Shown here one piece after another: positions 1 through 64,000 of a stretch of DNA of 64,000 nucleotides. The stretch is from Heterostelium album PN500 (Eukaryota > Evosea > Eumycetozoa > Acytosteliales > Acytosteliaceae), in the NCBI RefSeq assembly GCF_000004825.1, contig NW_008805064.1, positions 434,001 to 498,000 on the forward strand. Direction: 5' to 3'. Numbering within the stretch: the first letter of the stretch is position 1; each line of letters opens with the position of its first letter. The notes under the pieces are model-generated. The model was not told the DNA's origin and made no database searches. It saw only the letters and a program-made list of their open reading frames with translations. A program made the position numbers and the translations under genes.

Positions 1-726
1 CACGGAATCACACATATCATCAATGCTTCACAACAATGTAAAAATTACTTTGAGGAGCATCCCGAGCGTCCCTTTATCTACAAGAAGTTTCCACTGCGCG
101 ACATCGCCACGGAAGACATTGGCGCAGTGTTTCCACAGGTCATAGAATTCATAGAGTCCGCTATAGCGTCGAACGGCAAGGTGTTTGTTCACTGTCAGAT
201 GGGTGTCAGTCGCAGTCCTTGTCTGTGCATGCTTTGGATCATGCACTCGAGGCGGTGCTCGTTTGACGACGCCAACGACGCGGTCCGTGCGATCCGTCCA
301 ATCAGTCGTCCGAACGCCGGCTTCCAACTGTGCCTGATGAACTGGGCAGTCAAAGAAGGTCTGCAAGAACCCAATAGTTTTCGCTCGGCAACCACAACAT
401 CGTCGTCGTCTTCAATAAGCAGCAACAATTCTTCACCACTTTTGTCACCGTTGAACTCACCGAAACTCGCATTTTCCAGTCTGGCAATACACTCGCCGCA
501 TCATTCACCGCTGAGTGGCAGCTCCAACAGCATACAACATTTCAATAGTATACCCTCCTCACCTTCGTCATCTTCACCGAAAATCTGTAAATTACCAAAC
601 ACCAACAACACTTCAAACGCAACTCCAACCTCACCATCGTGTGCTCCAACCATCCCATGGGAATTTTCACAAAACTCCAATACCTCCATTCCTTTATCGA
701 CGGCAAACCTAATAATAGATCAATAG
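1..726 (+). CDS. dual-specificity protein phosphatase, 5' partial
   Basis: The reading frame is open from base 1, so the start lies upstream of the window. The visible part opens with a typical DSP beta-strand segment (GITHIINAS). The signature HCQMGVSRS, matching HCxxGxxRS with catalytic Cys and Arg, lies at about nt 190-216. The next helix includes ANDAVRAIRPISRPNAGF, the usual RP..PN.GF element. The catalytic domain ends near nt 360. The remaining ~120 residues are Ser/Asn/Pro/Thr-rich low complexity, as is common in dictyostelid proteins. Family knowledge: DSPs dephosphorylate pTyr and pSer/Thr, often on MAP kinases; the substrate here cannot be inferred. The stop is TAG at 724-726. The missing N-terminus could hold further domains. 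Confidence 0.88.
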   Translation, partial: HGITHIINASQQCKNYFEEHPERPFIYKKFPLRDIATEDIGAVFPQVIEFIESAIASNGKVFVHCQMGVSRSPCLCMLWIMHSRRCSFDDANDAVRAIRPISRPNAGFQLCLMNWAVKEGLQEPNSFRSATTTSSSSSISSNNSSPLLSPLNSPKLAFSSLAIHSPHHSPLSGSSNSIQHFNSIPSSPSSSSPKICKLPNTNNTSNATPTSPSCAPTIPWEFSQNSNTSIPLSTANLIIDQ

Positions 727-971
727 CAATAACAACAACAATAATAATAATAATATTAAAATAAAGAGTAGACTATATTATATAAATATATATATTTCAA
801 ATTAATATCTAAAAGATTCATTCAATCATCATCATCATTTCTTTTATATTGTTATATAACTATATTAAGATTTATTAATAATAATCATTTTGATTTTAAA
901 GTTTTTTGTTTTTTTTTTTTTTAGGTTTTCCTATATTCTTCTTCTTCTTCTACTACTAATTATATTCAAAC

Positions 972-1905
972 TTAATCTGCACCTGTCATTCTCTTTACTT
1001 TTAACATAACACTGTCTTTTGATGGGTCATATGGGTGATCCTTTGATGGAATCTCTAAAATAGTTGGGATAACTTGATTATATTCATCGATCAATGGTCT
1101 AATCTCATCTGCAATCTATATACATAAAGATAAGAAAAGAATACGTTCGTTAGAATTCTTTTGAGTCTACAGTAAAACGTTTACTTAAGTTGTAGAGTAG
1201 AATCTATTGTGGTATCATACTTTTTGTGAAATCAAAATGATGGCAATGTCATTTCTTTGGGTGAAGTTTTTAAATGATTGTTCGATTTTAGAGATTGAGG
1301 TTTCTATACATAACAATGAATGAATGTTAATAATTAATAATGAGATCAATGATCTATCATAATAAAACTGGTATAATTAACACATACTGTTGTCAACTAC
1401 AAGGAAATTTTCAGTCTTTTTCTTATCTTTTTGACCACAACCAGCCAAAAGGAAACCTGTAACGATATCCTAAAGTAAACAGATAAATAAAGAATATTTG
1501 ATATTAATAAAAATGTTTTGTTTTTTCATAGTTTGTCGTTTTCATTCATTCATTTATCTATTCATCCTATTTATAAACAAATGTCATTTATAAACATATA
1601 TCCTTTATCAAATATGATGCTCTATTAGCACAGACTGATTCCAATAGAATCGATCTATATATATATATTGATTGTTTACTCATATCATATTATCTAATTT
1701 TATGACAGCGTTTCTGCTACTGATTTATTTGTTGTGTAAAGATATCTATCATTTCGATGGTGATTGCCAACTGAATGTTATATTGTAACTGATCGAACAT
1801 AAATGAATGAATGAATGAATGAATGAATGAATTATGATTTATGATTCTTACTTCATCACCAATTACAGCGACCAAAGCATTCTCTGTCATATTCTTGGCA
1901 GCCAT
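972..1905 (-). CDS. vatF: V-type proton ATPase subunit F
   Basis: Four exons on the minus strand: 1905-1852, 1469-1388, 1303-1221 and 1115-972. They join in phase to 120 residues, the normal length of V-ATPase subunit F. The product starts MAAKNMTENALVAVIGDE and continues DIVTGFLLAGCG, then an acidic/basic KKKTENFLVVD segment, ISKIEQSFKNF, DIAIILISQ, and IADEIRPLIDEY...PTILEIPSK near the C-terminus. These are the conserved subunit F blocks. Family knowledge: subunit F belongs to the central stalk of the V1 sector, coupling ATP hydrolysis to proton pumping in contractile vacuole and endolysosome membranes. Intron 1 is the longest (382 bp) and carries an (AATG)n tract. The gene is divergent from the proteasome subunit gene downstream. 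Confidence 0.92.
1802..1831. repeat. (AATG)n microsatellite in intron 1 of the V-ATPase F gene
   Basis: About seven consecutive AATG/GAAT units lie inside the first intron of the subunit F gene, close to the donor site of exon 1. Confidence 0.85.
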
Positions 1906-2964
1906 TTTATTTCTTTTCTATATATATATTTAATATTATTAAAAGTGAAATGTACAACTACAATAATGTCGGGAAGAGAAGAGAGATAGATCTATCTTGT
2001 TATAATTAAATATAGAATAAAAAAATGAAAAACAAAAAAAAATTAAAATTAAAAAAAAAAAAAAAAAGGCTAATTGCGACAATAATAGTGAGAGAGAGAG
2101 TGAAGCGTAGGAAGGAAAAGAAGTCTCTCACACAGTCAATACATCTGAAGCCTGAAAAAAATCAAAAAAATATTATTTTTTTGTATTTTTATCATTTTGT
2201 TATGAAGCAGCCACCTTGTTTCGTCAAAAAACTAAAACAAAAAAAACTAAACAAAAAAATGCTTTTGAAAAATCTCATGAGAACAGACCAGGATTGATAC
2301 AAAAGTCAAGCAATTCACTGGGTATTCACACAAAATGGAGCAATTAATTAATGATTTTATTTTATTTACAAATGTGTATTTTTATTTGCAAATGTTAAAT
2401 TGAAAAATGAATAAAATTCAATATAAATTATAACTACTATCTTACATTATTATTACTTTCAAAATAATAAATGTTTTGTAACATAGAAACCATCAATTTT
2501 GTCATATTATTATTATAATAAATAAATATGCCATATCTTTGTTTGTTTTTAAAGTATTGATAATAAACTTTTATTTAGATAAAAATGACATTTTTATAGT
2601 AACAAAATCTTTAAGCTATATTATTGTACTTATTTGTGTAATCTAAACTTTATTCGAGTAATAATACATATTCCTGACGAATTCATTACCAATAATATTG
2701 AATCTTAATAATTATTTAATTTAATTGATTGTTTGATTTGAAATCAATTAAAAAACATTATATTATTGAAGTTCATAAAAACTAGATGAGCAAAAATTTT
2801 TTAATTATTTAAAAAAAAATATTATAAAAATGATTAAAAAACTTGTTTGAACATCACCACTATTTTGAATTAAATTACTTTTTTTATTTTATTTTATTTT
2901 TAATAAATTTATATATTGTATTATCAATTTTTCAAACTATTTGTACACAGTTATATAAAAAGAT
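1906..2964. other. AT-rich divergent intergenic region
   Basis: About 1.06 kb separates the divergent V-ATPase F and proteasome beta genes. It holds A-runs (2039-2067), AT-rich spacers and a purine-rich patch near 2090-2130. A short lysine-rich open frame (2025-2297) is explained by the A-runs. No convincing gene is seen. Confidence 0.6.
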
Positions 2965-4047
2965 ATGTCATCGAAACACTTTAGATTTCCAGTATTTGGT
3001 CAAGTCGACTACTTTGGTCAACCACAACACTCGGCAGCTTCATATACACCATCAGAAGAGAAACAAAGAACAACGTATGTGTCTATCTTTAATTCAAAGT
3101 TAATAATAAAGTGAATTATCTTTTTTTTTAAAGATAGAAATAAAAGATAGTTTATTTTATTTTATTTTATTTTATTTTGACAAATATATTAATTTAATAT
3201 ATTTATTTATTTAGTGATCCAATTGTAACAGGTTCATCTGTTATTGCTATCAAATATAATGGTGGAGTTGTTATGGGATGTGATACATTGTGTTCCTATG
3301 GTTCGTTGGCCAGATTCAACAATATCCAGAGAGTCAAACAGTTTGGTCCAAAGACTATCGTTGGATACAGTGGTGAACACAGTGATTTCCAATCGATCAC
3401 TCAACTTCTAGATGATTTAGTGTAAGTTGACATAGTCTGTTACGTGGACACTCTCTTTCTATTATGATAGATAATGAAGATACTAACATTAATATTGTTA
3501 TACTTTTATAGTATTGATGATCAATGTATAGATGATAAATCTCAACTTAGCACAGAGGAGATCTGGAATTATTTGGCACGTGTACTTTATAACAGAAGAA
3601 ACAAAGTCGATCCATTGTGGAATAATCTCGTAGTTATGGGATTCGATAAGAAAACAGATAAGAGGTATGTTAATGTTATTGTTTTCGGCTAGTTGTTTAG
3701 TTGATTGCTTAATATACTAATGAAATAAATGCATATCTAGCTTTTTGGGTAAGGTAGATCTCTATGGTACATGTTTCAAAGACGATTATATTGCAACTGG
3801 ATACGGTCAACACATTGCTTTGCCATTGTTAAGAAAGGCTTACTCACCAGATATGACTTTGGAGCAAGCACAGAAATTGATTACCGATTGTTTGCGTGTT
3901 TTGTTCTACAGAGATGCAAGATCATCAAAGAGAGTTCAACTTTCATACGCCAACGCCAACGGTATGGAAATCTCTGCACCAATCGAATTGGAAACCTACA
4001 ACTGGGATATCGGTGAAGCCGCTGTCAAGTCATTCGACCAAGTTTAA
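2965..4047 (+). CDS. psmB4: 20S proteasome subunit beta type-4 (non-catalytic)
   Basis: Four exons, 2965-3074, 3215-3421, 3512-3664 and 3741-4047, join in phase to 258 residues, the size of PSMB4 precursors. After a ~37-residue N-terminal segment comes TGSSVIAIKYNGGVVMGCDT, the start of the mature beta fold. It is followed by SYGSLARFNNIQRV, TIVGYSGEHSDFQ, VLYNRRNKVDPLWNNLVVMG, a TGYG...PLLRKAY block, and RVLFYRDARSSKRVQL. These match PSMB4 rather than the catalytic beta subunits. Family knowledge: this subunit sits in the inner beta ring and lacks the active-site chemistry. Exon 1 contains the start and propeptide; the second exon begins in the propeptide/mature junction region. It is divergent from the V-ATPase F gene. 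Confidence 0.93.
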
Positions 4048-4347
4048 TTTAATTAACATAACAAAACAATAGCAATAACATAATCATAATAACAACAAAC
4101 AATTTAGTTTAGTTACCTTTTTTTAAATTAACATAGCAACAACACATAAATCATATAACAAACAACAACAACAACAACAAACAACAAACAACATGAACTT
4201 AATAGTTACATTATAATATATAATCATTCATTGAAAAAATAAAATATTTTAAATTTGTACAAATTATTATTTTAGTTGTTTTATTATTATTAATTTAAAA
4301 CAGTTTGTTAGATTGGTTAAGGTTATGATGTTTATCTTGATATGATA

Positions 4348-5367
4348 TCATGGTTTATAGTTCTTTCTTATGAAATCTCTTGATCTAAGATCGGCTTGTC
4401 TAACTGGTTCTGGTACTCTGTTGGTTGTTGTGCATGCTCTGATGATTTTGAGTGAGGAATCGAGTGAGAGTCGATGGCCTTGCGAGATGAATATAGCGTT
4501 GGTACTATTGCTATGACTGATGACAGCAGCACCCCAAATCTTACCGGATTCACCTTGCAACGGTAGATAGTCGCCTGCACTCTTACAGTGTTTGGCAACG
4601 TCGAGTTTCACTTGTTTACTGCTCATGCCATCGACGCAAAAGAATGTTTTGCCGACACCTATCGTTGGCAGATCCGCCAGAACACCGAGATGGCAGGCCA
4701 GTCCAAAACCACGAGTATGTAACATTCCGTTGCCATCGACAAGCAATACCTGTGGGAAGAGTTCAGGTCGCTCCGTTTTGATTCGTTCTATCAGTGGTAT
4801 CAACGAGGGACACTCTCTAAACGCCAAAAACCCAGGAATATATGGAAGGGTCAGCTTTACAAACTCATAGATCTCATAGACGACCTTTAGCGATGGATAC
4901 TTTAAAATTACAATCGATGCACATGCATCCTCCATATTATCTTTTACAAAGCTAATATCTACACCTCCAACATATCTTAGTTTATTACTTTTATTTGGTG
5001 TTGTAGAGGCTGCTGCTGTAGATGTTGTAGTAGTAGCAGTAGTAGTAGTTTGTTCTTCTTTTTCATCATCATCATCATCTACCTCTTCGATATCTATTTT
5101 ATCTTCTTCTGTTTCATCAGATGTAGTAAAAGGTATTTCAAAATCTACATTATCTATTTCAATCATCTGTTGTTTCAAATCATTCTGTACACTAAATTTT
5201 ATTCAACATTATAATAGATTTAATAAATCAATCTTTTTAAAAAATCATACTGGTCATACTTACTTTTTCCATTCATTTTCAAACTCTTCAAATTCATTTG
5301 TTTTCCCTTCTTTGCTCGCATTTTCGCGCTCATTGCCACTATTTTCAACTCTTAATAAATACTCCAT
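4348..5367 (-). CDS. endonuclease V
   Basis: Two exons, 5367-5264 and 5191-4348, give 315 residues. An N-terminal helix resembles the EWK/LWKxEQ start of eukaryotic EndoV. It is followed by an acidic/Thr-rich insert (about residues 45-85) absent from bacterial enzymes, then the catalytic core. Core motifs are YVGGVDISF (metal-binding Asp), LPYIPGFLAFRECP (with the Glu), LLVDGNGMLHTRGFGLACHLG (metal Asp and conserved Arg-Gly), and TIGVGKTFF. Family knowledge: EndoV cuts one bond 3' of inosine, mainly in RNA in eukaryotes. All metal ligands I can identify are present. The start is the ATG in the first exon; the open frame of exon 2 alone lacks an ATG at its upstream edge. The C-terminus is basic (RSRDFIRKNYKP). 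Confidence 0.92.
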
Positions 5368-6368
5368 TATTATTATTCGACTTTATATGTTTTAATGAAT
5401 TACATGTAGTCAATGAATTAATTGCAAATTGACTATTTTTTTTTTTTTTTTTTTTTGTTAAAAATGAAAGAAATGATATCCCTCTGATTATTTCAAATGA
5501 ATATGAACTTACATGGGTATGTCCAAGAAATTAATTATTCTTCACTCAATTCAAAATTTCGATTCCAAAGGAAATAAACCAAAATATTGATCATTTTTGA
5601 ATTTAAAAAGACATAGAAATAATTAATTTATTTCAATAAGTTGTGTTATGTTAAAATTAACATGGGCTCAAAGAAAGCTAAAAAAAAAAACAATTGGGAA
5701 ATGTGAATGACAAAAAAAGCCAAAAGATGAAGATAAATGTCTCTTTAATATTTGTAATTACAACGATTGTTTTTGATTGAGATAGATTTTCAGAACGATC
5801 AAACAGCACTGACTTGATATCTTAGCTCGATAAAATTCTCTTTTGTTTCGCTCACATGTTTGTCAAGATATTTTTGCAAACCAACAAAAAAAAAAACAAT
5901 CACGTTTCTCTTTTATCTTTTTGCACATTGGTGATGATCATTGCTTTTTTGTTTTTTTTTAGCTATTAATAACTCACGACAATATCACAAAATGATTGAT
6001 CTTTGCATTCCAATCTTCATTGTATCAATAAAATAAGGAACGAACGAATCAAAAAACAAAACGAATATAATATCTCTCACAGACTAAATCAAAAAATGCA
6101 CAAAGTAATTACTTTGTTTTGATAAAAGCAATGATCATTTACATTATTGTTTAAAAATTACAAATATTTTAATAGATAGATAATAATTAACGTTCATCTT
6201 ATTGTTATTATTATCTAATTATATAAAATATTTAAATTATTATTATAAATAGAATAGGATTTTTGTTTTTGCAACAAACAACTTTATTATTATTTTAATT
6301 TATTTAAACAAAAAAAAAAAAAAAGTTAATTTGTTTAATTCAAATTATTCATTAAGCAACATCGAACG
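5368..6368. promoter_or_regulatory. divergent promoter region between endonuclease V and the DNase II-adhesin gene
   Basis: This is 1.0 kb of AT-rich DNA. It contains a perfect 16-bp palindrome (6101-6116, CAAAGTAATTACTTTG). It also holds a perfect 15-bp inverted repeat with arms at 5934-5948 (ATGATCATTGCTTTT) and 6124-6138. Long T runs occur at 5438-5456 and an A run at 6310-6323. A regulatory role is inference from symmetry and position only. No coding sequence is seen. Confidence 0.4.
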
Positions 6369-9300
6369 ATGGCAGTAAATAGGAAACTGTTATTGTCATT
6401 AACGTTGTTGTTGATGACGCTGGTGGCGTCAACATATGCCGCTACCAAACTTAGCTTTTTCCTTTTAGATATAGAAAAAGCTGTCACTCCAGGATTTCAG
6501 TGGTTTGTTTTAAACTCGGGTGTCGACTTTGTGGCTGAGGGTCTGTTAGATATAACAAAACTCAAAGTGGTATTTGCCCATACTGGATCACCAATGACCT
6601 GTCAAAACATTAAAGCATCCAGAAAAAATGCCAAAAGTACTTTTCATGTAGAATGCACATTGACATTCTGTGGAACATATGATATCGAGTTTGGAAAAGA
6701 AAAATTCAAATATATTCATTGTAAGTATTATAATATATTATGTAAATAATTTTTATTTTTATTTTTAAATAAGAATACTTGAATTTATTATTAACTTATT
6801 TGTTTATTGTTTTGTTAAACAAGATCCAACTAATATGAATGTACCAAGTAGATTATCAGTTGGAGCAACAACGATTTTTACAGCTGACAATGTTCGTGGT
6901 ATCAAGAATTACACTTTAGATGGCATCGTCGGTACCACTTTCATCAATTACATCAATGAAAACACTATGAGTTTTCAAGTTCCGGTCGGATTCCCAATTG
7001 GCAACAATAATTTAAAATTCTTTGGACGTCGAGACGAATTATTGTTTGGACCACTCAAAGTCCAACTATTTGGTATGTCCAACTTTTAGTTTTGTAAATT
7101 TCAATCCAGTCATTTTTATTAAATTATTTTTTATTACTTTTCAGCTATATCTCTAGACATGGTTGAGGTCGTTGACTTTGTTGATGTTCCAACTATAAAG
7201 ATCACTGGTAAAGGTTTAGAAAATTTGGGTTCTCCTCCAATCGTCAAAATGACTGATACCACTGTTAATCCTCCAGTCGTTACCAATTGCTTTGTCAAGG
7301 GTAAGTCAACCTATAACACCATACTTTGCCATCCAACAGCCACAATGCCTAGATCCTACAAAATCCAAGTATATTTAAATAAATATGGAGTGGACTTGAG
7401 CCAAGACGATTTTAAATTTCGTATGTATTATTATTTTAAATAGAACAGTACCATTCTATCCTTCCTTATTAATATTAATTCATTTATTTATTTCCATAAA
7501 CAATATCTATATAGATTCATCGCTTTTTATTAGAGATAGAGTATTTAATCCAACCGCCCAAAAAAATATAATGGTAGTCTATACTAAAGAAATTGTCGCT
7601 GGTGTCGCACCGCAATTTTATGCTTCCACAAAATTACTCACATCCAATCTTCTGGCTCCAAAGGTATTGATATTTAATGACTATTATTATCAAATCAATG
7701 TCGACATGCCAGCAGAAACAGATTTTTCTTCACCAAATGCAAACCATCAATATGATATCGTTATGGTTTGGTCACCCAACCCACCCGTAGTCATTCCAAG
7801 TACATCCATTCCAATTTCATTCTCCCAATCCAATCCTGTCATTACCAAGATCTATCCGCCCGCTGCCAGATACTCATTCCAAAATTTCGCTACCGATCCA
7901 GTGGTAACACAAATCACCATCTATGGAACTGGATTCGATTCTAGAATCGCACCACAAATTCAGTTCACTGGAGAAGGTCCTTTTACAGGAACATTCGATT
8001 GTGAGACCATTCAAATCAGCACTTCTTATCTCACTTGTTTCATCAAGAGTCAATATGAAATCGATACCAAAGTCCGATTAATCTATAATAGTGCTATTCT
8101 ATCTGCTCCATTCCCATTCACTTTCTTTGGTCTGTCTTGTTTAGGTCGTTCGCCAGACCTCAACGTTCCGAATCTTCCAGTGGATTGGTCGTTTACCTAT
8201 AAGTTTCGTCAGAACGATAAGACACCGATTGATGAAAAAGACAGTTATCTCTATATTGACAATAAATACGATCTCAATGTCGAGCGACATCAAGGATTGA
8301 CCGATATCACCAGATCATTATCACCAATGGCAGCGACATTCGATCAAATCAAATATGGTTATTCCTATTACTTCTACAATGATCAGGTTGGAATGCGTAA
8401 CCCCGACGGTTCCATTGTGAATCCCAGCGTGGATCCACTCCACCTGCACAGTATTTATAAAAATTCCGACCCTGGACATACCAAAGGTTTGGTTATTTAC
8501 GATCACGATACTGGAAGTGGTCTTCACATTATCCATTCGCAACCCTACTGGCCAGCTTTCACATACAACGGTCCGAACGCTCCGAACCCCGGTGTTCCAT
8601 TCACAAAAAAGGCGCCATATGATTACTATGAAATCAATACACCTAATTGGCTTGGTGATAAAAATCTGAATCAACATTTCTATTGTTATACTTTCGGTCC
8701 TTCTAACGACGATAAGACTGGAATCAATATTGTTTCTCAATACATTGGCCAGAATATGCCATTGATATTCCAATCGGTCAACAAGGGAGTCGCAACACGA
8801 TTCACATTACTATACAAACTCATAGCTACCGGTAGTACAAACGATGGTACTACACTATCAATACTTCCCATTAAGAGAGTAAGTCTGTTGATTAATAATA
8901 TTTTTTGTTAATTTTTAATTGGACATTAACGTTTTGCTTTATTTTCCTCAATTTCTCTTAGATTTGTGATCAAGCAACTTCCACACCTCTCACAGACCTT
9001 AAGGATAAATGCTGGTGGCACACCGACATGACAACTAAAAGCGGTATCCCATTGAATATCTTTTCCAAATCATCAAATACTTACCATGAAAAGAATGTTA
9101 TTATGAAGGCGGCAAGTCATGCCCAAGGTGCTCTTAATGTAGAGAAAGATCCCAATATAAAGTACCTATTGAAGGGTTTCGATATCTATGAGAAAATGCT
9201 TGAAACTTTTAATCCGCCTTCCGTACCACTTATACCTGAACGACCGTTTTTTGTTCAGTCTCTTCAGATGGGTGGTTCCAGGAGAGCTTACCAAAGAGTG

Positions 9301-12300
9301 GATCCTCAAAAATTATTGGCAAATGTAGAAGACTCTCTGGAAACCTACCGTCCTGAGTATCTTCAGGAGGGCTACGTTCACCATTCCGACAGAGACCATT
9401 CCAAACTGATGTTTAACATGCGTCCACAACCATGGTCAAACGAAAGGTTTGACAATATTTTCTGTGCAGGTGACAGCAATCGCCATCACGGTCAAGGTAT
9501 ACGTGGAGGTGGTGCAGCCTGTTTCGTCAGCAAGGAGCTAGTTAGCTATTTTACGAACAGAGTTGGTCGTTATTCCAATATTAACAGAGGCGCTTTACAG
9601 CATACATTTGTCATTCAGTCACACAAAATGAGTACTCTTCCCACTTGGTTAAGAATGGCCGTGATCAGCATAAAGATTACGACCTCAGATCTTATTCCTA
9701 CAACAATACCAGAGGGTAGCCTTTTTGAAACTCTCCGGCAAGTAGCATTCGATGGAGTGACAAACGAGATTATTCCAACTTATCCAGCAACCTTATCGGT
9801 TTTGGACAAAAAAGAAACTTTCTCAGTGACCATTCCTATTTACCGTAGTTTGCCAAGTTCGCAATTCGAGTGGGCTCTAACGTGGCCAGTCAAAACCAAA
9901 TCACATGTCCACCCAATTATTATCAGACAACTGATGGCAATGAAAACCCCAAAATTTGAATTGTGTTATTGCGCTGCCGAGCCATGTAACCTTGCTAATG
10001 CCATGCGTCTTGATACAAGAATAGATGTTGCCAGTGGCGACCTATTTGAGGATGTTTCATATTATGCATTGCAGACATACCAAAATTACTTATCATATGC
10101 TGTACCAGCAGAAAATCCATTGATATTTATCAACGAATATCTAAGATTAGTTCAAGACAAAATTCTTTTGCCAAGTATTCCAAGCTTTGTTATAGTGCAA
10201 TCAAATGGACCGACCAGATTACAAAATAATATTCTCTATCTTAAAGATTTGACATGTAAAGAGGAAGTCGCATATGCATTAACCTTGAAGATTATTGATA
10301 CACTTTTGCTTGGTAAAACTGATGTTGACAAAGTAGTTCTTCAAGGAATGGCATGGGCAGTCTCCAAAGTTTTAACCAACGTATGTACATAGCTATTATA
10401 TTTAAATTTATTTTAATCCATTGTTATACTTATTGTTTTATTATTTACTATTATTTTAGTTAGTTACCCTACAAGGTGGGTCAATAGTAAGTGAATGTTT
10501 CTCAGAGAATCCAGAAGGTGTGGCTGGTATTGATTTAGAGGGCTCACAAAATAGAATCCCTCCTCCGACTGCATATTGGTATGCTGCCACATTTTGGGAT
10601 TGGATGGATATATTGGATGATGATGATAAGGGTCCTTATCCTAAATCAAAGATCGGTGATTCCAACAAACCAACGTTAATTCCATGGATCAATTTCTTAG
10701 TAAATGTTCGATCTTGTCAAACTATCAAGTCGCTCTATGATTCATTGGGTGGATTCCTAAATACAGCAAATAAGAATATCATGTTTTATAATGGATATAG
10801 AGATCCTTCAGTTCCTCCTGCACCAGTAGTTCCTCCTGTCATGGCCAGCCGTTTCAATTTATTATTCCAATTAACATCGGATAATATCCCATCTTATACC
10901 TCTGATGTTCTCAAAGAGTTATTAGTTGATCCAGGTTATTTCACCATAGACCAATTGAATGACCTTGACCAGACTGAAATGGACAAGATTTTCGAATCCC
11001 TTGCACTTTGGCACTCCTCCAACGTGACAAACTATGGCATCAAAACGATCTTGGAAGCACCAAAGAGTTCAGCACAAGCAAACAAACCTCTTCAATTCTT
11101 GTCATCTCTCCTCCTCATTAATCCATTGGAACCATTCAGTATTTGTGAATCATCAGATCCATCGATCTTGAGATTATGTGATCCATTCTCCTTGGTTTCA
11201 CTCACCAATCTATTGCAAACTCATATCTATTCTCACCATGAGCTACTATCATTGGAATCAGACCTAAAGTTCTATTACATTGATAGTAAAACAGCAGGAT
11301 CACCGGTGTTGGCAATTGCAACACTCAAAGGTAGAATATGTGATTTCACACTTGTCACACCACCACTGAACACAATTCAAATTCAAGATAGTCTTTGTTT
11401 GGGAAGTGGTCCAGTCATTTATGGTGTTTCTGCCCCCAGTTTGAGACCAACCAACGGTAACTATCCATTGGATGTCTATGCATTCCATATCAAGCCAGGT
11501 ATGATAGTGAGCATTGGAGATCAAGATTGCCTTCAATCCAACTATATCAACAGTACATACATCCAATGTGTCGTACCACCTGGTTCTGGAATTCAATTCA
11601 TTTCCATTTATGATGAATCAACCGATTCATATGATTCTCAATCGACAGGGTTCACATTCTCATATGATTGTAAGTAGTTTTATTTTTGGTTTATCTTTTA
11701 TTTACATTAAAACTAATTTTATTTTTATCCAAATAGTACCAACTGTTGATTCCATTTCACCAATAATTATCCCAACATCTGGATCTCAACTCACCATCAA
11801 TGGTAAAAACTTTGGAACAGACAATTCAACAATTTCAGCTACCTTTGGTAATATTCGTCTAAATCTTGTATCAGTAAACCATACTAGCATTATCGTTGAT
11901 ATTCCAGCCGGAACAGGATCAAAATTATTCATATCGTTGAAGTTCAATGGATATACCATTCCAAACACTCTTACTTTCTCTTACCAAGTCCCAGTTATTA
12001 CATCGTTCACTCCAACAACTGGTAATGCATTGGATATCTTGAGAATCGATGGTTCTGGATTCGGTGCCAATGTGACAGGTGTCAAAGTTTTTGTTGGAAT
12101 CAAAGAATGTACTATTCTTTCAGTTTCAGATTCAATTATTAACTGTAGACTACCAGTTGGAATCGCCAACAAATACATTTCAATCCAAACACCAAACACC
12201 CAACTAGTCATGTCAAGCCAATACTTTAGATATAAATCATCTGTAATCAACTCACAATCGGCATCGATTCCAACACTTGGAGGATTAATGCAATTCAGAG

Positions 12301-15300
12301 GTAGTTCATTTGGTGACTCACTCAATGATATCGTCTATGCCAAATTTGATTCCCAAGCAATTGATTGCAAGTCATTCAACATATTCACTGAATGTATGAT
12401 TCCCAAGGGTATCAACAATAACATTGAACTCAAGATTGCATCCTGTGATTATCTCAATACAACACTTGTCAATGTCTATCAAAACCCAGTTATTACATCT
12501 TTGTCAGCAATACCCCAGCTCAACTCTCTTATAATTGGAGGATCCAACCTAATTCCTAATCAATTGCCATATGATCAAAACTCATGGATTGAGTTGACCA
12601 ATCAACAATCACAAATAACCAAATTCAATGAAACATTTGTTAATGAAGCCAAGATCACAGTGAGTACCAATGTCCTGCAATCACAATTCACAACCGTAAA
12701 AGTAGTAGTTGGAGGACGTCCTTCCAATGTCATGAATATTCAATACGACTTTAATGTATTTGTTCAACTTTATCAAGACAATAATTTTGATGGAATAAGA
12801 CAACCAAATGAACCATTGTTAACTGGAACAGTTATCTTCTCAACTGGAACTATCAACCAAACCATTTCTATAACTGGAAGTGGAGGTGTGCTCACTACAG
12901 CGGCTGGAATCTACTCTACCATCATTAGTGTCGGTTCCAACTTCGTGGCTCCATTGAATAACTTTAAGGTTGAAGTGTTTGGTAGTATCACCAATCAATA
13001 CTATATTCCAATTTGGGAAAAGAAATCTTGTGTTAAATCCTACACAGCGACCGACGGACAAACCATTGTCACACTCCAAGAAGGAACAATCAATTTGAGA
13101 AACTATGGAATTTGTTCCAATACTCAAAATTGTTTATATCCTATCACTGTTACTTCTCCACCTCAGTGTATTGCCACATCCACCAATGACGTTGTTACTA
13201 TTACCCAAGGAATTCCACTTACCCTAACATTCTATATGGATAACAATTTGAATGGAATTAAAGATGCCAATGAGAATGCACCAGATCCAAATGTTATTAC
13301 CATTATCTATTCAAAGGATGGAAGTGGTATTAACAATCAACAATTGGTGTCATCCGGACAAGAAACACTTTATGTTTCGAGTGGATTGCTTAAAGTTTCA
13401 TTCCAATTCGATCAATATTCAAAACCAACACTCTATTCAATCGTCAGTGGTAAAGCCTATGATATTTCCGGTTCAGTATCCGATTCGTTTGGATTCTACA
13501 AATGGAACTACGATTCTGTACCACCGGTTGCATTCTACAATTCATTGAGATATAAACTATCTCTCCCAGTCGGTAAATATAATTTACAAACACTCCAGAA
13601 TATGGGTTGGTCAGTTCAGAGCAATAAGATTTCCAACGGTATAATTACAGCAATCAATGCATTCAACAATAACCAAAGAGTTACATTCTCATCATCGAGC
13701 ACAGATATCAATTCGGTTGTTCTCCAAACCAATGCACCATCGGAAATCTCGGTTTCACCATTCTCCAATGTTTTGATTGAAGTATCCTATATCCCAATGT
13801 TCAACTCGTTCACAGGATTAGATCAAGCAGGTGGTCAAACATCCACTGAATTCTTCTCACCCTATCTTACTCTCCCATCGATTTACTATGGTACTCCAAG
13901 CTTCAGCAATTTAATGAATTGCCAATCTATCAATGGAAATCAATCACGTTTTCAATGTATAATACCACAGGGAAGAGGAACAGTTCAATTGTCAATGAAA
14001 TCAACATCACCATCACAAGAACAACTCTATCCATTCTCAGAGTACAAGATGCTCTACACAAACACTGTTATTCAAGGTACTGTCTATGAAGATACCAACG
14101 CTAACAATCAAAAAGCTTCTGATGAAAATGGTATTGCTGGAATTGTTGTTAAGCTTGGAACCACATTTACAACAACCACCAATGCTGCTGGTTTCTATTC
14201 GTTCACAGTGCCTTCAGACCAATCAAGTTATGTACTCTCTGTTGTTTCAACAGCCACCTTTCTTCCTACCAACCGAAATTACAGTCAATCCAACTCAATT
14301 GGTAAATCAAAACATTGGACTCCTCAGATACGGTAAGTTCAGAAAATGAACAATTGATTCAAATTTATCATATTAATTTTTTATTTATTTAGATACAAAG
14401 AAATGTCAAGTAACACTCACCTCAGGTACTAAAACAATGTATCTACAATATGGAACGTTTAACCTTGCAGACTATGGTTGGTGTAACCCTCAACTTAGTA
14501 CAACATGTACAATGAGTGTGATTTCAAGTACAACTCCACCAGATTGTGCTGTAGATTTCAATAACCTCTCCTATGTCAGAGTTAGATATGCCAACCTTGT
14601 CAATTTAAATCTCTACATTGATCAGAATTTGGATAATATCATCAATGATGGTCCTTCACCAGGATTATTCGAACTAACAGTCACCAAAATATACAATTAT
14701 TTCCCGGACAATTCATATTCTTTGGTTACATACACCGGAAGCACTAAAGCAAATATTGATGTTACAAACAAAATTATGGTTGAATTTACACCAGTCATCA
14801 ATACTCGACCAGTGGTATCTGGTTCTACACATATTATAACCAATGGTCAGACTTTGAAATTCCCATTCTTCAAATACCAATACTCAGCTCCATCTCAGAA
14901 ATTCTTTGACCAACCAGGTAACACTGGTCAAACACTCGAACTTCCAATTGGAGTGTATGAAAATGGCTATCTCTCTGGACTCCCAGTGTCTTGGGTAAAC
15001 AAAGTGAAATCATTCACAGTGGCCACATCACTCAAAGTTTTATTAGTCTACAATGCTAACTTACCAGACTCTTATGGTGTTGTATATACTGAAGGACAAC
15101 AAGGTGTTCCATCGCCAAATTTGTTGAAATTCGTTATTTTCTCAGATACCGCACTGGTCACAAACAACATCAATATTCCAAACACTGGTGGCTCGTTCAT
15201 AATTAACAATTGGTCAAGTCAACCTCCACAAGTTAGATATTGTCCATATACCGATGCCCCATATTCAATTTGTCCACAATTAGCAGACCAATCTAAGTAT

Positions 15301-16417
15301 CAATGTTCAATTCCCGCTGGTACCTATAACTGCAAAATCGAAATTAAATATGGAAATTTAGAAATGTATGGAAACTACCAATTCACCAGAATTGCACCCA
15401 CGATCACAGGATTTGTCAAACAACCATCGAGAACGTTTTCCACCGAACTTTTGATCAAAGGTGAAAACTTCCCCCCATCACAAGAACTATCTTCTTACTA
15501 TTCATATGAATCTTCCGTGAAAATAGGTGCATTATCTTGTGAATTGCTTTCATTCATCAACTCCACCACTATCTCATGTTTAACAGTTGCTTTTGGAAAT
15601 TCTCTTCCTGATGCCAGTGTCATCTCCTTGAGAATAACGAATCAACCAAATACTTACACCTATAATTTCAACTTCCTTTGTAAATATTTATAACACTTTT
15701 TCAAGGATATGAATTTAATTATACTTACCCTTTTGTTTAATTTTAATTCATTAATGAATAGCTTCGAAATGTGCTGGTGCTCAGATTAAAAATGGATTCG
15801 CAACATATAACTATGCAATTGGAACAAGTACAAACACTATATATACCTTTGATACTCTGGTTTGTTCGTGGTTCTGCTATTGCACTGTTGCCATGGATTG
15901 GCCTGCAAATAATCAAGATTGGAATGTTGCTATGAACTCAATGACATACTCTGCACCTAGACCAATATCATTTAATATGTATCTAACTGTATCATGTAAG
16001 TATTTTAAAATCTATTTGCACCTGATAAATAAACTAACAAATCAATTAAAAATAGATGCAAAATGTATTAGTATTACTCTTTATCGCATGCCAGGTACAC
16101 CTCGTCCAATCCCAAGAACCTTTGAGAAGGGAACTTATACATTTGATGCCGCCGAAGGTATGTATGCATTGATAACTCCACAAATCGGTTGCAAAGTTAT
16201 CTTGTTTTTGGATGACATAACAGCACTCAATGTGGTTTCATCATTCGATCCACTAAATTTCCCCAACTACCGATGGAAATCGACACCACTATCCAAAATC
16301 ATTATTTATGACTCCGATGATTATTACGGTGGTAACCCAGTGACACCAACCGGACCGCTTGTTTCTTCACCACCTCTACTTGGAATGGCCCAAGGTAACT
16401 TCAAAAAAACTTTATAG
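6369..16417 (+). CDS. giant secreted IPT/TIG-DNase II-SdrD-like adhesin
   Basis: Ten exons (6369-6720, 6824-7072, 7145-7420, 7515-8878, 8962-10380, 10460-11669, 11737-14301, 14393-15679, 15762-15995, 16056-16417) join in phase to 3105 residues. Order: signal peptide (residues 1-24, ending ASTYA); IPT/TIG-like beta repeats; a DNase II domain at ~500-935 with both HxK motifs, GHTKG (His614) and DHSKL (His893), plus the IIHSQP and CAGDSNR...GIRGGGA blocks; a ~600-residue region I do not recognise; at least four IPT/TIG repeats; then three SdrD/CnaB-like segments (DNNFDGIRQPNE, DNNLNGIKDANE, EDTNANNQKASDENG). No membrane helix or GPI signal is seen, so it is probably secreted. The exon 7 donor at 14302 (GTAAAT) was chosen for phase; the GTAAG at 14335 breaks the frame. 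It could also be two misjoined genes, but every junction keeps phase. Confidence 0.82.
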
Positions 16418-16825
16418 TCTGCTTTGAATCCAAACAATAAATATATCTTTTAATAGATCACCTAACTGATTGACGTATTACTATTATTTATATTAACAAC
16501 AAACAAAATCTATTTAAACGAACTTTAAATATGGGTACAATCATGATCAAAAAATCGACATAAACTCTGTCATTAGAGGGTACCTACGTAGGTAACTAAG
16601 TGAGAAACAGAAAAAAAAAGTTGGTTGAAAAAAATTGATTAATTTAAATATGAAAAAAAAGAAAAAATCAATTACAATATTTACCTTAATTTTGAAATTA
16701 TTAAAAAAGGTGACTGGTGACAAAATGATCAGTCTTGTGTAATTTTATTTTAAATTATAAAAGCTCGTCAAGATGTTTGTAATTTAAGATAGTGGAAGTC
16801 AGCAATGTTAAAACATTATGAGCGT
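16418..16825. other. convergent intergenic region
   Basis: 408 bp of AT-rich sequence lie between the stops of the adhesin gene and the oppositely oriented dioxygenase gene. An imperfect symmetric stretch GGTACCTACGTAGGTAACTA is at 16579-16598. No gene is seen. Confidence 0.5.
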
Positions 16826-18390
<1,565 letters not shown>

Positions 18391-20242
18391 TTTTGGATTG
18401 ATTTTGATTTTTTTGTTATATAAATAATTTTTTGGATTGGATTGGATATTATTTTAAAATTGAGTTTTAGATAGTTAGAGGTTATATATATATTTTCATT
18501 TGACTAAAACTTGGTTTGTTTAGAAATGTACTATTTATGTGGTTTTAAATACTTTAAAAACTTGAAGTAATAAATAAAAAAAATGTAAAAATAAATCACC
18601 TGGAGTCTAACGGTTAATCAATTGGGAGTTAGTATATCTTTCAAAAATTAGATCTTAATTGGAAATTATATAATTGAATTCATGCAAAACTTACTCTGTA
18701 TCTCGAAGAGTCCAATAATATGTAACTATATAAATCTGTTATAAATATAGTTGATTCTTTTGAACAGCAGAAAAAAAATAGTTCTGTGTGGATGGATAGC
18801 CCCAAATTTATTTTATTCTCATTTAAACTCCAAGGAATTTAAAGTATGGTCAAAGATTTTTTTTGTTGTTGTCGTTGTTGTTGTTGTTGTGGTTGTGGTT
18901 GTTGATGTGGGTTGTTATGGTTGTTGTGTTATTGTTATGGTTGTTATGGTTGTTATGGTTGTTGTGTTTGTATGGTTGTTATGGTTGTTATGGTTGTGTT
19001 TGTTGTCGTGGATGTTGTGTTTGTTATGGAGGTGTGGTAGTTGTTACTGAGTTGTGGTTGCTCGAACTGAGTTGAAAGAAAGAGATTGGGAATCTATCAA
19101 CTTTTAAGAGGCAAACACTCAAATGTATTTGCAGTATTCTTAATTTGAATTGTCGTATTAGATACTATATTAAAATTGAAATAAATCTTATTTAGCAAAC
19201 TTTCAATTAATTTTGAAGTTGGAGTGTATTAGATGCTATATATATTGTGTGAAAGTGAAAAGTATATCTGAATTTTAAACTTTCAATATTATTATTATTC
19301 TGCTCTATGTATGTTGTGGGCCAGCTGATCTTTTTGCTATTATTATTACTATTATTGCTATTGTTATTGTTATGATAGTGTGTTTAGATACTATGCTATT
19401 TGTAAACACTGCTTTTTGCACATTTATATATATACTTCTATATATATATATTTGATAATAGCTTGCTTGTTATAGATGTTTTAAGCGATATAGTAGTGAA
19501 ACGAAATAAACGAGTCAGTGTCTACAATTAAAAGAAGACGGGTGTTCAAAGTTTGAATTAATTTGAAGATGAAAAAATGATACATTCTAAAGCCAATAAT
19601 GTAAAATCATCACCCAAAAAAAAAAAAAAAAAAAATCATCTTTTTCACTTTTAAAAAATTTTTTTTCAGCAATTTTTGATTGCACATTACACAAAATAAA
19701 CTCGTGTTATACACATAACAAAATCGTCATTTTTTTTTATTCCACATTTGTACAATTATGAAAAGACAGATATCTCTTTAGCAAGATTTAAAAAGTTTAA
19801 ATTTATTATATATTTATATATCAATAAAGTTAAATTTACATTTATTATATTATTAGTTAAAATAATTGAGTCATTTCAAGCTTCTCCATTATCTCTACAA
19901 TTGTTTCCACAAATGTTTCACCATTTTTCTTTTTCTTTATTTCTGAAAGGGTGGTAGTGTTGCTGTGTGAATTGACCATCATATCATTGGTTTGACACAC
20001 CACACTGTCTAAATTTGTATTTATACACAACAAAGATAGTTTATCACATTTATTATTGGGTATTACTTTAATTTTGTGATTTTTTTTGAATCTAAGGTTT
20101 TATTCCCTGAAATCTGCTAGATTGATAATATAAAATATTTAAAAATAAACAGCTTAACAAAACAAAATGATATGAAACGATACTGTGATATTAAAATATA
20201 ATTGTTCAATCTATACACAGTAAATCATAATATCATTATGGT
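18391..20242. other. long AT-rich intergenic region with a G/T-rich repeat
   Basis: 1.85 kb separates two minus-strand genes. Apart from the G/T tract at about 18861-19045, it holds ATT/ATG-type simple sequence (19290-19370) and an A-run near 19619-19634. Short open frames on either strand lack starts, splice logic or conserved motifs. No gene can be supported. Confidence 0.5.
18861..19045. repeat. G/T-rich tandem repeat (TTG and GGTTGTTAT units)
   Basis: The plus strand is almost entirely G and T for ~185 bp. It begins as (GTT)n and passes into near-perfect 9-bp units GGTTGTTAT at 18921-18995, then GTT/GTG variants. Strong strand asymmetry is the obvious feature. Hydrophobic valine/leucine-rich open frames across it are artefacts of the repeat. 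Confidence 0.85.
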
Positions 20243-21019
20243 TTACTGTTTTTTATTCTTTTGTAACAATTTCATTATTCTCTGAGGAAAACCAATTGTC
20301 ATTCGCAAGAAGAACTTCTTGAAGAATTGATGACGACCAAACAAAGTTCCCCAGAACAACAGTACGAATGGGTAGCAAGTGAACATCGTAATAAAGTACG
20401 CTGCAGTGAATTGCCATGGTCCACCGAAAACAGTGCCCTCTACGTGCCAAAGATTCTTTAGGAGATAACGAACGACGTGCAAAGCCGAGGAACCAGTGAT
20501 AGCGAACACTACCATTTGATAACTCTTCTCGATGATCCATTTCTTACTCCATGTTGGATGGTGTTCATATGTATTATTTAGATATCTATATAAAAATGAT
20601 TTGTTTGCATTGATTCTATTTGGATCGACTACTTCACCTCCACCGTCTTGATTCTTTCCGTTAACTTCCATATTATTTTCACTGCTGCTGTTACTTCCAC
20701 TGCTACTATTTGAGGTGGAGGTTGACATATTTGATATCATATTTCTTCTACAACTACTATTATTAAATAATAATGTGTGACCTAATCCAATGGATGTGTT
20801 ACTACTATTACCACAACTATTAAATTTCTTAAACTGTTGATATTGCTTTTGTTTTATGTTGATATTGATATTACTATCAGTAGTGGCACTAAAATTAGAT
20901 ATACTATTGTTATTGAATGTGATTGCTGTTGGTAAAACAAAGGTTGATTTTGACAAACGTATACTCAATGATTGTCTGCTGCTATTTTTCAATGTGTTTA
21001 ATAATTTTTGTGTGATCAT
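20243..21019 (-). CDS. DUF6787-like membrane protein, probably mitochondrial
   Basis: A single exon of 258 residues. The start chosen is the ATG at 21019 (MITQKLLNTLKNSSRQSLSIRLSKS), because this N-terminus is a basic, Ser-rich amphipathic segment of mitochondrial presequence type. Residues ~30-150 are Asn/Ser-rich. The conserved part is the last ~100 residues: WIIEKSYQMVVFAITGSSALHVVRYLLKNL, a second membrane segment FTAAYFITMFTCYPFVLLFWG, then LFGRHQFFKKFFLRM. This two-helix pattern with a G-(R/Q)-x-x-F-F-(K)-x-(F/Y) ending resembles the small bacterial DUF6787 membrane proteins. The function is unknown. An upstream in-frame extension exists without need. Assignment to the family is from memory and by eye. 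Confidence 0.72.
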   Translation of the reverse strand: MITQKLLNTLKNSSRQSLSIRLSKSTFVLPTAITFNNNSISNFSATTDSNININIKQKQYQQFKKFNSCGNSSNTSIGLGHTLLFNNSSCRRNMISNMSTSTSNSSSGSNSSSENNMEVNGKNQDGGGEVVDPNRINANKSFLYRYLNNTYEHHPTWSKKWIIEKSYQMVVFAITGSSALHVVRYLLKNLWHVEGTVFGGPWQFTAAYFITMFTCYPFVLLFWGTLFGRHQFFKKFFLRMTIGFPQRIMKLLQKNKKQ

Positions 21020-21746
21020 TATTTTTTTTGTGGAAAAAAAAAAAGTGTTTATTGATATTTTTTTTAAAAACACAGATTTATTATTACTTATATTTAAGTA
21101 AATGATCAATTAATCATCCATAATTGGTATCATCATTCGTTTTAACAAAAAATAAAAAATTCATAAAAGTTTTTAAAAAAAATTGGAGTTGAGCGAATGA
21201 CATTAAGTAATGTCGTGTGAAGTTATCATCAAAAAAGAGGTCAGTGATCACAAAATAGGAATACATAACAATTATGTATCATTTGATTCATTTCATCAAC
21301 AAATCTAATATCTTTAGGATACTTTTTTATTTTTTTTAAAAAAAATATTCAGCAAATTTTTTTACAATCTTTTTTTTGATTAGTTACATTTTTTCATTTT
21401 CTTTTGTTTTATTTATAATATAGTTATAATTAATAGTATTTGAGTCGATTTCAAGTGTATACAAATATTAATAAGTCTGATTTATCATCAGCTGATGATA
21501 TGACCACACAGGTCAATGAACATAATGGGTTCGAATTGGTTTTTTTCAATTTTTTTTTTTTTTTTTTTTTTCAATTTTTTTTTATGATATTTTTTGGAAA
21601 AAGACCAAATTTGATATTTGTTTTGCTGATTACTCTCTTCTTTACTTTTAATTTAAATTCTAATATATTATAATATTTGTTCATCATATTTGTTGTTGTA
21701 TTTTTATAATTTGTTATTTTATTATTAATTATCATTAAGAATAGTC
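21020..21746. promoter_or_regulatory. divergent upstream region with stem-loop cluster
   Basis: AT-rich, with T-runs at 21551-21569. At 21484-21499 there is a 16-bp palindrome (ATCATCAGCTGATGAT), followed at 21500-21514 by a TGACC-ACACA-GGTCA stem-loop and at 21528-21538 by GGGTTCGAATT. Together they look superficially tRNA-like, but the parts do not fold into a cloverleaf. No gene is assigned. Confidence 0.35.
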
Positions 21747-23090
21747 ATGACTACACCAGATTTATCGGATCCATTGATTATGGAACATATCAAGAATGTT
21801 CAAAACGGCACTGAAAATTGGTGTGTTTTCGGTTACGTACCAAAATCCAATATAAAGATCAAGTTCTACGAGTGTGGTAACGGTGGATTGAGTGAGTTGC
21901 GTGAGGAACTCAGTGACTCATCAATTCGTTACGCCTACATTCGCTATCAGATCAACAACATGCCAAAGTTCTGCTATATCGCGTGGTGCGGTGACGGTGT
22001 CAACGGTCCAATCAAGGGATCGTTCTCCGGTCACGCCATCGAGTTTGCTCGCCACATGAAACCACTGCACCACCAGTTGAACGCGCGTAACGAGGACGAC
22101 CTCGACGAGAAGGCGATCATGGCGGCGCTCACCAAGGCCACCGGTGCAAGCTACGATTCCGGTGCCAAGAATCAAGGATCGTCGCGTGCCTCTGTCGCCA
22201 TCCCAACCTCGGTTGCTCAGGGTCGTATTGCCGCCACTCAATCGTCGGTGCAATCCAAGACATTCGACAAGAGCGACTACAACAAGAAGGACGAATCCGC
22301 TCAGTACTGGAAGAGTAACAACGCGCCTGTCGAGCCGGTCAAAGCCAAGCCAGAGCGTACCGACTACAACATCACAACTGAGCGTGAGAACTACTGGAAG
22401 CAACAACAACAGGAGCAACAACAAGAGCAACCAAAGCCAGCTCCATCGACTCGTCCAGCTGCCGGTGCACCAACTCGTACCGTTGCCTCACGTTTCCAAG
22501 AGGTCACTGCACAGCCATCGAATCCAGTCAAGCCACCACCACCCAAGCCAACTGGAAACATCGTAAGCAAGTTCTCACAAATGAAGGTACACGAAAGACA
22601 ACCAGAACCAGTACCAGAACCTGAGCCACAATACGAAGAGCAACAACAATACTATCAAGAAGAGCAACAACAACATTATCAAGAGGAACAACAATATGAT
22701 GATCAACAACAACAACATTATCAAGAAGAACAACATTACCAAGAGGAACAACAATATGATGATCAACAACAACATTATCAAGAGGAGCAACACTACCAGG
22801 AGGAACAACAACACTATCAAGAGGAGCAACCACAATATCAAGAGGAACAACACTACCAGGAGGAACAACAACACTATGAAGAGCCACAACAAGGATATGG
22901 TGATCAATCAGCAGGTTATGTTCAAGTCAAGGCATTGTATGACTATGCAGGTGAGAATGAAGGTGATCTTTCATTCGCAGTCGGAGACATCATTAATGTT
23001 TTAGATCAATCAGATCCAGATGGTTGGTGGCAAGGTGAACTCAACGGTAACACTGGTTACTTCCCAATGAACTTTGTCGAACAACTTTAA
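21747..23090 (+). CDS. abp1: Abp1/drebrin-like actin-binding protein
   Basis: A single exon of 447 residues. Residues 1-~130 form an ADF-H domain ([65 protein letters not shown]). A linker with [19 protein letters not shown]-like repeats follows, then a proline-rich stretch. Next comes a Gln/Glu/Tyr repeat tract (HYQEEQ units, ~300-390). The C-terminus is an SH3 domain ([40 protein letters not shown]). Family knowledge: Abp1 links F-actin and the Arp2/3 machinery to endocytosis, and in Dictyostelium it is implicated in pseudopod number. The 5' part of the gene is notably GC-rich, while the QEEQ region is simple repeat and likely length-variable. Confidence 0.93.
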
Positions 23091-23530
23091 AAAAAAAACA
23101 AAAAAACAAACAATCATTTAAAAACAATTTTATCATAATATTGTTTTGACAAAAACAAAAAAAATTAAAATAAATGTATTCCTAATAATCTGATTGCACA
23201 GTACATATGTTAATTAATATTATCACTTTTATTTTACAACCACCTATTCAGATCAAGACATCTGCAAACTTTCAAGCCAGAGAAACGAAATCTCAATTAC
23301 TTTTAAACTTGAATTCTTTTGTTTGAATTTTTTAAATTCTTTGAAGCGCATTGTTGTTTCTCATAGAACTCTTTTATAAAAGATTTTTATTTGATTTTTA
23401 TTTTTTTTAACATTATTATTATTTAACATTTAATTGTATTATATAAAATAAATATTTACAGATAGATATCACACACAAACACATATTTATATATTATATA
23501 GATAGAGAAAAAGAAATAAAAAGAAAAACA
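23091..23530. other. AT-rich intergenic region
   Basis: 440 bp between two plus-strand genes, with A-runs just after the Abp1 stop and AT-rich upstream DNA before the Rab escort protein start. Nothing else is seen. Confidence 0.5.
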
Positions 23531-25691
23531 ATGGATGAAGAGTTGAATCATGTGATTGATGAGAGTAGAGCTAATTACTTGGATAAAGATAATTATGATG
23601 TAATTGTTGTTGGAACTGGTTTTGTTGAATCTTTGGTTGCTGGGTATGAATAAATAAATTAGTGATTCAATTAGTGAATTAAATCAACAATATAGGCTAA
23701 TATTTTGATATAAAATATAATATATATATATATAGTGCATTGGCGAGAGTAGGTAAATCAGTATTACATTTAGATCAAAATTGTTACTATGGTGTCAATT
23801 GTAGTTCATTCACTTTGAATCAATTAAGTGATATGTTAACAAAGCCAAACGACGACAGCACTACTGCTTCTGTTGTTCAACCAATTCTAAAGAATCCTTA
23901 TATCTATTATCAGCAACCACCAACTCCACCAACACCTGCACAACTACCAACACAAGTTGAGCAACCAACACCTGTTGAACAACCAGTTGCTACAGAACAA
24001 CAAACAACAACAACAACAACAAATGTAGAGGAGTCAACAACATTAGATACAAATGATACTTCAGTAGAATCAACTACAACAACAACAACAGCAACAATAA
24101 CACCAGTAGTTGAAAAAGAAAAAGAAAAAGAAACAGTAAAAGATGTATTTAAAGTTGGTAGACAGTTTATTATTGATTTGTTCCCATCTTTGTTGTATGC
24201 CAAGGGTGCTTTGGTTCAGTTGTTAATTTCATCGTCGACCTCGAAATACTTGGAGTTTAAGACACTGGATAAGAACTACCTTTATGCAAATGGAAAACTA
24301 CATGCCATTCCATCGACAAAGGGTTCGATCTTCAAAGACAATACATTCTCATTGAAAGAGAAGCGTTATATTATGAAATTCATTGAATCCGTACGTTCCA
24401 TCGTAGGTGACAATAGCTCTACTGAAGAGAATAACACAGAAGAACAAGAAAAACAACAACAAACAGGTGAAACACTAGAGTCAGTAACAAAGAAATATAA
24501 AAACTTTGTTGAATTTGTAAAGAGCTATCAGATGTCATCGAACGTTGAGACATTCATCTTGTATGGCATCTGTTTGATTCATCCGAGATCGGTAGAGCAA
24601 GTCACCGTAGAGGAAGGTATTCTTTCGGTTCTATTATACATGACATCGTTGCTTGTCTATGGTGAATCACCATTCTTGATTCCATACTATGGTTACGGTG
24701 ATATTCCCCAGGCATTCTGTAGATTGTGTGCTGTCTTTGGTGGAACCTTCGTACTTGACCGTACCATCGGTTCGATCAACTTCAACGAAAACCAATACAC
24801 TGGAATCACCTGCTCAGCTGGACAGCCTCTCACCTCCAAGTATCTCATTGCATCGCCATCCGTACTGTCTCCCTACATCGAAGCGGCCAACCTCCAACCC
24901 CAATACACAAAAGAACAATAGTAAGTTTTCTTTTTCTTTACGTACCTACTTTAATATATCCATAGAATCAAATTAACTTGTATAATTTTATAGTTCTAGA
25001 TGTATTTTAATCACTGATAAAGTAATTGTTAATTCCAGTGAGTGTTCATATATTACTATACCACCAAATTCGATTGCCGGTAACAAGTCAACTATCAATG
25101 TCTATCAGATGGAGAATATCTGTGTTGCCAGAGGTTATGTTTTGATTCATTTCACTACTCTCTCGAATGGTGCAACTGCACGTGACGATCTAGAGGCTGT
25201 CGTCGAGACATTTGCAAAGAAGGGTTGTTTATATAGGGATATAGATGCTGACTCTAACAGCGACGCTAAAGACTCTAGACCCAATATCATTTGGTCTGGA
25301 TACTTTAATATGGATTTGAACACCTCTATCGTCAATAACAAATCGCCACTCTCTGAATTGATGCCAAAAGGTATCTTTGTTAGCTCGGATTCACCAATCT
25401 CTGCGTCAATCGACTACCAATCACAAATTAACGAGGCTAAATCAATCTTTTCAATGATCGTACCTGGTGTACCATTTTTAGAGAAAGTACCCGATTCTGA
25501 AGATATCATTTGGGTAAGTAGTTAATGTTTTATCATCCTAATTATAATTTAGTTATTCTAATTTTATCATTTAGAATTCAGAAGAAGAGCAATCAGCAAC
25601 CACAAATGAAACAACTACAACTACAACTACAGCTAATACTGATAATTCAAACTTAACCGAATCAAATAATAATGATGATAAACAAGAGTAA
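23531..25691 (+). CDS. Rab escort protein (REP/CHM, GDI superfamily)
   Basis: Four exons, 23531-23643, 23736-24920, 24994-25513 and 25575-25691, join in phase to 644 residues. The N-terminus has the GDI/REP dinucleotide-fold signature YDVIVVGTGFVESLVAGALARVGKSVLHLDQNCYYG, split by intron 1. A Gln/Thr-rich insert (~residues 95-180) follows, where REPs diverge from GDI. Then come VGRQFIIDLFPSLLYAKGALVQLLIS, KYLEFKTLD, and SNVETFILYGICL. GESPFLIPYYGYGDIPQAFCRLCAVFGGTFVLDR matches the conserved GDI/REP central block. Family knowledge: REP presents new Rab GTPases to geranylgeranyl transferase II. The insert and size favour REP over RabGDI (~450 residues). The last exon is an acidic/Thr-rich tail. 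Exon 2 ends inside a Tyr codon that would read as a stop if not spliced. Confidence 0.88.
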
Positions 25692-25897
25692 TAAAGTAAG
25701 ATAGATAATGCTTTTTTGTTTTGAAAAAATGAAGTGATTAAATAAAATATTTATTTAATAATGTGTGATTATATGTAGCCATAAATTAGTATAGACATAT
25801 TGAAATTGTTAAGTGATTGATTGGTATTATTGGTTGTATTGTATTGGTAGTGGTGATACTGAATTTGTATTGGTATGGTGTTGAAATTCCAAATTCT

Positions 25898-26196
25898 TTA
25901 TTGGAATCTACCATTGATATCTTGAATTTGAGTGAAGATATCACCTTGAGTTCCAGAGATGTCAGCGGTGGCGTTTATGCTTGGAGAACTAACACATCCA
26001 CTTACACCGCTATCCAAACGAACTGGAATTGCAATGGTTGAATTCACACCACATTGTGCCTTCAATGAACCAGCTGGGTTACCAAGATTAACGAGTAAAT
26101 CTAATTAATTATTAAATAGAAAATTAACAATTATTTTTATTAATATATATTTTTTTTTTTCTTTTATTTAATTTTTTTATACTTACATAAGACCAT
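25898..26196 (-). CDS. small orphan protein, 70 residues, two exons
   Basis: Exon 1 is only 10 bases (26196-26187, ATGGTCTTAT); exon 2 runs 26100-25898. The donor is GTAAGT, the acceptor is TTAG, and the intron is 86 bp. The predicted product is MVLYLLVNLGNPAGSLKAQC followed by 50 residues rich in Ser, Thr, Ile and Val, with two further cysteines or single Cys spacing (CGVNST, SGCVSS), ending DINGRFQ. Codon composition of exon 2 is markedly GC-richer than its surroundings, which is what supports coding. I do not recognise the family. It is convergent with the Rab escort protein gene, 206 bp away. The opposite-strand open frame over the same DNA looks like a shadow. Confidence 0.6.
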
Positions 26197-26847
26197 TTTT
26201 AATGAATTTAAGAGTTTAATTTAATTTGATTAGATTGAATTTGAGTTGATTTGATGATCTATATTGATCTATTGACCTACTATTTATAGTTAAAGATAAA
26301 TGTAAAATGACCATTTTAGGCAATGATCCTTTTGTAATTTACATTGTTTTTTAATTAAATATTTCAATATTCATAACGATTGTAATCAAAATATTCTCTT
26401 TTTGTTGCTTCAGATTTAAATCATTTTCATCAAATAGATATTTATTATTATTATTTTTATGATTTTCGTCAGATAATGACCCACTCTATAATTTCACCCA
26501 AAATTCGAAAGAATTGTGTTAAGTTATAATTTTATCAAAAATTAATTGTAGATACACATTTTAACACACGGATAATCAAAAAAAATTTAATGAGGTAATT
26601 TCAATAAAATATTCAACTTTGTAAGTTTATATTAATTTTTAATAAATATTAAAATGTAAGTTTGTATTTATTTAATTTGTAATTGTTTTTTTTGTTTTGT
26701 TTTTTTTTTTTTTTTAGTATTATTATAATTTCGATTAATATTATTATCATTAATGTAATGTAATGTGTCGTTGTTGATTGCTATTGTTTGTTTTTAAACA
26801 ACAATGATATTGTAAAATAATATATTTGTTTTTTTGTGTTTTTTGTT
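26197..26847. other. AT-rich intergenic region
   Basis: About 650 bp upstream of the 70-residue gene and downstream of the E1 alpha gene, including a T-run at 26699-26717. No gene is seen. Confidence 0.5.
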
Positions 26848-28508
26848 TTACTTTTCTGGAGCATATTGATCGATTGGATATTCCTCTGGGTAAAGCTTGA
26901 TGTGTTCGATTAATTCTTTTTGTTGTTCCAATAAGTTGTTTGGAATTGTGTCGTAGACGTCAGTGAACAACTCTGAGATCATCGGTTTCTTTTGTGCCTC
27001 TGCCTTTTGGAGAGCTGCTTTGACTTGCTCACGTGACTCTTTAATGGTTGACTTTTCCAACTCCTCAGTCCACCATCCCTTTCTAATCATATAGTTCTTC
27101 AATCTGTTTACTGGATTCTTCTTTTCCTTCCAATGATTGATTTCCTCTGTTGTACGATATCTGCTAGAGTCATCGGATGTCGAATGATGACTAACTCTAT
27201 AAGTCATAGCTTCAATCAAAACTGGAACACTTTAATAATAATTATTTTTGATGTTGATTAAAAGTTAGTCAATGAATCTGATAATATATATATATCCAAT
27301 AAATGTTTATATTTAATTACCCTTTTTCAACTGCAATATCTCTTGCCATTTTAGTTACGTTGTAGACAGCCCAGATGTCGTTTCCGTCAACACGGAAGGT
27401 GGTCATACCGTAGGCGGATGGACCACGTCCGGCAATACCATCACCACGGTATTGTTCAGAGGCTGGAGTGGAGATAGCCCATTTGTTGTTACGACAGAAG
27501 AAGATGGTTGGGGTGGAGAGTGTGGCGGCAAAGTTCATGGCGGCGTGGAAATCACCTTCGGAGGCAGCACCCTCACCAAAGTAGACGATGGTACAGTTCT
27601 TTTCACCAGCCAGTTTTTGAGCGTATGACGAACCGACTGCCTGTGGAAGCTGGGTGGTCAGTGGCGAACTGATTGTCTGTACATTGATACGCTTCGATCC
27701 AAAATGAACTGGCATTTGACGTCCCTTTCCTGGATCCAACTCGTTCGAGCAGCACTGATTGGCAATCTCATCGAGTGTGAAACCACGCCACATCAAAACA
27801 CCGCTCTCACGATACTGAGCAAAGATGGTGTCGTCCATCGAGAGTGCCTGAGCACTTCCAATGTGGATAGCTTCCTCACCAAACGAAGTCATATAAAAGG
27901 AGATTCTACCTTGTCTCTGAACATCGTAGAAAATCGAATCCATTGTGTTCAACAATAGCATTTGTTTATACATCTTTGTAACCAATTCTTGTCCAAACTA
28001 AAATGATAATATATAAAATGAGATGATTAGTTTTTTTTTTTTTGCTAAAGTGAGAAATGAACGTTCATTTCTTGATTGATTGATTGATTGTTATATCAAT
28101 TCTTTTTTGCTTACGTTTGGGTCAGCAGATGGTGGATTGACAACACCTTCTTGATCCATAACAGTGTAACATGGAATGTAATCCTTCAATACTTGTGGTT
28201 CTAATTTGTTGGTGTAATCAAACTTATCGACATCGAGATCTTGTTGAGTTTCTGTCTTTGTTGAGAAATACTAATAAAATGCAACTATGTTAATATAACT
28301 TTACTCTTGATTTCTACTTCTTTTTCTTTTGATTGTATCAACTCACTTTTACATTTATATTCTTATTACTATTATTATTATTAATGGCATTCTTTACAAA
28401 GATTGAACTGTTATTCAAAGATAATGTTTGTACTCTATTTTGTTGGAAAAGCCATCTGTTTGATGATTGTCTAACTAATTTAGAAAGATTCTTAATGTTT
28501 TGACTCAT
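26848..28508 (-). CDS. bkdA: branched-chain 2-oxoacid dehydrogenase E1 alpha subunit
   Basis: Four exons, 28508-28347, 28270-28115, 27997-27321 and 27229-26848, join in phase to 458 residues, the usual size. The first exon encodes a basic, Ser/Asn-rich mitochondrial presequence. Then come [12 protein letters not shown] (strand seen in BCKDHA), [27 protein letters not shown], and the thiamine diphosphate motif [17 protein letters not shown]...FFCRNN. The phosphorylation loop [16 protein letters not shown] is the regulatory site of BCKDH kinase and separates this protein from pyruvate dehydrogenase E1 alpha. Family knowledge: it decarboxylates the oxoacids of Leu, Ile and Val in the mitochondrial matrix, with an E1 beta partner encoded elsewhere. 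It is divergent from WDR70 across 315 bp. Confidence 0.95.
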
Positions 28509-28823
28509 ATTCAATTTATATAATAAATTTGCAAATAATATGAATAAAAAGAAATGAATGATTTGTGATTAGAAATAAAAAAGTAAAATGAAAATAAATA
28601 GTTAGTTTTTTTGTTTTTTTTGAAAAACACAACTTTTTTGGATATAATGAAAAAAAAAAAAATCAATAGAGAAATTTCAAAAAAAGGAATTTAAATTTGA
28701 AAAACCCCCGTTTTTCTTGGGAACTGCGCATGTCATAGAATTTAAATCTAACGTTACACATATACATATTTATAATTTTGAAATATAAATCTATCTTAAA
28801 AATATCAATTAATTATATAAATT
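28509..28823. promoter_or_regulatory. short divergent promoter, bkdA / WDR70
   Basis: 315 bp between two start codons pointing apart. AT-rich, with an A-run at 28648-28662 and a small GC patch at 28703-28735 (AACCCCCGTTTTTCTTGGGAACTGCGC reads across it). It must contain both promoters; no specific motif is claimed. Confidence 0.45.
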
Positions 28824-31045
28824 ATGAGTAATATTAATAAAAGAGATAGAGAAAATAAAGAAGAACAAGAAATTAATGATAATAATGATAAAAAATTGAA
28901 ATTGGAAGACGATGATAAACAAAGAATAGATAATCTACCTTCTGTTTTAAAAAAAGATGATGATATTCAAATAATAAATAATAACAATAACAACAACAAT
29001 AATAATAATAAAAGTTTTAATGTATCAACTGTTACTAATAATAATGCCAGCAGCAGTAATAATAAGGTATGTTATAACTTATAATTCTTAAAAATTATAT
29101 AATGAATATTACAACTGAATAACTAACTAACTTTAACATTATGTTTAATGATATAAATCAGTCATTTGGATTAAAATTTAATATAACTACTAAGGTTTTA
29201 CCAACAAAGAGTGAAGATCCACCACAACTACCAGCATCTCCACCAACTAGCGAAGAAATCATTGATGAAAATATAGAACAAGAACAACATGTAAAAGAAC
29301 AACAGCCAATAGCCACAACTAAACAGGTTGGACCACCCAAACCATCAGTTCAGTCAACAAAACAAGTTGGACCACCAAGACCTCCACCAAAGAAATCAAC
29401 AAAAGATAGTGATGATAGTGACAGTGACAGTGACAGTGAAGACGATGATAAAACATCAACAACAACAAAAACAACAAAAGCAGCAAATACTAATAATACC
29501 AAACCAACTGTTGCAGTTGGTCCAATGATTGGTCCACCTAGACCAAATGTAAATAAGAATAACAAAAAAGATAATGATGATGATGACGACAGTAGCAGTA
29601 GTAGTAGTGATAGTGATAGTGACAGTGATAGTGATAGTGATAGTGATGACAGTGAAGACGATGAAAAAGAACAAATGGAGAATTGGTTAAAGTTGGCAAG
29701 ATCGATTCCTATTACTCATGTCGAAGAGATGAAGTGTCACGATCGTGCGGTATCTTCTATTACAATCGAACCATCTGGTTCGAGAATGTTGACGGCTTCA
29801 TTCGATTGCAAAGTAAAGTTTTGGGATTTCAATGGAATGGATCAATCGTTGCGATCGTTCCGTGAAGTCGAACCGGTGGAAGGTGCTCAGATCCGACAGA
29901 TCGCCTTCAACACCAATGCAGACCGTTTCATCGTTCTGCCATATACCACACAGATGAAGTTGTATGATCGCGATGGATTCTCATTATCAGAGTTTGTTTC
30001 GGGTGACCGTTACATTCAGGACTTGAATCACACCAAGGGTCATGTGTCGATCCTTACCGGTTGCAGCTGGTCGCCAGTCGCCAAAGACGAGATTATCACC
30101 TCGTCGATTGACTCTACAATTAGAGTGTGGGATATCAATAATACAAAGAAGAACTTGACTGTGATAAAGTCGCGTGGAACCAAGGGTCAGGGTGCAGCGG
30201 CGAGAGTTGGATTCACCTGTTGTACTCACGATGTTCGTGGCGATATCATTAGCGGTGGATGTCAAGACGGTTCCATTTCATCGTGGGACAAAAGAGCGGG
30301 AATGTCACGACCAAAGACAACGATCGAGCCGGCACACGAGCCTGGAACAGACGTGTCATCGATCCAGTATGCAAAAGATGGAATCTCGATGGTGTCGCGT
30401 GGTCTCGATCACAGTCTTCGTTTCTGGGATCTGCGTAAACTGGATCGTCCACTGATGGTATTTGGCGACTTGCAATGTGATTTCCTCGAGCAGAATGTCG
30501 TGTTTGGATCGCACGACCGTTTGGTTCTGACCGGTACATCGTCGGTCGATAAGAATGGCGACGGCTCCCTGGTGATCTACGACATGGCGACACTCACAAA
30601 GATGCGACAGATTCAGATTCGCGGTGCCAGCGCCATCAATATCAATTGGAACGCTCGTATCAATCAGATCTTCGTTGGTTGCTCCGATGGTAAGACCCGT
30701 GTGTTTTACGATCCCACCCTCAGCGAGAAAGGTATCCGACTCTGTGTATCAAAGGCACCGCGCAAGAAGGATCCAGCCGACTTTACACCGGATGCACCCA
30801 TTATCACTCCGTTCTCACTTCCACTATTCAAGGAGACCAATACTTTTTCAAAGAAATCGAAATTCAAAAAAGATCATATCAAACCAGAGACTGCATCGCC
30901 AGCTCCAGTTTCCTCAAAAGGTCCGAATCTTACTCAGCATTTGGTTAAGAATATGGGATTGGTCAACAATACCTCATGGCAAGAAGATGCAAGAGAATCA
31001 TTCCTTAGAAAAGCTAAAGAAATGGAAGAACAAAAAAAAGATTAA
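28824..31045 (+). CDS. wdr70: WDR70-family WD40 protein
   Basis: Two exons, 28824-29066 and 29162-31045, give 708 residues. The first ~260 residues are charged low complexity (Asn run, then two acidic Ser/Asp tracts at ~175 and ~235). The conserved part begins at WLKLARSIPITHVEEMKCHDRAVSS and continues with LTASFDCKVKFWDF, RQIAFNTNADRFIVLPYTTQMKLYDRDG, DLNHTKGHV, SSIDSTIRVWDI, GCQDGSISSWDKR and GLDHSLRFWDLRK. The near-invariant WDR70 C-terminal block RLCVSKAPRKKDPADF follows, ending in LVKNMGL and a Lys/Glu tail. Family knowledge: WDR70 acts in the nucleus with CUL4-DDB1 ligases, with roles in chromatin and DNA break processing. Two other break-repair genes, RAD51C and MRE11, lie in the window, but not adjacent. 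Confidence 0.93.
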
Positions 31046-32379
31046 TAAACATTACAATAACAATATTTTTTTTTTTGTATTGGTTGAATTCGATCAACTC
31101 GAAATAGAATGTCATTTGTTTCTCTTTGTTCATTTCATCATATGTATAATATTTGGCGCCTATCCTAATTAGTTGTTTAATATTGATAAATAAGCCAATG
31201 GTTTGATCTAGATAGTCATCGAATTTGTAGATTTAATTGTGACTGATTTTCATTCTAAAGATTTATTCATGTTGATTGATTAACATGTAACCTTAATAAC
31301 AACTTTGCTACCATAAATAATTCAGTTATTGCTAACCACACACAAAAAAATAATAATTGCAATTATTTTTGCAAAAATTGGTGATGTTAAAAATGATTTT
31401 TGTTATTTCTATTTGTTTCTCTTTGCCATTGTCATAAGTTTGTTAAAAAGCCACTACATTAACAACACACATTCATTGTTGTTTTTAAAATAAAATCAAT
31501 TTGGGTAGATAAATGATTATCAAAGTAGTTTGTGCATATAAGGGGGTAAATTCATTATAATCGAAATGAGAAAATAAAAATAAATAAAAAAAATAGAAAA
31601 ATTTATGATATCTTGTTATACTGAAAAAGGAGAAAGTATGTCCTCAAAGATTGGGTGTTGTTCAAATGAAAAAAACAAAAAAATAATAATTTACCCCCAC
31701 ACATTCAATTGGCAAAAGGTTAATAATTCAACATTTCACTCCAAAATAGGCAAAGTTCCTTTATTTTAAATTGGTTTTTGCTTTTAATTTAAATATCTTA
31801 TTGGTGGTACCAAGATTTTTTTTTAAAAAAGTACAATATTATTATCGATTATTTATTTTGTTTTATTTGTTTTTTTTTATCATTAACACCCAAAATTGAC
31901 TATAAAAAGTATCAGATATAATCCTAAAAAGAAACAACAAAGAGCAACAAAAACAAACAAATATACATATATATAATTTTATTTTTTCAACAAAAGAAAC
32001 ATCCATTTTTTTTTAAATATATACATATTCTGTTGTTCACAACACACATACACACAAATCAAAAAAATCAAATATAACACGCATCATATCTTTATTAGAC
32101 ACCAGACATCCCCATTTTTATCTTTCTAAATAAGAAAGCTCACAAAACACCCTTATATAACAATTAAAAAAAAACACACATCAAATAAGTAAGTAACATT
32201 AAAAATAAAAATAAAACCAAAAAAAAACACAAAAAATAAATAAATAAATATTAACAAATGTTTTTTTAACTCATTGTATTTATATATTGCTCCTTTTCAT
32301 TTCATTTCTATTAACAAATTAGAATTCTTTTATTAGTTACCTATTTTATTTTTTTAACTGTTCTAATAATATATTGCGA
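31046..32379. other. long AT-rich intergenic region
   Basis: 1.33 kb between two plus-strand genes. Simple A/T runs are interspersed with CA-rich stretches (32040-32180). No open frame or splice chain worth calling. The last ~400 bp presumably carry the promoter of the next gene. Confidence 0.5.
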
Positions 32380-32838
32380 ATGGTATGTATAAATATGAAT
32401 AAAATAAAAAAAAAGTTATATGTATACCTATCTCTAACAAATTCAATTTATCTAATAATATATTATTTTCAATTATTTAGTTATCAAGATTATTTACAAG
32501 ACAATCTGTTATTTCTGGACAAGCTTTGACATCCAGAAGATCTCTATCTGGGTATGTAAAAATTAACAAAATTAACACAATTTTTGATATTTGAGATCTA
32601 ATATTATTGTATTTTTAACAGTTTTTATAGAACCAGTGAAGAGATGTCAAAAAATAAAAAGTTGGACCTCTCGGATGAAAATATTAATGATATAATCAGA
32701 AATGCAGAGAACCACAAGGAATGGAATGTAGAAGCTGCTGACCAACAGACAACAGAAGATTCCAAGCAAAAGAACATCTTGAAGGCCAACAAAAAGATTA
32801 GAAAGATGGTACCTGAAGATGTTGAGAAATTCGATTAA
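32380..32838 (+). CDS. small protein with mitochondrial-type presequence; ATG-only first exon
   Basis: Three exons, 32380-32382, 32481-32551 and 32622-32838, join in phase to 96 residues. Exon 1 is just the ATG, directly followed by a GTATGT donor. Exon 2 gives LSRLFTRQSVISGQALTSRRSLSG, an Arg/Ser-rich, acid-free segment that looks like a mitochondrial targeting sequence, ending with a plausible RRSLS cleavage region. Exon 3 is charged and helical (DENINDIIRNAENHKEWNV ... KANKKIRKMVPEDVEKFD). Starting instead at the ATG in exon 3 (32644) gives 64 residues and discards the presequence. I do not recognise the family; a small matrix or inner-membrane factor is inference. Confidence 0.68.
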
Positions 32839-33227
32839 CTTCTTAGGCAATGATGAATTTCCAATCCAACAACAAAACAAAACAAAAAAAAAAACAAAAC
32901 AACATAATACCTTTTAAACAAAGACCTATGAAATCAACACTCTTCCCTCCTCTCCCTCCCAAACAAATTATAATACCATCTAATCACTATCTATTTTTAA
33001 ATTAAAAATAAGTTAGTGTGTACATATGTAAAAATTGTATGTTAACAAGCAAGCATAGATAAATTTTTTTTTTTTTAATAATAAAGATTTTTCGAATAAC
33101 CCTTTTAAAATATTAATATTTTTCTTTTTCTAATACACACATTTAAAAATAACATTGATGTTTTTTATTTTATTTGATCTTTCTTCTTTTTTTTATTTTT
33201 TTTTAAAATTACAAAACTTTTATTTAC
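32839..33227. other. convergent AT-rich intergenic region
   Basis: 389 bp between the stops of the small mitochondrial-type gene and the alpha-kinase gene, with A- and T-runs near the two 3' ends. No gene is seen. Confidence 0.5.
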
Positions 33228-35867
33228 TTATTTGTTTTTCCATTGCCATGATTTAATATTATTATCGGAACCACCGGTATATAAATATTTTCCATCGGTT
33301 TCCAAAGTGAAGATGGCAGATCTGTGTGCACGCATTGAGTATATACATTTGAGTTGTCCACCGTTTGCAATGTCGATGGTGTCCCATATCTTGATGGTGG
33401 AGTCCTCCGATGCCACAAAGATATATCTCTCGGTGACAATGATATCGGTGATAGCCTCACGGTTCTCCTCGTGCGTCGAGATTGGCATAAAAGTTGAGAG
33501 ATTCCAAAGCTTTAGAGTTCCGTCTCTGCATCCAGATACCAAGAATCCAGTGTTATTCAAAGCCAACTTGGTGATCCAACCTTCGTGTGCATCACTAATT
33601 CCATATATACAAACTAACATCTCTATATCCCACACCTTTATAGTCTCATCACTCGATGCACTAAATAAATATTTTCCACTGACAACAATCGATTTCACAC
33701 TCTTTGAATGTGCAGTTAAAACTTTAATACATTTAAATGTATTTAAATCCCATACCTAATAATTATTATTGTTATTGTTTGAAAAACATTTATATTAGTT
33801 AACTAATTCTTTCTTTCCAAGTTAAATAACTATTACTTACTCTTATTGATTTATCAGATGAACAACTAAATAATAAATTCTTTTCTTTTGATATACAGAT
33901 AGAGTTGACATCATTGGTATGTTCCTCCAACTTGTGTTTCAATTCATTGTTTGATTTATCCCATATCTTGATTGATTGATCAGCCGATGCTGTTATGTAA
34001 GAATCGTTGGTCAGACAGATGGCTGTGATGGCTTTGCGATGTCCTGCTCTGTTGGTTTCTATACAGCTCTGTGTCTCTAAATTCCAGATCTTTAATGTTC
34101 CATCTGCCGAACCAGAGTATAGTTTCTTCTTGTCCTCTGATATGATAAGTGCAGTCAGGTTATCAGAGTGTCCAGAGAGAGTACTGATATTCGCCAGTTC
34201 CATCGAGTCAAAATTGATAGATTCCGGTGCCAACGAAGGATATGGATGCTTGTCCAAATCGGCAACCAAGTCAGGTAGAGCCATAGTTCCTCTAATAACT
34301 CTAGTGATATTTCTGGAATCTGTAAGATCAACTCCAATAGGTGGAAGATCCAGTTGTATACAAATTGGATTACATTTGTGTGTCTTTATGAAACGCTCCA
34401 TTCCTTTCTCACCGAGATTACCTGCTCCATAACCAACACCATCCTTGGTGTGAATCTGTGGATCTGTATAGTGGTCGTCTACACCCTGAATATCTACTAC
34501 TAAAAGATGATGCGCAGATGCTTCATAAGTGAAATGACTGAAAGCCTGTGGAGTATTTCTATCGGAGAAAACAGTACCGAAATTGGAGTTTTGTTTCTTA
34601 AACTCTCCTTCCATGAACATCTCTAGACCACAAAGAAGTGATTGGCCGTTTTGTTTTTGAATTTCAATTACCCATGCATTAAGGAAATCAATATTCTTTG
34701 GTGGATTGTTGTCGTTGTATCGCGCACCAAGTTCTTTGCACAACATCTGCATCTTTACATCCTCGAAATATCGCTCAAAGTTTACATCGGTCTTTGATAT
34801 TTTCGCAACATAAGTAGTATCTACGGGTCCAAACAGACGTGGTAACTTCATTTGATTGACACGCTTACCTTCTTCATACTTGACATGATTGGGACTATTG
34901 AAATTGGCAGAATATATCACTGGATTCTTCTTGATGGTGAGTTTGTGTGCATTTCTCAGTGCACCCGAAGCAAATGCACGCGACTCCATGTGTACTGCGA
35001 TAATTCCTCGTGTCCACTCGTCATCCGCTGCGTTGTATTCATAGGCAATCGCCCACTCACAACGCTCTGGCAACTCTGGCATTTGGAATCTAAGTATCTG
35101 AGAATGGGTAACATCGTTATTCTCACCCTTATTCTCTTCATCATAGTTTTGAGAGGTTCGCTTGGAAACTTTTGGTGAAGTTGGTGGCGCATAAAGTCCG
35201 ATCTGATCCATCGATGGTTCTTTCTTGAAGGCACGTGTTCCACCCAAAACAAACTTTCTAAGAATGGGTGAACCTATTTCCTTCGATGTTGGAGTGGTTG
35301 GTTGTGAAGCTGGCTGTGAGTTTGGTGTAGCCGATTGTGAGTTGGGAGTAACAGGTGGTGACAATCCAGCCAATGTTGGTGAATTGGTTTCTGGTGTTGC
35401 ATTTTGACTGACAGGTGGTGAATTTGTAACACTTGTTAGTTGTTGACTTTGTTGTAGCAATGAAGTAAATGAATTTGGTACAGTGAAGCTTGGTGTAATT
35501 AGATTCTTTGTTGGTATTGGAGGAACGCTGACGTTTGGATTCAAATTGATAGCTGTCGAAGTAGATGGTGGAGTTGTAGTTGAATCACTTCCAGAACTAG
35601 TAGTAGATGAATTTGATTCTATTAAAAAAAACATTAAAATTTTTTATTACAAAATTAATTTTTTTGAGAGTCTTGGTAAGCAATTTAAAAGCTTTTATAC
35701 CTACCTCTTGATATGGATTGGATATCTGTGATTTTAGTTTCAAGTTGTTCAACTTTTTGGGTGAGCACCACCACAAGAGATTCTAGCTGTCTATTCAATT
35801 GGTTGGACTTTTGGAGCTCATCCTCCAATGTTTTCAATCGATTCAAAATTGAATCAATATCAGCCAT
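33228..35867 (-). CDS. alpha-kinase with WD40 propeller, myosin heavy chain kinase type
   Basis: Three exons, 35867-35705, 35618-33841 and 33755-33228, join in phase to 822 residues. Residues 1-54 form a short heptad coiled coil (MADIDSILNRLKTLEDELQK). Residues 55-~200 are Ser/Thr/Pro-rich. The alpha-kinase domain is ~240-460: YVAKIS with the ATP-contacting Lys, AWVIEIQ...LLCGLEMFMEGEF, DIQGVDDHYTDPQIHT, the Gly-rich GYGAGNLGEKGM, and the zinc-binding FIKTHKCNPIC. About seven WD40 repeats follow (LSGHSDNLTALIISED ... SWQWKNK). This domain order is that of dictyostelid MHCK-B, C and D; MHCK-A has a much longer coiled coil. Family knowledge: these kinases phosphorylate the myosin II tail and drive filament disassembly. 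I cannot tell which paralogue it is. Confidence 0.93.
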
Positions 35868-36437
35868 GCTATTTTTATTGATAATAATTAAAATTAACTA
35901 ATCTTATTTAATATAACAACATATGTTTTTTTTTTTGTTTTCGTGATTAGTCTTATTATTATGATTATTGATGGATTAATTTAAATTAAATTTGTTGCAA
36001 AAAAAAAAAAAAAGTAATAAGATTGATATTTTTTCTTAAAGTAAGTATTTTTGGGGTTTTTATTCGCCACCTGATTAAAATCCAAAAAAAAAAAAAAATA
36101 ATAAATAAAATCAAAAAAAAAAAAATCAAAAGTAAATCGAGATTTAAACTGACACCATTTCTCAAAAAATTTGTTGAGGGAAAAAGTATACTTTATTATT
36201 ATTATTTGTTTTTAATTTAAAGTAGACTTATGAAACAATTTAGTTTTATTACAAAAATATAAAAAAAGAGATTCCAACTTCATTGAACAGCCACCAGAGT
36301 TCGACCTTGGAGTATCCACATCAACTAAAGACTAGCAATAACACAATTTTGTAAAAAGCCTACCGGCAATCTGATTGAATACACAAGGAAATAAAATATT
36401 CTGGAATCGCCTAGGTGATCACCAGCTTTCATATTAA
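35868..36437. other. AT-rich intergenic region upstream of the kinase gene and tRNA-Val
   Basis: Holds A-runs at 36000-36013 and 36084-36124. A less AT-rich block at 36268-36437 (for example GAGTTCGACCTTGGAGTATC) is unlike its surroundings and has no open frame. It might be a degenerate fragment of an element inserted 5' of the tRNA gene, but I could not match it to anything. Confidence 0.35.
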
Positions 36438-36511
36438 GTCAGGATGGTGTAGTTGGTTATCACAAAACCTTAACACGGTTTGGGTCATGGGTTCGATTCC
36501 CATTCTTGATA
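36438..36511 (+). tRNA. tRNA-Val (anticodon AAC)
   Basis: 74 bases fold into a cloverleaf. The acceptor stem is GTCAGGA (36438-36444) with TCTTGAT (36504-36510), including two G-T pairs, and A as discriminator. The D arm contains AGTTGGTTA. The anticodon stem is AAACC/GGTTT with loop TTAACAC, giving anticodon AAC. The variable region is GGGTC, and the T arm is ATGGG-TTCGATT-CCCAT. The internal B box GGTTCGATTCC is canonical for RNA polymerase III. A short T-run (TTTTG) follows a few bases downstream as a weak terminator. A TRE-like element starts 87 bp after the 3' end, the spacing used by TRE3-type elements. Confidence 0.9.
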
Positions 36512-36583
36512 TAAATTTTGTTCATTAGAATACTAAATGCGCGCATATTAAGCTTTTTTATTTTAATTTTTTATCTTTGTAGT

Positions 36584-36598
36584 AAATAAATAAATATC
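36584..36598. repeat. target site duplication, left copy (partner 37990-38004)
   Basis: AAATAAATAAATATC occurs immediately before the first TRE-like copy and again, identically, right after its A-rich tail at 37990-38004. A 15-bp duplication is in the range expected for TRE elements. The repeat is low complexity, but the two copies sit exactly at the element ends. Confidence 0.75.
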
Positions 36599-36600
36599 CC

Positions 36601-37749
36601 ATGCTCTTCTATCACTTCTATCTTGAATCGCCCACACCTGATCAAATCAAGCTTGTCAACAGACTTATCGCTTGGTTCTTCACCAGTGCACCTGATGCCA
36701 AAGCAAAGTTCACCGCTTTGATGTCTTTGGACAGGTCTTGCTTTCACTGGAATGATGGTGGTCTGAATTTGTGGGATCTATCGCTTCGTTCTGCTGCTTA
36801 TAAGATATGGGTCTTTAATAGATTCCTGTTGTTAAGTAGAAGCAACTCATTTGGTTACTTCAAAACTTGGTCATCCATGCTTGATTGTGCCAAAAAATTT
36901 ACTAATCCAACTTCTTCACCATCCTTCAAACTGTTCCATTCGTCTTGGATGGATTTTAGAAACAATCACTTCTCCAGAGTCACACCAGGCAATCCCATCC
37001 TTGCTGATGATGGTAGTCTCCTTACTCTGAAGGAAATCTATTCTGTCCTGTTCAGCCACAAGTACCCTCGAGTCCGCCGTACTGAAGGTCAACTAACCAT
37101 CCAGATTGGTCACTCTTTGGTTCTCCAATCTCAGTTCCTGCACATATCCAAGGTCAAAGCGCCTATGCTACGTAACAGCATATTCCGGCTGTACTCTCAC
37201 ACCTTCCCCATCAACCACAAGCGCACTGGTCATGTCTGTGAGTTCTGTGGTGACACCTTCACTGAACTCTGCAACCCACATGAACATTTCTTCTTCAAAT
37301 GCAGGATTGTAGTCTCACAGCAGTTCCTTTCCTTTATCAAACGTATATACCACAAGTACTGTAACTATAGACTTCGTAATTGGAAGCACTCGTGCATCAA
37401 GTTCGACGGTCCTATTCGTACTACTGTCCACTTCACCCACCTTACTGCTGCTATCGTACATTCGTTATGGCAGGCGCTGTCCTGTGAAATGTTTGGTGAT
37501 GGTACCCATTACAAGCTGGAAAATACCGTCAAGAGAGCAGTCACCCATTACACCAAATTAATCGATGCCAATTACCACAAGCTTAACTTCACGATCGCTA
37601 ATTCAATCTCCCAAGGAGTCACTGTCGATTGCTCTGCATTAACGCGTAAATTTAAATCTGATTGGAATCTTAATCCTTCCAACTACGTGCCACCACTTTA
37701 TACTGTTGTTCATCAACACGCAACTACTGTTAGATCTATTCTATCCTAA
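36601..37749 (+). pseudogene. C-terminal fragment of TRE ORF2
   Basis: 382 codons open from the truncated edge of copy A to TAA. They cover the region after the reverse transcriptase: a tryptophan-rich segment, DDGSLLTLKEIYSVLF, the zinc-knuckle CEFCGDTFTELCNPHEHFFF, and a Tyr/His-rich C-terminus ending SNYVPPLYTVVHQH. It has no start codon of its own and is unlikely to be expressed as protein. Confidence 0.8.
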
Positions 37750-37766
37750 TACTACTCAACTTATTA

Positions 37767-37793
37767 AATAATAATAATAATAATAATAATATT

Positions 37794-37846
<53 letters not shown>
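37767..37846. repeat. (AAT)n microsatellite in the TRE 3' UTR
   Basis: About 26 AAT units, with one interruption near 37791, follow the ORF2 stop of copy A. The matching stretch in copy C (39874-39911) is about half as long, so this part of the 3' UTR varies in length between copies. Confidence 0.85.
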
Positions 37847-37848
<2 letters not shown>

Positions 37849-38004
37849 TTTTATTGGCTATATTTCTCACGGCCTGTGTGAGAATGTAAATATAATATAA
37901 AACACGAACTAGCAGGTTAATATCAATACCTGCAATTTGTTGACTGATCATGAGTCAACAAATCTTTTTTTGCAAAAAAAAATAAAAAAAAATAAATAAA
38001 TATC

Positions 38005-38283
38005 AATACTATCTTGGACCCCATGAAGTTGACACCGACAGTAACTAGCAGGCTTATCACAGGTGAACACCGAGTGGTTTACACACGTACCCGCTTAGAA
38101 TTCTAAGTGGATTAATTACTCCGTCTGCCAAACCAAATCAATCAATGGGAACATCATCCTCACTCAAAATGATGGCTATCTCAGCCGGCCTGTGGCTGAA
38201 CTGCTCAAACAATAAATAAACACGAACTGTAGGGTAATATCAAGCTCTACACCTTGACTATCAGTAATGGTAGTACAAGGATA

Positions 38284-38338
<55 letters not shown>
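38005..38338 (+). mobile_element. TRE-like element of a divergent subfamily, copy B, 3' UTR only
   Basis: About 280 bp of 3' untranslated sequence ends in a pure run of 50 A (38289-38338). Its primary sequence differs from copies A and C, yet it has the same three hairpins in the same order (38182-38198, 38229-38250, 38253-38279). It also shares the linker AAACACGAACT before hairpin II. No protein-coding part remains. The left edge is set by the target repeat of copy A; the true 5' junction could be a few bases in (at AATACT, which recurs after the A-run). Confidence 0.7.
38289..38338. repeat. pure A50 tract
   Basis: Fifty consecutive adenines mark the 3' tail of TRE copy B. They are directly followed by the left edge of copy C. 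Confidence 0.95.
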
Positions 38339-38340
<2 letters not shown>

Positions 38341-38341
<1 letters not shown>

Positions 38342-40040
38342 TTTCCAACCCTCATCTTCTCCCCCTGAATTAAAGAAGGAGTTGTTCAAACTCTCTTTAA
38401 AAAAGGTGATCCCAACGATATCGCTAATAGGCGTCCAATATCACTGTTGAATGTTGATTATAAACTACTGAGTAAGATCATCAACAACAGGCTCACCAAA
38501 GTATTGGATGAGATTATCAAAATGGATTCGTACCAGGTAGATTCATTCATGACAACACCCTACTCTTCAAGGAAATTATTGACGCTGCAAAAGCTGGTAA
38601 TCTTGATGGTTTGGTCACACTGTTTGACTCAATCTCACTTGATAGTATCAAACGTACACTGCTACATATCGGTGTTCAGCTCCTATTTGTTGATCTTATC
38701 ATGTCAATGCTAAATAACTCTCCCTCTTCAGTTCTGGTGAACGGTTTCAAAACCAAGACTTTTTTCATCAATAGAGGCACCAAGACAGACTTATTGCTTG
38801 GTTCTTCACCAGTGTACCTGATGCCAAAGCAAATTTCACTGCTTTGATGTCTTTGGACAGGTCTTGCTTTCAATGGAATGATGGTGGTCTGAATTTGTGG
38901 GATCTATCTCTTCGTTCTACCGCTTTTAAGATATGGGTCTTTAATAGATTCCTGTTGTTAAGTAGAAGCAACTCATTTGGTTACTTCAAAACTTGGTCAT
39001 CCATGCTTGATTGTGCCAAAAAATTTACTAACCCAACATCTTCACCATCCTTCAAACTGTTCCATTCGTCTTGGATGGAATTTAGAAATAATAACTTCTA
39101 GAGTTATACCGGGCAATCCCATCCTTGCTGATGATGGTAGTCTCCTTACTCTGAGGGAAATCTATTCTGTCCTATTCAACCGCAAGTACCCCCGTTTCTG
39201 CCGTACTGAAGGTCAACTAACCATCCAGATTGGTCACTCTTTGGTTCTCCAATCTCAGTTCCTGCACATATCCAAGGTCAAAGCGCCTATGCTACGTAAC
39301 AGCATATTCCGGCTGTACTCTCACACCTTCCCCATCAACCACAAGCGCACTGGTCATGTCTGTGAGTTCTGTGGTGACACCTTCACTGAACTCTGCAACC
39401 CACATGAGCATTTCTTCTTCAAATGCAGGAATGTAGTTTCACAGCAGTACCTTTCCTTTATCAAACGTATATACCACAAGTACTGTAACTATAGACTTCG
39501 TAATTGGAAGCACTCGTGCATCTACTGTCCACTTCACCCACCTTACTGTTGCTATCGTACATTCTTTATGGCAGGCGCTGTCCTGTAAAATTTTTGGTGA
39601 TGGTACCGAATACAAGCTGGAAATACCGTCAAGAGAGCAGTCACCCATTATACCAAATTAATCGATGCCAATTCCCACAAGCTTAACTTATCTATAGCTA
39701 ATTCTATCTCCCAAGGAGTCACTGTCGATTGCTCTGCAATAACGCGTAAATTTAAATCTGATTGGAATCTAAACCCTTCCAACTACGTGCCACCACTTTA
39801 TACTGTTGTTCATCAACACTCAACTACTGTTAGATCTATTCTATCCTAATACTACTCAACTTATTAATTAATAATAACTATAAAAAATAATAATAATAAT
39901 AATAATAATAATTATATTTCATTGGCTATTTCTCACGGCCTATGTGAGAATGTATATATAATGTAAAACACGAACTAGCAGGTTAATATCAATACCTGCA
40001 ATTTGTTGACTGATCATGAGTCGACAAATCTTTTTTAAAC
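38341..40040 (+). mobile_element. TRE-like non-LTR retrotransposon, copy C, truncated and internally deleted
   Basis: Copy C begins inside the reverse transcriptase: LKEGVVQTLFKKGDP and NRRPISLLNVDYKLLSKIINNRL are readable in shifted frames. It runs to MLNNSPSSVLVNGF and jumps at about 38788 directly to the RLIAWFFTS region. The polymerase core with its catalytic Asp pair is therefore deleted. From ~38790 to the end it is nearly identical to copy A, with an extra ~22-bp deletion near 39522 and small indels. It ends with the same three hairpins (39931-39949, 39979-40000, 40004-40028) and almost no A-tail. It looks older than copy A. Confidence 0.82.
38447..39588 (+). pseudogene. broken TRE ORF2 remnants in copy C
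   Basis: Coding similarity is spread over at least three frames: a reverse transcriptase part (38400-38790), a middle part matching copy A (38844-39101), and the zinc-knuckle part (38977-39588). An in-frame TAG at ~39100 and the deletions described for copy C break it. It is a dead LINE fragment. Confidence 0.8.
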
Positions 40041-40263
40041 TTTATGAAATTTATAATTAATATATTCTACAATACCCATTGTTGTTAATTCTGCCAACAA
40101 AATATTTAGACTTGATTAATATAGCTTCATTCAATATACACTACAATTTGATGGTTTTATATATAATTGAAACTAAAAAAAATTTATTGTAATGCTTTAT
40201 TCATTTTTTTTAAGTTACTTCATATACAAAAGAGGTAATATTTCACTCATCTTCAACTTCGTC

Positions 40264-42469
40264 TTATTTATTAAATGGTGAATATCGTGATATTTTTTGG
40301 CGTTTCAAAGGGGTACCCTCAGCAACATTTTTTGCTATATTTTTCATTGCAAGTTGATATTTTGAGGGAGGAGATGGTCTACCTGGTTGTTTGCGAGGAG
40401 GAGGCATATAACTTTTGGTATTGGAAATTTTTATATCAGTTGAAACTGTATCGAGTGGAAAGAAAATACTGTAGGTATCTGTATAACAATAACCATGTGT
40501 ATTCTTTGACACCACGCCAAGTTTAGTCAATGATTCGTCATTTGCAAAATTAATCATTCTATACTTATTGTACCCAACTAAATTTGTGAAAAGATCATCA
40601 ACCAATTCTTTATTCTTTATACAGTACTATATTTTTAGAATATTTGTTAACAATTAATAAGATAATAATAATAATGGATCAAAACACATACAATGCTTCC
40701 AGAGTGATGAGGAGATTTGTCATTTCTGTTTGAATCACCTAAACAAAATATCTCTTTATCTTTTTCAATGGAAAACATAATTTTTTCATGATTCTTTTTT
40801 ATCATTCCAGGTTGCCCACTGAAACCGTTCTCCCAGCTATGAATGACAAATAATCCGAAATCATCACCAACCATTGTTGGAAATGCAGTTTGCTATCATT
40901 AGAAAAAAACATTAGAACAAAAATAATCGATTATTTTTGTGTAAATATCAAAACATACATCAGTGTTGACAAAAAAGAAGCTTTTATAATGTTCAGCAAC
41001 GATTAACCATGGATCCATACCTATTTTGTTAAAACTGCATATTTGTGTATCTTTACACACCACCGAATTCAAACCAATATTGTGTGTTGCTGTACAATAT
41101 TCCATACTATCTTTCTGAGGTGCATCTTCCTTAGTTCTCTCGATTTCAATTGGATCCTGTTCTGAAAAAAGAGATAGTTTAAATTTCTCCCGGAAACATC
41201 TATCGATAATTTCATAGTTATTTACGGTAACAACTGGTTTTGGTTGTGCTGCAATCTGTTTATTTGACTTTTCTTTTCTTACATGCTGATATCTTCCTGT
41301 TAACTTTTAAGATCAAAAAAAAAAAAAGATATAATATTAAATATTAATTAATTAATCAAATATTAAAACTATTTAATAAAATATATACCAAAAGAAAATA
41401 CTTCGAAGTCACCTAAAACAATCGGTGCCCAAGGTACATCATCACCATCAGTCCTTTTAACCATACAATAATCTCTTGTGGTTTTGTAGGAATCCGGATC
41501 ACGTAGTAGTTTTTTAATTATCAAAAGACCACTGATATCAGTTGCTAACTTATCTGTGTGCTCAAACCATTTTTTATCACATTCCTTTGCTTGTTCAGTC
41601 TCTGTTGGTTCTGGTTCGAACGATGGACATGTTGTATGTAATGGTCTTGCTTTAACAACTTTAAGAATCTTTACAAACACATCGATGTCCTCTTGATTCT
41701 TAAGGCTATTACAGAATGCATGTTGAGAATATTGTACTTCTGTTTTTGTTTTAAAGAGATTAGATTCCATATCACTATTAACTGGCATCGGCATTGAATG
41801 TGAGATATAAAATCCTTTTGAGTTGGTTTTATCAATTGAAAGTAGCAGCTTTAAGGAGCATATTAAAAAAAATAAAAAACTATTTAATACTACTAAAAAA
41901 AAAAGAAATCTATTAAATTACAATATATACCTTTAGATGTGCTTCTTTTATTGTTGCCTTATCATATGGATTTGCTTTACCTTTATCCAATTCGTGGAAC
42001 CATTCTTTTGTGACATATTTACCACAATCCAATTGATCAATATCAATATCTTCATTTGCTTTATTGATGGAATCTAAATGAATTTTCATTAACTCGGCAA
42101 AGAAATACTTATTATCTTCTTTTTCCTCATCTTCTTCATCTTCTTCTTCATCATCAATGGGTACTACTTTTCTTATTGGCACTAGATCGATAATATATAT
42201 ATATTTAAATATTAATAATTTGATAAAAAATATAATTTTTTTTACAGAAATAAAATTATTTCTAATTCTATACCTTTGTCCTGCACCATTTTTGAATCAA
42301 TATAAAGACCTTGATCAAAACTATTTTTTGGTCCTCCACGAACCGTATCTGCTAAATAAATCCACCACTTTACATCGTTACCATCTCGATTCTTACAAGA
42401 TATGTCACATTGAACAACCAAAAAATCTAAAAATAAAATATATATTAATAACTTTATAACTCTATTCAT
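40264..42469 (-). CDS. secreted DNase II-family protein with inserts
   Basis: Six exons, 42469-42274, 42181-41931, 41848-41389, 41296-40959, 40892-40692 and 40626-40264, join in phase to 602 residues. A signal peptide (MNRVIKLLIYILFLDFLVVQC) leads into the DNase II start CKNRDGNDVKWWIYLAD. The first HxK is His-Leu-Lys in TIKEAHLKLLLSID, followed by GFYISHSMP, the HSxP block. The second is His-Glu-Lys in KNHEKIMFSI, followed by IFCLGDSNRNDKSPHHSGS. An acidic insert (EEEDEEDEEKED) and a long mid-protein insert bring it well above the usual ~360 residues. The tail is basic (GTPLKRQKISRYSPFNK). Family knowledge: DNase II cuts DNA at acid pH in lysosomes. It differs strongly from the DNase II domain in the giant adhesin. 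Confidence 0.83.
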
Positions 42470-42902
42470 ATTAAATATATTATTGAAAGATAGTTTATTT
42501 GTTTCTTATTGATTTTAAGCTTGTTTTATATCAATATGAGTTATTTACATTTTTTAAAAATTATAATAAATACAGGGAAAAACTTTAAAAAACAAAAGGT
42601 TTTTTTGTGTGGGTATTAAACTAATCTTTTAAGATAAAAATGTGTGATTAAAAATTTATCTTGTACGAGTGAAGATGACAAAACACAATTGTGATTTGTG
42701 ATATAATCCTTTTAAATATTTTATTTATTTATTATTATTTTATTTTTTTTTGGTTTGAATAAGCGTTAAAAAATAGCAAAAGTATTACTTTTGAAGAAAA
42801 AATTTAAAATTAGTTCCAAGAAAAAAAAAATAATGATAACTTGTTAAAATTAAAAAACCATGGTGACAAATTAGTTAAAAAATAGAAATTTCTGCATAGA
42901 TA
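42470..42902. promoter_or_regulatory. divergent promoter, DNase II-family / RAD51C
   Basis: 433 bp, AT-rich, between two divergent starts. No specific motif is claimed. Confidence 0.4.
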
Positions 42903-43874
42903 ATGTTTCAAGAACAGATATATAATCAACATATTAATAGTATTAGTAGTTTATCAGATTATAAAACAGGATTAGATTTACTGAATGAACATTCACAACA
43001 CATCATATCGTTTTGTATGGAGTTGGATCAGAAGCTGGGTGGCGGTATACCACTCCGTAAGATGACAGAGTTCTGTGGTGTACCCGGTGTTGGCAAGACT
43101 CAGATGTCACTGCAGCTGGCCGTCAACTGCTGTTTGCCTGTCGAATTTGGTGGTGTCGCTGGCAAAACCATCTACATCGATACCGAAGGAAGTTTCAGTG
43201 TGACGCGTCTGCGTCAGATGGCACTGGCACTCTGTGAACATCTAGAGTTAATCTCCAAAGACAACAGCAATAACAACAACAACAATGAAACAACTGGCGG
43301 TGGTGATGGTGTTGGTGATGGTCGACGTAAAATTCTCGAGAGCTTCACTGCCAATCATATTTTGGAATCGATTTACTATTATCGTGTTCACCACTATTTG
43401 GAGCAGCTGGCGCTAGTCAATATGCTACCTTCGATTCTCCAGGCGCGTAGCGATGTCCGGTTGATTGTGATCGATAGCATTACCTGTCCGTTTCGCCGAC
43501 ACTTTCAAGATATTGCGCAGCGCACCAGAGTGTTGACGCAGCTGGCGACAAACTTGCTCTCGATTGCTCAACAATATAATGTGGCGGTGGTGCTCACCAA
43601 CCATGTCTCAACGAAACTCAACAACAAAGGACAGTCACAATTGATGCCATCGTTTGGCGATGCTCTCGGACACATCTGCACCAACCGAATCTTCCTCTAC
43701 TACAAACAAAACAAACGATTCTGCTATCTCTACAAATCACTTCCATTTCAAGGTCTGGAAAGTCAGTTCAACATCGACGAACACGGAATCAGAGGAATAA
43801 TAACTGAAGTTGACCAGCAACAAGATAATGAAGATGATGATAATGATGAAGACAATAATCAACAACAGCAGTAA
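42903..43874 (+). CDS. rad51c: RAD51C-type recombinase paralogue
   Basis: A single exon of 323 residues. It starts directly at the linker before the ATPase core (DLLNEHSQHIISFCMELDQKLGGGIPLRKMTEFCG). Walker A is GVPGVGKT. Next come QLAVNCCLPVEFGGVAGKTIYIDTEG and an Asn/Gly-rich insert (~122-140). ILESIYYYRVHHY follows, then Walker B LIVIDSITCPFR and AVVLTNHVSTKL. These match RAD51C better than other RAD51 paralogues (FGGVAG, IYYYR). Family knowledge: RAD51C works with RAD51B/D/XRCC paralogues and XRCC3 in homologous recombination. The N-terminal helix-hairpin-helix domain of animal RAD51C is not present, and no upstream exon is evident. The last 20 residues are acidic/Gln-rich. Confidence 0.92.
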   Translation: MFQEQIYNQHINSISSLSDYKTGLDLLNEHSQHIISFCMELDQKLGGGIPLRKMTEFCGVPGVGKTQMSLQLAVNCCLPVEFGGVAGKTIYIDTEGSFSVTRLRQMALALCEHLELISKDNSNNNNNNETTGGGDGVGDGRRKILESFTANHILESIYYYRVHHYLEQLALVNMLPSILQARSDVRLIVIDSITCPFRRHFQDIAQRTRVLTQLATNLLSIAQQYNVAVVLTNHVSTKLNNKGQSQLMPSFGDALGHICTNRIFLYYKQNKRFCYLYKSLPFQGLESQFNIDEHGIRGIITEVDQQQDNEDDDNDEDNNQQQQ

Positions 43875-45510
43875 AAGCAATTTCAATTGGTTACTCATTT
43901 CCAAAGAGAAAAAGAGAGAGAGAGAGAAGAGATGCAGTATTCGTTGTCTTTATTATTTCATCAAAAGGTGGTTAAGCTTATTCAGTAATTCATGTGAATG
44001 AGGCAGTCAGACATTCACCAGTGTTAACTTTTCAAAGTTTTGATAAAGGTAGAAAAAGAAAGTTTTTTTTTAAATTATTTGAAAATCAAAGAATTTGAAA
44101 GATAAGTCGCTCAAAATCACACACCCCAACAGCTCATAGTCTATATATATAATTAAATAAATAATTTATTGATTGCCAAAATCATCTTTTTATTTTATTT
44201 TTAATTTTGTGTTTTTTTTTCAACGGACACCACTTACTGATCTGAATTGCAATCAAAACAGTCACTGAAACTGTTGATGAATTTTTTTTTTTGATTTTTT
44301 TTGATTTTACAGTTTGTGTGGTACACACAATCCACACTTTTTTCATATGAGATTGTTATGCCCAACAATGAATTAAACTGTTGGTGAAGATTTAAAATAA
44401 AAGATGTTTTTTTTTTTGTTTTCAAAGTTTTTTTTCTATCATCACTTTTTCAATCTATCTTTTTTTCAAAATTAAAGATATTTAAAACAAAAAAAAGCAC
44501 ATCTTTCATTTACATTTATTTATTTATTTATTTATTAAATTAATTAATTTATTACCAAAATAATATATAAACATATAATATAATATTTAATTTATAGATT
44601 AGATATTAATCAAAAAAAAAAGGAAATAAACTAAATAAAACGACATTTGATTTTGATTGATATAATAGTTAGTTATTCAAATAAAATAAAATCGGTCGTT
44701 GGGGGCAGTTAAATTTCCAAATTTTTATTAAAAAAAAAATCAGCAAAAGCCTTTTACAAAATAACTTGTTTAGGAGTTAGTTTTTAGCTTTTTATTTATT
44801 TTTTTTTACTTTAAAGTAATATAAGGAGTAGGAATAAGCAATTAGTTAGAACAAGATCTACCTAATCGCAAAACAAACAAAAAAAAAAAAAAAACAAATC
44901 AAAAGCAAAAGCAAAGTAAATCATCAACACCATAGATAAAAATAAAACAAAAGCAGAATATATATCCAATAGGAATAACATTGGTATGTAGATATTATTA
45001 ATAGCAACACTTTTGAAGATTGTAAAATAATATAATCTTTTTGAATAGTAACTTGAACACATAACACATTTACACCACACACTCACACACTCTCTTTAAC
45101 TTTGCATAATTCACAACTAAATATCAACAGACTTCGCAAAGCTTATACTAAATGGTGGAGATAGATAATATTATTTTGATTGATGTTTGTCATTTAATTT
45201 ATATATCGATATTTATATTTTTAAAAATAAACTTTAAAAAAAAACAAAGCAAAACAAACAACAAGAAAAAGTGGTGGAAATATCATGATCAACCAGTGTG
45301 TCAAAGATATATATTAAAACAATTGTTCTTTTCTAGTTATTATTATTATTATTGTTTTTTTTGTTTGAAAATAAATTTATTTTTTGTTTAATTATAATAA
45401 GTCCAGTAAATAAATTTACTATAGCCAATTTATAAAGTAAATAAAATAGTAATAATATTATCATCATATCACATTGTAATTACAATAAAGATCAATCTTG
45501 TTGTTTGTTC

Positions 45511-45587
<77 letters not shown>

Positions 45588-46714
45588 ACAAATCTAATTT
45601 GAAATTGAAAACTCCATATCGATAGATAATTGGTCGTTAGTTCGACTGAATATATATATAGTTAAAGAACAGTGGTACCCAGATGTATTGTATTTTATTT
45701 TGTTTTTGGATAATAACACCATTTGATGAATGTGAAAATAGAAAGAAGAATAAAGTGGTGTTTGATTTAACATCATCAACATCAACATCATCATCAGCAG
45801 CATCATCATCAGTAGTAGTATTATATTTATAAACCACAATTCCTGATGATGTTTCCTTTTTTTTCGGACAAGTGTTTTTTTTTAATAGTGTGTGAGATAG
45901 ATAGATAGTTTTATTGACAATATATATAATATATTATATATTGATATTACTATATTTATTAAAATAACAATCAAATCAATCAAATAGTCAATCAAAAATA
46001 TAAATAAAATAAAAAACAAGTCTATTGATTCATTCACTCAATTTTTCATTACAATACAATACAAACCTACCACTACCTGACTTCTTTTCAATAAATTACA
46101 GACACACACAATCTAAACAAATACAAAAACTCAAAAACATACACCACACAAATCAATACAAATATATCACAAATCAAAATCAAGCAATTAATATATAAGT
46201 AAATATATAAAAAAATATAGTTAAATTTATTATTTTTGGTTCATTCTCCTTTTTTTTTATTATTTTTTTATTTTATAGTTAATTATTATTGCTTTTTTAA
46301 TATATCAAAACAGTGGTATTTGATTTGATTTGAATTGAAACAAGACAGTCAAAAAGTTAAAAAAAAAAAAAAAAAAACAATCCATTGACATAAATTTACA
46401 ATCACAATTACAATCATAGTTATAATCATTCAATACATATCTCAGTGTAAATTTTTTATTTATTTCGAAATTAGTTTATAGTAAATTGATCAATAATAAT
46501 AAATAATCTTAATATTAATTTTTTATTATCAAATCTATTTTATTTTCTAGAAATTTAAAGCTTTAGTTAGTTTTTTTGTAGTATCAATATCAATAGTGTA
46601 ATAATAAGACCATTTTTAAGTAGTTATTATATATTAGAATATTTTGATAGATCACAATTAGATATTCGTATATATTCTTAAAGATATATACAATAGTTAT
46701 ATAGATATAAAAGA
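43875..46714. other. 2.8-kb AT-rich intergenic region
   Basis: This is the longest gene-free stretch in the window. It holds a short purine tract after RAD51C (43912-43935), many A/T runs, a (CAA)n tract, and CA/AT-rich DNA (46080-46200) before the phosphatase gene. Open frames here are short and low complexity. Long non-coding promoters are usual for developmentally regulated dictyostelid genes, but nothing here proves that role. Confidence 0.5.
45510..45586. repeat. (CAA)n microsatellite, about 25 units
   Basis: An uninterrupted CAA tract about 1.1 kb upstream of the PP2C gene. It is outside any supported reading frame, whereas most such tracts in this window lie in coding sequence. Confidence 0.95.
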
Positions 46715-49597
46715 ATGATGGCACCATCCCTTTCAAATTCAAAGTCCTCTCCTTCATTTTATAAGGTATGTTGATATTGAAAAGATGATAAAATATATAG
46801 ATTGATTGTTAAGTGTTAATACTTTTTTACGTTTGTTTATGTGTAGGACGAGAATAACAATGTTGTTGTTGATGATGATGATAATAACGATATTGTTGAT
46901 CAACAGCAGTTGACGGCAGATGGAGGTGATTTGGAGGTTGGCGGTGGTGTTGGCATGGGAGAGTTGGGCGATTTGAGCGAGTTGTTGATTCCCTCGTTGA
47001 ATATACCACAGCTACTCGATGGACTGAACGAAATCGAGGGACAACCTCAATATTGTTTGTCGAGCAGCAATAGCAGCGCGTCAAGCGCCACCATGTCGGT
47101 GCACAGCAACAACAGCAACAACAGCTCGAATAACAGTTTCCTCAAGGGTAGCGGTTCCGCACCAAGGAGTCTGGGCTATCAGATATATCGAACATTCCCA
47201 TACCGCGGAAGTCTACCACAACCATTACAACAGATTATCAACGCACTCGGTGAACAAACAACAACTACCACCACAACTTCAAACGACAACAACAACAACA
47301 ACAACAATATAGATGGCTCAAAAAGCGAAGAGTCTACAACTGGCGAATTACAACAACAATCACAGCAACAGGAAAAGAAGAAACCATGTTCGACAAATGG
47401 ACTGCGACACAGTCGTCAATATAAAGCATTGTTCCAACAACAGAACAACAATGGTAGCAACAACAACAGCGGAATCAATGATAAAGACAATGACGATATA
47501 AAGAAACAACTTCATTTAAATCTAAATTTGAATCTTTCAGGAATCAACAACAACAGCAACAACAATAGTAATAATAATAGTAACCCTGAAATCAATATAG
47601 AAAGTAGTAGTAATATAGTAGATAGTAATAATAAGGAACTTGGTGAATCAAGTGGTGTCAGTGGAGTATCGAATGTCGATGTTATAGTATCACAAGAACC
47701 ATCGTTTTTGGATTCATCATTCTTCCAACCACCTCCAATGTTGTCACCACGTCTACAGCAATTGGAGAAAGAATTGAGCGACGCCGAACAAAGCACTCAA
47801 AACGCTGATGGTGAAAACGACGAAATGAAACAATTGCAAGAACAATTGGAAAGTGGCGACAACAGCGGACAACAACAACAGCAGCAATTTGACTCACCTG
47901 CAACCTCTTCTACACAATGGTCACAACTCATTGAAAGTCTGGCAACTGACTCTGTCAGTGCTGCCGATGCAGGTGGCGACTCTTTCTCGCCGCTCAACAA
48001 GAGCATTGGCGATCTCGGTGATCTAAAGAATCTCAACCTCGACGGTATCTCTTTGAATTTCAGCGGTGAAACTCCATTGATGTCAACGGCCGAGTTGAAA
48101 CAAACCATCGAAATTCTGCCACCTTCATTCTCGAGCTCGCCACTCAGTGCGTCTGGCTCCAATCTTTCTTCGTCGCCAAACTACCTCACTGTTTCACCGG
48201 GCATGTTATCGCCATCAAAGAGAAGAGAAGGAAACAATAATAGCAACAACAATAACAATAACAACGCTACTGTCACTCCATTCTTTATTGACTCAAAGAC
48301 AAATGCTTATCGCGTCAAAGGACAACTGGAACAGAGTGGCGATACCGACTTGAAGAAAAAACAACAACAACTAGCTCGTACCATTACATTCTCTGACTCT
48401 ACATCGATTCGCTCATTCTTTGGCTCGTCTTCCAACGATAATTTGGAATCGCCAATCTCAACGTCGGTCGGTATCAACTCTGCGTCGCCGTCGCCATCGG
48501 CATCCACAGCCACAGCCAATACAAAACAACAACCAAGTCGTCAACTCACCTCGATATTCCCAATACAATACGACCACTCACCATCACCAGCGAAATTCTA
48601 CTACCCACTGCTGCAACCACAACCCAGCGCTCTCATCAGAGAATACGCCATAAAGGCAGATGTAAATACAAAGGGTTTGAAGCGAGCAAAGAAACAGTGT
48701 TTAGACATGGAAGATGAATACTTGGGAATGCATCCATTCGGCGACGATCCTCAAATGGCATTGTTCGCAGTGTTTGACGGTCATTCTGGAAAGAACGTTG
48801 CAATTAAAGCAAAAGAAATTCTACCAAATGTAAGATTAAATATATTTTTATATTAAAAAAATACTGTATAGATTACTAAATAATTTTTGTTTATCTAGAT
48901 TTTATTAAAATATATTCAATCAGCAAAGAATGAATGTGGAAAACAAATCTATGATATGAGCGGTGTATTTTTAGCAACTTTCAAAGAGGTCGATGCTCAA
49001 CTGGCGAAATATGAATATGAAGGTTCCACTGCCACCATCGTACTTATTTGGAGAGTTGGACAACAAAGATTTTTACAATCTGCAAATGTTGGTGATTCTT
49101 CTGCTTTCCTAAGGTATATATTTATAATTAAAAATAGTTGAAGTGAACCGATGAATGATAACATTTTTATTAACTAATAATATTATTATTATTTGAACAG
49201 TTATGCTGGTGAGACATTGGTTTTAACAAAAGATCATAGAGTAACAGATCCCGAAGAACAACAGAGAATTAGAGATGATGGCATTCAGCTGGGTGAGAAT
49301 CAAACTAGAATCAATGGTTTGATGGTCAGCAGAGCGTTGGGAGATCACTTCATTAAGCATTTGAATTGTGGTTTGTGTGGAGAGCCATATATCTCACCTC
49401 CCATATCGCTGACACCGTACCACTCACATCTGATAGTTGCCTCCGATGGTCTTTGGGATGTATTCTCTGGTAACAGAGCAATGGAAATGATCAGAACCGA
49501 ACAAAACACTGAAAAGATGGCTACTACTCTGCTGAATTCATCGCTCATCTCGAAAAAATCCAAAGATAATATATCCATAATTGTAACAACCTTGTAA
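46715..49597 (+). CDS. PP2C-family protein phosphatase with long low-complexity N-terminus
   Basis: Four exons, 46715-46765, 46847-48829, 48899-49113 and 49201-49597, join in phase to 881 residues. Residues 1-~615 are Asn/Ser/Gln/Thr-rich. The PP2C domain fills the C-terminal ~260. Motifs: DMEDEYLGM (~636-644), VFDGHSG (Asp661), the GSTATIVLIW strand, SANVGDSSAFL, LTKDHRVTDPEEQQRI, GLMVSRALGDHF, LIVASDGLWDVFS and SKDNISIIV. The metal-binding Glu/Asp set is present. The phosphate-binding Arg normally three residues before MED is replaced by Cys (Gln-Cys-Leu-Asp-Met-Glu-Asp). Family knowledge: these are Mg/Mn-dependent Ser/Thr phosphatases; the target is unknown. The 51-bp first exon is followed by a very large second exon. 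Confidence 0.88.
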
Positions 49598-49832
49598 TAT
49601 ATATATGTCCTGCGACAAAACACAACAACACAAACACTAAAACAAAACAAAACAAAACCAACTATACACTTTTCACTTTTATCTTTAACCATACATTAAT
49701 AAAGCATTACTTAATGATGAATTATCTTCTCTATTTATAACAAAAAGAATAACAATAGAATATCTTTTTTATTTAATATATATACTTAAAATATATTTAA
49801 TAATATAATAATAGTTTTGTTGTCGTTGGTTT

Positions 49833-51912
49833 CTACTTTAGTTTTTTCATAATAAAGAATCCAACTGCTGCGACTGCTGCCGATACCAATGTTAGAATCA
49901 AAATACTTGTAGAACCACTTTGTTTTTCGATGGCATTTGATTTGTTGTTGGTTGATGACGATGTATTTTTCTTTTGAGTTCCAGCGGCAGATTGTTTCGA
50001 CAGTGAACTCTGTATGGCTTGTGCAATGTTTCTAAATATATTCTTGTAGTCTTCGCTTGTTTTGTTGATATGGAATTCGATGGGTTCGTTCTTATATGTA
50101 TTGCTAAAGAAAGTTTTAACTTCATTCGATGGTGCAGCAGCAGGGGAATCACCCATCTGGTGATGACCACGTACAAAGTAAACTGGAATATTAGGATAGT
50201 TCTTAGATATTATCTTATAGAGTTCCACTGCATACTCAAATGATTGATTGACACTCTCGTCAAACATCAAACAAATTGCATCTCCTCTATTAATAACACT
50301 TGGTTCCTGTACTAATCCTTTTCCATCTACAATTTCATGAAGCTAATAAATAATTAGTTAGCTATTATGTTTTTTTTATCTATTAATAGTATTTATGATA
50401 TACTTACAATTATATATCTTTGGTCAACTGGTGAACAAACAGTTTTATGACCGACTGTTGTTGGTGCGATTGAGTTGGTATCGATGGAGTGATTGATGAG
50501 TGAGTGGAGTAGAGTCGACTTTCCAGATGCACTTGCACCCAAAACATAGATATTGTAGACTGGCTTTTTGAAAGAGGATTTCTTGGAGATTGTCACCAAG
50601 TGTGAGGTCGATGCGTGTAAAATACTGTTGTATCCGAGATAGGCAAAACACTCGAGTGTCGTACGATAGCTGACATTGGTGAGCATCTGGAATAAACAAA
50701 CAAACGATTGGAGACCGATTTCTTTGTCTTTGCCAAGTGCAACAGAGTTCTTATAGTCAGCGGCGAATGGAATCGACGGTGCAGTTGCAAAGAGTTTCTC
50801 TAGATCGCTGTCAGAGAGCAGTCCATCGTTGTTGGAATCGAATCGCTTGAACAAACTCTGAAGATATTCGATGCCGTCGGCCGAAAGCGAGACAGTCTCG
50901 TCGGTACCGACATGAAGTGACGGGTGGATATACTCGTCGGCCAACTGCAGTGAATCGTCGTAGTTGAAAGCACGCAGCGCAATCCAAGTCTGCTGTGTGC
51001 TCTTTGCCAAGAACAGCAGATTCATCAGGATGAATCCGTCGATGGTGAAACCACTGTCGCTTACACCGCTCTCGAGTTGACCGCCAATGAACGATCGCAG
51101 TGTTTCGATCTCCTCTGCCGACATTGGCTGGTTAAGACAACGCTGTTGGAAGTAGTTGATCTCGTTGTCGTTGAGCAGTCCGTCGTTGTCGAGATCACAC
51201 AGTCTAAAGATACGTTGGAGTGCTACGTAACACTCCATTGTGAGTTGGTTTGTGGCGCGATTATACAGTGGTTCCTCGGGGAATACCAACAGACTCTGAA
51301 CCGACTCCATCAACTCGTGTATGTTCACCATTGTCTTGGCGGAACACTGGATCCAACGAAGAGTTCCACTGTATTGCGAGGCAATGAAATTGAGGGTATC
51401 GAGTACCTGCTGCTTTGAATGTTCGTATTCCTCCTGTGAGACAGTGTCTACTTTGTTGGCTACGACCAACAGTGGCTTCTGAAGATTGAGTTGTTGGAGT
51501 AGTGGCAACCACTTGTTGCGGATACCAAGCAAGCTGTCATCAAAGTTGTCGTATGTATACACCAATGCAATGGCATCGGAACGCTTCAACTCCAAATGCA
51601 TCTGAGTACGACCGCCTTGCTGCTCGTCGGATTCGCATGTATCAATAATATGAGTGGTACAGAATTCACCGGACAACGTCAACTCTGGTACCACTTTTTG
51701 TGGATTCTCAACGAATTGATCATTGACCAACGATGTAATAATACTAGATTTACCTACTCCAGCTTTTATTTATTTTTATTATATTTTATCAAACGTTAAT
51801 GAATGTTAAATAGAAACTACCTATAACTTAAGTTATAAACATACCATCACCTATAAATACAACTTTAATATCTTTTTCATATTTTCTATTAACTTTTTTG
51901 TTTAATATGTCT
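49833..51912 (-). CDS. gemA: Miro/Gem1 mitochondrial Rho GTPase, start unresolved
   Basis: Exons in order are ~51912-51845, 51762-50408 and 50342-49833. The first N-terminal GTPase has a split P-loop (VVFIGD|AGVGKSS), then DTCESDEQ and VANKVD. Two EF hands follow, with loops DLDNDGLLNDNE and DSNNDGLLSDSD. A second GTPase has GASASGKSTLLHSL. A C-terminal tail anchor (ILILTLVSAAVAAVGFFIMKKLK) ends the protein. This is the complete Miro architecture. Family knowledge: an outer-membrane GTPase controlling mitochondrial shape, transport and ER contact. No in-frame ATG precedes RDILNKKVNRKYEKDIKVVF; the frame reaches a TGA at ~51942. A further upstream exon, with acceptor TATTAG at ~51913, or a different start must exist. 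The Glu-Ser-Asp-Glu segment replaces the usual DTxG/DTSS region. Confidence 0.9.
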
Positions 51913-53032
51913 CTAATATTAATAGCAAATGAAGTTAACTTTATTCATAACTATTCTTAATTCAGTTTTGTAAATTTACCCGCCTTCACAAAATTTGAAT
52001 TTTTAAAAAATCAAAAAAAAAAAAAAAACATAAAAACATTAGATTGTTTAGATAACTAAGTTATTTGTTTAGTGTTAAAGAAGTTAAATAAAATCAATGG
52101 ATAAAGAAAAGTAATCTATAAATATTATTTTATTAATTGTTTTTATTAAGTTTTACTATTTTCAATTGTTAATAATTAAATTTTGAACCCTTTTTTTTTT
52201 GATTTACAAAAGAGTAAACTTAATTTAAAATTATCTTGTTTAGTTTGTTCGCTTGTAACAAATAATTTCAAATCGAGCGAGGACTTACAATTATTTGTAA
52301 TCCACAAAAACTATCAGTGCCTGTTCAATTCAATTCAATTGCCAGTGGGTAACAAAACACTCATTCAAAGATTGGAAAAAAAAAAATTAATATTTTTGAA
52401 TTTTTTTTTTTATTTTTATTTTTTGATTTTAATTTAAACAATTATTTTTAATAAGCTAAGATAATGGATTGATAATTAATGATAATACAGTAAAGTTAAA
52501 AATCATCATCATCACCGTTGACAATAATTATTTACAACAACAGCAATAGTAAGTTCATTATTTAACAATTCTTAAAAAGATATTTTATTTGTTTTGTTTT
52601 GAAGTGTTATTTTTATTGCTGTGTTGTGCTTAACCAACCCACACATTAATTAATTATTACTCCAAAGCCATAATAAGTTATATAACTGTGTTAAAAATAA
52701 TACAACACAGAATATGAAATAATTATAGTGAGTGTTGTTGTTTTGAAAAAAATAATATTATTAAAATGTACATAATATAAACAAAACACACACACAATAT
52801 TATAACTTCAAATATCTTCAACAATAGAATTGAAATACTACTAGTATAAAATCTTTAAACTTTATTGTTGCTTGCTTGTTTCTTTGTTGCTTTTTTTTTT
52901 TTTTTTTAGAATATCAATTTTGTAATATTTATTAATATTGTTATATTATATATAGTTTATATATGAAAGGATTACACGAGAACAGATTAGATTTTGTGTA
53001 GATTATAGATTATATTTTGTAGATTTGAAAGA
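51913..53032. promoter_or_regulatory. divergent intergenic region, gemA / 2PGK-like
   Basis: 1.1 kb, AT-rich, with T-runs at 52190-52200 and 52890-52909. A slightly GC-richer patch at 52270-52370 has a short lysine-ending frame without other support. It should contain the missing 5' exon of gemA. Confidence 0.4.
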
Positions 53033-54960
53033 ATGGATATAAATCATAGCCATCCAAATCAAGTTGCACACCAACCACAACAACAACAGCAACCACCACA
53101 ACAACATCATTTGAATCAACATCATTTGATGTCAGATTGTGTAAAGGATGGTACATTGGCTTATATCTATGTGTTAGAGGATTCACTGCTATCGGACAAC
53201 TCATTCCAATACCAAAATGAACCGGTTCCCAAGAACTATGAATTCCTAAAGCATCTCTCCACCAAATCTCCCGATAAACTAAAGAATATCCTACAGTCTC
53301 CATTCACCATAAACCCGTCTTCCGCCGACATGTCTGAAAACAAAGAAGTAAGAAACTTGATCAACATCAACCCCATCAAAAACACAAGATTATTAATTAT
53401 TATATTATATTAGATATTCGATTTCACAAAATTCTTTGAAGTCAAAGATGCAACTATATTTCATGATAACAATAGTATAAAGAGATATGCAAGATTTCAC
53501 TTGAATTTGACACTGAAGTTCATGGGCTGCAAATCGATCCATGCCCGTCACATTACGAGTGCCATCTTTGAGCAACTTGAAAAGTGCCGTGTCGCAGCGC
53601 ATTCACAGAGCCTGCAGTTCAAACGCTGTCCTATGACTCCACCGACTTCCACTTCGACGGTGGTCGCTCTCAACTCGAATGCGACCGACACCATCTACTG
53701 CGTCGGTATGCTCAAGAGCACATTCTTTTACATCGTTGGATATATCATCTCCACCTACCAATACTCAAAGCCACAGTATATCTCTGATTTCCCAGTGGCT
53801 TGCGATGTACAAGAGAAGAAGCATTCGTTCACCATTTTGTTGGGTGGCACCAGTGGTTGCGGAAAGAGCACACTGACAGCACTTCTCGCCAGTCGTATCG
53901 GATTTGCCGCTGTCATATCCACAGACAACATCCGTCAGATTCTGAGGAAATTCATCAGCAGAACAGAATCACCTATATTATGGGCATCTACCTATCATGC
54001 CGGTGAAATCATTTCCGATCCATCATTATCACATAAAGAAAAAGTAACTAATATTTATTTATATATATATTTTAATTTGATAGTTTGAAACTAATTTTAA
54101 TTTAATTTAATTAGATTTTACAAGGTTATGAAGCGCAGAATGAAATGATCTTTAATAAACTGGACGTGTTGATCGACCACTATGAAAAGAGAAATGAATC
54201 GCTGATAGTGGAAGGTGTGCATCTTGATACCAGATTAATTGTTAGACTAGTAAAGAAACATCCGTCGTGTATTCCATTCCTAATGTATATAAGTAACGAA
54301 GCTAAACACAAAGAAAGATTTGCCATCCGTTCGAAATACATGACACTCGATCCACACCAAAACAAATATACAAAATATTTCAAGAACATCCGTATCATCA
54401 ATGACTACCTGTGTCAAGGTGCCGATTCAATTTTAGTAAGTTCAACAACTTCACTTCAATTCATATTATATTTATATTCAACAACATTCTATTCTACTTT
54501 CTACTTTTAGATTCCACAAATAGATAATACAAGTATAGATAGATCTTTGGCTACTATCCATAGTACTATATTTGCTTGCTTGAAGAGAAAGGTGATGTGT
54601 GGAGAGTCATATTTTAATCCAAACACCGGTCAGTTGAATATGTTGCACCAGGAATACGAGTTAATTCAGCATCAGTTCTGGTCGTCTAAGGGTATGTTGC
54701 GTTTGATCCAAAAGAAACGTTACTCGGTCGGCTACAACCAACCAGCCAGTCACACAGAGCCAGAGACCGAAGAAACCTTCAACAGTGACGATGACGACGA
54801 AGAGCCAGAACAAAAGAAACTCAACGAGAGAAACAACAAACTGAAATCACACAGCAGAGAGAAGAACATGAGTAGCACCTCTACTAATGCATCCGACTCT
54901 GATTCCGAATCCGACTCTGAACGTGTCGATTACTTTATTGAAGGATCGCTTGGTAGTTAA
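53033..54960 (+). CDS. 2-phosphoglycerate-kinase/LPA1-like P-loop protein
   Basis: Four exons, 53033-53347, 53414-54043, 54115-54435 and 54511-54960, join in phase to 571 residues. A His/Gln-rich start leads to an ATP-cone-like regulatory segment (FHLNLTLKFMGCKSIHARHITSAIFEQL, where plant LPA1 has LQLMGCKPRHAFKIS). The kinase part then has FTILLGGTSGCGKSTLTALLASRIGF (Walker A), VISTDNIRQILRKF, ILWASTYHAGE, LIVEGVHLD and KERFAIRSKYMTLDP. The last ~60 residues are acidic Ser/Asp/Glu-rich. Family knowledge: plant LPA1-type proteins affect inositol phosphate (phytate) levels; archaeal relatives are 2-phosphoglycerate kinases. Since dictyostelids hold very large InsP6 and InsP7/8 pools, a role there is an attractive inference. 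It is convergent with the G8 gene, 107 bp apart. Confidence 0.83.
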
Positions 54961-55067
54961 ATCGGATCACCTATTAATAGAAAAAAATAAAATAAAATTT
55001 GTTGTTATAATAATTGCTATCGAAACTAATACTGTGTTGATCTCAACAAAGATAAAAAATTGTTTAT

Positions 55068-58000
55068 TTAAACCCATTTATTTGGCATTGTGTCAGCCGA
55101 TTGACAATTGTTGCTTGGACAAGTTGCAATCACATGGTATCTGAATCCTGTGAAGATGTTGAAGAGTCTTGCTCCACCTCTTTGGAATTGTTCTTCAGCT
55201 TGGTTACCAGTTAGCATTTGATTTACAAGTTTCAAGTAGAGGTGATTTCCATCGAAATAATACTGGTTACCATTGCCATTTAGTACTGACGCAAAGTTTG
55301 AAACACTTGAGAGGACGGATCTCTGTTGCGGAGTTGACCACTCATAGGTAGTGCGACCAGTGAAGGTAGTACCTGCTGGATATTTGAGAGCTAGAATGAT
55401 GTACTGACCATATGGGATCATACGTGTATGAATATCAAATGAGGAAGGACCGCCAAGTGTGGTGAAGTAGACATACCAACCGATTCCGGTGACACCAGTG
55501 ATACCGGCATTACCACTTACAATTGATGAACGTCTTGGAGTGGATGGGATGTTTGGACCAAACAAATGAGAATAACCAACGATATTATCATTTAAAGCCC
55601 ATTGATCAATGAGACCCGGAACAAGAAGATCGATGTTTCCAATCTCACGTGATCCTTTGTTGCAATACCAGGTTCTCCAGTCGGATTGGAATTGGCAGGT
55701 ATTATCAAATCTCCACCAGTCTAAATGGCTACCTACGATAGTTGGAGTTCCTGATCTCTGGGTTGCGGTTCCATCCGAATCGATCAAGTTGAAATAACGA
55801 CTGGAGTCAGTCTCTTGTACGGTATGTCCAATGATTTGAGAGGTTGGTTGGCCACCACTGTATGTAATGTTCCTCACCACGGAAATACCTTGTGGTTTAT
55901 AATAAGTGGAGTGAGTCATTGATACGAATATTCTGTTGTCTTGATACTGTGGATAATCTGTTTGATCGTTATAATATGGATTTCTAATAAAGTTTCTAAA
56001 GTTTACATCGGTGAGAATGGTTTGTGTCCAGGTATCGTAGAACTGGAATCCTTGGACCATGTGAAGACTATTCAATCTCCATGGATGCATAGTGTTTGGT
56101 GTTCTACCATTGACAAGCGCGAATCGGATTGATGAAGAACCGAAAACTGTTGCCGATCGATGGTTGTCATGGGATTCGTATTTCTCGATATCAACTCTAT
56201 TACCCCAGTGACTTATTCCATCGGAACAAAGATAGGATTTGGTATTGGTAAACTTCATCCAAACTGGATTACCATTGACATCGGTTGTCTCACGTTCATC
56301 TCTTCCAGACATATAATATAATCTGCTATCACCTGGTTCATAATAAAGTTTACCTCCTACCTAATCAATTTTTAATTTGAATCAAAATTAGTTAGAAAAA
56401 TATTGGTTTGACAATGTTATAGATATTTACATAAACACAAGCACCGAAATAAAATGTTGATACAATGGAATGAGCTGTATTACCATCGAATTCCAAGTTT
56501 GGTCTTGACGATGGGTCGAATACTTGATCTTTAAATGCACCGACAGAGTTTGGAAGCTTTACAAATGCATACGATGCCCAGGCAGAGCTTGCACTGTTAC
56601 CAATAATTCTATTGTAGGCATTGGTAATATAGAATCCAGATGAACTAGAATCTGCAGGCTGACGAAGAGTTTCACTTTCTACGAATGTTTCACCACCTTG
56701 ACCACTACCGGCAGCACCAGGACCGACTGTTGCTACTTTGGAAGCCAAGTTATAGGAAATGGTGTTGTTCTCTTCAATTCCATCTTCAATGTAGTAACAA
56801 TGACCTTTGACATTGTAAGCAACATTTTCAGTGAGGAGAAGATCGTGTGTACCATGAATAGTGTAGCAACGGTAATAACTGTTATAAACTGAACAATCAC
56901 TGATATAACTATTGGTAACGTGATTTGCCAAATGGAAATGGAGAGGATAACGACCACGCATATTGAGTTGTCCCATCTTGGTTAGTTCCAAACCAGAGAA
57001 TTGACCGTTACCCATCGTAAGAATATGACCACCAAAAGATTCGGTATCAGAGTCACTTGCACCTCTTATAGAAATTCTTCTTGAGAGTAAGGCAACTTCA
57101 GCTTGGTATTCCAGTCCAGCATAATGATAGAATTGTACAGGTGTGGTGAATTGAATGACTTTACCTTGAATTGCAGCGATGGTTAATACTTCGTTTTCTG
57201 TTTCTTCTTGGGCATCGTTATGGTAGCGGGATGATGTAATCAATACTTTTTGTCCAACTTCCCAATTGATTGAATCTTGTACATAAATGATCGATTCGTC
57301 TGGATAGGCAGTGGCAGCTAATCTAGTCCAAGTAGACTTGTATTGTTTACCTTGGATAGAAATGAATCCACTGCTTGCAACAGCAATACCCTTACTACCA
57401 AGTCCAGTAGCAATGGTATCAGTAGTTGTTCTGGCACCATGGAAGGTAATTTGTATATTGGAATGAATTCTACAGTCTTTGGAACCAATAAGCAGCTTTC
57501 CTTGAACATAGAGGTCTTTGATATTAAGTTGAATTGGTGAATCTGAAAAGATTAGTTCACTGGTTGGTGGAACTATAATCTTGTTAAAGATGACAGAGCT
57601 ATCAGAGATGGAACACGAGGAGATCAAAACTTTCTTATTGGCTGGTAGAGTGATCACTGACGATGGAGATGGAACGGCTCCACCCCATGTGCTCGGATCA
57701 TGCCAATGTACTAGATCGTTTTGTAAATGAGGACAGTTGGCTCTATTTTGTGGGGTGAGTGTAGTTGGTGGTTTACGAAGAGTAACTAGTTCACTATCGC
57801 TGGTTAACAATGTTGGTGGTGTGGTTGTAGATCGAGATGGAATAACCAAGTCTAAATCCTTAAGGAAGAAGATTTGGTCATTTGGATAGACGTAGGTAAA
57901 CTTTACGTGTAGACCAATCGAACCCTTTACAATATCTTTGGTTGTTGGAATGGTAAATGACACTTGGAAGTTTGTCCAACTGGTGGTGGAGGTGAGCGAT

Positions 58001-59369
58001 CCACTTACAGGATAACAAGCAACCAATTCACTTGGATTTAGTTCCAAGTATATTCTATTGGCATCTACCTCTAGTCCATCGTAAATACATAGATTAAAAC
58101 CAACGAATGGAATACTGGAAGTTGGTGCCTGACCAAGTAGCGACTTGAAGTTGAACTGATAGGTTTGGCCGGCTCTAAAGAATTTATTTCCACGAATGGA
58201 AGCAACATGGAATTCCGATGGACCACCAAACTTGGCACGCAAGGCGTTTGCAACTGATACTCCACCGACGTTATTACCAGATCCATTGGAAATCGATGAA
58301 GTGTCGGAGCGATAAGTCGACAGCATTGCAAACGATGCAATATTAGCTGGATAGTTGATTGTAAATTGTGGAATATTGTTGGGAATGGCTGGTGATGTTG
58401 GTGCGGCAAACGATGGCTCTGGATCTCGCCAGGTGGAGAGAGTTGGACATGAACCACTGCTGGTTGGTGATACGATATTGACACCTGTCAAACCTGTAAC
58501 TTGTACACTACTCGATCCACCAGATCCACAGGTTCCTTGGATAGTCTTCTTGTTGTTTGCAACAACCGGTGCATTCAGTGAGCATAGTCCGTTGATGACT
58601 GGTGTCAGCGACGATGAAGTAGAGCCACTGATACTACCAACATAAGGATAGAGGAAACTGAGTTCAACATTTTGATCACTATTAATATTGATATTACCAG
58701 TGGTAGCAGAAAATTGGAATCCAGATATAGTAACACTAGATTTGCTACAAATGGTCAGCTGATTACTGATTAAATTTGTCAATTTAATTGGAGATGCTAA
58801 ATTTATTTGAATGTTGATGAATGTAAATAAGATGTAGATATAGTTATATTGGTGTTTAGTTGATTATTTAGTACTTACATATATCGGTTGTACATCCTTG
58901 TATATCAATAATGTTTGATTTCAAACCATTGATATCAATCGAAGCTTTACTATAAGCTTGAAAAGTTATCGAATTGAATTGGTAGTTGATTGGTGCTCTT
59001 ATGGTAGCTTCAATCTTTTGTCCTGAACCAATGAGAACTTCACTCGTTGTTGGACTGGAGATTAGATCACCAAAAGCATTAGATGAACTTAAAAGAGTGA
59101 AAGTAACCTTTGGGGTTGTTAAACTAGAGTCATATTGAAATGAATATTTAGTCTATTGCAATATTGAAAAAAGATAATTGCAAAACCAACAGTTAATATA
59201 AATATAGTGATATAAGTAATTAATAAAAAGATTACTTACATCAACAATTGATTTCAAAACAACATTGAAATTGATATCGATTAGTTCCTAATGTAGTCTG
59301 ACATTGAATGGTGTTAATAAACAATGATATAGAACAAAGTAATAAATATAAAAGTAATATCTTTGTCAT
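55068..59369 (-). CDS. G8-domain/CEMIP-like surface protein, 5' end shifted in frame
   Basis: Exons are 59369-59240, 59153-58879, 58796-56431 and 56360-55068, about 1353 residues. A signal peptide (MTKILLLYLLLCSISLFINT) leads to beta-rich repeats. The G8 domain (CPHLQNDLVHWHDPSTWGGAVPSP ... LYVQGKLLIGSKDC) is followed by parallel beta-helix repeats (GRYPLHFHLANHVTNSYISDCSVYNSYYRCYTIHGTHDLLLTENV), as in CEMIP/TMEM2 and polycystin-like proteins. No membrane helix is seen at the C-terminus. Family knowledge: Dictyostelium has several G8 surface or secreted proteins; CEMIP relatives bind or cut hyaluronan-like polymers. Exons 1 and 2 need one base fewer in an AAA run (59268-59270) and again in an AAAA run (59100-59103) for a continuous protein, so either base errors or real decay. 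Exons 3 and 4 are clean. Confidence 0.83.
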
Positions 59370-59995
59370 GATAAAACAACAATAACTAAAACAGTAAACA
59401 AACTGAATAGCAATCAACAACTCTCTATTTATATATTAAAGGTTGATATCCAACGAGAAGATGTCATGTCTCACCATCATCAACATAACCATCTTCAAAT
59501 AAAGAGGTGTAGATATTTTAAATTTGACATATGGGAACTGGGTTGGTATGTGATGTCACCTAAATATCTATCTAAATACTATAATAATAACTTATAAAGA
59601 TATTATTTTTCAAAAGAAATTAATGGGGACCGGATATAGATTCACCAAGATTATTAATCCAATCAGAAAATCTAGATATTCTCTCTATTCTTAAAAAAAA
59701 ACACATGATTGTACACTTGTTCATCAAAGGTTACAATTTACCTTTTAAACGATTCTTACAATTAAAATATCATCTACCAGTGCCAAAGTACGTGTATCTA
59801 AGAGATTACCATCTTTACATAATATCTATTTAAAAAAAAACAAACTAAATTCATAAAATTTGAAGTTCATTTGGATTTTTTTTTTTTTTTTTTGAAATAA
59901 AATATTTGTAAATTTGATAAGAAATAATTGTTATTTTATTATTGTAAGAATTTAATTAAGAATGATTATAAAAATGGTGATTATATTTATAATTA
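59370..59995. other. AT-rich intergenic region
   Basis: 626 bp upstream of the G8 gene, with GC-richer segments (59460-59560, 59620-59660) and a T-run at 59879-59893. No gene is seen. Confidence 0.45.
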
Positions 59996-60650
59996 ATGTC
60001 AATGGTAGCAAATAAAACTTATTATAAATATGTAATTTCATTTTTAGGTTGGGTTTTTCTATTAGACTTCCTAAATATTGAAAATAAAAGGTGTCTACTA
60101 TTGCAGTTGAGTTGGGATTTAGATGATGTAATTGATGAAATCACGATTGAATCTCGCGATTGGGTGATAACTTCCAACTGTAATTTTACATTCCACTCCA
60201 AATCAATGATAGAAGCTGGAAGAAGAGGATTGCTCGATTTCATCATCTATATAATTAAGAGAATCAAATCATCACATAGCAGGCTCCTCTTGAGCTGCTT
60301 TTCCAACAACATTTGAAAACTACCAATTCGAAGTTGTTAAATGGATTCAAGCCAATCGACCAACAGACAGGTATGGAACATTGAGTAAAGGACTAAAAAT
60401 CCCTGAAGCCAATATTTCCAGAGATTTACCACTGGAGATGGATAGATGGTTCCAAGAGAACAGGAAAAATTCATACTTCACAGCAGATACAATGAAGAAT
60501 GTTGCATGCTTCTCACTTGATATCGTTAGATTCTTGCATGAAAATAGAAGTGAAGTAGAGCAATGCACAATGCCATTCAATACAAACAATTAGATATTGT
60601 AAAATACCTTCGAGAGAACGCCACTCTAGAAGTATGATGAAAATATATCC
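59996..60650 (+). pseudogene. ankyrin-repeat family gene remnant
   Basis: Three fragments in different frames resemble the large dictyostelid ankyrin family (whose repeats read like ...LDIVKWLHENRSEGC...). First, 59996-60316 gives 106 residues ending in EAGRRGLLDFIIYIIKRI. Then ~60310-60593 gives FEVVKWIQANRPTDRYG ... SLDIVRFLHENRSEVEQC. Finally, a +1 shift at ~60560 gives AIQYKQLDIVKYLRENATLEV before a stop. A full family member would be several hundred residues. The shifts and absence of splice signals between fragments point to a decayed gene, though an AT-rich intron in the first gap cannot be excluded. Confidence 0.65.
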
Positions 60651-60796
60651 ATCATGTAGAAATTCATGATCTTGCACCACCAACATCTATCATAATAATC
60701 AAAAACTATTAAATAAACATTGTTGATAAATTATTATTGAATTATCTCCAATTCAGTTACTAACTGAGATGGATATGTACATATAAAATAAGTATT

Positions 60797-63221
60797 TTAT
60801 TTTTTCGATTTCTTTGATGCCGTTGGAGTAGTTTGTTTCTTTCCTCTTTTCTTGGGAGTGACCTCTTCGTTGTCGCTGTCGGATGAGAGCACAATTGCAC
60901 TGTCGTCGTAAGAAGATGGTGTTGATGGAGGAGTGGATTTGGGAGAAGCTCTAGGTTTTCTAGGTGATGATTTAGGTGTGCTAACTTTTGCCGGTTTCTT
61001 TGTTTCAGGTGTTTTGAAAATATTTGTATCTTTTACATTGAACAGTTCATCCTCTGAACTGGTTGGTTCATCTTTTACTCCACTACCATGATGATCATCC
61101 TTATGTGAATCTTCATCGAAATCTTCATCAACTGCATATTTATGTACATCATCATCATCATCATTGTTATTATTATTATTATCATCACCACCATCCATCA
61201 TAACATTCTTATCTTTACTATTATCTGCTCTTGTTGAAGTTGTTGTTGTTGTTGTTGTTGTCGATGGTAATGCTGTCTTCTCGGTTGCTAATACATTCAA
61301 AGGTAAATGCTCTTCCACTACTTTATGAATCGATGTTGGATGTGCATCTTTTGGTGCTACATTTTTACGCAAAAATTGTGTTGCATTATTTAAAGATAAA
61401 TTTACAAGACTATGTGTTGTTTAAAACTAAATGTTAATAATTGATAATTAATGATAAACATTACTAAATAAAATTACATACTTTAAAATTGAATCATTTT
61501 CTTCTTTTTCAACGAAATTATGTAGCGCTATATGTAGGTCGGCTTCAGATAAAACAGAGAGACGATCGGATGCTGTGTTTCCAAGAAACTCGGAAATGAA
61601 ATCCTCCACTCTAATCTTATCGTCTGTTTTCTTCTCGTTTTCATATGGATTGGCGTTGAATTTCGGTATGGATGCAACCTTCTTTCTTGTGAACAATAGT
61701 ATGTCGTTGGGATTGGCAACACGACCAGCGAAATTCTGTCCAAACTTTTGAGGATTGATCGTTGAGTATCCGGTGTAATCTATCTTCAGACGAATCAGGG
61801 GAAGCATCGTTTCCGATGGCTTACCCTTTGCCTTCTCCTTGGCTTTGGCGATCATCGACTCGACTTTACCCTCGATATACTCCAACACCTCGGTTTGCTG
61901 TGCCGGATTGATCTTGCTATCCGCTAGAACAATGGAATCCAAAACGAATGGTCTGACCGTTTTCAGTGGGAATTGCTTGAATCTAAATTGATTTTTAAAG
62001 ACCTCTAACAGACCAACGAATTTATCTTTGGATTCACCCTCGGAGAGTGCAGTCGCCACAGAGGAACCGGGTTGTGTTATGTGGAATTCTCCGATCGACG
62101 ATGCCTGTGGGTTGATAAGACACTCGTGTTCGTGTCCCCAAACAACGAAATCAATGAAATTGTCGATCATCTGCTCGTGTACGTAGTTCTTTGGGTTGTG
62201 GGCAACACGATTCTGATGCAGCACCAGAATGTTGAACCACTCGTCTTTCGACTCGATCGGACGCATCATCTTGACCTGCTGCTTCTGGAACGTACGATAT
62301 AGACGCTCGTCTCTGATATTTCCAAGACCGTAGATCGACACTTTCGTTTCACCCTTTGACAACAACAACGGGTACACCGAGATGTCATCGATATTCTCTG
62401 TCTTGCCAAAGTAATTCACCAAATTACTCACACTCAACAAATCGAGTGCAGCCAAACCACCTTCACCAGTTGGATCATCGTGATTACCATGAATTGAAAA
62501 CACCGGTAATGATATATTAAAGTTTGGATCTTCATAGTTTACTGTATGAAATCTTCATTTAGCAATAAGCTATGTTAGTAATATATTACCAAAATCCTAA
62601 TTTATAGGTCTAATCAATACTTACTTGTTCATAAAATTAACAGTTTGATCTGAAAGGAATTGTATTTTCACAGGTGAATCACCTAGACAGTATTTTCTAA
62701 AGAGTTCGATAGTCCTGTAGAGACAAGATCTCGATGGTTTGTTGTCGTGGAAGAGATCACCACCCAGTAATATCATATCGACTTTGAGTGAATGTGCATA
62801 CTGTAGAATCTCTTCAAAGGTATTGAATGAATCGTCACCTCTAATCGGATCACGCTCCAAGTATCCAAGATGATTATCTGTTGCTACTAATATTTTCATA
62901 ATAGATGATTTCCTAAATAATAATAATATAACAGATGTCAATTAATAATGATGATGATTGTTTTGTTATTAAATATTATAATGATAGATCCTACATTTTA
63001 GTATCATCACCAGCACCTGCACCCAAATTGTTATTCTGTTTCTTGTTGTTTGATGAATGATTTAAATTGGTATGATCATGATTATGTTCTTCATGATTGG
63101 CATGACTGTAATCTTCGCTATCATTGTTATTGTTATTGTTATTGTTATTAGTAGTTTGATCTTCACCATCGATATCACGAGGACCACTATTCATATGATC
63201 ATCATCAATCCCACTAAACAT
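60797..63221 (-). CDS. mre11: MRE11 double-strand break repair nuclease
   Basis: Four exons, 63221-62995, 62912-62625, 62552-61482 and 61409-60797, join in phase to 732 residues. An Asn/His-rich N-terminal extension of ~80 residues precedes [21 protein letters not shown]. Phosphodiesterase motifs follow: [39 protein letters not shown] and WGHEHEC, all metal ligands intact. The capping domain follows ([49 protein letters not shown]). The tail is acidic then basic with Ser-Pro motifs ([19 protein letters not shown]). Family knowledge: nuclease of the MRE11-RAD50-NBS1 complex, which starts end resection. The exon 3 acceptor is set at 62553-62554 (GAAG) because only that keeps phase and gives the conserved [11 protein letters not shown]. 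The extension in exon 1 is unusual for MRE11. Confidence 0.93.
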
Positions 63222-63409
63222 TCTATTATTTATCTATAATTAAGTTATCTATTAATCTTAAAAAAACCAACAGATAACTTTGACAATCATTTTAATAAAA
63301 ACCAAAATGACAAAAGATCATTGGAAAAAAAAAATTCTAAGAAAAATTTGATTTATTTTTACTTGATACTTTTACCAAAATAAAAGATCAATATATATTT
63401 TATTCAAAA
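63222..63409. promoter_or_regulatory. compact divergent promoter, MRE11 / F-box-like gene
   Basis: Only 188 bp separate two divergent start codons. AT-rich; no motif is claimed. Confidence 0.4.
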
Positions 63410-64000
63410 ATGTCTGTTTCTATTAATAATAATAAACATATATGTTTGCTACCACATCTTTTACTATCAAAGATTGTTTATTTCATTGATGACAATATCG
63501 ATAGAATATGCTTTAGTTTTGCCTGTAGAAGGTGGTACTTTGAAAGAGATAAATATTTAATATTTAATAGCAATGCAATCAGTATCATCGATGAGAAAAA
63601 GATAAATCATTTCTATTTGAACTCTTTTAAATCGATATTCATTAAATCTATCAATCAAAAGAGTAGATGTACACTTCTAATTCAAAACGACCACCACAAT
63701 TGTTACAACGATGAAGAATATGATTTTCATATACAAAATCCAAGTAAAGTTAAAATTTAATTTTTATTTTTAAATAGAATCAATTGAATAAAATTAATTT
63801 TATTATTACTATTATGATTATAATTAATAGGTAAACTTGAAACTATTGATAATGGAATGAAATCGAATATCTATAAAATAAAAACAAACATAAAGTTTAA
63901 TTCTAATGACAGAGGCAAAGCACTAAAGACTCTTGGAAATTGGGTACAATCACAACCGAATGTTGTCAAACTCAAGAATTTCTATCTATCGAAATTGGGT
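63410..64000 (+). CDS. F-box-like dictyostelid family protein, 3' partial
   Basis: Exons are 63410-63743 and 63831 to the window end, joined in phase (A|GT, Ser). The N-terminus HICLLPHLLLSKIVYFIDDNIDRICFSFACRRWYFERDKYLIF has the pattern of an F-box-like motif (LP, L..I, D...L/I...C..W). The rest alternates short beta-type segments and Asn-rich loops, ending in ...KLKNFYLSKLG at the edge. Many such genes occur in dictyostelid genomes, often with FNIP or leucine-rich repeats following. Those repeats would lie beyond the window, so the assignment stays general. Family knowledge suggests a role as a substrate adaptor in SCF ubiquitin ligases. Confidence 0.65.

Follow-up and report, generated by a model that had tools for sequence, protein, structure and literature searches.

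Results

Structure of the gene in the window

The sequence analyzed is a 64 kb window (64,000 nucleotides) on contig C3 of the Heterostelium album PN500 genome, which comprises 32.9 Mb in 39 contigs. A gene of ten exons occupies 6369-16417 on its forward strand; the exons were joined by script and all nine introns (9/9) have GT-AG borders (Table 1). The original prediction had these exons joining in phase into a product of ∼3105 residues. The exons and their splice borders hold, and the phase does not: the joined exons amount to 9349 bases, one beyond a multiple of three (1 mod 3), because exon 7 shifts the frame by one base near 14257-14285. Exons 1-7 keep a single frame as far as SdrD_B; from exon 8 to exon 10 the reading moves to the next frame, already open where exon 7 ends. 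When both frames are read with an X between them, the product has 3115 residues.

Table 1. Coordinates of the features of the TIG-DNase II gene, in window positions.
Feature	Position	Strand	Details
Exon 1	6369..6720	+	Putative signal peptide, residues 1-24 (6369-6440)
Exon 2	6824..7072	+	
Exon 3	7145..7420	+	TIG domain ∼7192-7420 (residues 217-293)
Exon 4	7515..8878	+	DNase II N-terminal half, 8171-8836
First HxK motif	8477..8485	+	HTK, residues 614-616
Exon 5	8962..10380	+	DNase II C-terminal half, profile match 9379-9576
Second HxK motif	9397..9405	+	HSK, residues 893-895
GDSNR...RGGGA block	9469..9520	+	DNase II
Middle region	9646..11479	+	Residues 976-1560; spans intron 5
Exon 6	10460..11669	+	Weak TIG at its end, 11411-11665 (19.2 bits, below the cut-off of 20.9)
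Exon 7	11737..14332	+	TIG 11739-11984 and 11991-12233; SdrD_B 14079-14297
One-base frame change	14257..14285	+	Within exon 7, inside SdrD_B; absent from the C17 paralog
Probable gene-conversion tract	12744..15026	+	∼Residues 1960-2700; low synonymous divergence from C17 relative to the preceding part
Exon 8	14393..15679	+	No family match above cut-off
Exon 9	15762..15995	+	
Exon 10	16056..16417	+	Contains the stop; no membrane anchor seen

The closest paralog, on contig C17 (76% identity in the DNase II domain), shares the positions of all nine introns and has no break at this site; its model, covering exons 1-9 with the sequence taken reaching into exon 10, runs for 2990 residues without a stop. 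Since C17 lacks the frame change, that of the window copy probably reflects either an error in sequencing or a recent mutation; it leaves the window copy unproven as an intact gene. Exon 7 of the window copy is one base longer than that of C17, as a recent pseudogene might show, but this explanation is unlikely: 646 codons remain open past the frame change, across three introns with good borders, and residues 2470-2700 differ from C17 with a dN of 0.002 and a dS of 0.053. The data agree better with an assembly error or a very recent change.

Domain organization of the protein

The predicted hydrophobic N-terminal signal is present, spanning residues 7-25 with a mean hydropathy of 1.94. No other 19-residue segment of the protein exceeds a mean hydropathy of 1.5, and no membrane anchor was seen. 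The DNase II domain, which a profile search might have rejected, scores 95.3 bits (PF03265, 5.3e-27) against a Pfam cut-off of 23, and its two exons scored singly give 67.6 and 32.4 bits. Both expected HxK motifs are there (HTK at 614 and HSK at 893), as is the GDSNR...GGGA block. TIG (PF01833, cut-off 20.9) is likewise above threshold on either side of the DNase II domain, as proposed, scoring 25.2 bits N-terminally (1.6e-5, 2 stretches) and 76.7 bits C-terminally (1.4e-21, 3 stretches). Of the SdrD/CnaB-like segments proposed for the C-terminal region, a single SdrD_B domain exceeds the threshold (PF17210, 36.3 bits, 7.3e-9, cut-off 29.7), and it forms no array; the last 646 residues beyond it have no Pfam match above cut-off.

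A PDB search of the protein returned one match, the putative deoxyribonuclease-2 5i3e (3.3e-6), with no individual stretch significant alone. Stand-alone DNase II enzymes (PF03265; lysosomal, plancitoxin and bacterial 5i3e) share the profile, both HxK motifs and the GDxNR and GGG blocks with the window domain. They are short, whereas the window domain has longer insertions and lies among TIG repeats in a protein of ∼3115 rather than ∼360 residues; the protein is thus a carrier of the domain rather than a DNase II of the classical type. The available text of PMC4148230 describes an HKD active centre built from two variant motifs, the C-terminal site being DHSK/DHAK, and the window gene fits this C-terminal site.

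The middle region, of ∼580 residues, matches nothing in PDB, and nothing in Pfam above cut-off; in single family members weak matches occur, the best being DUF6382 (0.0012) and DUF6990 (0.0035). Its second half aligns downstream of DNase II in the clade I giants described below, for example at 24% identity (8.7e-17) between window residues 1260-1763 and the C9 gene. An AlphaFold model of exon 6 alone has a mean pLDDT of 34.6.

A second, short DNase II-like gene lies at 40680-41842 (-) of the window. It carries two weak PF03265 matches (5.6e-6 and 1.1e-4), a HEK motif and GDSNRN, with no scored TIG hits nearby, and resembles five loci on C27 and one at C9:28-30 kb.

DNase II and TIG form a gene family

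In the whole genome, 65 PF03265 hits merge into 48 loci. TIG hits were scored for 150 of 729 candidates and counted as adjoining when they lay within 7 kb of a DNase II locus on the same strand. By this rule 131/150 scored TIG hits adjoin DNase II loci, and 35/48 DNase II loci have at least one adjoining scored TIG hit; in 1000 random placements of 48 loci over 17 of the 39 contigs, 0.82 loci on average, and never more than 7, fell beside TIG. The remaining 13 are a stand-alone DNase II with a 360-residue frame (L001), a C35 gene whose homology to the window gene nevertheless spans the TIG part, the loci C23:10111, C15:493073, C15:948139 and C10:746728 (broken by stops), and seven short-gene loci (five on C27, C9:28 kb and the one at 41 kb of the window). 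A unique chimera is ruled out by the 35 loci beside TIG.

Eight ORFs (one on C9, two on C10, three on C12 and two on C25) carry TIG and DNase II in one uninterrupted frame. Their stop-to-stop lengths are 1821-4436 residues, and each contains one DNase II and 6-34 TIG stretches, although several were scanned over part of their length, and the figure of 34 sums two pieces of one ORF (L020 and L021). In L043, of the branch with intact motifs, a TIG hit and the N half of DNase II share one exon. At C30, C28, C10:698 kb, C12:1022 kb and C3:998 kb, TIG and DNase II hits have equal open-frame length and the same strand. The embedding of DNase II in one multidomain protein, predicted to be secreted, is upheld by the exon structure of C17 and the eight uninterrupted ORFs. 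The window model was a many-exon one assembled by eye, and an artefact in which two or three adjacent genes had been joined would be conceivable on that ground; it is contradicted by the introns common to C17, the uninterrupted ORFs with both domains and the single exon of L043, and is very improbable. The fusion is genuine and recurs at many loci in this genome.

Two pairs of DNase II loci, at C3:16928-22011 and C23:5805-10713, match with near-equal scores; they perhaps represent a duplicated contig end or a duplicate assembly.

Profile scans of database contigs identified DNase II at 67 prokaryote loci and one viral locus. Of these 68 ORFs, 63 have 270-468 residues, three are shorter (some cut by contig ends) and two are longer. 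The first profile scans of prokaryote and viral contigs gave no relative, and viral contigs scanned with the window DNase II domain gave no match; the profile scans use short conserved patterns, which may miss distant forms. On these scans a viral or bacterial origin of the fused form was rejected, the database ORFs being of at most 468 residues except for those of 872 and 950. These two bacterial ORFs (L107, 2645-5260, and L109, 2696-5545, respectively) have DNase II in their C-terminal part, preceded by an alike-looking N-terminal region. The viral locus (L117, 4001-4927) is a DNase II gene on an 82 kb IMG/VR contig.

Two branches differ in the catalytic motifs

A maximum likelihood tree was built from the DNase II N-terminal halves of 45 sequences over 210 columns. 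The sample comprised 31 fused domains (30 of the 35 TIG-associated loci plus C35), L001 and 13 of the 68 database DNase II proteins; the bacterial L107 and L109, excised outside the domain in a first tree, are absent from it. All 31 fused domains form one clade (SH-aLRT 96.8/bootstrap 100), apart from L001 and the 13 bacterial enzymes. Because five TIG-associated loci and the short DNase II-like genes (C27, C9:28 kb and window 41 kb) lie outside the tree, a single fusion event founding the sampled TIG-DNase II domains is likely, not fully established.

The fused domains split into clade I (98.4/100), with 11 genes, and clade II (97.5/99), with 20 genes including the window gene. The first HxK motif is retained in 20/20 genes of clade II and lost in 11/11 of clade I. 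The second is retained in 18/19 clade II genes in view (that of L047 is not in view), L044 keeping the first motif with no [DE]HxK found in its second half; in clade I it is lost in 10/10 in view (the second half of L041 was left out), the C9 gene having kept the histidine and lost the lysine. Clade II members share 27-76% identity with the window domain over matched stretches. In three clade I genes (L041, L042 and the C15 gene) the DNase II domain directly follows the signal-like N terminus.

Selection and probable gene conversion

Between the window gene and C17, the DNase II domain differs at 162/1112 nonsynonymous versus 108/301 synonymous sites (p 3e-15), giving an omega of 0.31-0.36. 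Omega falls to 0.12 across residues 1560-1960 (TIG) and reaches 0.63 over the first 200 residues, 0.56 over 976-1220 and 0.74 over 2700-2995. Synonymous differences number 421/1291 before residue 1960, 27/503 in 1960-2699 and 25.5/200 behind it; the contrast between the first two segments has a Fisher p of 8e-40. Intron 7, within the low-divergence stretch, is identical at 57/60 positions, and the longest run of silent-codon identity is 95, against a mean of 40 and a maximum of 80 in shuffles. The best reading of this stretch is that gene conversion has acted between the C3 and C17 stalks.

The DNase II domain of clade I shows an omega of 0.12-0.36 in seven pairs, several of them with saturated synonymous distances. 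The three most divergent pairs (C10a/C10b, C9/C12a and C9/C10b) conserve it more strongly than either flank, in one example at 77% versus 49% and 63%. For C12a/C12b and C12a/C12c the domain is 89-90% identical versus 40% in the upstream and 97% in the downstream flank, where very low synonymous divergence suggests exchange; the near-identical pairs C12b/C12c and C25a/C25b show no clear difference between domain and flanks. The tandem C12 giants at 1006180 versus 1063253 and 1030999 have mosaic divergence, with saturation upstream, a dS of ∼0.25 in DNase II and 0.02-0.04 downstream. As the clade I domain is under purifying selection, its loss of HxK is, on these rates, not mere decay.

Such conservation of a domain lacking both motifs throughout clade I, kept in the most divergent pairs better than its surroundings, raises the possibility that the DNase II fold is mainly a binding module in both branches, with HxK kept for folding or binding, and that the proteins act in recognition or adhesion like TIG-based cell-surface recognition proteins. 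N-terminal divergence combined with C-terminal homogenization in window/C17 and C12a/C12b, as in recognition families, points the same way. Clade II, however, retains HxK despite identities to the window domain of only 27-76%, and we consider a mainly recognition-based role possible but the less probable reading.

Discussion

The reading that we favor, with a probability of roughly 0.5, is that the window gene encodes a secreted giant of ∼3100 residues that carries a DNase II module, both motifs included, between Ig-like TIG/SdrD repeats, and that it belongs to a paralogous family in which one branch acts as an acid nuclease held on a surface and the sister branch binds. The architecture, the family, the intact motifs, the purifying selection and the signal-like N terminus are shown by the sequences. 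The module would be an acid, metal-independent endonuclease at work in the phagosome or extracellularly. Held by the repeats on a surface, be it prey bacteria, the cell coat or the matrix, it would there degrade bacterial or extracellular DNA. In clade I, with motifs lost and domain conserved, the fold probably binds DNA or another ligand. The existence of this catalytically degenerate branch means that nuclease activity is not the function of all members; the role shared by the family may be binding, as a whole sister branch is without the motifs.

A secreted antibacterial or anti-competitor effector, whose repeats would dock on target cells and whose nuclease would destroy their DNA, is improbable. 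The multiple copies, the fast change of the N-terminal parts and the predicted secretion of a nuclease would accord with such a role, but no delivery or translocation module was found among the Pfam matches of the window protein, and DNase II is an acid enzyme, better suited to phagosomes than to the target cytoplasm.

A broader scenario, put forward tentatively and as rather doubtful, is that the amoeba's main TIG family arose when DNase II was fused, once, into TIG-repeat proteins, and that it then split into catalytic nucleases and giant DNA-binding pseudonucleases. Together these might assemble, retain or trim extracellular DNA, as in nets against bacteria, or serve recognition of kin or prey, while gene conversion would homogenize the C-terminal stalks and the N-terminal parts would diversify.

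Tgr proteins are membrane-anchored and are not known to carry a nuclease. Together with other dictyostelid IPT/TIG proteins, Tgr (TgrB1/TgrC1) resembles the window protein in being exposed or secreted, rich in TIG repeats and present in many copies, according to the accessible part of PMC4931340; the window protein differs from the anchored Tgr in having no second strongly hydrophobic segment. With colossins and CnaB-SdrD proteins it shares SdrD_B and giant size (Table 2 of PMC4334915, within the text available), but it has one SdrD_B only. Giant colossin-like ORFs filled with SdrD_B occur in the same genome at C30:175394-185419 (3667 residues) and C4:1414809-1422449 (3689 residues), and neither region (C30:175-185 kb, C4:1.41-1.42 Mb) has a coinciding DNase II hit. 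Trichinella spiralis presents a parallel radiation of degenerate DNase II, where 125 DNase II-like genes are predicted and plancitoxin-1 alone is reported to carry an HKD motif, and the sections of PMC4148230 at hand describe no TIG fusion there; in contrast, clade II of the amoeba, with 20 sampled genes, retains the motifs (the second in 18/19).

Expansion of DNase II and abundance of TIG are already on record for dictyostelids. Deoxyribonuclease II activity is among the shared enriched terms of dictyostelid lineage-specific expansions (PMC8535579), 110 IPT/TIG proteins are classed under cell adhesion in P. pallidum (PMC4931340, Table 4), the IPT/TIG and colossin/CnaB families are expanded (PMC4334915), and PMC5282741 contains transcriptome assemblies. 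The literature searched, with most subscription papers and all supplements outside its scope, yielded no description of the TIG-DNase II fusion and no paper on colossin with DNase or on DNase II with a TIG domain.

The location of 131 of the 150 scored TIG hits near DNase II would make a large family of surface proteins partly enzymatic, and the putatively active and dead branches of one nuclease offer a route to the role of the DNase fold outside the lysosome. D. discoideum DNA nets trap and kill bacteria and are destroyed by DNase I (PMC4773522, as far as its available text goes), so that candidate cutters and binders of DNA at the surface would be directly testable.
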